Positions 1 through 64,000 of a stretch of 64,000 nucleotides of DNA are shown here, one piece after another. The stretch is from positions 24,284,727 to 24,348,726 of the forward strand of contig NC_080051.1 in NCBI RefSeq assembly GCF_026212465.1, given 5' to 3'. Position numbers and translations under genes: made by a program. This stretch comes from Amaranthus tricolor. Taxonomy: Eukaryota; Streptophyta; Magnoliopsida; Caryophyllales; Amaranthaceae. Positions within the stretch are counted from its first letter, which is position 1. Each line of letters opens with the position of its first letter. Below the pieces are notes generated by a model that saw nothing but the letters and a program-made list of their open reading frames with translations, did no database searches and was not told the origin of the DNA.

Positions 1-438
1 GCGAGGAATACGAAGCTCAATAGCAAGATCAGAAGCCCATGGATAGTACATATCAGCTACAATAAAATCGGGCTTAGCGGCCCGAATAGCTTCTTCCATG
101 GGCTTCTGAAGCATCATGAACCCCTGAAAAACTTTACTAGCCATCTCAGGAGTGGCAGTACTGTAATTCTCCACTCCTTCAGGTAATCCAACTTCCTTGG
201 AAGGAAAGTCAATGATATGGAGCTCTATCTGGGCCCCCAAATCATCAGTGGAATGTTTCAGTAGAAGTGAGTTGTAGTGAGTAGTGAGGATTGTCACGTG
301 CACACCACGTGAGGCGAAGAGTTTGGCTATGTCTACTAAATTGAAGATATGGCTTGGAACAATGTATGGAATGAAATATCCCCTTAAGTTTTGGGGGGAG
401 TATGAGTATGTCGTGGTTGAAGACTCAATAATAGCCAT
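1..438 (-). CDS. UDP-glycosyltransferase, N-terminal part (cut by window edge)
   Basis: The minus strand is open from an ATG at 438 to the window edge (146 codons) and reads as the acceptor-binding half of a family 1 plant glycosyltransferase, which moves a sugar from a UDP-sugar to a small molecule in the cytosol. After a short leader come YFIPYIVPSHIF (His30, the expected catalytic base) and DIAKLFASRGVHVTILTT, then PDFIVADMYYPWASDLA with the partner Asp near residue 129. The pattern resembles the UGT73 group of phenolic and triterpenoid glucosyltransferases. The usual GH before the catalytic region is SH here. The C-terminal PSPG box that binds UDP-sugar lies outside the window, so integrity and substrate cannot be judged. 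Confidence 0.9.
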   Translation of the reverse strand, partial: MAIIESSTTTYSYSPQNLRGYFIPYIVPSHIFNLVDIAKLFASRGVHVTILTTHYNSLLLKHSTDDLGAQIELHIIDFPSKEVGLPEGVENYSTATPEMASKVFQGFMMLQKPMEEAIRAAKPDFIVADMYYPWASDLAIELRIPR

Positions 439-510
439 GGTTTATGTTTATTTTGTTGTGATTAAGAGAATTAAAGATGAAGATGGATTAAATGGAGAAT
501 AAATATTTAA

Positions 511-519
511 ATTTATATA
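511..519 (-). promoter_or_regulatory. Putative TATA box of the glycosyltransferase gene
   Basis: TATATAAAT on the minus strand lies about 75 bases upstream of the ATG at 438, a normal distance for a plant core promoter with a short 5' leader. Only the motif and spacing support it. Confidence 0.4.
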
Positions 520-1164
520 TTGTAGCCTTAGTTTTGACATGTGACACAAATGACCCGAGTCACGCGAGGCATAAAGTAGTTTAACAAATGATCACCACGA
601 GTTGCGCGAGCATTCTTCATTTTATTTACGCTAAGTACACTTTTAAAAAGTGTTCTTCTATACTCTGTTCTTTTCATTGAATTTCTAGTATTTTTTTCAT
701 TTTGGTTTATTTTATTTAATTTGTATTATTTTTATTTTTGAATAATAATTTATTATTTTCTATTAATCTCATTTATATATTTAGTCATGAATTTAGTGAT
801 TGTACAATAAATGGTGAAAATCATTATTAACAAATAAGATTCATTATGTTAAATTAGAAAAATAAATAAAAAACAAAACTGAAAGTTACTTAATCTTATA
901 GCACCCAAGAAATTTTGAAAACGATAACGATTAGATTTTATAGATTGATAAGTGTTCGCACTTTAATTCTCTTTCAAGCACTTTCTAGCCCAATTTAAAA
1001 GCTGATTTTTTTGGCATTAAAAGTTTGAAATTTTTTTTAGTACAACGCCAAAATTACATCGATCATCTAATTAAATCCCGAATTACATAGTTAAGTCCTG
1101 CGTTTACAATAATTTTTGGAAATTACATAAATTTCTCAAGAGTACTAAAAATTAAATACATTAG

Positions 1165-1278
1165 TTACGGTATCTCAGAGAGCCTTCTCAATTCTTCAAC
1201 AGCTTCGGTGTAGTTGCAGTCGTTATTGATCATGTGAGTGCGAATTTTTTTGCGATCATTGACTTCAGATTTTCCAAA
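1165..1278 (-). other. Short coding-like tail on the minus strand
   Basis: A 37-codon open stretch ends in TAA at 1167-1165 and reads NDRKKIRTHMINNDCNYTEA followed by VEELRRLSEIP. Its composition looks like the end of a real protein rather than the surrounding AT-rich DNA. No start is present and TAA closes the frame just upstream, so it would have to be a terminal exon or a relic. I do not recognise the family. It lies left of the mariner transposase, on the opposite strand and the same strand as the exon-like ORF at 3558-3957. Confidence 0.3.
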
Positions 1279-1639
1279 TTACCAAAAATACGCATTAATA
1301 ATTTCTTAAATAACCTCCAAATTATAAACAACCAAATTTTCAAAATGAAAAAAATCATCACATTACCCAAATTAATTTGAAACCCCAAATTAAAATGTCC
1401 AAAAATAAGAAATTCAGAAGGAAATCAGAAACTGCCGCCAGTGCAAGAAACTAATATTGGTGTCTGGCGCCATTAATTCAACCAAAATTTCAAAGCACAC
1501 AACATAAAATTGAGATTAATGGGTATTAGGCGCCAAAAATGAATTGTCAAACAGAAAAAAAAATCAATCATTACATGAAAAAACAGAAACCATAAATTGA
1601 CAATGACAATGGTCATTTATTACACATTCATCTAAAACA

Positions 1640-2935
1640 ATGGCTCCTACAAAAAACTTAAGTACACAACAAAGAGAACAAATAATGCAGAAGTTGCTGT
1701 CTGCATAAAATAAGAAGGGCAAACCAGTGCTAGGCACAATCAGTGCACTTGCAATTGAGTTTCAAGTGTGTAGGAAAACAATCACACGTTTGTGGAATGA
1801 TGTCAAGAAGCAGATGACAAACAACACCACAGTGATTAACCTCAACAATAAGAGAAGGGGCAGAGAAGCAGCAAACAAAATCAAATTCGATGAAGAAAAA
1901 TTTAAGGCCATTAAATATGAACTCAAGGGTACTTAGCATTCAGTAGCAAAGCAGATGGACGTGTCACAATCAACAGTGTGTAGATAGAAGAGGAACAAAG
2001 TCATAAGAAGGCACACAAACGCAATCAAACCGACTTTGAATGAAAACAACAAGTTACACAGGTTAAGCTTTGCATTATCTAAATGTGAATATGATGAACA
2101 AAATGATGCATTCAAGTTTAAGCCATATACTAACGTTGTTCACATAAATGAAAAACACTTCTATCTAACCCGAGAGACACAGAGTTATTATCTAGCTCTT
2201 GGTGAAGTAGAACCACATAGAGAGTGTCAATCAAAAATGTTCATTCCAAAAATCATGTTTATGTGTGCAGTTACAAAGCCAATATTTACAACTGAAGGTG
2301 ATGTTTTTTTTGATGGTAAGATAGACATTTGGCCATTTATTACACAGGAGCCAGTAAAAAGAAGCTCAAAGAACAGGAAAAGGGGGGAGTTGGAAACAAA
2401 ACCAATACAATCAATCACAAAAGTGCACATTAGAGCAATGCTTATCACTAATGTGCTGCCAACCATAAGAGCAAAATGGCCTGCAGGATTGTCAAAGCAT
2501 ATTTACATTCAACAAGACAATGCCAAACCGCATATAGCACACAATGACAGAGAAATTTTAGAAGAGGCAATGAAAGATGGATTTAATATACAATTAGTGC
2601 AACAACCTCCAAATTCCCCTGACATGAACATGCTAGATCTAGGTTTTTTTAGATCAATTCAAGCTTTGCAATATCAAAAATCTGCTTACAATGTTACAGA
2701 ATTACTTAGGGCTGTGAATAATGCATTTCAGAATCTAAGTCCACAATGTTTAAGGTTTGTATTCATCACTTTACAAGCTTGTATGATAGAGGTTATGAAA
2801 AGACAAGGGGGGTTTGACTATCACATTCCTCACATGAACAAAACAAAGGCAGCAAGGGAAGGGACTTTACCAGATTACCCGAGTATTGACAAGCAATTGG
2901 TTGTTGATTCACATCAACATTATTCACAAAGCTAA
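1640..2935 (+). pseudogene. Plant mariner-like transposase, DD39D type, inactivated
   Basis: One continuous frame from ATG 1640 to 2935 (431 codons before the stop) matches plant Tc1/mariner transposases, interrupted by in-frame stops at 1706, 1934 and 1985. An N-terminal helix-turn-helix region (ISALAIEFQVCRKTITRLW) is followed by the catalytic domain. The second and third acidic positions are present: IYIQQDNAKPH, and NMLDLGFF 39 residues later. The first is changed: VVHINEKHF has Asn where the family has Asp (HIDEK). Three stops plus loss of a catalytic Asp make this copy dead by two routes. There are no other frameshifts, so decay is moderate. In the family this enzyme cuts at the TIRs and inserts at TA. 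Confidence 0.88.
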
Positions 2936-3557
2936 GTACAAAAAAAATGAATCAGCTTGTGGAACTGATTGGCTATGCAGGGGGGATTGATCAAGGGGAT
3001 TTGAATGTAGAATTATCAGAAAACGGCAACAACCAATCTCAACGAATTTCAGCAAGAGCAACAGAAATCATCATATGAACAACAGAACAGCAACCAACAA
3101 AATTTTTTGGGACATACAGTAAAGCAACAACAACACAGAACATCAGCCAACACAACCTTAACCAACACAACAACATGTTTCAAATGTAAATTCCCTTTGA
3201 CTTTGGACATATTTTTGGGATCTTTAACATGGGATGTTTCAGATGCAAACAACAAAAATTTTATGTTGTTTTCAATGAAACATTTTTATTCAATTATACA
3301 TTAATGAAAAAATTGGTTGTTTTAGTACTCTCAGGTAAACTTATTTATTTTTTTTTGAAATCATTGAGTAGAAAATCGAACATCTTTGTGCATTAAACGT
3401 TGGAAAACAATCCAAACCCCCTTTATTCGATTTTATGGTGGCTAAAAATGCTCACTTTCAGATCACTGAGCAATGAAATAAAATGCGTACAAAAACGTTT
3501 AAATTAAAAATCATCATCAGTCAAAATGAACATGCACCAACACGAATAGAAACTCAC

Positions 3558-3957
3558 TTGAGAAAGAACCTAGCTTATCAAGCCAATCTTCTTCTTCACA
3601 ATCAGTATTCGAAAAAACAGTATCAATGGAAGAATATTCACGATCAGGATACATATCAGGCTCAGGTGTGTAAATGGGTTCACCTTCAGAGTCAAGTGCT
3701 CTTCCCCACTTAGGATCAGTCTCAATAGAAGTTGAGTCATCATAGTAATCAAAAGACTCTTCCTCAAACAATTTCAGTCCAGATTTAGGGTTCTCATCAT
3801 CGAACCCCTTAAACTCTATCTTAGAAGGCGATTTGTAAGGAGATTTGGGGATTCTCAGAAGTAAATAAGTACGCGAGTAAGGGTTTTTCATGGGTGAGTT
3901 GATTGTCGAGTTAGGGTTCTTCAGGGGGGATTTAAAAGGCAAATTGGAGTTTGCCAT
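3558..3957 (-). CDS. Antisense exon-like ORF inside the mariner element, unknown function
   Basis: On the minus strand an ATG at 3957 opens an intact frame of 133 codons up to a strong 5' splice-site match (CAA|GTGAGT at 3560-3552). Reading through the site would end in a stop at 3517 (146 aa). The N-terminus repeats short Ser-Pro-Lys units (FKSPLKNP, INSPMKNP, YKSPSK); the rest is acidic (EEESFDYYDD, DCEEEDWLDKL). I do not recognise the family. It lies convergent to the dead transposase yet is itself undamaged. The upstream minus-strand sequence (3958-4260) looks like a plant 5' leader that has been tandemly repeated. It may be a captured host first exon or a second element gene. Confidence 0.4.
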
Positions 3958-4197
3958 GAGAACAACACGAAAGAAATTAAGGAATAAGGTGTAGCTTCAA
4001 ATCAGATCTAGGGTTATCAGAGAACAACACAAAAGAAATTAAGGTAGACGGTGAAGCTTCAACCCAGATTTAGGATTTTCAGAGAACAACACGAAAGAAA
4101 TTAAGGAAGAAAGTGAAGATTCAACCAAAAATTAGGGTTATCAGAGAACAACACGAAAGAACTTAAGGAAGAAGGTGAAGCTTTAACCCAGGGTTAT
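3956..4197 (-). repeat. Four-copy tandem repeat, unit about 61 bp
   Basis: Four imperfect units share the core AGAACAACACGAAAGAAATT, followed by AAGGAAGAAGGTGAAGCTTC and a variant of AGGGTTATC. They lie immediately upstream of the minus-strand ATG at 3957, so they would form its promoter or 5' leader. Units differ by several substitutions, so the expansion is not recent. Confidence 0.75.
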
Positions 4198-4599
4198 CAG
4201 AAAACGGCAAGAGGAATTGGGATGGGTAGGGTTTTAGGTTTAAAAATGGAGGGAGTGTTTAAATGGGTGGGTATGTTAATTAGGATTAAGTATGTTGATT
4301 AATTAAAAGGGAGGGAAAATTAGTATGGGTAATGGAGGGTATAATTGAATATAGGATAAACTACTAAGGGCATAATAGTCAAAAATGCATACCAAAAATA
4401 GAAATGGGACAATTAAGATGACTTGACCATAAAAGGAAATAGGACACCTAAGCTGAATAGGAGGGAGTATAATAATAACTTATGACTAGTATTCAAACCA
4501 TTATAGAATTCAATTATAAAAAGAGTCTCTACACATTTAAAGTTCACAATCTATTAATACATACATTAAGCACAAATACTTTGACTTTTATTATATTCA

Positions 4600-6339
4600 C
4601 TTTAAGTTAAACATAAATACAGTTTTAATAAATTATAACGATACATCATCATTATCGTCCTATCCAATATATCTCGCTCATAGAAAAATATATCTCGCAA
4701 TGGGTAATTCACCTCATGTGGCCTCAATTGCCTCGATGGATAAGCTATATTTATGTCTTGCATAAGTACACATCCCATACCTTTAAATGAAGTATCCAAT
4801 AGACCTTGAATCGTTTGCTACAATCATGCACTATCAATACATGAGCAGTAGTGATTCTCCTCTGTGATTCCTCAAATGCAATCGTGTACCTCTTACTTTA
4901 TTAAAATCGAATTCTTTTCTTCAACAACTCAAACATGGGACGAGTAACCTTAGAGAAATTCTCAACATATTTCCTATAGTAACCAGCAAAACCCAAAAAG
5001 CTTCGAACTTCAGTTACATTCCTCGTAATCGACAATTGGTTATCGTCTTAATCTTCTCCAGATACATAGAAATTCCATTCTCAGACACAATATAACCCAG
5101 AAAAAAAAACTATTTCCTCAAGCCAAAACTCATACTTAATAAATTTTCCTAAATATTTTTTTTTCAAAGTTTTAGCATAATCCTCAAATTTTCCTCATGT
5201 TCCTCCATTTTTCTCGAATATACCAAAATTTCATAAAAACTATAAACTTATCCAAATAAGGACGAATGTATCTCTGCATCAAATCCATAAACGTTGTTGG
5301 CGTATTTGTTACCCCAAATGACATCACCGAAACTCATAAAGTCCATAACTGACGCAGTCTTTAGAATACCATTCTCGGCTATCCTTGATTGATGATACCT
5401 AAATCTTAAATAAATCATAGAAAACTCTTGAGTTCCTAACTTCTAACTAGTCGAAAATATCATCTATCCTAAACAAAGGGTAACTGTTCTTGGTGGTAAT
5501 CTTGTTAATCTCCCTATAGTCAATGCACAACCTCATTGTACCATCATTTTACTAACAAATAAAACAGGGGCTCTCCAAGGCGACACATTACTGCGAATAA
5601 AACTCTTTTTTTTTTTTTTTCCCTAGTAACTCATCCACTACTTCTATAATTTAGTGAACTCGACTAGGATAAAATGGTACAAAGTCTTGGACATAAAGAT
5701 AACATCATAAATCCGATCAATATGGAAATCAACAACTCTCCTCGGGGGTAAACAAGGTAAATCCTTAAGATAAACATTAGGATATTCACTAACAATCGGG
5801 GTTTCGTCAAGACTCAATTTGGCTTTATCCTTACTACTGGAAATAAAACACATGCACGTATCTCTCATCTCTATACTTAATCATCTTAATGGCTTGAACG
5901 ACATAAATGGTTTGAACAGGGGACACATATTTGTTCATAATCAAGCACTCATCTCCTTGAGTTTTAACCCAAACAATCTTGTCCTTTAAAAAAAATCTCC
6001 ACATGATGACGTCTCTAAAAATCCATACACAAAATAATATCATAAGTACCCAATTCAAACACTATCAAGTCGACAGTAGATGATGATCTAAAATCTTAAG
6101 AGGAAAGCAGGAAAAATACAGTCACATAGGAATGGTGAACTGATAGGTGAACAAATTTGGGGATTGAAATTCAGAGGTTTGAAAGACGGAGGATTGTGAA
6201 GAAAAGAGGTAGAGATAAAAGATCGGTCGACCTTAGAATCAAAAAGAATATGAATGGAAAAATTTTCTATGAGAAAATTATCAGAAATAACTTTACCTTC
6301 AAAGTGTTCATTCACGTTAACTGTTATTCCAATTGTCAA
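4600..6339 (-). pseudogene. Ty3/gypsy pol remnant (protease, RT, RNase H)
   Basis: Reading minus, pieces appear in the gypsy order. A protease-like segment at about 6255 has ILFDSKVDRSFIS (family LFDSGATHSFIS, with Gly-Ala changed). At 5868-5660 is PIVSEYPNVYLKDLPCLPPRR, the linker before RT. At 5530-5200 are [34 protein letters not shown] and PYLDKFIVF, where the catalytic box is frameshifted. At 4799-4680 is RNase H with GMGCVLMQ and SRQLRPHEVNYP. Stops and frameshifts occur throughout. Integrase and the 3' LTR are missing, so the downstream half has been lost toward 4600. Confidence 0.8.
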
Positions 6340-6595
6340 ATCCTAGACTCCTGAGTGAGGAAATATTATAATCTTTCGTCATCTCAAATGAAATTTAAAC
6401 ATGTGGTCAATATCACATTAACATAATTATAATATGTAATCTACACATGGTCACACAAGCACAAAAGTAAAAAAATTTGAAAAAAAGGTTATTTGGAAAA
6501 AAAAAAAGAAAACACATCTTTTTTTTTTTGAAAATGTCGGCTATCGAGAACTTTCTTTTACATGGAACCGAAGTTCCGGGATTTGATTAACTTTA

Positions 6596-6607
6596 GCTCT
6601 GATACCA
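6596..6607 (-). other. Primer-binding site, tRNA-iMet type
   Basis: TGGTATCAGAGC on the minus strand is the standard complement of the plant initiator tRNA-Met 3' end. It starts two bases after the LTR terminus TGTTACA, as expected for first-strand priming. Confidence 0.85.
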
Positions 6608-9225
6608 CGTGTAACAAGAGAGGCAATCTCGATACATAATTAACATTTAATAATAATGTTTAATACAAAAAAATTATTGCGGAAGTCTCAAAATGCCGAA
6701 TTGTTAAAAACTTTAAATCATAAAACTAAAACTGTTTACAAAAAAAGTAAAATATTACCTCTGATAAGAAATATTGTTTGCTCAAAAAGAAAAAAATACA
6801 TCATCATCAAGTGATCAATAAAGATACAAAAAGCAGCTAAGTTCTCGATAACTAGTAATTGCTGCGGCCTGGATCGGAACCTGAACTAAATCCTGCAAAA
6901 TGCTGCCATCCATGATACGGATGACAGCCGATTGAATCGGTCAGCGCTTAACGCCGAGCATAACTTCCTATCCAGCTCAAAATACGGAAATTATACGCTA
7001 CTTTTACAAAATAATAATTTAAGTACGAACTTATACTTAATTGACACCACCGTATATTTTTACCATGTTCTTTTTTGTTACATACTTTTAAGTCATTAAG
7101 ATATCATTCTCGATCTTGACAGAAGTACGTTACTGCCACTTATACAATTCGGTAATCTTAACACTTGAATAAGTTCATTTGGTTAATACTCATAACCGTA
7201 CCATGCATCATAGCATCAACACTAATCAAGTTTATCAGTGATCAACAAGCACATCAATATGACACCTGATATATGTAAAGGTCTGGTTAGGTGAAAACCG
7301 TAGTCCTAAACCCTAACTGTGGTGGGAGTCGTCACCCCTCCAATACAATATTTATGCTCGAGCTCTACAGGATAGGTAGCGAACCCCCTGTCTTACACCG
7401 CATTTTACGTGCCGGCCAACACGGACGCCGGGATTTTACATGCCGGTCCATGGTTCGACATTACCTTACTATCAGGGTCATTCAATCAATACATTTCACA
7501 CAAGTACATCACATTTTTATTACTCTAAGTTGACTTTGAATTTGAATTTGACCAACCTAAGTGGTAACTTCATTTATTTAATATAATTCTTAATCATAAC
7601 GTTTAATTCACATTTACGTCTTTATATGTTCATTACTTAATTTTTACACATTAAATTTTATTTATAACTTTATTTTAATAGTTCACTAAATTCACACTAA
7701 TAACTTAATATTTTATTAATAGTCTCCAAATTAGTATTTTTCACAAGTAGCTACTAAAATCTATTTCTCTTGAAATAAGTTTCCAAAATCAAAATTTCCA
7801 ACTTTAAAATAAATAAAACTTTATTCTCCTCACAAAATCAAACATTCTAATTAAAATTCAAGTTAAACTGCAACCTTTGGATAAGTTTTCAAAATTCAAC
7901 AAGTTTACCAAAAAAATAATTATTTCAAGTTTGGAAAAACAAGTAAACTTATTAGATTCGCGAAAATCAACATTCTAGTTATAAAACAAATAAAACTTAT
8001 AATTTCACAAAAACATCAATATTTCACACATAGTTTAAGAACAAGTTTACTAAAAATACTTTTACATCTTTTTATATAAATTTTGGTCAAATAGTTAGCA
8101 GATAAAATATTATTTTGTACTAAATAATTAAATGTCACAAAAGTTATTATTATTTTTTTTTAATTATGAAATCTCATATATTCAAGAAAATCACTTCAAT
8201 ATTTAATAACTTATAAAGCTTTCTCAAAAATAACTTTTAAGATTTTATTTTAATATTATCACAAAATAGCTTATAATAATATAAAAAAAAATAAATCAAA
8301 CTCTTTTTCTTTTAATATGATAATGGTCGAATGGCCTATGAGTATTTCGGGGCCTTTTTTCACTAATAAAACAACTTCATTTAATTTATCATAGTAAATT
8401 CAAGATTTAAATAATTAACATAACCACTAAAAAACAAATAAAAAATAAAAACTTTACACAATAACTTAGAAATTTACTATAACTTTTAAGGATAAACTTA
8501 AATCTCATAATAAAGTATAATAACAATATTCTTAATATAATCATACTTAGTAAAATACGTTCATAAAATAACTTATTACCTTATAAACTAGTTTGAAGGC
8601 TAACATAAACATATTAATACAATATTCAAACATAAAATAAATTCTTAAATATAATAACATTTCTAATGTAACACATAACTCATAAATATACTAGCACTAG
8701 TTTATAACATGAATCATGCTTAATATCACTAGAATATAATTTTGCACTCAACTTCCTAAACTTGTTCAAAGACTATTAGATTAACATACTAAATATACTT
8801 TTAGCATACACATACTTAATATAATCTTGATCATAATTTCATTAAACTAACTTCCACTAAAATATATCAACATATTTCATACTTTGCATATTATAAAGTA
8901 AATATAATGTAAAATTCCACAAAAAGAGTAGGGTAAGAAGTTATACCATACTAACACCAAGGATTAGTACTAAGTACTAATTAGAAAAATAATAAGAAAT
9001 AAGATCCTCCAAGATAGATAATAATGCTCCAAAGATAATTAATCCCAACTCCCAAAATAATGATGATGATTTAAGCTAAGTAAAGAGTGTTCTAAGCTCC
9101 ATGTTCTTTAATTTCTTCAATTAATAAAGGTATTAATGTAGTAAGATTTTAATGAAGTGAAAATATAAGAAAGAATGTTAGAAAGATTTGATGATGGTGG
9201 TGTAAGTGATCTCATGGCTAAGGGG

Positions 9226-9233
9226 TATTTATA
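9226..9233 (-). promoter_or_regulatory. Putative TATA box inside the gypsy LTR
   Basis: TATAAATA followed by CCCC on the minus strand, about 745 bases from the LTR start, is a plausible core promoter. It would give a U3 of about 0.74 kb and a very long R-U5 of about 2.6 kb. Confidence 0.35.
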
Positions 9234-9304
9234 ATGGGTTTGGGCAACTTTGTAGTTCATTAGATTGTATGAAAAAGAGTGTTAGGAGTATAGAAGAAGG
9301 TTAA

Positions 9305-9475
9305 CTTGTGTAAGTGATTTAGAGTGTGTAAGTGAATGTGTAAGAGTTGGAGTGTGTAAGTGAATGTCAGAATGTGTAAGAGTTTGGAGTGTAGAAGAAG
9401 GTTAGCTTGTGTAAGGAAATGGTGATAGCTTGTGTAAGGAAATGGTGATAACTTGTGTAAGTGATGAACATCATA
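9305..9475. repeat. GTGTAAG minisatellite in the LTR
   Basis: The heptamer GTGTAAG recurs about ten times, with longer duplicated blocks such as AGCTTGTGTAAGGAAATGGT. It lies within the predicted U3 of the LTR and may be promoter-proximal. Unit length is irregular. Confidence 0.6.
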
Positions 9476-9978
9476 GGTTACCATAGAAAGGATTTTGGTT
9501 CATCAAAATTTTGTTCTAATATGTACAAGTGAATATACTTTAAAATAATGGGTAAATTTGATCATGAAAATATGTAGTTTATTTAAAATTTTGCTTAAAC
9601 TATACTTAATGTTAATAATAAAAATACGACTCATTTTTATGTATAAAATAATTATATCAAAATTATAAGGTTAAATAATAAGTAGTAATGTTAATTTAAG
9701 GAAGAAAGTTAAAAAGTAACGTTTTACAAAATCGTGAATATAATAATAAAAACTTACTTTTCGTACTATAAAATAATAAAATAATATTTTAGTGCTTATA
9801 AAAAGATTTTAAACAAAATACTATTTTAAAGTTTAATATTTGAAAGAAATTACAAAATCGAAAAAGATTTAAGAATTAAAGATGGTTTGAAATGGATAAT
9901 CAAAGGATTAGAGATTTGATTTGAAAATTCAGAATAATTAATCGGAAGATTAAAATTAAGAATTTTGAGTCTGTTACA

Positions 9979-10400
9979 CCTAGCTCGAGGAAGATAAAAA
10001 GACGTAACTACACGCGAAAGATAAATTAAAAGCCTGTAAATAAAATAAATAAGTAGAACCAACTACAAAATTAAAGAAAACAAAAAAAACTAATAATAAT
10101 GAAACAAGAGAAGCAAGAGGGCAAGAACACCAAAAGGTAATATAAGCGTACATCAGTAGTCTAAAACATGAATGTGGCGCCTCCAATTACCCCTATCTCT
10201 AGTCAGGCCCTAAAAAAAGTTTAACTCAAGCAAGTAAACTTTTATTTGCTCATCCCAAGTTCTCCTATGTCTTCCTTGACTCCTCTTACCCTCTACTATA
10301 ATGCTTTCTACCCTCCTCACAGGGGCGTCGAAAGTCTTTCTTTGCACATGTCCAAACCACCTCAATTTATTTTCGCGCATTTTACTAGAAATAGGGGCTA
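9979..10400 (-). mobile_element. RTE-type LINE, 3' end fragment, interrupted by the gypsy LTR
   Basis: Minus-strand reading from about 10400 gives the C-terminal tail of a LINE reverse transcriptase: KLRWFGHVQRKTFDAPVRRV, then GRHRRTWDEQIKV and NWRRHIHVLDY, with a stop at 10153. One in-frame stop follows ELNFF. The 3' untranslated part continues to 9979, where the gypsy LTR begins abruptly. Two related copies occur at 44236-44505 and 57745-58267, and they show what sequence should follow the break. The 5' part is missing. Confidence 0.8.
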
Positions 10401-12410
10401 CCCTCTACTATAACGATACATGTATATTTATATATAAGGCCAATGTTGAAATATGAACCAATAATCTCCCACTTGGGCTATATGAAAAAAACTATATAAA
10501 CATGCATCATGTATCATCAATTTTTTTTTTCCCCGCATGATCTTCATCAAGGTACCAATACACTTTTACTTTGAAAGTCAACCACTATAAAATTATTCCG
10601 AACAAACACTTTTTCAATAGATGTTGCAACTATTGTAGACCTGTATAATGGGCCAAATAAGAGACATAATGACTCTACTTTTAACGGTCTCGGACGGGTC
10701 TTACAAAACAGATGCAGGTTCTAATTGCGTCGGTCTTGATGGCCCGACCTGTTTATATTAATTTTTCACAATTTCTTGCATCACCATTTGGAATCCAACT
10801 GGACGTTCGAAACATGATAATTCAGCATTATCAGCATCTAAACACCAAATTGCCAATGGTGCTGCGGCTTGCAAGCATCAGCAATCATTTGTACTCCAAG
10901 TTGCTAATTGCACAATCAAATAAGACCTGACCCGTTAAAGCCCATTTTATTTTACAATCAGTGTAAATCTTCTATTTTATTTTACATAAAAAAAATGAGC
11001 TTAATTTTAAGCTTCTGCCACGTGTACAAATAGCATCAGAGATTGCTACACGTTTTTTGTGTTCCCTGTTCATTATCTCACCTTCCCACATACCAAAAGT
11101 AAAAACAACAGAGTACTAGAAGACCAAGTTGCCTGTTCATTAATTTATTTACCTCACTTTCATTCACATTAAAATAGATCTACTATTTTATAATTAAAAA
11201 AAATTATTTTTTAAATAAAAATAATAATTTTAAATAAATATAAATATAAATATAATTTTTAATAAATATTTTTTAATATTTAAGAAAAATTCGTTAACTT
11301 CAAATAAATATTACAATGCACATACATAAAATAAATACAAAAATACTTTTTCCTTGGTTTTTTTTTTACATGGATTTCTTCCATAATTTGGGTTATTTGA
11401 ATCCATATTTTTTTTGGGGATTTTTGAAATGATTACTTTGGTATTTTTTTAACCAAAAAAATACCGAAAATATGAACAAAATATGTAAAAAAAAAATTAT
11501 GTCAAAATATATCAATATGGGTCTCATTTTATAGATCTCGAAAAAATATGACCGTTGGTATAATTTTTTTAAAAAAAAAATTATATAAATACGAAAATAG
11601 CCGTTAAAGGCAAAAAACGGGTATTTGTTCGCTGCCCAATGAACACGCGACACGTGGAAAGGCATGCATGGAGCTGTCAGGTTATTGTTTTTTCTGATTT
11701 TTTGGGCCAATGGGTGCGTGACACGTGACAGATTTTTTGAAAAAAAATTTGTGACCGTTTTGATTCCCGGGTCACACTATGACACTTTCTTGCAACCTAT
11801 TTGCCAACCCACCTCAATTGAGATCACCAATAGGAGTAAATTTACTCCAATTTGGTCATATGATCTAAAACTAGATCACCATTACTTGTGCTCTTACACT
11901 TCAGAATTCTCTCATTTTTTTGCTTCATCTTTCTGCTTTTCTCCTTTCTCCTGTGTTGTCACGCCATTTTTCATAGCTTCAATGCTTCGTCTTTAATTTT
12001 TGATTAGGGATTTTTCATATCTTACTTCTACTTCTCCCTTTTCCTTGAAAAATTAGGGATTTTCGGCTTTTAAAGTCAAGACTGGGTTTTAGTTCTTGAT
12101 TTTAGGGTTTATGGTTCTTGCTTGATTGAGGTACTTATTTTCTTAAAGTTTCGTTTTTTATCATTTGATTTTCATTTTAATTTCAATTTTTCATTTTGAC
12201 TGATTTTCATTTTATCTTTATATTTAATTTTCAGTTTAGTTTTGATTTTCATTTGATTTGTTGTTTTTGCTTTACATTTAATGGCCTTCTATGTCTATCC
12301 ATGGTGTTGTAATGCTGAGACACAAATATTGTCTCATTGTTTGGTGTAGAAGGCAGAAATTTGATATTTTTTGCTGAGAAAATCATTAAAGTAATTACGC
12401 TGATATGCAG
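10401..12410. other. No gene recognised; AT-rich DNA with two G-box-like sites
   Basis: No open frame resembles a protein. CACGTG occurs near 11018 (GCCACGTGTACA) and ACACGTG near 11650 and 11720, in two similar short blocks (CCAATG...GACACGTG) that look like a small duplicated repeat. From about 11880 the plus strand becomes strongly T-rich, as in plant introns and leaders, so an unrecognised transcribed unit could begin here. Confidence 0.3.
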
Positions 12411-12494
12411 ATTGCAAAAGCCACAATCTTCCAAAGTGTCATTGACTTAAAAGACAAATTTGGGATGGAAGATCGTCACAACTTTTATTCTCAG
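12411..12494 (+). other. Candidate small internal exon, unknown gene
   Basis: An 84-base stretch is open in phase 0 between a good acceptor (TGATATGCAG) and a GT donor (TCAG|GTATTA). It would encode 28 residues including SVIDLKDKFGMEDRHNFYSQ. Flanking DNA is T-rich, as in plant introns on this strand. No partner exons were found and I do not recognise the peptide, so this is only a lead. Confidence 0.25.
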
Positions 12495-15230
12495 GTATTA
12501 GAGCGTTGAACTTGCATTTTTGTATGTTTAGTTTCCAATTTCCATCAACAAAAAAATTGCAAACAGTAGACTGATTTTGGTGATATTTCGGTGTGTATGG
12601 TTGTAGGTACTCTCAATTAGTTTTTTTGTATAGCTTCGCCTCATTCTTAGTTGATTGTTCTTTAAAGTGCTGTGTATTTGAGATTGCTGGACATCAACCA
12701 ACATTCAAAGTGAATGAAATTCTCTTACTAAAATAATTGAATTTAGATCTGTGGAGTAATTTTAAGTTTAAACTGGTCAAATAAAACTAAATATGAGTCG
12801 TCAGATTAATTAAAACTCCACTTTGAATTGTTCGACCAAATTGTTTGATAAAAATAAGATCTTAGCCATCTAGATTGCAGCTCTGAATTCTGTTTCTGAT
12901 GTTTCTTCTTTTGTTTTGTTTGTGTCTCTCTTGTTCTGATTTCTGTCATGGGCTCTCTGTTTGAGTTATAGGTTCATCAAATTCTAGAACATGTCTCTAT
13001 TGTGATAATGAAGAATTCAAGGTATTGGTATTAAGGAAATTTTGTTGATAAGGGTATAATTTTTCACTCCTTGTTTATCATCTTCTTTTGTTATTTATAT
13101 TTCATTTGTTAAAGATCAAGTACGTATAGTTGTTTGATTTAGATTATAGCAATGAGATAGTATTAAAATGAATCACTACATCATTTACACTTTTTTATGT
13201 GAAGATACACGCTATATTTGCTAATAAGGGTCAATCGAAAATAACTTGTTTGTTATCACTAAAATAAAGTGATGTGTGATACCCAAATAAGAGTGTCGAG
13301 AATCTATACATGTACTAAAGTGAAATGGAGAGTTCGAGTAATATGGTTTTTTCCTGTTTGGATTGTGAAGTATTAAGAGTATTTTTTGATCTGGTATTAT
13401 GGTTATAGTGATGGATGGGTTTGTTGATTTTGTTTCAATTGTTGATGTTTTTTCTATTACAGAGAGTTTCAGAAGTTTCTTTTACTTGATGTGAATGGCA
13501 TTACAAAACATTCAATTAGGGAAAATCTGCAATGTATTGTTTTCTTTACTCTATGAGACTTACAATTATATAACTACTTTCAAGTGTAAACTTCATCTGG
13601 ATTAACAAGGATGTCATATTATAGGTTGAGGCAATTAGTTAGTTGATTGATATGCAGTACTTGCTCTTATGTTGGTTGATTGATTCTTGATAGGTTTATT
13701 GCATTAATTACAATGAGCTTATATGCGGAGTTTCTTCCAGCACCGAAAAGAAATATTAGTGTTTTCGGTTTGAAAATTCTGTGTTTATGGTCCTTTAATT
13801 TTATCCTAATCTGCATACTGATTATAGTTAATTTAATTGATCTATATTTTGCTGCCTTGCTGGTGGTTATTGTTCGATTATTTCTTAAGTTTAGTAGATA
13901 TTTAATGAGATACTGTAATTTTTTTCATTTGTTTTAATACGAGTAAGTTGTTTTTAAAAGCTCCCTTTGTTCATAGTGCTACTTGACTTTATAAGTAAAC
14001 TATAATGCCTACTTGACGTTATATGTAAACTATAAGTAATTTTGAATTTTAGATTAGACCACAAATGTGGAGCTCAAGTTGTGACATTTTCAGTTTTGAT
14101 CCCAGTTGATGTGTAAACCTACTTAATTGTAATTGAAATTGAAACCGTAATGTTTGTCAATTTACAAATGCAATATATACGAATAAGTTTGATTTAGAAT
14201 AGTTTCATTATAAAAATAAGTTGGGTTTAGGGGTCAAAGTTTATTCTCACGGTGATGAGAATGAGTTATTGGTATTTATGATTATAACGAGAGCGATTTT
14301 TAAAATTAATTTGATGAAATTTACATTGTGTGTTGTCATCCAATGGTAGTGAAGTTTTCATTACTAATTTTCTATTACTGGTTGGGATAATTTGTATTAG
14401 TGCTCTAAGAGTCCAACTTTTACATTACATGACTTAGCAATTTGGGAGAATTTGTCTAATAATTATTTTGGGTAGTAGTTGTTAAATTGTTATAGGTTGC
14501 ACATTAGAAGATGTTTCTAAGGAAGTATAATCGGTTAAATTGTGGTTATGCCAACTGATTAATGCTCCAACAATATGAATCCTAACACTTAGTTTGATCT
14601 TTTTGTAGCTTTCAAACAGTGATACTTATTTACGATGAATCTCATATGGTTATTGGTTATATTTGTTTTCTTTTATTTCTATGAATCTCATATGATGAAT
14701 CTTTTTTATTGTGCTCTGTAATAGATTATATTTGTTTTCAAGTCACCATCATATCCCAATGTATGCATTATGAAATAAGATGCATTTTAATACATTGAAT
14801 TTGTGCTTGGTAATTGAAACAATACAAATCAGAAATTTACATTCAACTTTTCAGGCTTGTCATGGACTTGGGTTGCAAGGCTGTGCAGCTACTGTCTGCT
14901 ATTGTATTATTTAGTTTTTATCGTTGAATTTGAAATCAATATTTTGTGATTCAGACATTGATTTCTTCGAAATTGTGATTCAAAAAATTATATGCTTTTT
15001 GTTTCCATGTTGTTTTGGATTTTTTTTTCTGTAATTTCAAAATTCAATTGTATTATTTGTTTTCTGTAATTTTTTCTGAAATTTACATTCAATTGATTTC
15101 TGTAATTCAGACAAATTATAGTAGATGTTCATGATTTGCTTTGGTTAATCTTATGATTCTATTGTGGAATTTTCATAATTTGCTTTGGTTAATCTTATGA
15201 TTCTTCTTGTGTTTATTGGGGAAACTTAAA
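12495..15230 (+). other. No gene recognised; T-rich intron-like DNA
   Basis: The plus strand is T-rich throughout and the only frames are short AT-rich ones (for example 13680-13937). There are no recognisable protein motifs. A duplicated block, CATAATTTGCTTTGGTTAAT and flanks, occurs near 15130 and 15175. Confidence 0.3.
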
Positions 15231-15425
15231 CATGGTAAGGTTGCTGCAAATAAAGTTTTGTCTTCTTGATCACAACAAGGCGTTCCGTCAGTTTTCTAAC
15301 TGAGATTAAGGTGATCTCAGAGGTAATACGTGAAAACTTGATTAAGTTATATGGCTATTGTGTGGAGGGGAGACATAGGAATTGTTATACAACTATCTGC
15401 AACAGCCTAGCACATACTCTATCAG
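15231..15425 (+). pseudogene. Relic of a receptor-like kinase exon (CRPK1/At1g16670 type)
   Basis: Three-frame reading gives GKVAANKVLSS, a stop, SQQGV, a frameshift, then FLTEIKVISEVIRENLIKLY, GYCVEGRHR, a frameshift and NSLAHTL-SG, ending at a GT splice donor at 15426. This corresponds to kinase subdomains II-IV of the plant kinases whose exon reads KVLS-ES-QGV-EFLTEI. The invariant subdomain II Lys survives in AANK. The exon has one in-frame stop (expected Glu) and at least two frameshifts, and neighbouring kinase exons were not found. Confidence 0.75.
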
Positions 15426-15708
15426 GTAACTATTTTTTGTTTGTCCATCTTACACCCTTCATACTCGTTAACAACCTAGCTAAGCTTTATGACTGAACAT
15501 GTATGTTCACTATAAAGCTTTTAATACGTTTTCAGGTCTTGATTTGATGTCAGTGCTTACAATTACCTATACGTCTTCTGCCCTTTTATCCTTTACACCT
15601 CTGTAACACATTGACATTATAATATTTTTATTTGTATTCTTGATAATGAAAATATATAAAATAACATGATATCCGATAGTGTAACTTGGGGGACCGTGTG
15701 CGTAGCAC

Positions 15709-15840
15709 GCGGCCCCACAACTATAGTACTTTAAAATACGCACACGGCCCCACAACTATAGTACTTTAAAATACGCACCAGCCCCACAACTATAGTACTT
15801 TAAAATATGCACGCGGCCCCACAACTATAGTACTTTAAAA
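15709..15840. repeat. Four-copy tandem repeat, unit about 37 bp
   Basis: Four near-identical units contain GGCCCCACAACTATAGTACT followed by TTAAAATACGCAC. Units are almost unchanged, so the array is probably young. It lies about 280 bases downstream of the kinase relic. Confidence 0.85.
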
Positions 15841-16533
15841 TGTTAGTAACTACCATCTATTTATATCCTCTTGATTTGCATATTACTTTGTTAAGTTTGC
15901 ACCAGATGAGTTAAATATATGTTTTTATATACAATTATAACTTTGTACAATTGATGGGCACAAAAATAAGATGATTAATGTGAATTCTCTATAAATAATG
16001 TCAGGTAATGACATTATTTGCACATGAAATTGCTCCCTCTTTTTCTCATACTCATGTTACAAATTTCATCTGTATTATTACCAGTGTTTCATTGAATCAC
16101 GATAGTAATCATTTAGAATTTTATTTATAATTATAGAAACATACTTAGCTTGTTTAATTTGACCCATTTTATTTTATATTAGATTATTTTTAAATAAAAA
16201 CTTTTTGGATAGACATGATGATGACTGTTTAATTAATCTTTATTTTTTGTATAATTAATAATGTACGAAAAGTTTTACAACTAAATTAGAAGGGTTTTTT
16301 TAGCTTACAATTTAAAATTATGGGTTAGTTTAATGGTTGATAGCTTTTCTTTTACACTTTAACAGAAAATAAATTTGATTTTTACAATCTATAAAAAGAA
16401 TTAATTTTTTCCACTTGCCTGGAAAATTTATCCATATAATTTTAAATTTCTAAGGTTAGTATGAACTTAGTGCTAAGTTTTTTCTTATGTCACGTTTTAT
16501 ACTTCTTTCTAAGGTTAGAATGACTTTCGTGTT

Positions 16534-16535
<2 letters not shown>

Positions 16536-16585
<50 letters not shown>
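16536..16585. repeat. (TA)n microsatellite
   Basis: About 25 uninterrupted TA units lie outside the CACTA element. Confidence 0.95.
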
Positions 16586-16589
<4 letters not shown>

Positions 16590-16898
16590 TTACTGTATTT
16601 GATTTGTGGAAAAACTTAAGCTTTTGATTAATGTTTGATCAAGGAATCTAAGTGCTGGTAGAGGTTTTGTTCTTAATGCTTTGCCAAGTTATGCTGAATG
16701 ATCTCTCAAGAAGATGATAGTTCCTACAAAAAGCAACGAGGGGTTAGTAGGGCTTAGAATGTTTTTCAGGGGATCAACTCCGACGCCCAAGTTAGTAACA
16801 CTCTACAAAAAACTATTAAACTGGCGACACACATTATCGTCGCCATTTCATAGCTAAATGGTCAAAAAGTTCCCTTGTCGACGGGAGGGCGACGAGGT

Positions 16899-17125
16899 TC
16901 GTGGTGGTCGCCTTTTCGTTCGTCGCTAACACCAAAATGGACGCCATATCCTCGCCATTTTTTAAAGAAAAGTTGGCGACCAAGAGGCGACGAGATGTCC
17001 ATCACCAAGAACGTGGTGGTCGCCTTTTCGTTCGTCGCTAACACCAAAATGGACGTCATATCCTCGCCATTTTTTAAAGAAAAGTTGGCGACCAAGAGGC
17101 GACGAGATGTCCATCGCCAAGAACG
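16899..17125. repeat. Left subterminal direct repeats, 112-bp period
   Basis: Two tandem copies start GTGGTGGTCGCC at 16901 and 17013. They are dense in GTCGCC/GGCGAC and CGACGA motifs. In CACTA elements such subterminal repeats bind TnpA-type protein; here they are recognised by position and repetition only. Confidence 0.8.
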
Positions 17126-17271
17126 TGTCTGACATGGCGACAAGAATCTCCTCGCCAACGTTCTTGCCAGGCCTGGCGACCAAATATCTCGTCGCCAATA
17201 TGGCGACCACCTTCTGATAGCCTTTTCGTCGCCTACTGCTAGCGACAACATTTTTATGCTTTTTGGTCGCC

Positions 17272-17273
<2 letters not shown>

Positions 17274-17341
<68 letters not shown>
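17274..17341. repeat. (TA)n microsatellite in left arm
   Basis: A long TA run between the subterminal repeats and the TnpA-like gene, mirrored at 23731-23816 in the right arm. Confidence 0.95.
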
Positions 17342-17345
<4 letters not shown>

Positions 17346-17490
17346 TATATTTATATATATTTTGTATTAGTTATAATATTAAGATAAAAATATATACACA
17401 TAAAACAAATAAATTAAAATAAAAGAGCTGGAAATATTATATATAAAACTAAAATTTATTTACAAAGTCACAAAAATTACATATATTTTA

Positions 17491-18745
17491 TCATTCATTT
17501 GGAGGGGGTGGAGGAAGAGGTTGATTCAAATTGAAATGCGATTCAATGAATTTCAAAAAGAGTTCTCTTTCTCTTGTTATTTGTTCAGTCAGCCTTTGAT
17601 GAGTCTCATAGAAAGTCTGAGCATTTCCTCTTCGTATCGCTTCCCATAATTGATCATTAAACTCCATTTGTCGGGCTTCTGAATCCGCAAATCTTTGTTG
17701 TATCATTAATGGCATCATAATCAGGTTGTGCAGGCTGAGAAGACGGAATATCCGTTGGCTCAGGAGGATAAATAATTTGAGAGGCGGATCCAACCCCAAA
17801 TACCTCTTTGTTTTTTTTGTTTGAACTGCTTTCTACGTTTTTTATAATACTACTTAAAATTCAATATAATACTACTTAATTAACTAAGTACTCACTAAAT
17901 CCCGCATTGTTCTGGCGTGCGGGATTTAGCCACCTATATGGGTGGCTTCAGCTTTATCTTTTCCTCCACGTCTATTGGAGGAATTCCTAGCCGAAACGGC
18001 TTTGTTATTTGGGCGTTCCCAATCAACCTTCCATCGCGCCCAGGTCTCATTATCGATGGAAGGAGGTTTAAATTCAGGCTTGCTTTTCAACGTCCTGCGC
18101 CATTTGAAAAGTATATCCGCATAGCGCTTTGCAGCTTTTTCCTCCCATGACCTTCGAACGAAATGTTCGAGGCGAGGGTTCCATTTGTATTGTTTCTAAA
18201 TACATAAATATTTCATCAAATAAAATACTTAATATAATTTATATATAAAAAAGTCTAAAAATAAACAACAAAATAATAATTTTACCTTAAATTCATTAAA
18301 ATAAAAATCTTTGGTGGGTTTGGTCACATCCTTCCAACTACTACCTTCGACATCTTGCCTATAATTAAAGGTAGCCTTTATTTTTGATGCAATGGTGTTC
18401 CCGGATATCGAATTAAATCTTACAATATTTAACAAAATTAGTTTACATTGAAATTTTAATATTGAAAAAAAAAATGATAATAAGATGATAAAAACATTTA
18501 CTTGTTTATTGTTGGTAACCATGGAAGATTCGGACGATGATCGTCTCCATTGTGCTCTTCCATATTATGTATGAATCACTTGGAGTATTTTCACTACTCC
18601 CATGAACTGGGTTATTGTTGTCTTCGTCGCTATTGTTGTCGTTGCTAGTCGACAAATTATTCAAGAAATAGTTGTTAGCCCAATCATTAGGGTCGCTGCT
18701 CATTTTGCCTATAATATTTATTTCAAACCCTAATATTATTTTCAA
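17491..18745 (-). pseudogene. TnpA-like CACTA second gene, left copy (broken)
   Basis: Minus-strand exons: MSSDPNDWANNYFLNNL (about 18702), RFNSISGNTIASKIKATFN (about 18415), a block with WDPRLEHFVRRSWEEKAAK to NSSNRRGGKDKAEATHIGG ending in a stop at 17915, and a C-terminal block RQMEFNDQLWEAIRRG to NLNQPLPPPPPNE (stop near 17491). The family encodes a DNA-binding accessory factor for CACTA transposition. This copy lacks the exon after HIGG and has frameshifts in the first and last exons. Confidence 0.75.
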
Positions 18746-19375
18746 CTAAAATCAATCTTTATTTATACCAGAAAATGTCCCAATTTTATCTACATAATGA
18801 ATTATTTCATCCCAAACTAAACATTACTACGTATACTATTAAAGTAATTCGAAAATTACATTTAAAAAAAAAAACTGTTTTAATTAACATTAGACATGCT
18901 CAAAAAATCGAAATTATAAAAAAAAATTAAAAAATTTCGAAACTAGATAATAACATCATATTAAAAATGAATTACTCTATAATTCCAAAATTACATTCTA
19001 AATAAAAGAAATGTAGAAAAATATAACATAAAATATGCTCAAAGTATACCAAAATTCATAATTCGAAAATATAAATTACTTTGAAATTCAAAAATTGCAT
19101 AAAAATAACATTAAACATGCTCAAATTATACCATAATTCGAAAATGTTAAAAACATACAAAAAATGACGAAACAAAATAATAACATTAGACATGCTCAAA
19201 ATATACCATAATTTGAAATTTAAAAAAAACATACATAATTCAACATAAACATATGAAATAACAAGAAAAAACATGTTGAAGATGATAATGTACTCCATAG
19301 CTCGAAATCAAACATAAAAAAAAAAAACATTCAAACATAATTTATCATCATAATCATCAAGAACATTGAAATAAT

Positions 19376-20925
19376 TCAAAAAATTAAACAATAAACACTA
19401 AAATAGTTGTCGTTCTCAACATCTTCATCTTCGGATTGTTCGTTTTCTGACAGTACAAGATCCACATCTTCTTTAGTATCTTCATCATTATCATGCATCT
19501 GTTGAACAATTTCGCCAGATGGATCAAGAAGCGGTGTTTGGGAAACATCTTCTTCAATTTCAATACGGTTCCTATTTTCTTCTTGGAAAGCAGCATCTTT
19601 GGATTCCTGTTCTACTTCTTTGTCAAATTTAATTTGTTTGACTTTGCAAACCGCTTTCCAATCTTTTAAATTATGTCTTGTACTCGGATATAGAAGATAA
19701 TATACTTGACATGCTTGACTTGCCAACACAAATGGATCATATAAACGATACGAGCGACCTTGATGTATGTCAACTAACTTGTATCGTTTATGAATATTTG
19801 TTCCGCGGCTATTTCTAGTAGTAGTTGGGTCATACCAATGACATTTGAACAACGTTACTCTTTTGATAGGTATCCCCGGGTATTCAACCTCTACGATTTC
19901 AAACAATTGCCCGTAAAAATCTTTTTCGTCACGACTGTTGTCAGTAGCTTTGACGGACACTCCACTATTGTCTGCTAATTTATTTGATGCATGACGTACT
20001 GTATGGAATCTATATCCGTTTGTGTAACACATTGTAACTCCGAGCATGTTTAAGTGGTCCTTCAGCAATCTGCTTCAAAATTTCACTGTTCACTCGGTTA
20101 TCGAATGATCCTTGTCTTGCCTGTCAGATAAATGGAAATAATTTATGAATTTAATTAATGTAATACTGACATACATACATAATAACTAACGTAATAGATG
20201 AACAACATACTGCAGTTCTGAACGCATTTGTGAAATTCTCTTGCACAAACGCTTCAATCCTCTGACTTGACCAATTCGGTTGATGTCTTTGAATTGAACT
20301 TTTAAACTCAGATACAAATACATCCACCTCTGGACAGTTCATTAGCACGTATCTATGTGCAATCTCATAAACTCTTTCATCCAAAATATATGCTTTTCCT
20401 TTTCCATGAAATCTTATTGGATGACTGAAGATTGTGAATACACCAGTTACAATATTGTTGTAACTTCCATCGTCATTCCTAGGAAGGTCTCTGACCCTGC
20501 ATCGCACATGTGGCTCAAAATAATGGGAAACAAAATGCGATGCTTTCTCGGTTAAATATGCGTTGCATATCGACGCTTTAACATGAGCTTTATTTTTCAC
20601 ATTCAGTTTCAAATGTCTAAGATACCTGTACAAAAAAATTAGTTCACCGGTAGAATAATGAAAAAATTAATTACATATGATTTATACCTCTCAAATGGAT
20701 ATATCCATCTGTATTGGACCGGTCCCGCAATTCTAGCCTCATATGCCAAATGGATAGGAAGGTGTTCCATGCTATCAAAGAATGTAGGCGGAAATATAGT
20801 CTCTAGTTTGCAGATGATAACCGGAATATCTGCTTGCATCTTCCTCAAATCCTCCACACATAGCTTTGTGGTTGTCAAACTTCTAAAGCATAAGCTTAAT
20901 TCCAATTGCATTCAGAGAATTGCTA
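19376..20925 (-). pseudogene. CACTA transposase, C-terminal half (DUF4218 + DUF4216), left copy
   Basis: Reads minus from SLTTTKLCVEDLRKMQADIP and EYRW-like segment VQYRWIYPFER (DUF4218) through an intron to SHYFEPHVRCRVRDLPRNDD, with a donor near 20208, then an exon from about 20120 with NRVNSEILKQIAEGPLKHAR. A two-base loss in SYNV-CYTNG shifts the frame before the DUF4216 part KRVTLFKCHWYDPTTT and YDPFVLASQACQVYYLLYPS. The ORF ends at 19376 after an acidic tail. The N-terminal TNP2 catalytic part is absent. Confidence 0.85.
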
Positions 20926-20948
20926 CCGGTGAAGGTTTGGGAAGCTCT
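20626..20948 (-). other. Single-copy loop between the CACTA arms
   Basis: The loop belongs to the minus-strand transposase copy: exon sequence ending in YRWIYPFER (20925-20688), then a 62-base intron (20687-20626, GTATAA...TACAG) that joins in frame to the left-arm exon YLRHLKLN. The left copy is therefore about 300 bases longer at its 5' side than the right copy. Confidence 0.75.
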
Positions 20949-22090
20949 TACCTTAGACATTTGAAACTGAATGTGAAAAATAAAGCTCATGTTAAAGTGT
21001 CGATATGCAACGCATATTTAACCGAGAAAGCATCACATTTTGTTTCCCATTATTTTGAGCCACATGTGCGATGCAGGGTCAGAGACCTTCCTAGGAATGA
21101 CGATGGAAGTTACAACAATATTGTAATTGGTGTATTCACAATCTTTAGTCATCCAATAAGATTTCATGGAAAAGGAAAAGCATATATTTTGGATGAAAGA
21201 GATTATGAGATTGCACATAGATACGTGCTAATGAACTGTCCAGAGGTGGATGTATTTGTATCTGAGTTTAAAAGTTCAATTCAAAGACATCAACCGAATT
21301 GGTCAAGTCAGAGGATTGAATCGTTTGTGAAAGAGAATTTCACAAATGCGTTCAGAACTGCAGTATGTTTGTTCATCTATTACGTTAGTTATTATGTATG
21401 TATGTCAGTATTACGTTAATTAAATTCATAAATTATTTCCATTTATCTAACAGGCAAGATAAGGATCATTCGATAACCGATTGAACAGTGAAATTTTGAA
21501 GCAGATGGCTGAAGGACCACTTAAACATGCTCGGAGTACAATGTCTGTTACACAAACGGATATAGATTCCATACAGTACGTCATGCATCAAATAAATTAG
21601 CAGACAATAGTGGAGTGTCCGTCAAAGCTACTGACAACAGTCGTGACGAAGAAGATTTTTACGGGCAATTGCTTGAAATCGTAGAGGTTGAATACCCGGG
21701 GATACCTATCAAAAGAGTAACGTTGTTCAAATGTCATTGGTATGACCCAACTACTACTATTAATAGCCGCGGAACAAATATTTATAAACGATATAAGTTA
21801 GTTGACATACATCAAGGTCGCTCGTATCGTTTATATGATCCATTTGTGTTGGCAAGTCAAGCATGTCAAGTATATTATCTTCTATATCCGAGTACAAGAC
21901 ATAATTTAAAAGATTGGAGAGCGGTTTGCAAAGTCAAACAAATTAAATTTGACAAAGAAGTAGAACAGGAATCCAAAGATGCTGCTTTCCAAGAAGAAAA
22001 TAGGGACCGTATTGAAATTGAAGATGTTTCCAAAACACCACTTCTTGATCCATTTGGCGAAATTGTAGATAATTCATTATGTAGATAAAA
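20949..22090 (+). pseudogene. CACTA transposase, C-terminal half, right copy
   Basis: The same exons as the left copy on the plus strand: YLRHLKLNVKNKAHVKVSIC to FRTAV (about 20952-21362), an intron, an exon from about 21454 with a one-base loss near LKHARS, then VSVKATDNSRDEEDFYGQ and KRVTLFKCHWYDPTTT up to TPLLDPFGEIV, where a deletion removes the normal C-terminus. It begins abruptly at the palindrome loop. Confidence 0.85.
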
Positions 22091-22128
22091 TTGAGACATT
22101 TTTTGGTATAGTTAAAGATTGATTTTAG

Positions 22129-23692
22129 TTGAAAATAATATTAGGGTTTGAAATAAATATTATAGGAAAAATGAGCAGCGACCCTAATGATTGGGCTAGC
22201 AACTATTTCTTGAATAATTTGTCGATTAGCAACGACAACAATAGCGACGAAGACAACAATAACCCAATTCATGGGAGTAGTGAAAATACTCTAAGTGATT
22301 CCATACATAATATGGAAGAGGACGATGGAGACGATCCTCGTCCGAATCTTCCATGGTTACCAACAATAAACAAGTAAATGTTTTTATCATCTTATTATCA
22401 TTTTTTTTTTCAATATTAAAATTTCAATGTAAACTAATTTTGTTAAATATTGTAAGATTTAATCCGATATCCGGGAACACCATTGCATCCAAAATAAGGG
22501 CTACCTTTAATTATAGGCAAGATGTCGAAGGTAGTAGTTGGAAGGATGTGACCAAACCCACCAAAGATTTTTATTTTAATGAATTTAAGGTAAAATTATT
22601 ATTTTGTTGTTTATTTTTAGACTTTTTTATATATAAATTATTTTAAGTATTTTATTTGATGAAATATTTATGTATTTAGAAACAATACAAATGGGACCCT
22701 CGCCTCGAACATTTCGTTCGAAGGTCATGGGAGGAAAAAGCTGCAAAGTGCTATGCGGATATGCTTTTCAAATGGCGCAGGACGTTGAAAAGCAAGCCTG
22801 AATTTAAACCTCCTTCCATCGATAATGAGACCTGGGCGCGATGGAAGGTTGATTGGGAACGCCCAGATAAAAAAGCTGTTTCGGCTAGGAATTCCTCCAA
22901 TAGACGTGGAGGAAAAGATAAAGCTGAAGCCACCCATATAGGTGGCTAAATCCCGCACGCCAGAACAATGCGGGATTTAGTGAGTACTTAGTTAATTAAG
23001 TAGTATTATATTGAATTTTTTTATTATCTTTTGTTTAATTTCAAGTGGTTTTTTTATTTAATATTTCAGGAACAATCAAAAGGTCAAAGACCCACAACTT
23101 ACGAAATATTTACACGAACACATGGGTCTTTGACAATGAAACAGGGGATTGTTCCCAATGGATGAATAACAAGTCACAAAAAGTTAACGTAATAATCTAT
23201 TAAAGTTGTTTATTTATTTATTTTTAGTATCAATTAATACTTTGTTTATTGGTAATTGATTTCTTTGTTTTATTGAAGGATGAATATCGTTCTTTGATGG
23301 AGGAGCATCCAACTCGCAACCCAAGTCAAATTTGGTTGGATGCTATAAAAAACGTAGAAAGCAGTTCAAACAAAAAAAAAGAGGTATTTGGGGTTGGATC
23401 CGCCTCTCAAATTATTTATCCTCCTGAGCCAACGGATATTCCGTCTTCTCAGCCTGCACAACCTGATTATGATGCCATTATACAACAAAGGTTTGCGGTT
23501 TTAGAAGCCCGACAAATGGAGTTTAATAATCAATTATGGGAAGCGATACAAAGAGGAAATGCTCAGACTGCCTATGAGACTCATCAAAGGCTGACTGAAC
23601 AAATAACAAGAGAACGAGAACTCTTTTTGAAATTCATTGAATCGCATTTCAATTTGAATCAACCTCCTCCTCCACCTTCTCCAAATGAATGA
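22129..23692 (+). pseudogene. TnpA-like CACTA second gene, right copy
   Basis: More complete than the left copy. Exon 1 (from about 22129, inner ATG 22171) ends PWLPTINK near 22374. Exon 2 (about 22459-22590) reads FNPISGNTIASKIRATFNYR. Exon 3 (about 22680-22948) reads LEHFVRRSWEEKAAKCYADM and ends HIGG-stop. A later exon (about 23070-23190) reads GQRPTTYEIFTRTHGSLTMK and then meets a stop. The last exon (from about 23279) contains EYRSLMEEHPTRNPSQIWLD and ends with a Pro-rich tail at 23692. The stop after HIGG, where family members continue in frame, is shared with the left copy and so predates the duplication. Confidence 0.78.
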
Positions 23693-23722
23693 TAAAATAT
23701 ATGTAATTTTTGTGACTTTGTA

Positions 23723-23730
<8 letters not shown>

Positions 23731-23809
<79 letters not shown>

Positions 23810-23816
23810 ATATATA
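23731..23816. repeat. (TA)n microsatellite in right arm
   Basis: The counterpart of 17274-17341, longer and with one interruption. Confidence 0.95.
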
Positions 23817-24124
23817 ATAAAAAGGGCTTGAAACATAGCAAGTGATAATCTCTAAATCTATGCTTTATAACACAAATAATTACTATGTAATTTTTGAATT
23901 GTATCAAAGAAAAATTGGTGTATTTTTAAGAAAATAATAATAAATAATGAGGGAGAATAAATTATGTTGATGAAATTTATAGAGAGTTAATATATCAATA
24001 AGATTAAAAGAAAATAATAAATCATGATCAAAAAGTAAAAATTATGCAAATTAAGCAGGACGAATCAAAATGTTTAAAGTGAAACATAAGTATAATTTAA
24101 ACAGTAAAAATAATAATACTGTTG

Positions 24125-24440
24125 GCGAGAACGTTGGCGAGGAGATTCTTGTCGCCATGTCAGACACGTTCTTGGTGATGGACATCTCGTCGCCTCTTGG
24201 TCGCCAACTTTTCTTTAAAAAATGGCGAGAATATGGCGTCCATTTTGGTGTTAGCGACGAACGAAAAGGCGACCACCACGTTCTTGGTGATGGACATCTC
24301 GTCGCCTCTTGGTCGCCAACTTTTCTTTAAAAAATGGCGAGGATATGGCGTCCATTTTGGTGTTAGCGACGAACGAAAAGGCAACCACCACGAACTCCAT
24401 CGCCAAGGCAGACCATTTAGCTATGAAATGGCGACGATAA
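24125..24440. repeat. Right subterminal direct repeats
   Basis: The mirror of the left set: two copies of a block containing GATGGACATCTCGTCGCCTC and the GGCGAC-rich sequence around it. Having identical subterminal arrays at both ends is abnormal, because CACTA 5' and 3' subterminal regions usually differ. Confidence 0.8.
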
Positions 24441-24481
24441 ATCGATAATGTGTGTCGCCAGTTTAATAGTTTTTTGTAGTG

Positions 24482-26378
24482 TGTATACTTTGATTTTTTT
24501 TTTTTTTTTTTGTTTTTCTGTTAATGAAGAATTTAAGTTACCTCATTTATGTGCTCTATGATCCGTATTTATAGCTCTTAAATGTGCTTGTAAAACATTC
24601 TTCTGAATTTTTAATCCCCATAACTTTCTGCATGCCACTGTGCTTGCGTTTGACGTGTCAATCCTTCATTTATTCTATTGTATTTTATTCTTTGCTTCTC
24701 TTTTGGACATGTGTCCTGCTACCTTATAATGCCTTTCCATAGTTGACAGGTGTCTCCCAACCACTCGTGAGCTTCTCATGCATTAATATTATCTTATTTG
24801 TAAAATGTTCTTTTTTGCCCGTATCAGATGAATGTTCCTAGATAACTTTCTAGCCTAAATAATTCTTTTCAAATTAGTATTAATTTAGACCTTCTGGATA
24901 ATCTTTTATCATAATTACTCATGCTTAATCTTTTATATATATATAAAATTTAAAATGACACAATCATACAGCTGTATATAATTAAAAGATTGATTAAATC
25001 CCCTATGACTTGGAAATAGGCGTAGCCAGTATGTAAGCAAATACCAAAATAAATGTCAACGAAGAAAAAATCATTTCACCAATAAATAACAAATACATAT
25101 GATACATGCTGAAGAAGGTTTCAATTATTAGAGGTGACGTAATTTGAAATGTTAGAATCGGCCAAATACCAAGTCACATTAATATTGTCAACTTAAAAAG
25201 GACATAATTACATGCATGGATAATAAAAGTATTTACATGCTTGGATAATAAAAAGAAATTGACCTAAGTGGAAATATTAAAAAACACACATTTCAATACG
25301 TACTTTAAAATTCAAAGGTGTAATGTATGTAGCATACAAAATTACATTTTTAGTAATTTTGAATTACACGTCAAAAATAAACCTTAACAAGAGTGGATCC
25401 CTAATTAAAAATGAACTTGCATAGGCATAGCTTAATTTAATGTTTATTATAAGGTAATTAATATTAAACTTTGTTTTAAATCACTACAGCATACTCCCTT
25501 CGTTTTTTTGTTTACCATACTATAACGAGTAGTTTCAAATATTAATTATCTTATGATAAATATTAATATATTATAATAGGTAGTTTCAAATTAATGTTAG
25601 TGGGATGTATTTAGTAATATTTAATTTAAATATCATAACTTCTTATAATGTTATAGATGTTGAATTTAGTGACATTTATTAGACCCTTTAGCAGTATAAT
25701 AAAAAATCATACTAAAACTTTTTACGACATAAAATCTAGTGACATTTTTCACAAATGCCACTATAAACTAAAATCTCTTCATAGTGACACTTAAAGTAAA
25801 ACCAATAATTATTACACTAAAAATATAAACCAATGAAATTTATTCAAATGTGACTAAATTCTATAATGTAAAAAGTTAATTTTGTTATAATATATGGACA
25901 TCAAGCAATCAATAAAAATATATAAGTTATGTTCTTTGTTCTCAACTTTTTTTTTAATATTTATAAAACGGGTTACAAGTCCGGTACTAAGAGTTAATAT
26001 AGTTATAACAATAGTTTTTTAGTGTATACATTTGGCCATTAGATATGTTGCATTGAATATGTGTAATAAATTTAACTAATTCGAAACTCAAATAATCCGA
26101 AACTAAAATAATCCGACGCCTTATAATCTTAAAAAAATATATATAGTCTATATATCCGACTAACAGTTAATTAAGATACACATATATGGGAGTATATATT
26201 ATAAGTAATCGTGCAAGCAGCTCTACAAGATATTTTGTGATAAGATCTCAATTACATAAGCTAGTATTGACTTAGCATGCATATTATTAATACACTCTGA
26301 AAAATAATTCACCAAAAAACAGGTGAACGTTTATTTAATACTCCTACCAATTTTTATCAAATAACTACTTTCTCTTGC
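24482..26378. other. Intergenic, no gene seen
   Basis: AT-rich DNA without a credible frame. It includes a poly-T tract at 24494-24511 and blocks around 25510-25640 resembling decayed MITE ends (ACTCCCTTCGTTTTTTTG) without a recognisable partner. Confidence 0.4.
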
Positions 26379-26388
26379 TATATATAAT
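26379..26388 (+). promoter_or_regulatory. Putative TATA box of the transporter gene
   Basis: CTATATATAA lies about 110 bases upstream of the ATG at 26498, a normal plant spacing. Confidence 0.5.
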
Positions 26389-26497
26389 ATAATGTGTACT
26401 TCTAATTATTAGCAACAACTTATTATATAAACTTAATTAACAAACACTAATTATATTTTGCAAACAAAAAATATTATAGGAGCCGAAGCTAAGGTAA

Positions 26498-29400
26498 ATG
26501 AATCACGCAGAAGTTTTAAATGTAGAAATGAAGTGTAGAAATAGAAAGGATGAAGAAATGCTGGAAGAGGATCCAGCTTCAGCTCATGTTATTGGATCAG
26601 GTTTGTTTCATTAAAATCAACTTATAAGTTTGATATGCCAATATCTTTTTCTTTCTTCTTTGTGTGGTACTGGCTTTCATATCCCGTTTATACTTTTAGT
26701 AGGGTTGGTCTCCTAAAATGAGTACATAACTCGCTCTGATTTCATGTTCAACGCGTGCACTAGGAAATTGCATAACATATTATGTTGGGATAATTTGTCG
26801 CACATCGATGAATTAAAAATGTTGTGCACATGTGACATGGCCGTCAATTAGCAAACGCAAAGCAGGTTACCACCTAGGGGCTAGGGCCCCAAAATTTTTA
26901 GGGTCCAAAAAACTTAAGTTTATGTATATGAGTAGTATTAATTAGAATTAAATTTAGATATAACTTATATTTTTTGCTAAGTAATACGAGTGATTTGTGC
27001 CTTTTTATAAAGTAGTTTAAAAATCAACAATAAAAAATAAAAGGTATATTATATTATCCGTTATGCCTTAAGATATTAGGGGCCCTTTTTATCTTTTGCT
27101 CTTTGGTCCAAAAATAAGCGGGACGACTCTGGTTGTGCACACTTTATAAGTCATTATTGGAGCCCTTCCTCATATTGTCATATAGTTTTGGGATGGTATC
27201 TACTACACTTATGAAGTATATGCATTTGGTGTTGCTTGATTATTTGTTGAATTCACAATAAGTCTAGCTCAAATTAACATATAGCTAGATCAAGTTTATG
27301 ATGTTTAAGCACACATTACTTAGTCCTGAAAGAAGGTAGCCGTGCTATGCAGATTCATGGATGCAGGTAGCATTGCTGCTGGTAACAAGCTATAATTGTG
27401 GATGGATATTAAGCTTTTCAAATCTTATGTTGGTTCCTCTGGGTTGGAAATGGGGTATTGTTTGTTTGATTCTTGTTGGGTTGTTGAGTGCCTACGCAAA
27501 CTGGCTATTGGCTGGTTTTCATTATATTGAAGGCAAGAGATTCATCAGATATAGAGATCTCATGGGTCATGTATTTGGTTAGTAAATTCCTAACTGAAAA
27601 CAATGAATTTGATCTTTTATCAACAATTATTCTATTAAAAGTGATAAACAGTGCACTGTGTGTTGTGCAGGAAAGAAAATGTACTATATCACATGGGTTT
27701 TCCAATTTCCATTGTTCATTCTGGGAAATATGGGTTTTATTCTTCTAGGGGGCAAAGCATTGAAGGTAATTAAAATGTCTTTACAAATTTATACCCTTCC
27801 GTTTCTTTTTTGTTTTTCTCGCTTATTTTTTTGCACAGTTTTTAAAGTAAATTTTGCACATTAATATTTCTAAATACGTATTATAAAAAATTATAAAAAA
27901 TATATAATAAAAAAATAGACATTAGAACGAATCTAACGAGATCTCACAAGTCACATGATTATATTTTATCATCTAAATATGTTTTAAAAATATTAATCAA
28001 ATTTCACTCTCCAAAATAGAATTTTCCAAATGGAAAAACAGTATAATGTTATAGTAGTACATATAAAATATTATGGGGCCTCAATCATACCTCAAGAAAC
28101 TAATTCAACCAAAAGGTTAGGCAAATGATTGAGACTCTTGGATATATATGTTATATATTCTAACACGCTCCCTCACATGAAAGCCTTTTGGATTAGAAGT
28201 GTGGATGCGGTATAGACCCTCTTCTACCAGCTGGTGTTGAATATTTCACTTTAAATGAGGATTGGTTGAGATTCGAACCTATGACGTCACACAGGCTATG
28301 ATACCATGTTAAAGAAACAATTCAACCAAAAGCTTAAATTAATAACTGAAGCTATGTTATGGTATATTTTATAGTGCAACATTATCCTTATTGGAATTAA
28401 TTAAACTTGTGATGTTTTCTTACAGGAACTACTCCTTGTGTTTAGTGACACAACAACCATGAGGCTCCAATATTTTATCATTATCACGGGTGTAGCATAT
28501 TTCATATTTTCTTTTGTGGTTCCAAACCTTTCTTCCATGAGAATATGGTTAGGAGTATCAGCAATTCTCACCTTTAGTTACATTGTAGCTGTCCTTGTGC
28601 TAACAGTAAATGATGGTATGCACTAATTGAAGAAAATAATAATGCAGAAATAAAGTGTTTGGCCAGTGAATATTAATTTTTTATTAAGTTTAATTAAGTA
28701 TTACACCATGTATATATATACACTGAAAGACAAGCTAAATATGGCAAACTATTATTAACAGAATAATAATATTCCCTAACTATATGTCGTATGGTTCACC
28801 GAGTCCTAACTTGCATATTGCATCATCAAATGCTTCAGATGTTACGGCCTTAGTGAGGATATCTGCCAACTGATCCTTTGAGCGAACAAAAGGAAGGCTA
28901 TTAATTTTCTTCTCTTGCTTTTCTTTTATGAAATGACGATCAATCTCGACATGTTTGGTTCGATCATACTGAACTGGATTCCTTGAAATGCTAATTGCTG
29001 CTTTACTGAACTGGATTCCTTGAAATGCTGATTGTTGCTTTGTTATTATAATAAAGGTTGCATGCCCCCTTTTGTGTGAAGTTCAATTCCCCTAGTAATT
29101 TCCTGATCCACTAGATTTCTGTAATACCCTTGGAAATTCCTCGAAATTTAGCTTCAACATTTGAGAGAGCTACAACTTTCTGCTTCTTACTTTTTCAAGT
29201 GACAAGATTACTCCCTATTATAGTAAAGTATCCAGAAGTTGGCTTTCTATCATCTTTATCTTCTGCCCAATCTGCATCCGTGTAGGCAAGAAGATCTAAA
29301 TTATTATTTTTCCTGAGGCTCTACTACTAGTACGTTTTAAATACCTCAGGATTCTCATTACGGCTGTCATATGTTGTATCTGAGGCATATCCATGAATCT

Positions 29401-32400
29401 GTTTACTACACCTACAACATATGTAATGTCTGGTCTTGTATGTGAGAGATATTTGAGTTTCCCCACCATTCTTCGATATCGATCTTTGTCTGCTTGTTTT
29501 GCCCCTTCAATCACCTGGAGCTCATGATTAGCCATGATAGGAGTTTCGGTTGGTTTACAGTCAAGCATGCCAGACTCTGCCAAAAGATCAAGAATATACT
29601 TCCTCTGACTAATGAAGATTCCCTTTTTTGATCTCAGAACTTCAATGCCAAGGAAATACTTAAGGTTACCCAAATCTTTCATATTAAATTCTAGGGATAG
29701 TTTCTTCTTTAAATCACAAATCTCTTCTGCATCATTTCCATTAATCACCATATTATCAACATAGATAATCAAGCATGTGATTCGATCCTTTTTCTTCTTG
29801 AGAAAGAGTATGGTCCGAGTTACTTTGCTCATAGCCGAACTTCTTCATAGCTATAGTAAACCTTCCAAACCATACTTTTGGAGATTGTTTCAGCCCGTAT
29901 AGAGCTCTCCTAAGCCTGCATCCTTCTCCTGGATTGTACTCTTCTGAGAAGCCAGGAGGTGCTTTCACATAAACCTCTTCCTCGATTTCACCATGTAGAA
30001 AGGCATTTTTTACATCAAATTGATGAAGAGGCCAATCTTTATTTGCGGAAACTGAGAATAGAACACAAATTGTATCAATTTTGGACACTAGAGAGAAAGT
30101 TTCAGAGTAGTCTACTCCATAGGTCTATATGTAGCCTTTGGCCACAAGTCGAGCTTTGTAGTACTAGCGCTCAATGGAACCATCTGCATGATATTTGATT
30201 CTGAATACCCATCTACACCCCATAGTTTTCTTTCCTTTTGGTAGTTGACAGTTTTCCCATGTTTTATTCTTCTTGAGGGCGGATATTTCTTCCTCCATTG
30301 CCTTTTTCCATTTCGGATCCTGAAGGGCTTCTTCAACATTTTTAGGCACATCATTAGAATAAAGAGCAGTATTGAAAGTCAAAGCTTTGCTAACTGGATA
30401 TCTTGATCTTTGTGCCTCAAATTCAGGATCATATCTTTTTGGTGGGATTCCCTTGGTGCTTCTGGGTGGCAACACATACTTGTTTTGTATGTCTACATCC
30501 ACAACATTTTCAAAGTTATTATTAATCATTTGAGGGACATCAGAATGTACCTCTTCCGGCTCAAGATGCTCAATAGATTGGACTGGGTGCTCAGTAGAAC
30601 TGTAGTGGGCCGAAGAGAAGATACTATGTTTTCAGGAACAACATCGGTAGTCTCGTTTACTTGCTCTTTTCGTTTTGGATTAATCACAACTGAACATATA
30701 AGCCAGCTTAGGTCATCACTAACCTTCTCCCCCTGAGGACCAGACTGGGGGGTAATAATAAGACGGTTCAAAGAAATCACAATCCATAGTAGTATACATC
30801 TGATTGTGGAGAGGGTCAAAACACATGTATTCCTTTTGATTTACTCCATAGCCAAGAAAAATACACTTAATAGCCCGTGGTTGAAGTTTTGTCCTGGACT
30901 GTTTTGAAATATGAACATAAGCTATGCATCCAAAAACACAAGGGGGAGGGGAATGAAAGGAGGGAAGGGAAACAAAAAAACCCCAAAGTTGCAAGCGGAG
31001 TTTTGCAATTAAGAGGTTTAGAAGGAAGACAGTTGGTGAAGTAGGTTGCTGTGGCAAGGGCTTCAGGCCAGAAAGAAGCAGGGGAATGGGACTCTATTAA
31101 GAGGACTCGGGTGATTTCAAGCAATGTGCAATTTTTGCGTTCAACATCCCCGTTTTGTTGTGGAGTGTCGGGACATGAGGTTTGATGGATCATCCCACGG
31201 TCAAAGATGAATTGTTTCATGCCTAGGTTAATGTACTCCCCCCATTGTCAAAACTTACTATTTGTGGTGTAGCATTAAATTGAATTCAAAGCATATTATA
31301 GAATGTAACAAAAACTGAAAAAAAAACTTTAGATTTGTGTTTCATAAAATACAATCAACTCGTACGAGTGCAATCATCCACAAATAAGACATAGTATGAA
31401 AATTTATGGGTATTAAAATTTGGAGTGGGCCCCCATACATCAGAATGTATTAAGGAAAAAGGTCTAGTAGAATGGGTTACACTAGGTAAATATGAATGTT
31501 TATGACTCTTTGCTAAAACATAAGCTTCACAATCAAGAGACAAATTAGTGATTTAAATGACGGAAATAAATGTTTGAGATAAGTTAAAGAAGGATCACCC
31601 AGACGTCGATGCCACATCCAGAGGTGATAATCAGAAGATCCACGAGTAAGCATAACTTGACCTTTGTGAGTCGTCTCATTCACATAGTACAAACCTTCTT
31701 GTTCCCATGACCAATTATTTTTCCAATATGGGCATCCTGCATAACACAATCAATAGAATACATACTAACAGTGCAATTAAGCTCTTTAGTCAACTGACTA
31801 ATAAATAAAAGTTTATGAGTTAAACTGAAAATTAAAAGACAATTTTGAAGATTAATGGAGGGAGAAATTTCAATAGTCCCAATCTTAGTAACAGCAACAC
31901 AGTTTTTATTGACAGTTTAAATTTGAGTTCGGATAGCTAGGATAGTATTGAGAAGATCAAAAGAATCATAGGTCATTGTGTCGATTGCACCACGGTAAAA
32001 AATCCAAGCGGAATGAATTTGTCCCACTTTTTCTTTAAATGGGGACGAAAAGCAAGAAATTGGGTCATCCCCTTCTTCTCTTTCTTTGTGGGTTGAAATG
32101 GCATAAAGACTTTCTTTTTTTCTTTGTTTATTTTTGGTACAAAAATCATAATATTCTGTAAATGATTTATTTTGGGAAGGTAGCATCTCATTTTTCCCTC
32201 CCTTCTCATGAGCCGCCTCTTCATCATCAACAAAACGACTTTCTCTCTCCTCTCCTTCTAATTTCTGCTGCCTCTGCTCACCACCAGGGAAATCGGTCTT
32301 GGCACCGGTTCGATTTTCCGATATTTTGGAGGCGGTGTATTTGTGGTTCAGATGGGAGAAAAAATTTGGCAAAGGAAAGAGGAAAGGAAGGCTGATTTTT

Positions 32401-35400
32401 GTTTGGGTTAGTGTTTTGTTCGTTTGTAAAGTTGGGTGGGTTTCCCAACACCGATAAACCGGTTCATCGGAAAAACAAATCCAATTTTAGAGACACCTTT
32501 GTTGGTGTTTAACTGTCCAAGTTACAACAAGTGTTGACAACCAAATTTTAATTTCCATTTCAGGTAAAATTTTCGGGTATATAATAAAGACCGATACGGT
32601 GGGCCGGTTACAGGTCACCGGAAAACACCATCGGCTAAAAATAAATTGTTTGGCCTATGCATACTAATTTTTATTAAGTCTAAGTATTACACCATGTATA
32701 TATAAACGGAAGGACAAGCTAAATATAACAAACTATTATTAACAGAATGATAATATTCACTAAATATACTTTAGAAATATTCTTATATTCTTATTTCCTA
32801 CACTAATCACTATGTACTTTAAATTTTATAGTTGGTATGTATTTTCTTTTGATTGGATGGTTTTTGGTAGGCTAGAGAATTCTTATAGACAAGAGGAAAA
32901 AATGATTTATACTCCCTCCAAATTAATTTAAATGTCCTATTTGCTTGGGCACGGTTATTAAGGATGGTATGAGGTTCATTAAAAAGGATAAGTAGTGAAG
33001 GGTAAATAGTGAAAGGTAGTTGGGTAAGTAAGGTATATGAGGGTATATTCGTAATTACTATGTGAACTAAGGATATTTAGGTAAAAAAAATTGACAAAAA
33101 TAGAAATGAGACAACTAAAAAAGACTTTACCAAAAAAGAAAATGGAACAACTAAATTAGTTCGGAGAAAATATTTATTTAGTATATAGTTAGAATCGAAC
33201 TTTTATTACAAAGATAAACAAAACAAAACTCTTTGCGCATTATATTTACTCTAACTTGTTAGTGTGTTCATATATTCCTATAGGCAAATCTAACATAAAG
33301 ATAAACTACGAAATTAAAGGAAGCACAATTGATAAAGTGTTTTATGCCTTTGGTGCAATTTCAGCTATTATGTTAAGCAATAATCCAGGAATGCTACCAG
33401 AAATACAGGTAACTTTGTCTCACTTTCTTTTTTAGTCCGTTTTATTAAATTTGTCATATTTTTATTTTTAACCAAGACCCACATTCTATTTTTCATCCGT
33501 ACATTTAATTTAGTTTTTCATCTCATTCATACATTAAAATATATAGCTTCGATATAGCTAGTGAACTACCTACATGTATCTGATTTTTTTGATTTTTTTT
33601 ATGTGCAGTCAACACTCCGTAAGCCAGCTGTGAAAAACATGAGAAAAGCCTTGTGTGCACAATTTAGTATTGGGCTCATAGTATACTATGGAGTTACCAT
33701 AGTTGGATATTGGGCTTTTGGTTCAAATGTTCCAGATTATCTACCCAAGGCCCTTAGTGGACCAAAGTGGGTCAAGGTCCTCATTAACATTGCTGTCTGT
33801 CTGCTAAATATCTTCTCCCAACATGTATGTACGAATCTTCTTATTTAGTGTTCTTCTTTCCTTCTTAATAAACTACACTCAAAAAGTTCGCACTTAAATT
33901 ATTTGTGTAAGAATAATTTGCGAATTATAATTTTAAATTTTAGTACATTTACGAGTTATATCGATTAAAGTATTAAAATTTACAAGTTCGGGCTAAAAAC
34001 ACAGAACTCTAACCACTTAACCTAAAATTTTAAAGATCGGTCGGAATTATGTATTTTGCCCTGAAGCTGCAAACTTTGTTACTTTAGTGGTTGTAATTCG
34101 CAAAAAATAAACATTGAAGCTGTAATTCTTAAAAACGTTAAACTTTAAGGGTCTAATTCACAAATTATTTTTCTTTAAAAATTCAAAATTAACTTAAATT
34201 TAATGTTTAAATTTAAACCAATTTCATCATTGTTTTAAATATAATAAAAGTTGAGAATTTTACATTGTAATCTTGTCTTTTTAAAATTCTTCATTATAAT
34301 TATTTCCCAACACAACCTTATAGAAATATTGCGTACATTCCATTGCAGATGTTTCTTCAACCAGTCCATGAATTCCTAGACACCAAGTTCCTAAAACTGG
34401 ATGAGGGAATATACTCGAGAGAAAATCTAAAAAGACGATTTATCCTACGAGCACTTCTATTCACAGGAAATACTTTTGTGGCTGCGGCCATTCCTTTTAT
34501 GGGATATTTTATTGGCCTCTTGGGTTCATTTACACTTGTTTCTTTGACTTTTATATTTCCCAGCATGATATTCATTAAGGTAAATTGTATTCACAAATTT
34601 TTAAATGAGAGAATATTTATTAGACTAGCCTACGTATAAACGTATTAAAGTGATTATTTATAATTTTAAAGTGATTAATTATAGAAACAGAATAATTATA
34701 CTCCCTCCTATTCATCTTAAGTATCTTATTTACTTTATACACTCTATTCAATGCACTTATTTAATCTTAATATATCTAATTATGAATAATTAAAAATTAT
34801 AAAATGTTGATGTTGATAAACTTTATATTAAAACGAATCAAATGATCCGACATGACTATGTTTTAACTTATAAATTAATAATAAAACACAATTTAAAAGT
34901 GATCAATGAATAATATATCAAAAGTAAATGGGACACCTAAATTGAATAGGAGGCAATATATTTTTGACTTATGATGAAACGGTCTTATACAAGACGTGTT
35001 GAGTTTTATTAGTTTTAGATAATGCAATAATTGGGTTCAAATTTTTTATTGTCATTATTTCCTTCGTTCTTCAAAGTTGTTTTTATTTGTTATTTTGGGT
35101 CGTTTTATTTGTTATTTACCTAACGAATTTTTTATTTATATCACAAATTTTGCACATAATTAACATTCTTTATTTTCATTTTAATATTTTTATTACTACT
35201 TATGGTCGTCTCATATATATTATTCTAACTTCATTTTAACATGTTTTCACTAACTTTATTTAAACACATTTTTAATAGTTGTGCTCTTCGTATTTTTTTC
35301 ACTAACTTTAATTTAATATTTTCTTAACACTTATGGTCCTTATTTTTCCTCTATTAAAATTATTTAATAAAATAATATATTTATCATCTAAAAAATTCTA

Positions 35401-35675
35401 TTTTTTTATTTAGGTAAAAATTTGTGGCGAGAATAACTTTAAGGAATAAACACTTTAAGGAATAAACGGGCTAACTTTTATTTACTTTTTAATGAAAATA
35501 TTTTGATTGTGAATTAATGGAACAGATTAAGGGGAAGACAGCTAGTGTTGAACATAAGGCAATGCATTGGGCAATCATATTTGTATTTTCCCTACTTGGT
35601 GTGGCAACTACAATATCAGCATTCAGATTAGTCATTCAAAGTGTTAGCTATTATCATTTTTTTGCCGATCAATGA
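26498..35675 (+). CDS. Proline/amino-acid transporter, AAAP family (ProT-like), 8 exons
   Basis: Exons 26498-26600, 27353-27577, 27671-27765, 28426-28615, 33284-33408, 33609-33824, 34349-34579 and 35526-35675 join in frame with GT/AG borders into 444 residues, the normal family length. The product is a plasma-membrane H+-coupled amino-acid symporter, closest in pattern to plant proline transporters. The N-terminus is cytosolic (DPASAHVIGS); then come NCGWILSFSNLMLVPLGW, FIRYRDLMGHVFGKKMYYIT, NNPGMLPEIQSTLRKPAVKN, GVTIVGYWAFGS, ENLKRRFILRALLF and the C-terminal end YYHFFADQ. About ten hydrophobic spans are visible. No frameshift or stop was seen. Intron 4 (28616-33283, 4.7 kb) is mostly a copia element. 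Substrate (proline, betaine or GABA) is inferred only from the family. Confidence 0.9.
28085..28360. repeat. Dispersed repeat, copy 1 of 3 (in transporter intron 3)
   Basis: Bounded by near-repeats of AATTCAACCAAAAG and containing TATTCTAACACGCTCCCTCA and GATTAGAAGTGTGGATG. The same organisation recurs at 35890-36155 and 41655-42125. Class unknown; no coding capacity. Confidence 0.6.
28656..28782 (-). repeat. Copia 3' LTR (about 127 bp)
   Basis: Matches 32647-32768 through AAGTATTACACCATGTATAT, ACAAGCTAAATAT and CAAACTATTATTAACAGAAT. The differences between the two LTRs are numerous for their length, pointing to an old insertion. Confidence 0.75.
28787..32372 (-). pseudogene. Copia pol polyprotein remnant
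   Basis: From high to low coordinates: a gag-protease remnant ending WIFYRGAIDTMTYDSF (about 32010-31960), where the protease D-S/C-G-A motif has lost its Asp; the GAG-pre-integrase block SDYHLWMWHRRLGDPSLTYL (about 31640); integrase pieces SLIHSDVWGP and CPDTPQQNGDVERKN (31450-31150); RT with GVDYSETFS-like text, YVDNMVINGND (canonical YVDD changed to YVDN) and KDLGNLKYFLGIEV (30350-29300); and an RNase H end with GEPYDI followed by a stop near 28787. Frameshifts are many, so the copy is inactive. Confidence 0.82.
32647..32768 (-). repeat. Copia 5' LTR (about 122 bp)
   Basis: Upstream LTR of the minus-strand element, the counterpart of 28656-28782. Unusually short for a copia LTR. Confidence 0.75.
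32912..33170. mobile_element. Stowaway MITE related to the window's mariner element
   Basis: Starts CTCCCTCCAAATTAATTTAA and ends ACTAAATTAGTTCGGAG, flanked by TA on both sides (32910-32911, 33171-33172). Its right 170 bases resemble the right end of the mariner element at 4300-4467 (AAAAATAGAAATGNGACAA and flanking blocks). It ends 113 bases before exon 5 of the transporter. Confidence 0.75.
34701..34956. mobile_element. Stowaway MITE in transporter intron 7
   Basis: TIRs CTCCCTCCTATTCATCTTAA and, at the right end, GGGACACCTAAATTGAATAG plus GAGGCAA; TA on both sides. The left terminus is almost the same as the mariner right terminus at 4467. No coding capacity. Confidence 0.85.
35057..35470. 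mobile_element. MITE-like repeat in transporter intron 7, decayed
   Basis: Shares layout and wording with the MITE at 60318-60706: a CCTTCGTTCTTCAAAGTTGT start, repeated CACTAACTTT blocks, AAAAATTCTATTTTTTTATT, and an end in TTAAGGAATAAACGGG. Ends are degenerate. Confidence 0.55.
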
Positions 35676-37499
35676 TTTGCTCACTCTATATACTTCATAT
35701 ATACACGTGCACTAATTAATAGTATAAGTGTATGAATGCCTTTGGCTGCATTGTTTGACAACAAATACAAGTGACAAATTAAACCAGCTATCTAGCACTT
35801 TTTTAATTGTGTATTTTTTTCTTATTTTTGTAAATATCTTATGTGTAAGAGACGTACGACGGTGTTAAGAAATTAAATTAATTAAAAATTTAACTTGATG
35901 ATAAGGTCACACGATATATTATATATTTTAATACACTCCTTCACACAAGAGCCCTTTTGTGCATGAAGTATGATGCAACATTGACCCTCGTTGCGCTAGA
36001 AGTGTGATGCAGCACAAGACTTCGTTGTGTTAAAAGTGTGATGCAATACAAGATCGTTATATACTTTGTCACGTTGAGTTATAATACCATATTAAAAAAC
36101 CTTCTCAACAAAAAACTAATTTAGCTGATAATTAAAGTCTCAATATATTATATTTTGTAAGTTTAATTTCTAACTGAGACATACTTGATAATCTATAAGT
36201 ATTGAATTGAATTTTATTACAAGGGTGAAATTGAAAACTTCTAACCAAATCCATAATTCTCTAATTTCACATTGTTATAGGCCTCTAAATGAACTCATAA
36301 TTGTGTGATTGTATCAAATCGTTACATAGGCTCAAATGGAACTCATAATTCTCTAATCGGATCAGATCGTTATAGGCCTCAGTTGCGGAAAGCACCGGTA
36401 GTAGTCTGAGGCGTGTTGGAAAAGGTATTGGTTACTAGGTGACACATGCCGAACTATGTTAAGTCTAGGGCTGAACTATATACTCATATGTCGTTTTTTA
36501 TTTACATTAAAGAAAAAGATGATAAATTTTAAAAAGTGGTAATAAATAAAGAGAAAGAATGAATTATGTAGATAAAATTAAAAAAAGAGTAAAAATATAT
36601 AGATGAGATTAAAAAAATGGTAAATCATTATCCAAAATTAAAAATTAAGTGGAACCAACTAAAATAGAAAATATTGCAAATTCAATTATAGAGGGAGAAT
36701 TGAGTTAGAAGATTCATATGGATCTTATTCAATAATTGGAAAAAAAAAATACTTCATTTGGAAATCGTTCATATATAGTGTTTCACAAATCAAAAAAAAT
36801 TAATATTAATTTGAGTTAATTTCAAAATATTATTTTAAAAGGCGTTTATTGTTTGAGAATACTTTACAAGCCCTATTATTTCTAAACTGTTCATTTTTAA
36901 TATTATAATTAAAGTTTAAAATTTTAAATGTGATATTTATTTTTAAACACTCGTTATATATTTACGAGAATTTGAAATGTTCTCATAGTTAAAAGTAAAT
37001 TTATTTTAAGAACTAATTGGACGTCCAATCAAAATATCAAAGTGTTAATTGATAAAGATAAGATAAAATAGTCTTTTTTTTTTTTTTAAATAGTAGGGTA
37101 ATATATGCTGGTCGGGTCAATTTCATGTTGTTTGGGGTCAAAATGATATTGAATTTTTGTATTTATATTATTTTTTATATAATTTAAAATTTCTTTTAAA
37201 GTTTGGTCAAAATTAAATTTAATTATTGATTAAATAAATATCAAATTATTAAATCTGTTTTGAATATTATTCTCTTTATTCGCATGTCATTATACTCCAT
37301 GATGTTATGATTGAACGCTATAATGAAGAGCATGTCTACTTTGTTTGATACTTGACGTATGGGCAATTTGGAAGGGATTGTCTTATTGTTTGGATGAAAC
37401 CTCTACCATAATTTCATTGAACCTGAAAAAAATACTTTCCGTTTATTTAAAAAAAAAATAACAATACTCTCATCTCATAGAATTTAAAAAAAAAAGCTA
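35676..37499. other. Intergenic; one dispersed repeat, otherwise nothing seen
   Basis: Contains repeat copy 2 (35890-36155) and two similar stretches near 36280-36380 (AACTCATAATTCTCTAAT, CGTTATAGGCCTC). No gene-like frame. Confidence 0.4.
35890..36155. repeat. Dispersed repeat, copy 2 of 3
   Basis: Same organisation as 28085-28360, with the internal segment AGAAGTGTGATGCA locally triplicated (near 35965, 35999 and 36031). Confidence 0.55.
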
Positions 37500-37745
37500 G
37501 TTTCGTTTCATTTTAAATGTCTCATTTACTTTTTACATGTTTGTCAATACAAAAGTTGAAGTACTTAATAACGACTCTAATTGTGTCTAGTTAAAAATTA
37601 TAAAAACAAATATTAATAAATATTATATTGAGACGAATCAAACAAATTATATTTGACTATAGATTAAGAATAACATGTAAATTAAAAGCGATTGATAAAT
37701 AGTACTACAAAAGCAAATAAAACATTTAAAAAGAAACAGAAAAAG
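37500..37745. mobile_element. Stowaway-like MITE
   Basis: Left end GTTTCGTTTCATTTTAAATG, right end AACATTTAAAAAGAAACAGA; TA on both sides. The inner sequence is alignable with the MITEs at 34701-34956 and 55642-55896. Confidence 0.7.
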
Positions 37746-38470
37746 TATAAAGTTTGTTAAACGTGCTCTGGTCTTCTAAGTTTGCTATTTTTCATTTTCG
37801 TTCATTATATTATATTTCGTACATATCTCCATGCTTCCATGCTTCTATATATTTCTTTTCGTTTTTAATATTATATACGCCTCTCTCAGAATTAATACAA
37901 ATTCTTATTTTGGAGGCTCTCACAGTTAAAAAATTGTAAAAACGTTAAATTGTCTAATTATTTACGAACATTCACTTTCATATTTAAAATACTTACTTAA
38001 TTCATTGTTTTATATTTAACACATTATTTTAAATGTTAAATTAACAATTCAAATATTAAAATACTCATTTTAATTATTTGTTTCTATAAAAAATCAAGGT
38101 CCCTAATTCTTTACTGAAACAATCAATGAAATAGTATGATAAGGGGTACCTTAGTAGAAGGTACTATGAGTAGTAGAAATACGGGTGAGGCTTGAAATTG
38201 CTATCTAGTTCATACCTTCAAAGTTTCATAAAGCTCTCCAAAATAGGCCGGAGAGGGATCTCCGGTGGGTCCATTCGTGGTGGTAGACTAGTAGTCTCTG
38301 AGATCCTGCAGGGTACACCGTCACCTCGAGAGTGGTCCTGAGGGGGTGCCCCGTGCCCCCAACGCCCAAGTCAGTATAAATGTGTAGCATAAATGTGTTT
38401 AGTTAGAGAGAGAATATATGTCTTTTATTTTGGCCAATAGAATCAAAATCAGTTATTCATAAATAACCCT

Positions 38471-38512
<42 letters not shown>

Positions 38513-40277
38513 GTGCATAAGAGAGACATCCTGTAAGCCTACTGAACTATTATATTTAAACTTAAAGCTTAATAATAAAACATATAAAATAAGAGGCGTA
38601 TATACCTACAATTTTCTATAACCCTTGTCTCTTCATAATAAACTCAAGAAGATAGCTGAGAATGAATAAAATATTGTGGCCGATCTTGCATAGTGGCACC
38701 AATACTCCACGCAATTAATAACCATAGTCAATGATGGAACAACTTTCTAGTTGCAAGTACAAGTCAAATTGTTTAGAACTTTAACAGACGAGTAAACAAA
38801 AGACTTCTTATCTACCCACCTATTATAAAAAACACTATAAATAAGACATCTCTTACGGAGAGATTGTATTCTATAAGAATTTACCTAAAACAATTATTAA
38901 GAATTAATGATTATATTTTTTTGAAAATCAAACGTAATAGTCTGTTTATTTCTTTTTTTATCTTCCATTTACTTTTCTAAAACACATATTTATTTGAGCT
39001 TTAATTATTATATATAACTTGTGGAGAATTCGATTTTTGTCTCATTTAGAGCAAGTATCACCTTTTGCAGGTCAGTATATAAGTTCATTTCTAACCTAAT
39101 TTTTTTCTTATCCTACCGGCCTATAATAAAAAACACTGTAAATGTGTATCATACAAAATGCATATTTAAAAACTATACATCAAAATGTATATAATAAAAT
39201 CTCACATAAATATTATTTTATTTTATTTAAATCTATAAATAATTATATTTAAATTAAAATACTTTAACTAGAAATATAAAAATTGTGGAGTCCATAAAGA
39301 ATATTTTATATTTTAAAAGAAAAACTTTTTGAAATAGTTTAAAATATGAATTGTAATAAAACATTGTGGCCGATTTGTAATTGACTCGAAAATAATCCAA
39401 TCTAAAATTTATCTGCCTGCTTGTTTGAACAGGTGTACTACTAGCCAAGAGTTGAACAAAAAAAAAACTAATTTGAGGGTCCAAGTATGGGCCAAGTTAT
39501 TGTGAAAAATATGGATACGTTGTGGTTTCTGGAAATCAAAACGATAAGCTTTCATTTCCGAATCCATGTTTCAGCTTACAAATTCCGAAGGAAACAAAAG
39601 TCATTCATGCTTGTAGTATCCTTCCGCAACGTTCCGTGTGAATTTAGCGATATAAAATAAAGATATTTCTGTGAGTCACTATTTTACAGATTATTTCAAA
39701 ATAAAAAATGTATAAATTAATAATTTGTATTATTACCCGTCATATATATGAAGTACATGACTACATGTTATAATGAGATCTTCTCATACAAGAATTTGTG
39801 TATAAAAAACTAGTGATCAATTTAGTAATCGTCATTAAATAATGGGAAAAGTAATGAAAATTTTGAGTAGTTTTCATGAGAAATCTCTTCACAAGTTTAA
39901 TAATCATGCTTGTTCTATTTAAGTATTTCATTTTCTTCGGTTTCACAAAATTCATTTCAATGCATTATATTTAAAGATGTTGTATTTGGTGGTAATGAAA
40001 ATTGTGAATAAAAACTTTTTTATGATCTACTTTTCATTACTATGGAAATGACATTATACATTTATTTCATAAAAATTTACACTATAAATTGTTTTCATTA
40101 CCACTAGCCATACGAATTGTATAACTAATTGTTTATTACTTGTGATAATACGAGATACATCTTCATGTACTTGCTTCGCTGACAATGTTCATAGGCGAGA
40201 TCTTTTTGCTCGGTCAACAAGGCGGGGTTCAGGGAAACATGCTCCTGGCCGTGGAGTCTAAGGATTGAAATCCCTTA
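37746..40277. other. Intergenic; microsatellite and one GC-rich island
   Basis: No gene. A GC-rich island at 38240-38375 ends AACGCCCAAGTCAGTA, very similar to GACGCCCAAGTTAGTA at 16782-16797 just left of the CACTA palindrome. A (TA)n tract lies at 38468-38508. A short duplicated phrase (TATAATAAAAAACACT) occurs near 38823 and 39121. Confidence 0.45.
38468..38508. repeat. (TA)n microsatellite
   Basis: About 20 TA units. Confidence 0.95.
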
Positions 40278-40829
40278 CGGCCCGTTTGGTTGATGGTAAT
40301 GAAGTAATGGGAATGAAATGTTGTAATGGCAATAGTAATGAAGGAATGGATATGAGAATTAGTAATGAAGATTCTTTTATTTGGTGTGCATGACTAAAGA
40401 ATGGTAATGAAAGATAATATTCCATTGATTGCATTTAGTTATTAGTAATAAAAAATGGTAATGACTCTTAGTTTCATTATTGTATATTTGTATCTAAAAG
40501 CATTATTGTATCTAAATTATTCTATCTAATGATTCTTTTTTTAATAATAATATTTTTTAGATAATTATATACATTACCTTTTTTTTCTTCATTATTTTTT
40601 TCTTCAGCTCGAAACAACATTACCTTATTTTATTACCACAGTAATACTTCATTACCATTACCGCCTAATACTAGATTGTTTGATGGTAATAAAAATGGCC
40701 CTTTTTGGTAATTTCATTACCTTATTTTATTACCATTCATTACCATTGAAGGCATCCAAACAACCAAATTTTTCATTACTTAATTTTATTACCATTATCG
40801 CCCTTTAATACCATGTACCAAACGGGCCG
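40278..40829. mobile_element. Tourist-like (PIF/Harbinger) MITE, 552 bp
   Basis: TIRs CGGCCCGTTTGGT and ACCAAACGGGCCG are near-perfect inverted repeats, and both sides carry TTA (40275-40277 and 40830-40832), the Harbinger-type 3-bp target duplication. The interior is rich in GGTAATGA/TCATTACC motifs. It ends about 90 bases before the CYP71 pseudogene frame. Confidence 0.88.
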
Positions 40830-40921
40830 TTAAAACTTTAGACACACATTAGCTCAAAGAAATATTATAAATAATTACATTAGCTCAAACACATACACAT
40901 CTCCACTTACTAGACAGGGAC

Positions 40922-43508
40922 TTAAAAATAATATTCTTGTTTATCATACTCATATTGGCCATTCAATCAATACTTTCACCAAGAAAAAAGCTTCCTCCAA
41001 GCCCAAGAAAGCTTCCAATAATAGGAAACCTCCATCAACTACTTGGTGATTTACCCCATATATGTCTTCAAAAATTATCTACACAATATGGCCCTCTTAT
41101 GCTCTTACAATTAGGTTCAATCCCAACTCTATTCATTTCCTCCGCCGACGTAGCCCGAGAAATATTGTTACACCACGACCCTATTTTCTCTAGCAGACCA
41201 CAGTTATATGCCCCCAAAAAGATATCTTATGGGTTTAATAACATCTCATTTGCTCCCTATGGTGAGTATTGGAGAGAAGTTAGAAAAATTACCGTCCTTG
41301 AGCTACTTAGTCCCAGGAGAGTTAACTCGTTTTCGAGCGTCTTTCCAACTCGTCATTGATTCAATCGCTCGATGCGCTTCTGGTATGCTTTGTTATTTTT
41401 ACTCCAATCGATCCCTTTGTTTCGGGGTCTGTTTGACACAATGTTATTGTGGGTTAGATGTTATCTATATAACTAGTTGTCGTTGTATAATTGTAGTTGT
41501 TTGTTAGTTATATAAATTATGAATAATGGTCAATAAAACTAGAGGTTATGATAGTCGTCAGCCTAGGGGTGAAGCTAGGAAATAAAAGTTAAGAGGCCGA
41601 GAAACTATGATTCAATATTAGTAATATATAATTGAAAATTTTACAGTGATCAAACTAGAGTTGTCAAAAAATCAATTCAACCAAAAGTTTAAGCTTAGGG
41701 TTGAGACCCCATAATAATATGTTATACTCACTCTATACCGTAATTTTAGCTATATTTTTCATTTTGGTTATCCCAAAATTTTAGTTACATTTCTTTTTTG
41801 TGATATGAACCCTACCTTCTACCTATCATTAAAATACAATTTCAATCGCTCATTTCATTTTTTTTCTCTCTCATAACCTAAATCATTCATTTTACAATCA
41901 CAAACAAACAAAAATACAATTATTAAAAAAACAACAAAACACTTTTAAATTAGAAGTGTGGATGCAGCAAATGCCCTCATATCTGGTATAAAATATTCCA
42001 CTTAAATTTGAGGTGTGGTTGAGATTCAAGCTTGTGATCTTTTTGTCGGCTTCATGTCAAAGAATCAACTCAACTAAAAGTTTAAGCTGATGATTAAGGT
42101 CTTATGATATATTATATACTCTAACAAATAGATCGTATAAGAATGGACTACAAAAGTAGGTTGCGGAATCTGGCCTCTACCGGCCCTCCATGTAGCCGTT
42201 GAAAATCCAAAAACATGCTACTTAAACTATTACTTTGCCTTATAGTTATTTTTTTAAAAAATAATATTATATCCATATAAATGAGAGACTAAAACAAAAA
42301 ATGTGACAATCTCTAAATATTCCACAATTTTAAAGTAATGGCTAATAACTTAAGATTTTTAATGCAGACAACATGTCAATCTTAATGAATTAATGCTTTC
42401 ACTAGCAAACAATGTGATATGTCGTGTCACGTATGGCAAGAAATTTGATACTACTAATGAAAGGAAGGGCCATGCTGGTGAGAGCAAAACGCACGAGATT
42501 TTAAAGGAAACGCAAAGATTATTAGGAGAGCTTAATGTTGCAGATTTTTATATATCCTTGGTTTGGTTGTCTCCTTAACAAAGTAAATGGATTTGATGCT
42601 AGACTTGAACAGAATTTTAAGGAGTTAGATATGAAGAAGTTATTCAAAAACATCTCGAACATACAACAAGACCCGAAAAAGATCATGAAGATCTTGTCGA
42701 TGTGCTTCTTCGACTTCAAAATGATTCAAATCAAACCATCACTTTGAGTAATAAGCATGTCAAGGGTATTCTTACAGTAAGTTTTAGCTAAATTCGATTC
42801 TAATATCACGATCTAGAAATATTAGAGTTTAAAAATATACGTAATCATGCATGTTTTCATTTGAAAATGCAGGATATGTTTATAGCAGGGTCGGATACAT
42901 CTGCAGCAACACTAGTATGGATAATGACGGAATTAATACAGAATCCATCAATGATGGAAAAAGCCCAAGATGAGGTGAGACAATTTGTCAAAGGAAACAA
43001 AGAGTTGAAAAGAGTGATCTACCTCAACTTGCATATTCAAAAATGGTGATAAAAGAGACATTAAGACTACACCCTCCTGCTCCACTACTACTCCCTAGGG
43101 AAACAACATCTCAATGCACTATTGTTGGAGGCTATGAAATTCCATCAAATACAAGGGTTATTATCAATGCAGAAGCCATTGGAATGGATCCAACTATTTG
43201 GAATGACCCACAAAGGTTCAATCCAGAGAGGTTTTCGGATAGAATTGACTATAAAGCCCATGATTTCGAGTTGATTCCTTTTGGTGCTGGTAAGAGAGGT
43301 TGTCCTGGGGTTAGTTTTGCGGTTTTGTTGGTTTGAGCTAACACTTGCTAATCTCTCGTATTGTTTTGAATGGAGTTTGCCAAAAGGGATGCAAAATCAT
43401 GATATTGATGTGGAAGAAGCTATTGGACTTACTACTCATAAGAAAAATCCTCTTATATTGTGTGCTAATATCCCAAGCCATATTAGCATGGCCCATATAT
43501 TTGTATGA
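40922..43508 (+). pseudogene. Cytochrome P450, CYP71-type, inactivated
   Basis: Three exons (40922-41382, 42368-42776, 42873-43508) spell a CYP71-clade P450: a hydrophobic anchor (IIFLFIILILAIQ), LPPSPRKLPIIGNLHQL, NISFAPYGEYWREVRK, the I-helix [16 protein letters not shown], the K-helix [23 protein letters not shown] and heme loop [11 protein letters not shown]. The family oxidises terpenoids, alkaloids or phenolics at the ER. The frame has no start codon at its expected N-terminus (TTA where ATG is wanted, at 40922) and is shifted near 41333, 42545, 42635, 43010 and 43325. All key motifs survive in one frame or another, so decay is recent to moderate. Exon 2 begins with sequence missing relative to family members. 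Confidence 0.88.
41655..42125. repeat. Dispersed repeat, copy 3 of 3, split by an insertion
   Basis: Both flanks (AATTCAACCAAAAGTTTAAG at about 41672; AACTCAACTAAAAGTTTAAG at about 42067) match copies 1 and 2. About 41735-41945 is extra sequence. It lies in intron 1 of the CYP71 pseudogene. Confidence 0.55.
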
Positions 43509-44235
43509 AGAATTGTGAAGTTTCTCTTAGAATGAAATTAGTCTTGCTTAACAAAAAAAATTTATTCTCATAATTTTATCGTTTCATTATTCTCTAAGTT
43601 TTAAGACCTATTGCATTAATTTGTTTGAGCATATCAATCTTTAAGTACAAGGATAAATGTCCTATTTCACCTATATGAGGTATTGCATATTATTTAACTT
43701 AACAAGTGGTGATAAGCACTTATTTTTTTTTTAATAATAAATGTTTTGAGTATTTTGCATTAGATTAATTTATCATTGAGATATTTCATATGGTAGCACT
43801 GAACTATTTTGAAAAGCTAGTGTTAACACTTTTGTAAATTTTTGTCCACAACGTAGCCTCCTAATTGTATTGTAAATGATTTTGTAGCACTAGTGATGCA
43901 ACAAACGTTTGGTGAACCGTTATATGTTATGAAATGCTCAAATTAAAACCTCTTAGTCAAAAATTGAAAACAATTTTCTTACTCTTATCCCTCTTCTTCC
44001 GTTCAATTCTACCACATGAAATATTCCTTTGTAAAAGGAGGCATACATTTTTTAGTTTCACTTATTATAAGTAATTGCGACAATGTTATTATTATAGTTT
44101 TTGTAATATGTATATTTGTGTTTATATCGTATATATTTTTCATTTTTTTCATATTTAATTGAGTTAATGAAATTTTGTTGCTCATAAGTTAAAAGTGTCT
44201 TTTGAAATATATTGATTATTGATGTCCGACTAGTT

Positions 44236-44505
44236 GACCTTTTAGTGCTCTTAATTCCTTTGTCCTTATCGTTTCCTTTCTATTTAGTTCTTTGTTTTCT
44301 TTTGTAGTGGTTCCTCTTTTTATAGGCCTTAAGTTGTCTTGCACGTGTTTTTCACGTCTCTTTATCTTCCTCAAGCTGGGGGACTCCTTTGGCCGCGCTC
44401 TCCTTTATGGGTATGAGTTGCTGCCGTCTTTCCCTCCCCAGACCCTAACCTTAGTTTTTTTTCTAAGAGCGGAATATACTGGGTAGAATGATGATGATGA
44501 TAGTA
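44236..44505 (+). mobile_element. RTE-type LINE 3' end fragment
   Basis: Only the 3' untranslated end: a T-rich segment, GGCCGCGCTCTCCTTTATGG, then CGTCTTTCCCTCCCCAGACC and a (GAT)n tail at the end. It aligns with the LINE tails at 57745-58267 and, in part, 9979-10152. Confidence 0.75.
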
Positions 44506-45915
44506 AATTTGACTTTAATTTTAAAGCTGAAAACAATTGAAAAATAATTATTATTTTAATTAATCTTTACTATGTTATAATTTTATATTGACGGATATAA
44601 TGTAAATATTTGTGTAGGTGAATCACATTAGACTAATAAAAACATCCACATATATCTGATTTTGACAATAACATTAGAAAGAAATCAATTAATTGAATCA
44701 ACATATGAGTTTGTGAACTAATCATGTAAATTGACAAACAATTAAATATTTGATTTACAAAATTTTATTGATTTACATGAAATATCTCGCATAACTAATA
44801 ATAACTTATATAACTCCTTTTTTTTTTTTAAGAAGTACTCTCTTAGTTTTTTTATTTATCCATCTTATTTAGTAGTAATTTAATGGAAAATTTAATTTTA
44901 AAAATCCCACTTTTTACTTGTTGTCATTTAAGAATCCCACCTTTCGATTATTTTTTAAAAATTCAACCTTTATATTGCGTTTTCTTTTAAAAATCTGACC
45001 TTTTGGTTCTTAATTTGTTTATTGCTGAATTTTACAAGTTCAGTACTTTAAAAGAAAACGCAATATAAAAGTCAGATTTTTAAAAAATAATCAAAAGGTG
45101 AGATTTTTAAAAAACAACGAATAAAAAGTGAAATTTGTAAAATTAAATTTTCCTAATTTAAATTTATTTGTCCACTTTAGTATATTCTACTCTTTCATTT
45201 TGAAAAATACTCTCTCCATCTCTTTATATTCTTCCATTTCAATATGCACTATTGTTTAGAAATTATTGAAGACCAGTCGAAAAGTAATTCTCATGTGTAT
45301 AAGTTGAATATTTAACGAATAGAATTAATTATGGACAAAAGAAATCGCTAGAGACCATTTAAAAGGTTAAAAAGAATACTACTTTGTTCCAATGACATCG
45401 CATCAATTTAAGTGTTTTAAATGTTTACTCGTTGTTATTCTTCCTATTTATCTTTTTTATTTTTTTTATTCACTAATCACTCTTAATCATATTTTATTTT
45501 TAATAGGAAGTTAAAATATGATCAAGTGATTTCATGTTTTATTTGTCTCAATGTAAATATTATTATTATCAACTTTTTATAATTTTTAATATGGACAATT
45601 AGAGATACTAAGAGTTAAATTATTGTTTCAACAAGTATGAAAAAGACAAATAAAATAAGTAGACTGAATAAGAAAGGATATTAAATAAAGAGAAAGATTA
45701 AATTATACAAATAATGTTTACAAAGAATTCAGTTGTGTATACCTGTGAATGAAATTTAAAAGAGGCATATAATTTATTTCCAAATACATAAATAATGTAA
45801 AATAAACGAGATAATCTAAAATACAAATAAACGCAAATTGAAAGCGACAAATAACTAAATCTTGATTATGATAAGATAATTCGATAATGATCACCCTTAT
45901 CTCAAACCCTAGCCC
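44506..45915. other. Intergenic; one foldback MITE, otherwise nothing seen
   Basis: AT-rich DNA. Apart from the element at 44885-45153, only decayed MITE-like text (near 45185-45240 and 45385-45690) without clear ends. Confidence 0.4.
44885..45153. mobile_element. Foldback MITE, MULE-type, 269 bp
   Basis: Almost the whole element is an inverted repeat: GGAAAATTTAATTTTAAAAA at left, its complement ending AAATTAAATTTTCC at right, with arms running to the central TTTAAAA. Flanks TAATTTAAT and TAATTTAAA form an 8-9 bp target duplication with one mismatch, as in Mutator-like elements. Confidence 0.75.
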
Positions 45916-45922
45916 TATAAAA
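45916..45922 (+). promoter_or_regulatory. Putative TATA box of the STR11-like gene
   Basis: TATAAAA lies 184 bases upstream of the ATG at 46106. Only motif and position support it. Confidence 0.4.
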
Positions 45923-46105
45923 CATTCCGCAGTCCGGATGACATAATTCTAATTTTTCCATTAGTAAAAGAAAATAGAGTATTAATGACAATTAGACCTT
46001 AACCTTAAAAAAAAAAAAGGTAAAAACCATAGGAGGGTCAAAGAAAGGATATTTCCCATCTAGGAATTCTTGGTTGAACACCCCTTGAAAATATTTTCCA
46101 CTATA

Positions 46106-49100
46106 ATGGAAGTCTGCGGACCTCTCCCTCTTTCCACTCCCAAAATTCTGCCCACAAATTTTGATCCAAAATTCAGCAGAAAGTATTCTTCAATTGCTCC
46201 CTGTTACAAATTATTTGACCCTTGTTATGGGCAATTCATGCCAATTCGAAAAAATGTATGTGAAAAAGATTGCAACATTTCAGTCTATTTCATCTTATAT
46301 TATTCTGTATTCAATTTTGAAGTCTTATTGTGTATAAATTGAGATGGGTATTTTTTCTTTTCTTGATTTCACACAGATTTGGAAAGTACCCAGAATGCAA
46401 GTAGTGGAAGAAGAGTATGAATTAAGGCAAATGAAGGATATGGCTGCCGCTAGAAAAAGATGGGAAGCTTTGGTATAAAATTATTTGATTAGAACTCTTA
46501 TGGCAGCTTATTAATTTCAATTTATGTTGAATTTTGAATTGATTTGCTTTAGTATGTGGAATATGTTGGACTCTTCTATACATGAGTATGTGATTAGGTT
46601 AACCTTTAGTATTTTATGGTTGTTGTAACTCGAAAAGTTAAGAGATTTTAACAAATGAGTAAATGAATTTCCTTTAATAAAAAGTTAATTTATGTACTAA
46701 GATTTTGATTAGGGTTTCAAGAAGGATAATAGCAGTATTAAACTATGTTGTGGGTAAGGATACTAGTTTTATGTCCTTTATCAATGAGGCCAATTTTAGT
46801 GGACTTAATTAAAAGGCTTATTAAACCTTGTATGTAATGTAGCTTATGATGTTTTTTATGGTTAATTGGACACAACCTCTTGGTTATTGGATAAGATTGC
46901 ATGTATTGACCCCTCAAACTTCAAAGGTTCAAAGCTCACACAGGTGGAGACACTTAATGATATTATGGTAATGTAATGTTGTTGAATAAGTACACTATTC
47001 TAGTATTTTCTTTCACATATTGAAGTAAGCTAGTCAGGGGGAATCAAAGGAAATAACCACACATATGGATTTCTAGCTGTGGCTTAGTGTTGATCTGTTA
47101 TGATGACTAAGTTCTTAGAATGAATGGCGCACTATAAATTGTGTTTTCAGTGCATCAATGTTTGTATTTCTTTTAATAGCTTTGTGGTGGGAGGTCTGGT
47201 GACTTGCTTTCTTGTCAAATGGTTTAGCCGATTATCTTTTATGATGAAGAAAAGCAACATAGGAATTGTCCATGCATTGTGTTTTGAATTTTCTATGTAC
47301 AACTTTACTTGAATTTGTGTTTAGTAGCTTATTCGGGGTTTGGTGGAATACTCACCTAATGGCGTGTTTGATGTAAAGACCCATTTTTTGTGAATCCTAA
47401 GACAATTTTCTTTGTATGCAAACTATATCTTGTTGTGCTTGTGGTATAAAATCCTTGTGTGAGAATTCTATATTTTATGCCTTAGGCTTCCAAACTCTTT
47501 TGCATAGGTGAGAGAAGGTAAAGTCAAACCTTTGACACCAAGGGAGGCTGGGTACGCTATCCAACTCTCTGGCAAGACTTTGCTAGATGTCCGTCCAACA
47601 TCAGAGCGCAACAAGGTGAATATTTACTTGATCTATCATTTTTTTCTTGAGGCTACATGCACAGCTGCACACCCACCCCTACCCCCATTCCTATTTTTGT
47701 TATTAGCTTTGAAATGTTGGATGTATGTTAATGTGATAGTAAAGCTTGACTTAGTATGTTGTGCTTTTTTGGTATTTCTGAATTCTTAGTGTTAAGTATC
47801 ATGGTATTTACATTAACTATTCCAATTTGCTTGGTAACATCCATGCTATGGCATTGTTACCCAAAACACAATTCATTTCAGTACGTGGCGTGGGAATATG
47901 AACATGGGACATAACTTAGGGTGACTCGGAAACGTACAAGATTGTGTATATAATGTAAAGTTAATGTCAAAATAAAATTAATTGATATTTGTGCTTTTAA
48001 AATTTCTTTTTTTAGACATGATGTTTTCAGCTTTTTGGCTTTTTGTTTTTAATCTTCTCGTTTTCCTCTCTTTAATCAATAAACTAAAAATGAAGGCCAA
48101 AAATCTTTGTACAATATTGGTTGATCAGACATGTTGAGCGATTGGGGATATGTTTTGATAGTGATCAGGGACAAGAGTTTTGAGGTCATGGAACGGGGTT
48201 AGGTTCCACATTCTAGGTTTCTATGAGTTATGGTTCTTAGTTTGTAGAAAAAAACAAGTGCCATGTATTGTATACACTTTTCTGATACTTTCTGTTTTCT
48301 TCTTATTTGTTACAAGTTTTCTTCATGGTTCCAGCATAATGCCTTCTGTTGCTTGAATATGACACTTCTAGTCGACTTCTTCTCCTAGAAGACAACATAA
48401 TTGTTACGATAGTTACGATTTTGTGCCATCTCTAGGCAACTTAGGGGTGAGAAAAATCGGATATCCGATCTAATTCCAATATCCGATTTTCGATCCGATC
48501 TGACACGGATATTTAAAGCCGATATCAGAAAATGCTCTGATCGGATATTCGAGATATCCGATATCTGATGCCTTAGTGGATAAGTTGGAAAAGTTGAGTC
48601 AATATATGAAGTATTTGATATACGACATCCGAGTTTGGTCAAAATAAGTTTTTTAAAGATTATTTAATCCTACTAATATCATATATATGAATTCACTAAA
48701 CATTTGCGTAGATTCTATATCCGACTATTTGAACTTTGTCAAATATTTGGATTTCCGAATCAGTATTAGATATCCGATTTTTTAAATCCAGTATCCGATC
48801 CAACTAGAATTTCGAAATATCCAATTATTTGAATCTAATAGTTTTCTGGATCATCAAATAGTTTTGCTCAGCCCTACTAGCCACGATAATATTTTGTCTA
48901 TTTTGATGTTGTAGGCATGGGTTAAGGGCTCAACTTGGATTCCCATTTTTGATGTTGATGACAGATTTGATGTCGGAACACTCTCAACAAAGGCAACAAA
49001 TTTTTTGATGGGTACTTTTTGATTGCTATCATCTTTTGCTATTTATTACAATGTTAAACTGTATAGATGAGTTTTTGCCACTTTATGCTGATATGCACAA

Positions 49101-51381
49101 CCCACTGTTTGTGGCTTAGTGCTCTCCAAATGGGGGCAGGGAGACAATTTTGTACTTTATTTGGAAATTGGACTGCATGAAAGATGTGATGTTGTGCCTA
49201 AACTTAGATAAGTTACGCGATGTCTCAGAATCTGTTTGAATATATGTAGGTGGATGGTGGAGTGGTGTACCTACACTTTCCTATAATAGGTACGTCACTT
49301 GTAGCTAAACTACAGCCCTTTTAATAGATTGCAGTTCCTATTTGACAAGTGATGGAAGGTGTATTTCCTTTTCTTTCATTCTTACAGCCAATTCCTATCC
49401 AAAGTCAACGAGAAATTCTCAAAAGATACCGATCTTATAGTTGCGTGCCAGAAGGGATTAAGGTGATAAGTTTACTGTCTGATTCTTATAACTGAAAGCA
49501 GGAGACTTTATTTATTGTTTTTAGAAATTTCTTTGTGGCGATAGCTGTGTGTAGACTAGGATCTGACGTTATCGGTGGAATCCTTTGGATTAGATAAAAA
49601 GGTTCAAGATATATGTGTTCCCGTTTCTTTTTCTTGAAAAGGTCCAAGTGGATGTTGTTCTTTCTACCGTGCTTTGGTAGTTTAAAACTTTTGTAACCTT
49701 TGGTGTTCTGTGTTCCTCCATAAATAATATGGTCGATGTTGTTTCCAGTAAATTTTTGTCTGAGCCTGAGGTCCATAAAAAGAGAAAATACTTAAAATGA
49801 CAAACAAAAATTGGGCAAGAGCGACTATGTGCGTGACTATAAATTCCTTGCAAAAGAATTGATTCAGTTTTTAAATTAACGTCATTTCCTTTATCTAACT
49901 CGACCATTGATTGACAACAATAGGATCGTGTTGTAGTTCCTCTTCCACATTGATCTGACGTTAGCTAACGGTCTTTGTAGTGTGATTGATGATGTAATTG
50001 AAACACATTTCATTTTACATTCCCCTAACACACTGAACGTATTTGACTGGAAGATCTTTAGCTGCTTGTGAGCTGCTTTGTAATGCTGGCTACCAAAATG
50101 TATTTTGGGTGCAAGGGGGTCTAGAAGCAGCAGAAGAAGAGGTACTTTCTTTTTTAAAGCATTTTGATTTTTTCTGTTTGTTGTCTATCCTTCTGATGAA
50201 TGAAATGTAGTGGTTATTAATGTGTGCTATACTCATGCAGGAACTCCCGAGGGAAGGTCCACAGCCTTTTAAATTTGCTGGAATTGGAGGTCTTTCTGAG
50301 TTCCTTGGGTGAGTATTCCGTTTTTCCGTTCAATAACATTGTGTGCCACCTGTTCTCCAGAATGTAATTCTGTCTATATAGTCTGTTGTCAAATTGTGAC
50401 TTGAGTCATGTTGGACTCAATTATGTATCGGAACTTTGAGCATGGGTGTTTCCATGACAAGCTATGTTACTTGGACTCGGATACTTATGTTATATACTGG
50501 TACGTGTCCAAGTGTCAGATACGTCTAAATATTCAATTCTACGCTTAAACTGAAGTGTCTGAGTACTATATCATTGTCCGAGGATCAAGAATCGGACACG
50601 GGTACGTAAAGCAAAATGAAGAGTCTGAGTAACATAGATGACCAGTATTGAGAAAAGTGTTTCTTTGGACAAACACCATTTTTGTTAACAATCCTTGATA
50701 CATGCTTTATCATGGCAAGGATATGTATGGCCTATTCGGTGAAAGAAATTTGTGTTTGATGAATCATGGGTCGCATTGCTCAAGACTTTCTTACATTCTT
50801 GTCAATCTTTGGTATCGACAAAGTTGCTTGATTTTGTCTTGGAGCAATTCGGAAATGTTAGTCTTAGGCTTTCGATTTTATGTATAAAGCTATCACGTGA
50901 AGAACCAAAAAGTTGCCTACCTTCAAGCGTTCGAACGAACACCCCTTCAACCTGCAGGCAGAAACTTTGTTACTCATGCTGCTCAAACGAGCACAAGTGC
51001 ACTCGAATGGGCAGTCTTACACTGCTCCTAGCTTCTGCACTATTAGATTCATTACACAGCCTCAAGATTGTTGTGTCTTATGTTCAAATCTTATTGTCCT
51101 TAATTTGAAGTGCAAAACCTTTTCAGTTGGACAGATCAGCAAAGAGTCGCTGCAGCTAGAGAAGGATGGCAATATCGATTAGTTTTCTCTGCTCGTATGG
51201 TATGTATGCACTCAACAATTCATGAACAAGCTATTCCCTTTTCCTCGATGGTGTTGTAACACAAGGTATCTCTCCTGTTGTGTGTCTCTTGTTGTAGGTT
51301 GGATTATTTCTTGCTGCCGATGCATTGTATCTCGGTACTCAGCAAGTGTTTCGCTACCTACAAGAAATAAGAACTCATTGA
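46106..51381 (+). CDS. STR11: Rhodanese-like domain protein, plastid, 10 exons
   Basis: Exons 46106-46255, 46377-46472, 47508-47615, 48915-49011, 49250-49289, 49388-49462, 50054-50141, about 50239-50308, 51127-51199 and 51298-51381 join to about 292 residues, matching rhodanese-like protein 11 of plants in length and wording. The N-terminus is Ser/Lys-rich and acid-poor, as in a chloroplast transit peptide. The conserved middle holds REGKVKPLTPREAGYAIQLS, LLDVRPTSERNKAWVKGSTW, MGGWWSGVPTLS and the rhodanese active-site loop CQKGLRS (Cys about 184). The C-terminus has ELPREGPQPFKFAGIGGLSE, LGWTDQQRVAAAREGWQYRL and a hydrophobic end that may contact a membrane. Sulfurtransferase activity and substrate are unproven for the family member. 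No damage seen. Confidence 0.93.
48442..48876. mobile_element. hAT-like MITE in STR11 intron 3
   Basis: Ends TAGGGGTGAGAAAAA and, from the right, TAGGGCTGAGCAAAA form a hAT-type TIR. The flanks CTAGGCAA and CTAGCCAC could be an eroded 8-bp target duplication. The interior carries many copies of the self-complementary GGATATCCGAT and GATATCCGA motifs. Confidence 0.6.
50462..50637. mobile_element. Small MITE-like repeat in the intron before STR11 exon 9
   Basis: CTATGTTACTTGGACTC at the left and GAGTCTGAGTAACATAG at the right are imperfect inverted repeats around 140 bases containing GATAC/GGACAC motifs. The superfamily is not clear. Confidence 0.55.
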
Positions 51382-51599
51382 ATATCCGGCCCTTAAAGTC
51401 ATTCGCAACACACGTGTGACCGATTTTCATTTGTTCATCAAAATTTGTAGTGTGATTTAGAATGTTGTATGAAATATTAATATATCAGAGTTTTTGTATG
51501 TCTTTCTGTTTCATTTTTTGTGCTGATAAATGAGTATTTGGAAGTTCATATCTAAACCTGTTTAATGTATACTGTTGGTTTGCATGACAAACTAAAGAG

Positions 51600-51768
51600 G
51601 ATACGTAAGTTGGAAGTTGCGAGTCAAAACTGTGAGAAGCCGAGCAAGACCGAGCTCCCGAGTCGATTTTCCAAAAGAGATATCCGGACACCCTCGTCTT
51701 CCTACACCGAAAGGTAACAGCTCGAAATCCTTCCAGCCCTTTGAAGTCAATTACACCACCAAGTACTT
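51600..51768 (-). pseudogene. Relic of a cytochrome P450 heme-binding exon
   Basis: Minus-strand reading gives VIDFKG, a one-base frameshift, then KDFELLPFGVGRRGCPDISF and GKSTRELGLARLL, the heme-binding loop of a CYP71-type P450 with the final Gly changed to Asp (FGVGRRGCPD). It lies about 220 bases beyond the STR11 stop on the opposite strand. Nothing upstream of the heme region is recognisable. Confidence 0.8.
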
Positions 51769-51790
51769 CATCATTTCTTTTTCATCATCT

Positions 51791-54513
51791 AATAGCAGTC
51801 GCTAACAATTTTATCATTAGTAGTTTTAGTTTTAGTTCAATTTAATATGGGAAAAATTGACGTTAATAATCGAATCTTTTGCTCATCCATTGTAAATAAT
51901 TTCACTTTTAGATTATTTTAATAATTTAACATTTGCATTTAATTCGTTATAATCTAATTTTTGTTTTAGTTTGCTGGCAATTACTCTATTATTACCTATT
52001 ATTAGTAATTGATATGTTGTGAGCAATGTATGTCAAAGGTTAAATTATTAGAAATAATTTAACTGTGAAATTATTCACAGAGAATAAATGAAAGGTTAGA
52101 TTATTAATGTCAATTATTTTTTTTATATATATTAATGTGGGATCTTTTAGTAATTCGATTTTTATTTATTGTAAATTGTAATATCACAGCTGGGGTATTT
52201 ATTATAAAGTAAATAATACTTCTATTTGCTAGTATCTTTGTAATTTCTTCATATATATAACATGAATTAATATTTTAAAAATAATTTCGAATTATCTGAA
52301 TTGCAATTGGATAGTAAGTGAGGAAGGGATTATCATGCATGCCGAATCTTGGAAATATCAATATCATTGTGGTCGTACTCGTGCCAACTTATTTATTTGT
52401 TTCTTATACCCATCAATGTGTGCCTGTACTCTTCCATAGCTAATTGACTACTCCCTTTGTCCCATTTAACCTACATTTTTTATATAAAGGTATAAACATT
52501 ATTTTTAGGAAAAATTACCCTGAATAATACAAACTTTCACTGATTTTCCTACAATAATACGAACTTTCAATTAACCATGAATAATACGAACTTTAATACA
52601 TATTTCCCGCTAGCATACCTAACCGGTTCTTTACCTGGAGAAACGGTAAATTCCCATTTCTTCATTATGCTAGCGGAAAATATGTATCAAAGTTCGTATT
52701 TTATTTATAGTTAATTGAAAGTTCGTATTATTGTAGGAAAATCATTGAAAGTTCGTATTATTCAGGGTAATTTTTCTTACTTAGTTTTATTAGCCAAAAA
52801 ATTTTTTTTAAAGGAATGAGTAAGTTTACCGGTAACAGGTAAAATGGTATGCCAGCGGGAAATATGTATCAAAGTTCGTATTATTCATGGTTAATTGAAT
52901 GTTCGTATTATTGTAGGAAAATCAGTGAAAGTTCGTATTATTCAAGGTAATTTTTCCTTATTTTTAAGTAGGTGAATAAGACAAATAATTTAGGGTTAGG
53001 CTAAAGTCGAGTCGGCCTTAGTGCAGCTGATGACCACCGTCAAGCCAACTTGGCTTAGGGGTCTTATACATGATTCGAGTAAATTATAATTGACTCTTAA
53101 CATAAATTAAATATATAGGTCATTGAAAATGTAGTCCACATTGGATGAACTTCGTTTTGTTTAATTTATTGTTTAATTCTTACAAGTGTATAGTTTTTTA
53201 ATTAGGATTTCTGAAATTATTTTTCTCCAATTTAATTTGGAATCTAATCACATCAAATTTTCTCATTTGTGATTAGTACCTTTTAATTTCCGTATTTTTC
53301 CGTAAAAAGATTGTTAAAGAAATAAGAAACCCACAAATCACTAGATTTCCCAGATTTTTAGATTAATGCTATCTGCTTGGACAACCATCAAGAACTTTAA
53401 CTCCGTGCTTGTGATTGATACTTTATCTCACTTTTGATTTCGCACGCTATTTAATACACTAATTAAATTTTTTTTGTTATTCTCATTATGCTAATTATAA
53501 ACTATAAGATATTGATATTAATAAATTTACCTAGACAAATCAAACAAAGTTTACTTAGTTATTTTTTAACTTAATTTTTATTTATAAAATAAAAATAAAA
53601 TATAAATAAAAATTAATCGATAAATAGCGATAAATATAATGTGACACAAATAAGAAAAAGATTGGGTTTTGTGATTGATGATAGTAGGCAAAGTCATAGA
53701 AAAGGAGGGAGTGTCACCCACAACTCTGTCGGCTTTTTTTTTTCCCTATATTTGGCCATTGTTTCATCATAGATGACTATGGAAAGGATATTTTCTCCGT
53801 GCATAATAGACAACAATCCCACCCGCATTTCAGTAGTCCACCTACACAATCATATACTACTATACAATACTTTTCCTAATGGAAAGGATATTGTCTTCTT
53901 TTCTTAACTTATTTAGCCCCATTAACTTTTTTTATCATGAAAATTCATAAATTCGATATAATAAATTAAATTAGTGAGATATTTAAAAATAAGCGAGAAA
54001 ATATAAAAAATAACAGTGGTAATGTCATATTCGAAAATAAAATGAGACAAATTCATTAAGATAAACAAGTTAAAACCTAACTTTTTCATCCTCAAATATA
54101 GGTCAAGAGTCAAGACAACATCTAAACACACATATTGATACTAAAAGTGGTTTGGAGCCTTTACCATAGATTGAATCTATATTTTTGCATGCATTATGAA
54201 AGCATTAGTTTTATAAGGCACTACCTAGTGGCGAACCCTGGTGTCCTCCAACGTCTACACATGAAAACTTTTTAGTTTTCAAATATACATTATAATTTAT
54301 GTTGGATTATTCTATATAAACTAGTCATATATGCTTTCACTAACTTTTTTCTTAGTCTGCTGGTAACACTACCAATAATTTAAAAGAATCTGGAGCATAA
54401 ACTAATGAAAATATAATTCAACACAAACAATTTTATTGAAATCTCAACATTGCATACAACTATTACCAAATAAATTAGTTTTTTCAAACCTATCCTTCCT
54501 CATTAAACCCAAA
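51791..54513. other. Intergenic; foldback element at 52508-52957
   Basis: Otherwise AT-rich DNA. CTCCCTTTGTCCCATTTAAC at 52450 looks like an orphan MITE end, and 53430-53670 resembles a strongly decayed Stowaway of the 37500/55642 type. No gene. Confidence 0.4.
52508..52957. mobile_element. Foldback element, MULE-type, 450 bp with perfect 9-bp TSD
   Basis: The target site TTATTTTTA is repeated exactly at 52499-52507 and 52958-52966. The left arm begins GGAAAAATTACCCTGAATAA and has two inverted partners on the right, 52660-52780 and 52835-52957, both ending in GGTAATTTTTC. Internally each arm carries multiple ACGAACTTT/AAAGTTCGT units. The extra right arm suggests an internal duplication after or during insertion. 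Confidence 0.85.
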
Positions 54514-57500
54514 CTAGGTAGAATAAGGAGTAGCAATAAGAATAAGAGGAGTATTTCTATGAGTTGTAAGGCCAGGATATTCAACCATATCCAAACTCTT
54601 TCCATCTACATTATCAGGCAATGCCCAATCAAACTTCTGCATAAGATTAGCCAACACGAGCTCTATATTTGCAGTACCAAATAAAATTCCTGGGCACCCT
54701 CTTCTACCTGCCCCAAATGGGATCAAATTAAAATGCTGCCCCTTAAAATCTATGCCAGAATTGATAAACCTTTCTGGGTTAAACTCATTAGGTTCATTCC
54801 ACATTGATGGGTCTCTATGTATAGACCATGCATTGATGATGACTTGTGTTCCAGCCGGAATGTCGTAGCCATTGATTGTTGTTTCCTTCGTCGAGACGCG
54901 AGGTAACAACAAAGGAACTGCAGGGTGTAGCCTAAATGTTTCCTTGATCACGGCTTTTAAGTATTCCATTTTGTTCAAATCGGTCTCTGTTATGATCTCT
55001 TTATCTCCTGTGATTGATCTTACCTCTCTTTTAAGAGTTTCCATTGCATGCAGATTTCTTAGGAGTTCTGACATTGCCCATTCTAGAGTTGCAAAAGTTG
55101 TTGTGGATCCGGCAACAAACATGTCCTGCATCAAGTAAAATAAATAGTGGCCGGATAAATTAAGGGTGTGAATTGACGTACACGTACCATTGGGGGGCGT
55201 TGACCTTGGCCTTGGCCTTTTGAGACACAAACCGTGTTCACAGTGATGAATTTTGAACAGTAAATTAAAAGGGGCAATTAAAAATTTAAGATGACAACAT
55301 ATAAAAATTACGCTAATTTCTAAGTTTATGTAATTGGATCCACCTAAACCTCATTCTTAACCACAAATATTAAAATTAGATTTATTTATTATAAGTAGTA
55401 TTAATATGCAATGGTAATAATTAAATTATTATAAGAGTAAAAGAAAATACCCTTAATTACTGGGCTAAGCAATGCTCTTAAAAGTAATAGTGTCATTAAA
55501 TTATTAACATTTTAAAAATGATTATTGTAAAAATATTGTGAAGTCAATTATAATATAAGAACAAAAGTTTTAGACGCAACTTACTACATGAATCATGATT
55601 TATGGGATTGGATAACTTACTGTACTTTTTATACTTTAATATCTTTGCCTTCATTTTAAATGTCTTGTTTGTTCTTTTTTACGTTTGTCAATGCGCTAAT
55701 TTAATGCTTAATAGTGATAATTACGTATAATTAAAGATTATAAAAATTATATGTTAATAAATTTTATATTGAGACAAAATAAAACAAGATCTCATTTGAC
55801 TATATTTTAATGAATGGATTAAGAATAAAATGCAAATTAAAAACAATTGATAAATAATAACCTAAAAGTAAATGAGACATTTAAAAAGAAACAAAGTAAA
55901 TACTGTTTTCAATTACAAGGTAAATTTAGGAAAAAGAAGGGGCGACTTACAACGACTAAAATCCTTACAATAATCTTAATTTTTTATTAATAATGAATAA
56001 TCTCAACGTTATTATTACTTATGCTTAATTGTTGTTGCCCAAATGTTTACTGCTTTTTATAGGTTAACCACCACAAAAAATAATTTTAAATTAAAAGGTA
56101 AAATAAAGAAAAAAATTATCTATTTTATTTTTAAAAATTCTTTCTAAATTTTTTTCACAAATTGTTGTGAGAGACGGTCTCTTTGAGGACCATCCTTAAT
56201 TGTGCTGACCCATTATATATTTTGTAAAATATTGTAAGTAGACATTAAGAATGATGTAAGTAGATATTTAAGACATCTGAAATAGACATTAAGAATATGG
56301 TAAATAAGCATTAAGGATGTTGTAAATGGGCCAATGCAATAGTGAAGAAACAACCAACAAACAAATGCAAAGTAAACAACAAAAACAGAGCAAGCAACAA
56401 CAATGACAACAACACACAATATACGAGGTATCTAATGATACCTCCCCCTCAAACAAAGTATCTTATCATTAATATAAGTAAGAATACATTAATGACTCAC
56501 CTTATATGCTTCAAGAGTACCCTCTCAAAGTAAAAGATTGAACCTTAAACTCAATCTCATGCAATATGCATAAACAAGGATGAAGGGCTCTTATGGTGTG
56601 AACCCTAGCTTTCAATCTTGCATATGCCTCTCTCTATACTCTAATGATATTCTAAGACTCCTTATATAGCCCTAAGACATAATAGACAAACCTAGGACAA
56701 AAGGCCTAAAAGCCCACAAAATCCCGCAAGTAAACAGAAACGCATATTGGGTAAGTATTGCATGCTGCTCAACCGGTCAATCTAGCTCCCTGATGTTACT
56801 AGACAGTTGCTACATTAAGGCTCGATCAAGCTCCATACAAAGAAGCTTCCTAAACTTCGTGCCTTCCCATCATTAAGGCACACCAACTCATCATCATTCA
56901 TCACTTGATCAAGTGAGCCAAAACATATGTGTCCATACGCAGTAACACTCTCATCTTCACTCTCAAAAATGCAAGATAGAGCATGTATGATCAATTGATC
57001 GAACCCATCACTAACCTCATGGGAATTGGGTCTTGACTCAACAAAGGATAATATAAGTATGCACTAAGAATAAGGTACGTAGGCATTAATCTTTAATGGG
57101 TTGGGCTTGAGATACGTCTCTCAAAAAACTAGCTGAATTATTTTTGTTAAGTTTTTTTTTGTTGGAAAATGACATGTTTAATGCAAATTTGAGATTATCC
57201 ATTGTTGATCGAAAATGAGATTATTAACTTTTTCTAATTCATTTATCAATTTTTTTTTAATTTTTTTGTCTTTTTGGTAATATACCAAACTTTATAAATT
57301 GTACTAGGAAATTGTGACAATTAAACGAATTTAAAATTCACAAGTATGGAAGGAGAAGTTTGTATCATGGCTCCACTAGGCCCATCAACACCTAATCTAA
57401 TTACCGTGAACGACAAATATTTTAGTTTATTGTGCAGCTTGGCAGACTGTCTCTTTGAGAGACGTATTTTATGGTCAATCCATCAAAAATTAATACATAT

Positions 57501-59845
57501 TTACCATATTCTTAATGCCTATTTATATTATCCTAAATGCTTATTTATCGTATTCTTAATGCCTATTTTTAATATATTAAATGTCTATTTACATCATTCT
57601 TAATGCCCACTTACAATATTTTTAAAAATATATAATAGGCCGACAATTAGAGATAGTCTCTCAAAACGACAATCTCTCACAAGAATTTGTGTTGTTGTGA
57701 TGTTCAATTAAAACCAATAAATTTAATCATAGTGCAACAACAAATTAGGGATAGCTCCTATTTCTGGAAAAATGCGCAAAAATAGATTGAGGTGGTTTGG
57801 ACATGTGTAGAGAAAGACTTTCGACGCTCCTGTGAGGAGGGTAGAAAGCATTATAGTAGAAGGTAAGAGGAGTCGAGAATGAACAAATAAAAGTTAACTT
57901 GCGTGAGTTAAACCTCTCTGAAGACCTGACTAGGGATAGAGATAGTTGGAGACGCCATATCCATGTTTTAGACTACTGATTTCCTCTTAGATTACCTTTT
58001 GGTGTTCTTGCCCTCATGCTTCTCTCGTTTCTTTATTATTAGTTTATTTGTTTTCTTTTTCGTAGTTGTTTTTACTTATTTATTTTATTTATAGACATTT
58101 AATTTATCTTTCCCCTGTAATTACGTCTCTCGATCTTTCTCGAGCCGAGAGACTTCTTTGGCCGCGCTCTCCATTATGGGTATAAGTTGCCGCCGTCCTT
58201 CCCTCCCCAAACCCTATCCATAGTTTTTCTATGAGCGGGATACACTGGGTAAGATGATGATGATGTAACAAACAAATTAAAACGAAGAATAAATTATACT
58301 CTCTTATATTTTTTCTATTAGTTCAATTTCTAAATAGAGTTAAGTCGCCCTATTAGTCTCAATTCTATTTATAGTATTTATATTTTATCTTATTATCCTC
58401 ACTCACATTATCTTATTATAATTAATCTAATGAAAAAACAGTAACAATTTACTTATTACTCTTTCTCTCTCTTTTCTAAATGGTCTCATATCATTTGACC
58501 CATCAAATAATTGGTGAAAAGTCAAATGAGACTAATTAGAAGAAGAGGAGGAGTATCATATTTGAAAAAATAAAGTCAATGAAAAACACGTGGAAATCAT
58601 AAACAATATTAAAATGTAAAAATGAAGATGGTAAAAGATACATGGGACCATAATTGTTTTTAAAAGATTAAATTGTAAAATATTAAAATGAGGATGATAA
58701 GGTTAATTTTGTCCAAAATTTGTGATATAAATAGAAAATTTTTTGATGAGAATAACAAATAGATAACCTAAAATAAGAAATAAGAACAACTTTGAAAACG
58801 AAGAGAGTATAAAATAAACTAAAATATTAAATAGTAATAAAGAATGTAATGGGTATTTCAGAGCGGAGGAATTACATACCATAATAATAGCTTTGATGCT
58901 CTCCCTAGTAAGACTATTTTCAGCAGCATAATCAGAATTATCCTTTTGCAAATCAAGAAGAACATCAACAAAATCTCTTGTATTCTCATAATTACTATCA
59001 TTATCTCCTTTAATTATCCCTTCATTTTTCCTAAACCCATCCAAATGCTCTTCAATCAACCCTTCCAAAATCCTATTCATATCTCTTTTAACTCTCTTAA
59101 CCTCCTTCTCCACTCCATTAACATAATTAATCCACCCTAACCATGGAACAAAATCAGCCACATTAAAACTCCCAACTAACTCCTCATGTTTTTCATGCAA
59201 ATCCTTAAAATTAATCCCATCAATTTTTCCATTAAATTTCATCCCAAATGCAGCCCTACAAATCACATCAGTAGAAAAATTAGACAATAAATTACTCAAA
59301 TTCACTAATTTACTGTTTTTAATCTGTTTATTCATATGACTAATTTCTTCTTCCCTTACAATATGAAAAGCTTGAACTCTACTATTATTCAACAATTGAT
59401 TAACACAAATACTTCTCATTCTTCTCCAATAATCACCATAAGGAGCAGTTGCTACATCTTTACAGTCATATATTAGCTTCTTAAACATACTTAAAGCTGG
59501 TCTATTAGCAAATATTAGATCATGGGTTTTCATTATCTCATATGCACCTTCTGATGATGAGATTATTAGAACTTTTTTTATACCAAATTGAAGTAACATG
59601 ATTTTTCCATGTTTTTTGGCTAGATTGTGTAGTGATCTGTGGGGTAGTCTTTTGTCAATTTGGTGAAAGTTTCCTATGATTGGGAGTTTTGTTGGGCATG
59701 GTGGAAGGTGTTTTTTCGATTTGGGGGTGATTAAAAGGAATTTGTAAATGATGATTAGAAGGAAGAAGATCATGAGTATGATTGTTAATGGGTGTAAGGA
59801 AAATATGTTGTTTTGGATTTTTAACCATTGGTAATTGTTAGCCAT
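54514..59845 (-). CDS. Cytochrome P450, CYP71-type, two exons
   Basis: Exon 1 (59845-58880) and exon 2 (55125-54514) join in phase 0 across a 3.75-kb intron into 525 residues. The start at 59845 is chosen over the upstream ATG at 59923 because AAAATGGCT is a good context and the membrane anchor (about 17-38) then sits near the N-terminus. Visible motifs: LPPCPTKLPIIGNFHQI, TAPYGDYWRRMR, I-helix AGSTTTFATLEW (327 onward), ExxR KETFRLHP (384-387), FNPERF (437-442) and heme loop PFGAGRRGCPG with Cys about 466. The I-helix acid usually before TT is Thr330 here. No frameshift or stop was found. Family members hydroxylate plant secondary metabolites at the ER; the substrate is unknown. Confidence 0.87.
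55642..55896. mobile_element. Stowaway-like MITE in the P450 intron
   Basis: Left TCTTTGCCTTCATTTTAAAT, right GAGACATTTAAAAAGAAACA followed by AAG and TA. The inner sequence is alignable with 37500-37745. Confidence 0.65.
56150..57137. repeat. Inverted-repeat element A in the P450 intron, interrupted
   Basis: Begins CACAAATTGTTGTGAGAGAC and GGTCTCTTTGAGG, and ends TTGAGATACGTCTCTC at about 57125. Between are short AAGNATGNTGTAAGTAGANAT units and, from about 56400 to 57040, unrelated sequence that looks inserted. It is the inverse of element B. Confidence 0.5.
57430..57705. repeat. Inverted-repeat element B in the P450 intron
   Basis: Starts GACTGTCTCTTTGAGAGACG and ends GACAATCTCTCACAAGAATT. 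Its right end, reverse complemented, matches the left end of element A, so the two copies face each other about 300 bases apart. Confidence 0.55.
57745..58267 (+). mobile_element. RTE-type LINE 3' end fragment
   Basis: Carries the last coding part (IAPISGKMRKNRLRWFGHV, a stop, RKTFDAPVRRVESIIVEG, a frameshift, and SWRRHIHVLDY), then the full 3' untranslated end with GGCCGCGCTCTCCATTATGG and a (GAT)n tail at 58252-58266. It lies antisense to the P450 gene, in its intron. Confidence 0.82.
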
Positions 59846-60317
59846 TTTCAATTGATTTGTTTGCTCAATCAGGTTTTCACCAAATGATGGGAGTTTTAAG
59901 TTTAAGCATGTTTGATTTTTCATTAAAAAATTGAAAAATGTTAATATTAAAAAATTTATATCGAAACGAGTGAAACAAGTTTTGACGTGATTATGTCATA
60001 ACTTATTAATAAAAATAAGGAAAAATTTGAATTTAATAATCTCATTTATTTTTCATTTATTGTGAATAATCTTTATTATTGATTATTTTTAAATAATCCA
60101 ACCTTTGTATATTATTTGGTAAGAACACCTTATCGCATTTTAACCAGATAATGTGGCCACCTATCACAAAAGAGGAGTAGAGGTAGACCAATGACGAAGC
60201 ATAAGAAGGAAGTTGGAGGAGTAAATGTAACGGCTAGTGGGTACCTATAGTAGCCGGATAAAATGTGGTAAATGATGCTATCAACAAAAAAATACAAGGT
60301 TGGATTACTTAAAAATA
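59846..60317. other. Upstream region of the P450 gene; nothing else seen
   Basis: AT-rich. It includes an alternative in-frame ATG at 59923 (26 codons further upstream). No clear TATA box at a convincing distance. Confidence 0.35.
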
Positions 60318-60706
60318 CTCCCTCCATTCCCTAAAGAAGTTCTTATTTGCCATTTAGGGATGTTCCAAATGTTGTTTCCATAGAGATCTTTCTATTTATG
60401 TCACAAGTTTTGGACAAAAATAACCTTATTCATCCACATTTTAATATTTTAATAATGCTTTTGGTCCCCACATATCTTCCACTAACTATATGTTAATATT
60501 TTTATATATTTTTTGTGTTATCCACATGTTTTCCACTAACTTTCTAAAAATATTTTTTTATTAATTATGGCCTCCATATTTTTTGCACTAACATTCTTAA
60601 AATATTATTATTCAATAAAATAATAAATTCACTATCTAAAAGATTCTATTTTTTCTTAATTTCCGTGAACATTTCTTGTGGAGATTTCATTAAGGAACGG
60701 AGGAAG
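60318..60706. mobile_element. Stowaway-type MITE, 389 bp
   Basis: Ends CTCCCTCCATTCCCTAA and TTAAGGAACGGAGGAAG, with TA on both sides. The interior matches the decayed repeat at 35057-35470. Confidence 0.8.
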
Positions 60707-61300
60707 TAATCAATATTAGAAATTATTTATAATAGATGGACAATAAATAAAAAATTTTAAAACATTTTTCCTGAAAATAAAATAAAAATTAAGACCGTAA
60801 ATCCAAACACAATAATTATAGTGCATCTCCCCATTACTTCCATAAAAATTACCTTTTTTTTTTTCAGCTACTTTTATTTATAAATGGAGCAAATTATCCA
60901 ACACGTAGGACTTGATTTATGGTTGCCATAAATTCGATTCATATGTTTAGATAATTATGAATTAATGATAAGCGTCCAAAACTAATTGATTATTTCTATG
61001 TGGGTACCGTATCTATAAAGATTTTGTTTAATTTACTGAATTGTCTAGTTTCTTTTTCTTTGATTTAATATTAATTATACTTTCTTCATGTAAAATCAAT
61101 CAAGATTCTAATCATCAAAACTACTAAAAAAATTAAAGCAATACTCAACATATTCTGACGTAATTTTAGTCTTAAAAATTTTTAGGGTAATTATAACTTG
61201 ATAAAAAAATATAATTTATTAAAGAGTACGTATATATTATATTACAAATTTTGAAAATTTTTAATTGTCAAAATTAAAGAGAATTCTCTAAATGAAATCA

Positions 61301-61680
61301 TACATTATACTACAAAGCTAGAGAATTCCAAGTATCAACTAAAGATAGTTAGCCAAATGAAACTAATTATTGGCTAAAGAAAAATGATATCGCATTTGAT
61401 CTTGAACAATATTTCTACCATTAAAGTATCTTCGAATAACATTTATTTATAGTTTAATTGTGTAAATCAGAAAATATAAATATATTGCATAATATATTAT
61501 TGACATTATACATTATCATGCATTATACTAAAAAACTTGAAAAATTCTAAAGGTCACAATTAAAAATAATTTGCCAAATGGAACTCATTTATTGGGTAGA
61601 AAAAAATGACATGTCATTTGATATTGACCAATATCTATACCATTAGAGTATCTTTGATTAGCATTTATTTATAGTTTAAC
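61301..61680. repeat. Direct duplication, two copies of about 160 bp
   Basis: 61301-61457 and 61520-61680 share CATTATACTA, GCCAAATG-AACT, a TGATATTGACCAATAT-like phrase and AGCATTTATTTATAGTTTAA. The second copy ends exactly where the CACTA TNP2 fragment begins. Confidence 0.6.
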
Positions 61681-61682
61681 GA

Positions 61683-62197
61683 GAACTTAGAAGAGTGTCC
61701 TAGGTGTGGGTTATCACGCTACAAGCGTAAAGGGGTTCGGGATGCTAAAGGGCCCCCAGCTAAGGTATTGTGGTATCTTCCAATAATAGCTAGATTCAAG
61801 CGCTTGTTTTCTATAAAGAAGATGCGTTAAATTTGAGATGGCATGTAGATAGGGTGAAGAAACGTCACTTGCTCACACATCCATCTGATTCTCTGGAGTG
61901 GAAGAGTATTGATAGGTTGCATAAGGCTTTTGGGGATGAGGTTCGTAATTTAAGGCTCGGACTGTGTACGGATAGAATGAACCCATTCGACAATCTTAGT
62001 TCTCAACATAGTACTTGGCCGGTACTTTTAGTGATCTATAATTTGCCACCTTGGTTGTGTATGAAGGGTAAGTACATTATGCTTTCGCTTCTTATCTCGG
62101 GTCCTAAACAACCTGGCAATGACATAGATGTATATCTTGCACCTCTCGTTGAGGATTTGAGAAAGATGTGGGATGAAAGGGTTTCAGTGTTTGTTTT
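61683..62197 (+). pseudogene. CACTA TNP2 transposase fragment (catalytic region)
   Basis: Reads ECPRCGLSRYKRKGVRDAKG-PPAK and LWYLPIIARFKRLFS, a frameshift near 61828, then RWHVDRVKKRHLL, FGDEVRNLRLGLCTDRMNPF, LVIYNLPPWLCMKGKYIMLS and GPKQPGNDIDVYLAPLVEDL. This is the conserved core of En/Spm-type transposases, with family TDGMNPFG changed to TDRMNPFD. It stops being alignable after ERVSVF, where tandem repeats begin. Confidence 0.88.
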
Positions 62198-62200
62198 GCG

Positions 62201-62875
62201 CATAAAGTAGCTCAAACTTTATTTGATTTGCACAAAACTTGGCATACAACATTATTTGGTATATACTATTGTGTTGAAGTGGTTAGAATTGAAAATCATT
62301 GTCATATGCTAGAAATTACGTGTTAAGTTGCGATTTTAAGAGTTTTTAAGCGTTTTTGCCACTTTTGCGCGTAAAGTAGCTCAAACTTAGTTTGTTTTGC
62401 ACGAAACTTGGCACACAACACTATTTGGTATATATTATTGTTTTGAAGTGGTTAGAATTGAAAATCATAGTCATATGTTAGAAATTACGTGTTAAGTTGC
62501 GATTTTATGCGTTTTTAAGCGTTTTTGCCACTTTTGCGCATAAAGTAGCTCAAACTTGGTTTGTTTTGCACGAAACTTGGCACACAACATATTTGGTATA
62601 TATTATTGTGTTGAAGTGGTTAGAATTGAAAATCATACTCATATGCTAGAAATTACGTGTTAAGTTGCGATTTTAAGGGTTTTTAAGCGCTTTTGCTACT
62701 TTTGCGCATAAAGTAGTTCAAACTTGGTTTGTTTTGCACGAAACTTGGCACACAACACTATTTGGTATATATCATTGTGTTGAAGTGGTTAGAATTGAAA
62801 ATCATAGTCATATGCTAGAAATTACGTATTAAGTTGCGATTGTATGCGTTTTTAAGCTTTTTTGGCACTAACATC
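62201..62875. repeat. Four-copy tandem repeat, period 168-169 bp
   Basis: Copies start CATAAAGTAGCTCAAAC (or variants) at 62201, 62370, 62539 and 62707 and contain ACGAAACTTGGCACACAACA, GTGTTGAAGTGGTTAGAATT and AAATTACGTGTTAAGTTGCG. The copies are very similar. The array separates the TNP2 and Ulp1 pieces. Confidence 0.9.
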
Positions 62876-62884
62876 TATTTTTTC

Positions 62885-63181
62885 TTAGTGCTTTCAACAA
62901 CCTTCTACTTCCGTTGATTGCGGCTACCACACGTTGAAGTAAATGGACGATATTATAAAATCCGCGAAGGATTTTGGAGTCGAAAATATAGATACCGTAA
63001 GTATTTGTTACATTCTTAAATTATTATTATTGGTAAAAATCTAATGTTTATTAATCTTTTAATTTTATATTATATTATAGGTTTTATACGACATTCCAAG
63101 GGAAACACGCCCTCTGAGAAGTGGAGAGATGCGCAAATTAAAAGACAAGATTGCCCCGTATCTTGCTAATTTTTGTCCTTG
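62885..63181 (+). pseudogene. Ulp1-type (C48) cysteine protease C-terminal fragment
   Basis: Exon text FQQPSTSVDCGYHTLK, then a stop where the family continues, then MDDIIKSAKDFGVENIDT, an intron (GTAAGT at 63000 to ATAG near 63081), and VLYDIPRETRPLRSGEMRKL-KDKIAPYLANFCP ending at about 63181. The Q...DCG pattern is the catalytic Gln and Cys region of SUMO-protease-like Ulp1 domains that some plant CACTA and Mutator elements carry. It is truncated upstream. Confidence 0.7.
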
Positions 63182-63592
63182 ATAAATTGTAATTAGTATA
63201 AATTTTTTAGGACTTTAATGTATATTATATATATGTGTACGTACATAATATTATATTATATATACGATTGAGAGTTTATTATTACAAAGAGATTATTGGT
63301 GATTATTTCTGATTATCATTGGATTATTATTGGATTAATCATTGTTATTACATTGTACATTATTATTGGATTATTATTAGTATAAAACGAAAAAAATAAT
63401 GCCACTTATTTGCTACGGTTTTGGGGGCTGACTGCAGCAAATAATGCCTTTTTGCTGGGGTTTTAAACCGCAGCATTTAAATTTGGCCATTTGCTGCTAT
63501 CACTATTGCTTGGGGCCAAAACCGCAGCAAATAATGGCCAAAAAACCGTAGCAAATGACCTTTTTTCCACTAGTGTTCAATATCTCTCCACT

Positions 63593-64000
63593 TTAATTGT
63601 TACTAGGTTGTGCCCTTCGCCTTTGGTAATCCGCAAACATTTTTATTGCAAGCTCATCTCTAAATTTATTCCACTTGGGTGATGAACGCACAAGTGAAAT
63701 GTAAGCTTCTTCCTCTTCTTCATCAATTCCGGTTACATTTGATAATTCATTATCTACCTCATGTAATAAATCCCCTTCTTCCAGTTTCTCTTCCCTCAAG
63801 AAATTATGGAGTATAAAACAAGCATTTACAATTCTAACTTGAGTCATCTTTCCAAAACAACTTGAATGTCTGAGAATACTCCAACGTTTCTTCAATAACC
63901 CAAAAGCTCTTTCAATTGTGTTTCGAGCCAAGAAATGCCTCAAGTTAAAAAGCTCCTTATAATTTGTTGGAGTATTCCCTCACCTTAAATTTAAATGATA
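63593..64000 (-). pseudogene. PIF/Harbinger transposase (HARBI1-like), C-terminal part
   Basis: Minus-strand frame NYKELFNLRHFLARNTIERA-FGLLKKRW, then VRIVNACFILHNFLREE and an acidic stretch, ending at 63593. It matches the end of Harbinger DDE nucleases; the Glu in NTIERAFG is the expected third catalytic residue. A TGA interrupts the upstream sequence near 63976 (NLR-stop-GNTPTN), and the rest lies outside the window. It begins 18 bases beyond the CACTA terminus. Confidence 0.82.

Follow-up and report, generated by a model that had tools for sequence, protein, structure and literature searches.

Within the analysed window, a 64,000-nucleotide stretch of the Amaranthus tricolor genome, two outward-facing CACTA 3' halves lie in mirror order and form a palindrome (16801-24481), which was probably made in place from a single ordinary CACTA insertion that was broken and then mis-repaired with template switching. 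A giant palindrome of two 3' halves had been proposed at 16799..24481 in an earlier sequence-only reading; inverted repeats, BLAST and alignment of the arms confirmed it, with limits at most two bases from those proposed. The left half (16801..20893, minus strand) has its 3' terminus at 16801 and its genes running leftward, and includes a loop segment (20625-20893). The right half (20949..24481, plus strand) is a second 3' half in mirror orientation, with its 3' terminus at 24481 and without the loop segment. Global alignment of the arms gave 97.3% identity, 82 of the 2990 aligned bases being mismatched. The inverted repeats measure 718, 479, 421, 282, 269 and 233 nt at 94-98% identity and match parts of 16888-20624 to parts of 20949-24404, far above chance level. 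BLAST matched the arms over 1122 alignment columns at 97.2% and over 951 at 97.6%. The unpaired centre (20625..20948) measures 324 nt, in line with the expected loop of about 0.3 kb.

The left limit reads CTCTACAAAAAACT at 16801 and the right limit reads CACTACAAAAAACT at 24481 on the minus strand; these are CACTA-type terminal inverted repeats that differ by one substitution. The palindrome has a 3'-type end on either side, in contrast to the usual CACTA layout, in which a 5' end faces a 3' end and their subterminal regions differ. Two 112-bp subterminal repeat units (16900..17127, minus strand) have a mirror copy at 24165-24392. The mirror symmetry is incomplete: in the global alignment the subterminal region is partly different between the two arms, and approximately 698 bp are present only in the left arm and approximately 325 bp only in the right. 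In ordinary relatives the sequence that follows the shared terminus at the 5' end is different (AGCGATGG...), bearing out the view that normal CACTA elements have unlike ends, and in each of the four relatives in which a 5' end paired with a 3' end was observed, the 3-bp target duplication was perfect. Since the palindrome lacks such a duplication, we regard it as a rearranged derivative and not as an intact CACTA (En/Spm) member.

Domain searches point to a Tnp2-type transposase, of which the palindrome retains only the downstream part. The DUF4216 domain was detected in the left arm (19649..19891, minus strand, E 2.8e-18) and in the right arm (21684..21926, plus strand, E 1.1e-17), while DUF4218 was detected in the left arm (20475..20636, minus strand, E 1.1e-07, 32.1 bits against a cut-off of 27) and fell marginally below threshold in the right (26.4 bits). 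The mirror order proposed for the transposase C-terminus is seen with DUF4216 and, just short of the cut-off on one side, with DUF4218. A relative, L042, matches Transposase_21 at E 1.5e-78. The TnpA-like gene proposed for both arms could be traced only tentatively, through a sub-threshold Transposase_24 match (E 0.007, 17 bits against a cut-off of 28.7) to one right-arm exon (22680..22946, plus strand).

The centre records how the halves were joined. It is left-derived from 20625 to about 20893 and continues from about 20894 with a 59-bp piece (20894..20952, plus strand) that is inverted relative to ordinary copies. This region was in ordinary order in all 39 other CACTA copies scored (best 40 of 152 candidates from a loop-based query, whose reach is limited to copies with a loop), and a nearer parent of the right arm may lie outside that sample. 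The first joint falls within GCT(T/C)AATTC, a microhomology of eight out of nine bases, and the second at TACC; a genome search allowing up to 3 mismatches found the second joint a single time. To within the microhomology, the left breakpoint maps to the same place in the gene as the internal loss of the right arm. Plain inversion of the 59-bp piece was rejected, as it leaves the missing loop segment of the right arm unaccounted for.

The two arms group as sisters, with 99/96 in the set of 24 other copies and 99/98 in the set of 4, and have in common 15 changes missing from all outgroup copies used. They have decayed about equally, with 29 and 25 changes, and carry arm-specific deletions. Long palindromes are difficult to assemble, and an assembler could have folded one element back on itself. 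The equal decay makes such an artefact unlikely, and together with the 82 mismatches, the arm-specific deletions and the missing target sequence it leads us to consider this very improbable.

The two flanks are parts of a single Ty3-type LTR that has lost approximately 233 bp. Its left part (16586..16800, minus strand, promoter direction leftward, left limit approximate) ends in the target ACA at 16798-16800. Beyond the right terminus stands TGTA (24482..24485), in which TGT is the inverse of the left-flank ACA and A is one extra base, and the LTR resumes at TACTTTGA (24486..24941, minus strand, right limit approximate). Limits were set by comparison with 19 relatives from the host LTR family (148 candidates, 40 scored); gag adjoins the repeat in both LTR relatives tested. 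TGTA was absent from the corresponding LTR place in the 17 relatives readable there. A direct 3-bp target duplication is also absent, with ACA on the left and TGT on the right. The outer bases ACA and inverse TGT suggest that both arms probably came from one insertion; and because a direct duplication is lacking, approximately 233 bp of target is missing and the flank bases are inverted, the palindrome was probably made in place. For the same reasons, the earlier view of a transposon built as a palindrome probably needs correcting, as the palindrome does not appear to be a unit that moves as such.

The in-place origin that we favour would have started from an ordinary CACTA element in the Ty3-type LTR, with its 3' end at the left, next to the target ACA. 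Following a break or excision of the element, wrong repair would have retained or recopied the left side as far as a point within the transposase gene. Synthesis would then have switched to the opposite strand where a short match allowed it, copied 59 bp and switched once more at TACC; from there the 3' half would have been copied towards the outside, past its terminus and into the flank by at least 3 bp. Joining of the copied end at TACT to the LTR approximately 233 bp further right would yield a palindrome with two 3' ends and the loss of the element's 5' half. We infer the order of these steps, the repair pathway and any role of the transposase in forming the palindrome. Two microhomology joints with coinciding breakpoints, the unique second joint and the sister arms argue for this origin. 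The right flank, TGT-A-TACTTTGA, resembles the TGTTACTTTGA predicted by in-place repair. Counting against it, the observed right joint exceeds the prediction by one base, a TGT flank would arise randomly with a chance of 1 in 64, and repair alone gives no account of why copying stopped 3-7 bp past the terminus. Simple fold-back of a broken chromosome end was rejected, as the mirror symmetry ends within approximately 10 bp of the termini and does not continue into the flanks.

Alternatively, two sibling elements could have inserted close together in one LTR, facing opposite ways, and have lost both 5' halves and the intervening LTR through a deletion whose joint received a 59-bp templated insertion. 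Local siblings would likewise yield sister arms, unlike outer target bases and no direct duplication, and a single deletion would suffice, making long copying unnecessary. However, the right-flank TGTA is not the target in the 17 readable relatives and equals the inverse of the left ACA plus one base, and the left breakpoint coincides with the internal loss of the right arm, within microhomology. We consider two insertions possible but unlikely.

We further noticed a relative, L043, with two 5' ends, which hints at recurring mirror-ended products in this CACTA family. Its flanks, TGT and TAT, come close to a duplication, so mirror-ended elements might move. On a further reading, a palindrome bearing two 3' ends was formed elsewhere, transposed here whole and later lost its target duplication with some flank. 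The nearly intact termini would fit such a history, but the unique second joint, the missing target (approximately 233 bp) and flank bases inverted and not direct place transposition as a palindromic unit low, and we hold it to be quite improbable.

The palindrome is now most likely a decaying relic. A hairpin with arms of more than 3 kb had been put forward, and our results support it as a possibility. The LTR motif TATAAATA (24566..24573, minus strand), a TATA motif approximately 85 bp outside the right terminus, points into the palindrome, so that a Mu-killer-like hairpin RNA is possible; the motif around it recurs within 4 substitutions in 15 of 19 LTR relatives. If this putative promoter fired, its RNA would cross first the right arm, then the loop and finally the left arm, and the long hairpin into which it folds could serve Dicer-like enzymes. 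That such RNA exists in some tissue or period is conceivable, though we lean against it. Plus-strand C>T changes are in excess (23 versus 10, p 0.035, post hoc). We rejected this as a transcription footprint, as it is weak, post hoc and runs the wrong way for leftward transcription from the LTR promoter, which counts against the hairpin; replication direction could explain it equally well.

Four close copies of the same family differ by 0.9-1.3%, against 2.2% between the palindrome arms, and share 46-49% of 21-mers with the palindrome. Being closer to each other than the arms are, they indicate that the family apparently still moved. Such continued movement makes strong genome-wide trans-silencing less likely, though only indirectly, and leaves it conceivable. 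The locus is a testable silencer candidate. That it is a natural CACTA counterpart of Mu killer, in which an LTR promoter transcribed a failed-repair palindrome and hairpin RNA silenced its own subfamily while diverged subfamilies escaped, seems to us improbable.

Inverted duplications of transposons are considered one route to the initial silencing of a transposon by its host genome, and few natural cases are known to have been worked out. This locus shows, base by base, a possible origin of such a palindrome from one insertion, with a promoter motif plausibly placed and arms that can be dated, which makes the chain from failed repair through hairpin RNA to silencing testable. The suggested likeness to Mu killer (Muk) stands for the anatomy, a long inverted duplication of transposon genes: in both, read-through of an inverted duplication at one locus would give hairpin RNA that corresponds over a long stretch to the genes of the element itself. 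The present locus is CACTA and not Mutator, has two 3' ends and lies within an LTR. For Muk, a transcript, RNAs of 21-22 nt and trans-silencing are established; for the present locus each of these would be a possibility.

Abortive gap repair after cut-and-paste excision, as reportedly described by Rubin and Levy in 1997, leaves a defective derivative in place through incomplete copying and template switches at short matches. It usually yields internally deleted elements that still have a 5' end and a 3' end. Our palindrome would share the incomplete copying and short-match switches, but here a whole 3' half would have been copied back mirror-wise. We recognised no literature title as describing a CACTA mirror element, and a printed description may still exist. 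In maize, Composite Insertions from alternative transposition of Ac/fAc have outer transposon termini and an internal joint, several with 3-, 4- or 9-bp microhomology (PMC4270019), an arrangement like that of the palindrome. As described there, they contain flanking genomic DNA and come from a system of two nearby reversed-end elements (PMC4270019), whereas the palindrome's arms are two 3' halves and the locus lacks a direct target duplication. The Tpd1 hairpin of teosinte targets a host pollen gene and is backed by small RNA evidence (PMC11390486). The palindrome resembles it as an extended inverted repeat and a candidate source of RNA for Dicer-like enzymes, should it be transcribed; unlike Tpd1, it is made of transposon sequence.

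The palindrome occupies positions 16801-24481, of which 324 nt form an unpaired centre. The sequence-only reading had described two mirrored halves of a CACTA element, and the inverted repeats proved to be real: the six longest blocks returned by a repeat finder measure 233-718 nt at 94-98% identity, BLAST merged the blocks into 1122 columns at 97.2% and 951 columns at 97.6%, and alignment of the arms over 2990 bases gave 82 mismatches. Both arms include the downstream portion of a Tnp2-type transposase. A domain search found DUF4216 in both and DUF4218 above the cut-off in the left arm and just below it in the right. Exons of a second gene are also present in both arms, their sole domain match being a sub-threshold Transposase_24; Transposase_21, encoded upstream in the relative L042, lies in a region absent from the palindrome. 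The window further contains an inverted pair of about 0.4 kb (9983-10403 and 57749-58145, 83% identity, 48 kb apart) and a tandem array of four 169-bp units with 93% matches (62194-62869).

We compared the ends with those of relatives in ten 10-kb stretches. Both ends of one element were visible in four of them (L039, L041, L068 and L070), each of which pairs a 5' end with a 3' end and is flanked by a perfect 3-bp target duplication, and fewer than two ends were recognised in L040, L042, L044, L067 and L069. The palindrome, as had been claimed, ends in the 3' type on both sides; it has no direct target duplication, the left flank reading ACA and the right TGT. The relative L043 (2763-7962, contig C15) is also mirror-ended, in the opposite way, with two 5' ends. 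Its inverted arms are 77% identical over 557 alignment columns, its flanks are TGT and TAT, and its two ends seem to derive from different copies.

To characterise the insertion site, we scored 40 of 148 candidates for the left-flank repeat family and fetched 19 relatives. The right-flank sequence was also seen in 17 of these at first comparison and in L059 in further comparisons; it was not seen in L063. A retrotransposon gag frame adjoins the repeat in both relatives tested and the limits of the repeat are LTR-like, which identifies it as an LTR, minus in orientation, from a Ty3-type element. Queries taken from two relatives found no internal or gag sequence in the window, so the host LTR looks like a solo LTR. 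To its left, a 35-bp unit is repeated in tandem about four times (15705-15841). Comparison with other LTR copies shows that the palindrome replaced about 233 bp of target, a figure made up of the spacing between matched motifs (198-221 bp, most commonly 212, in the 17 of 19 relatives with both motifs found) and the motifs' own contribution of about 21 bp. The ACA of the left flank is target sequence. The right flank reads TGT, the inverse of ACA, then one extra A, then TACTTTGA of the LTR; none of 17 readable LTR relatives has TGTA at this position.

The order of pieces at the centre was scored in 40 of 152 candidate copies (119 matches, 40 + 39 + 40). All 39 scored copies outside the window have the ordinary order, in gene direction a 59-bp piece with the 3' end TTAC followed by the loop segment. 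The left half of the palindrome keeps the loop segment (20625 to about 20893) and lacks the 59-bp piece; in the right half the 59-bp piece (from about 20894) abuts the next exon directly and the loop segment is missing. The first joint falls within GCT(T/C)AATTC, with 8 of 9 bases in common, and the second within TACC; the second occurs once in 520 Mb with up to three mismatches allowed. The two inner breakpoints coincide on the gene to within microhomology, which suggests a single break behind both. An inverted insertion with a local template fits microhomology-mediated or template-switching repair.

In a tree built from the inner 1.1 kb of 24 of 29 fetched copies, after five with too little coverage were dropped, the arms came out as sisters (support 99/96), as they did in a 3'-half tree with four other copies (99/98). 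We favour an origin in place, from one insertion that was mis-repaired with template switches, whether by abortive gap repair or by repair of a break. What can be seen are the joints, the inversion of the flank bases, the loss of target and the sister arms; we infer the order of repair steps and the transposase as initiator. Copying would have continued beyond the terminus, taking in left-flank sequence (inverse TGTTACTAAC), before being joined to target AAATTACTTTGA at TACT. The predicted right junction is TGTTACTTTGA, and the observed one is one base longer. The copied tract stops only 3-7 bp past the terminus, which a template cut by transposase would account for. The main rival to mis-repair of one insertion is a deletion between two sibling insertions.

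We polarised arm differences with 3-5 outgroup copies per block over 2431 sites. Of the differences, 54 could be assigned (29 left, 25 right) and two could not; 15 changes are common to both arms. C>T or G>A makes up 33 of the 54 (15 CG/CHG, 18 CHH), as expected for methylated, neutrally decaying DNA. Counted post hoc, assigned C>T changes in both arms number 23 on the plus and 10 on the minus strand (p 0.035), base composition across mirror-copy arms being nearly balanced by design; the plus-strand excess does not match leftward transcription. The left arm has deletions of about 1.0 kb and 325 bp and the right arm one of about 1.7 kb. Neither the 1.0- nor the 1.7-kb deletion was found at 28 readable loci of 35 (23 distinct copies), and the 325-bp stretch is complete in three of four readable copies, L041 lacking part. 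With an arm divergence of 2.2% (24/1112) and substitution rates taken as 0.7-1.3e-8 per site per year, the age of the palindrome would be about 0.8-1.5 million years, or more if gene conversion has occurred.

Four copies, L012, L014, L021 and L023, form a young CACTA subclade other than that of the palindrome (contigs C16, C11, C3 and C4; about 0.9-1.1 kb compared). Their six pairwise distances are 0.9-1.3%. Altogether 15 of 325 pairs are closer than the arms, most beyond these six lying near 2.1%, hardly different from 2.2%. A simple clock would put the movement of at least some copies after the origin of the palindrome. The four have 46-49% of 21-mers in common with the palindrome, and such close pairs despite this would argue against strong silencing by it. 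The nearest copies, L020 and L030, have 62-63% in common with it and form no pair as close as 0.9-1.3%, though they number only two.

The palindrome is a well-resolved case, in the CACTA superfamily, of a known object, the transposon inverted duplication; the earlier observation stands, and its interpretation as a whole is only partly supported. The TATA motif of the LTR is preserved on the minus strand (24566-24573), where it faces inward from about 85 bp beyond the right terminus, and its surrounding motif has at most four substitutions in 15 of 19 LTR relatives. Our hypothesis is that the LTR promoter may read into the palindrome; a transcript from this motif would run antisense through the right arm, then across the loop, and sense through the left arm. 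Excluding runs made of one or two letters, 44 stretches of 21 bp or more are identical between the arms, and the longest reaches 146 bp. The suggested comparison with maize Mu killer, as that locus is described in PMC8224964, holds for anatomy.
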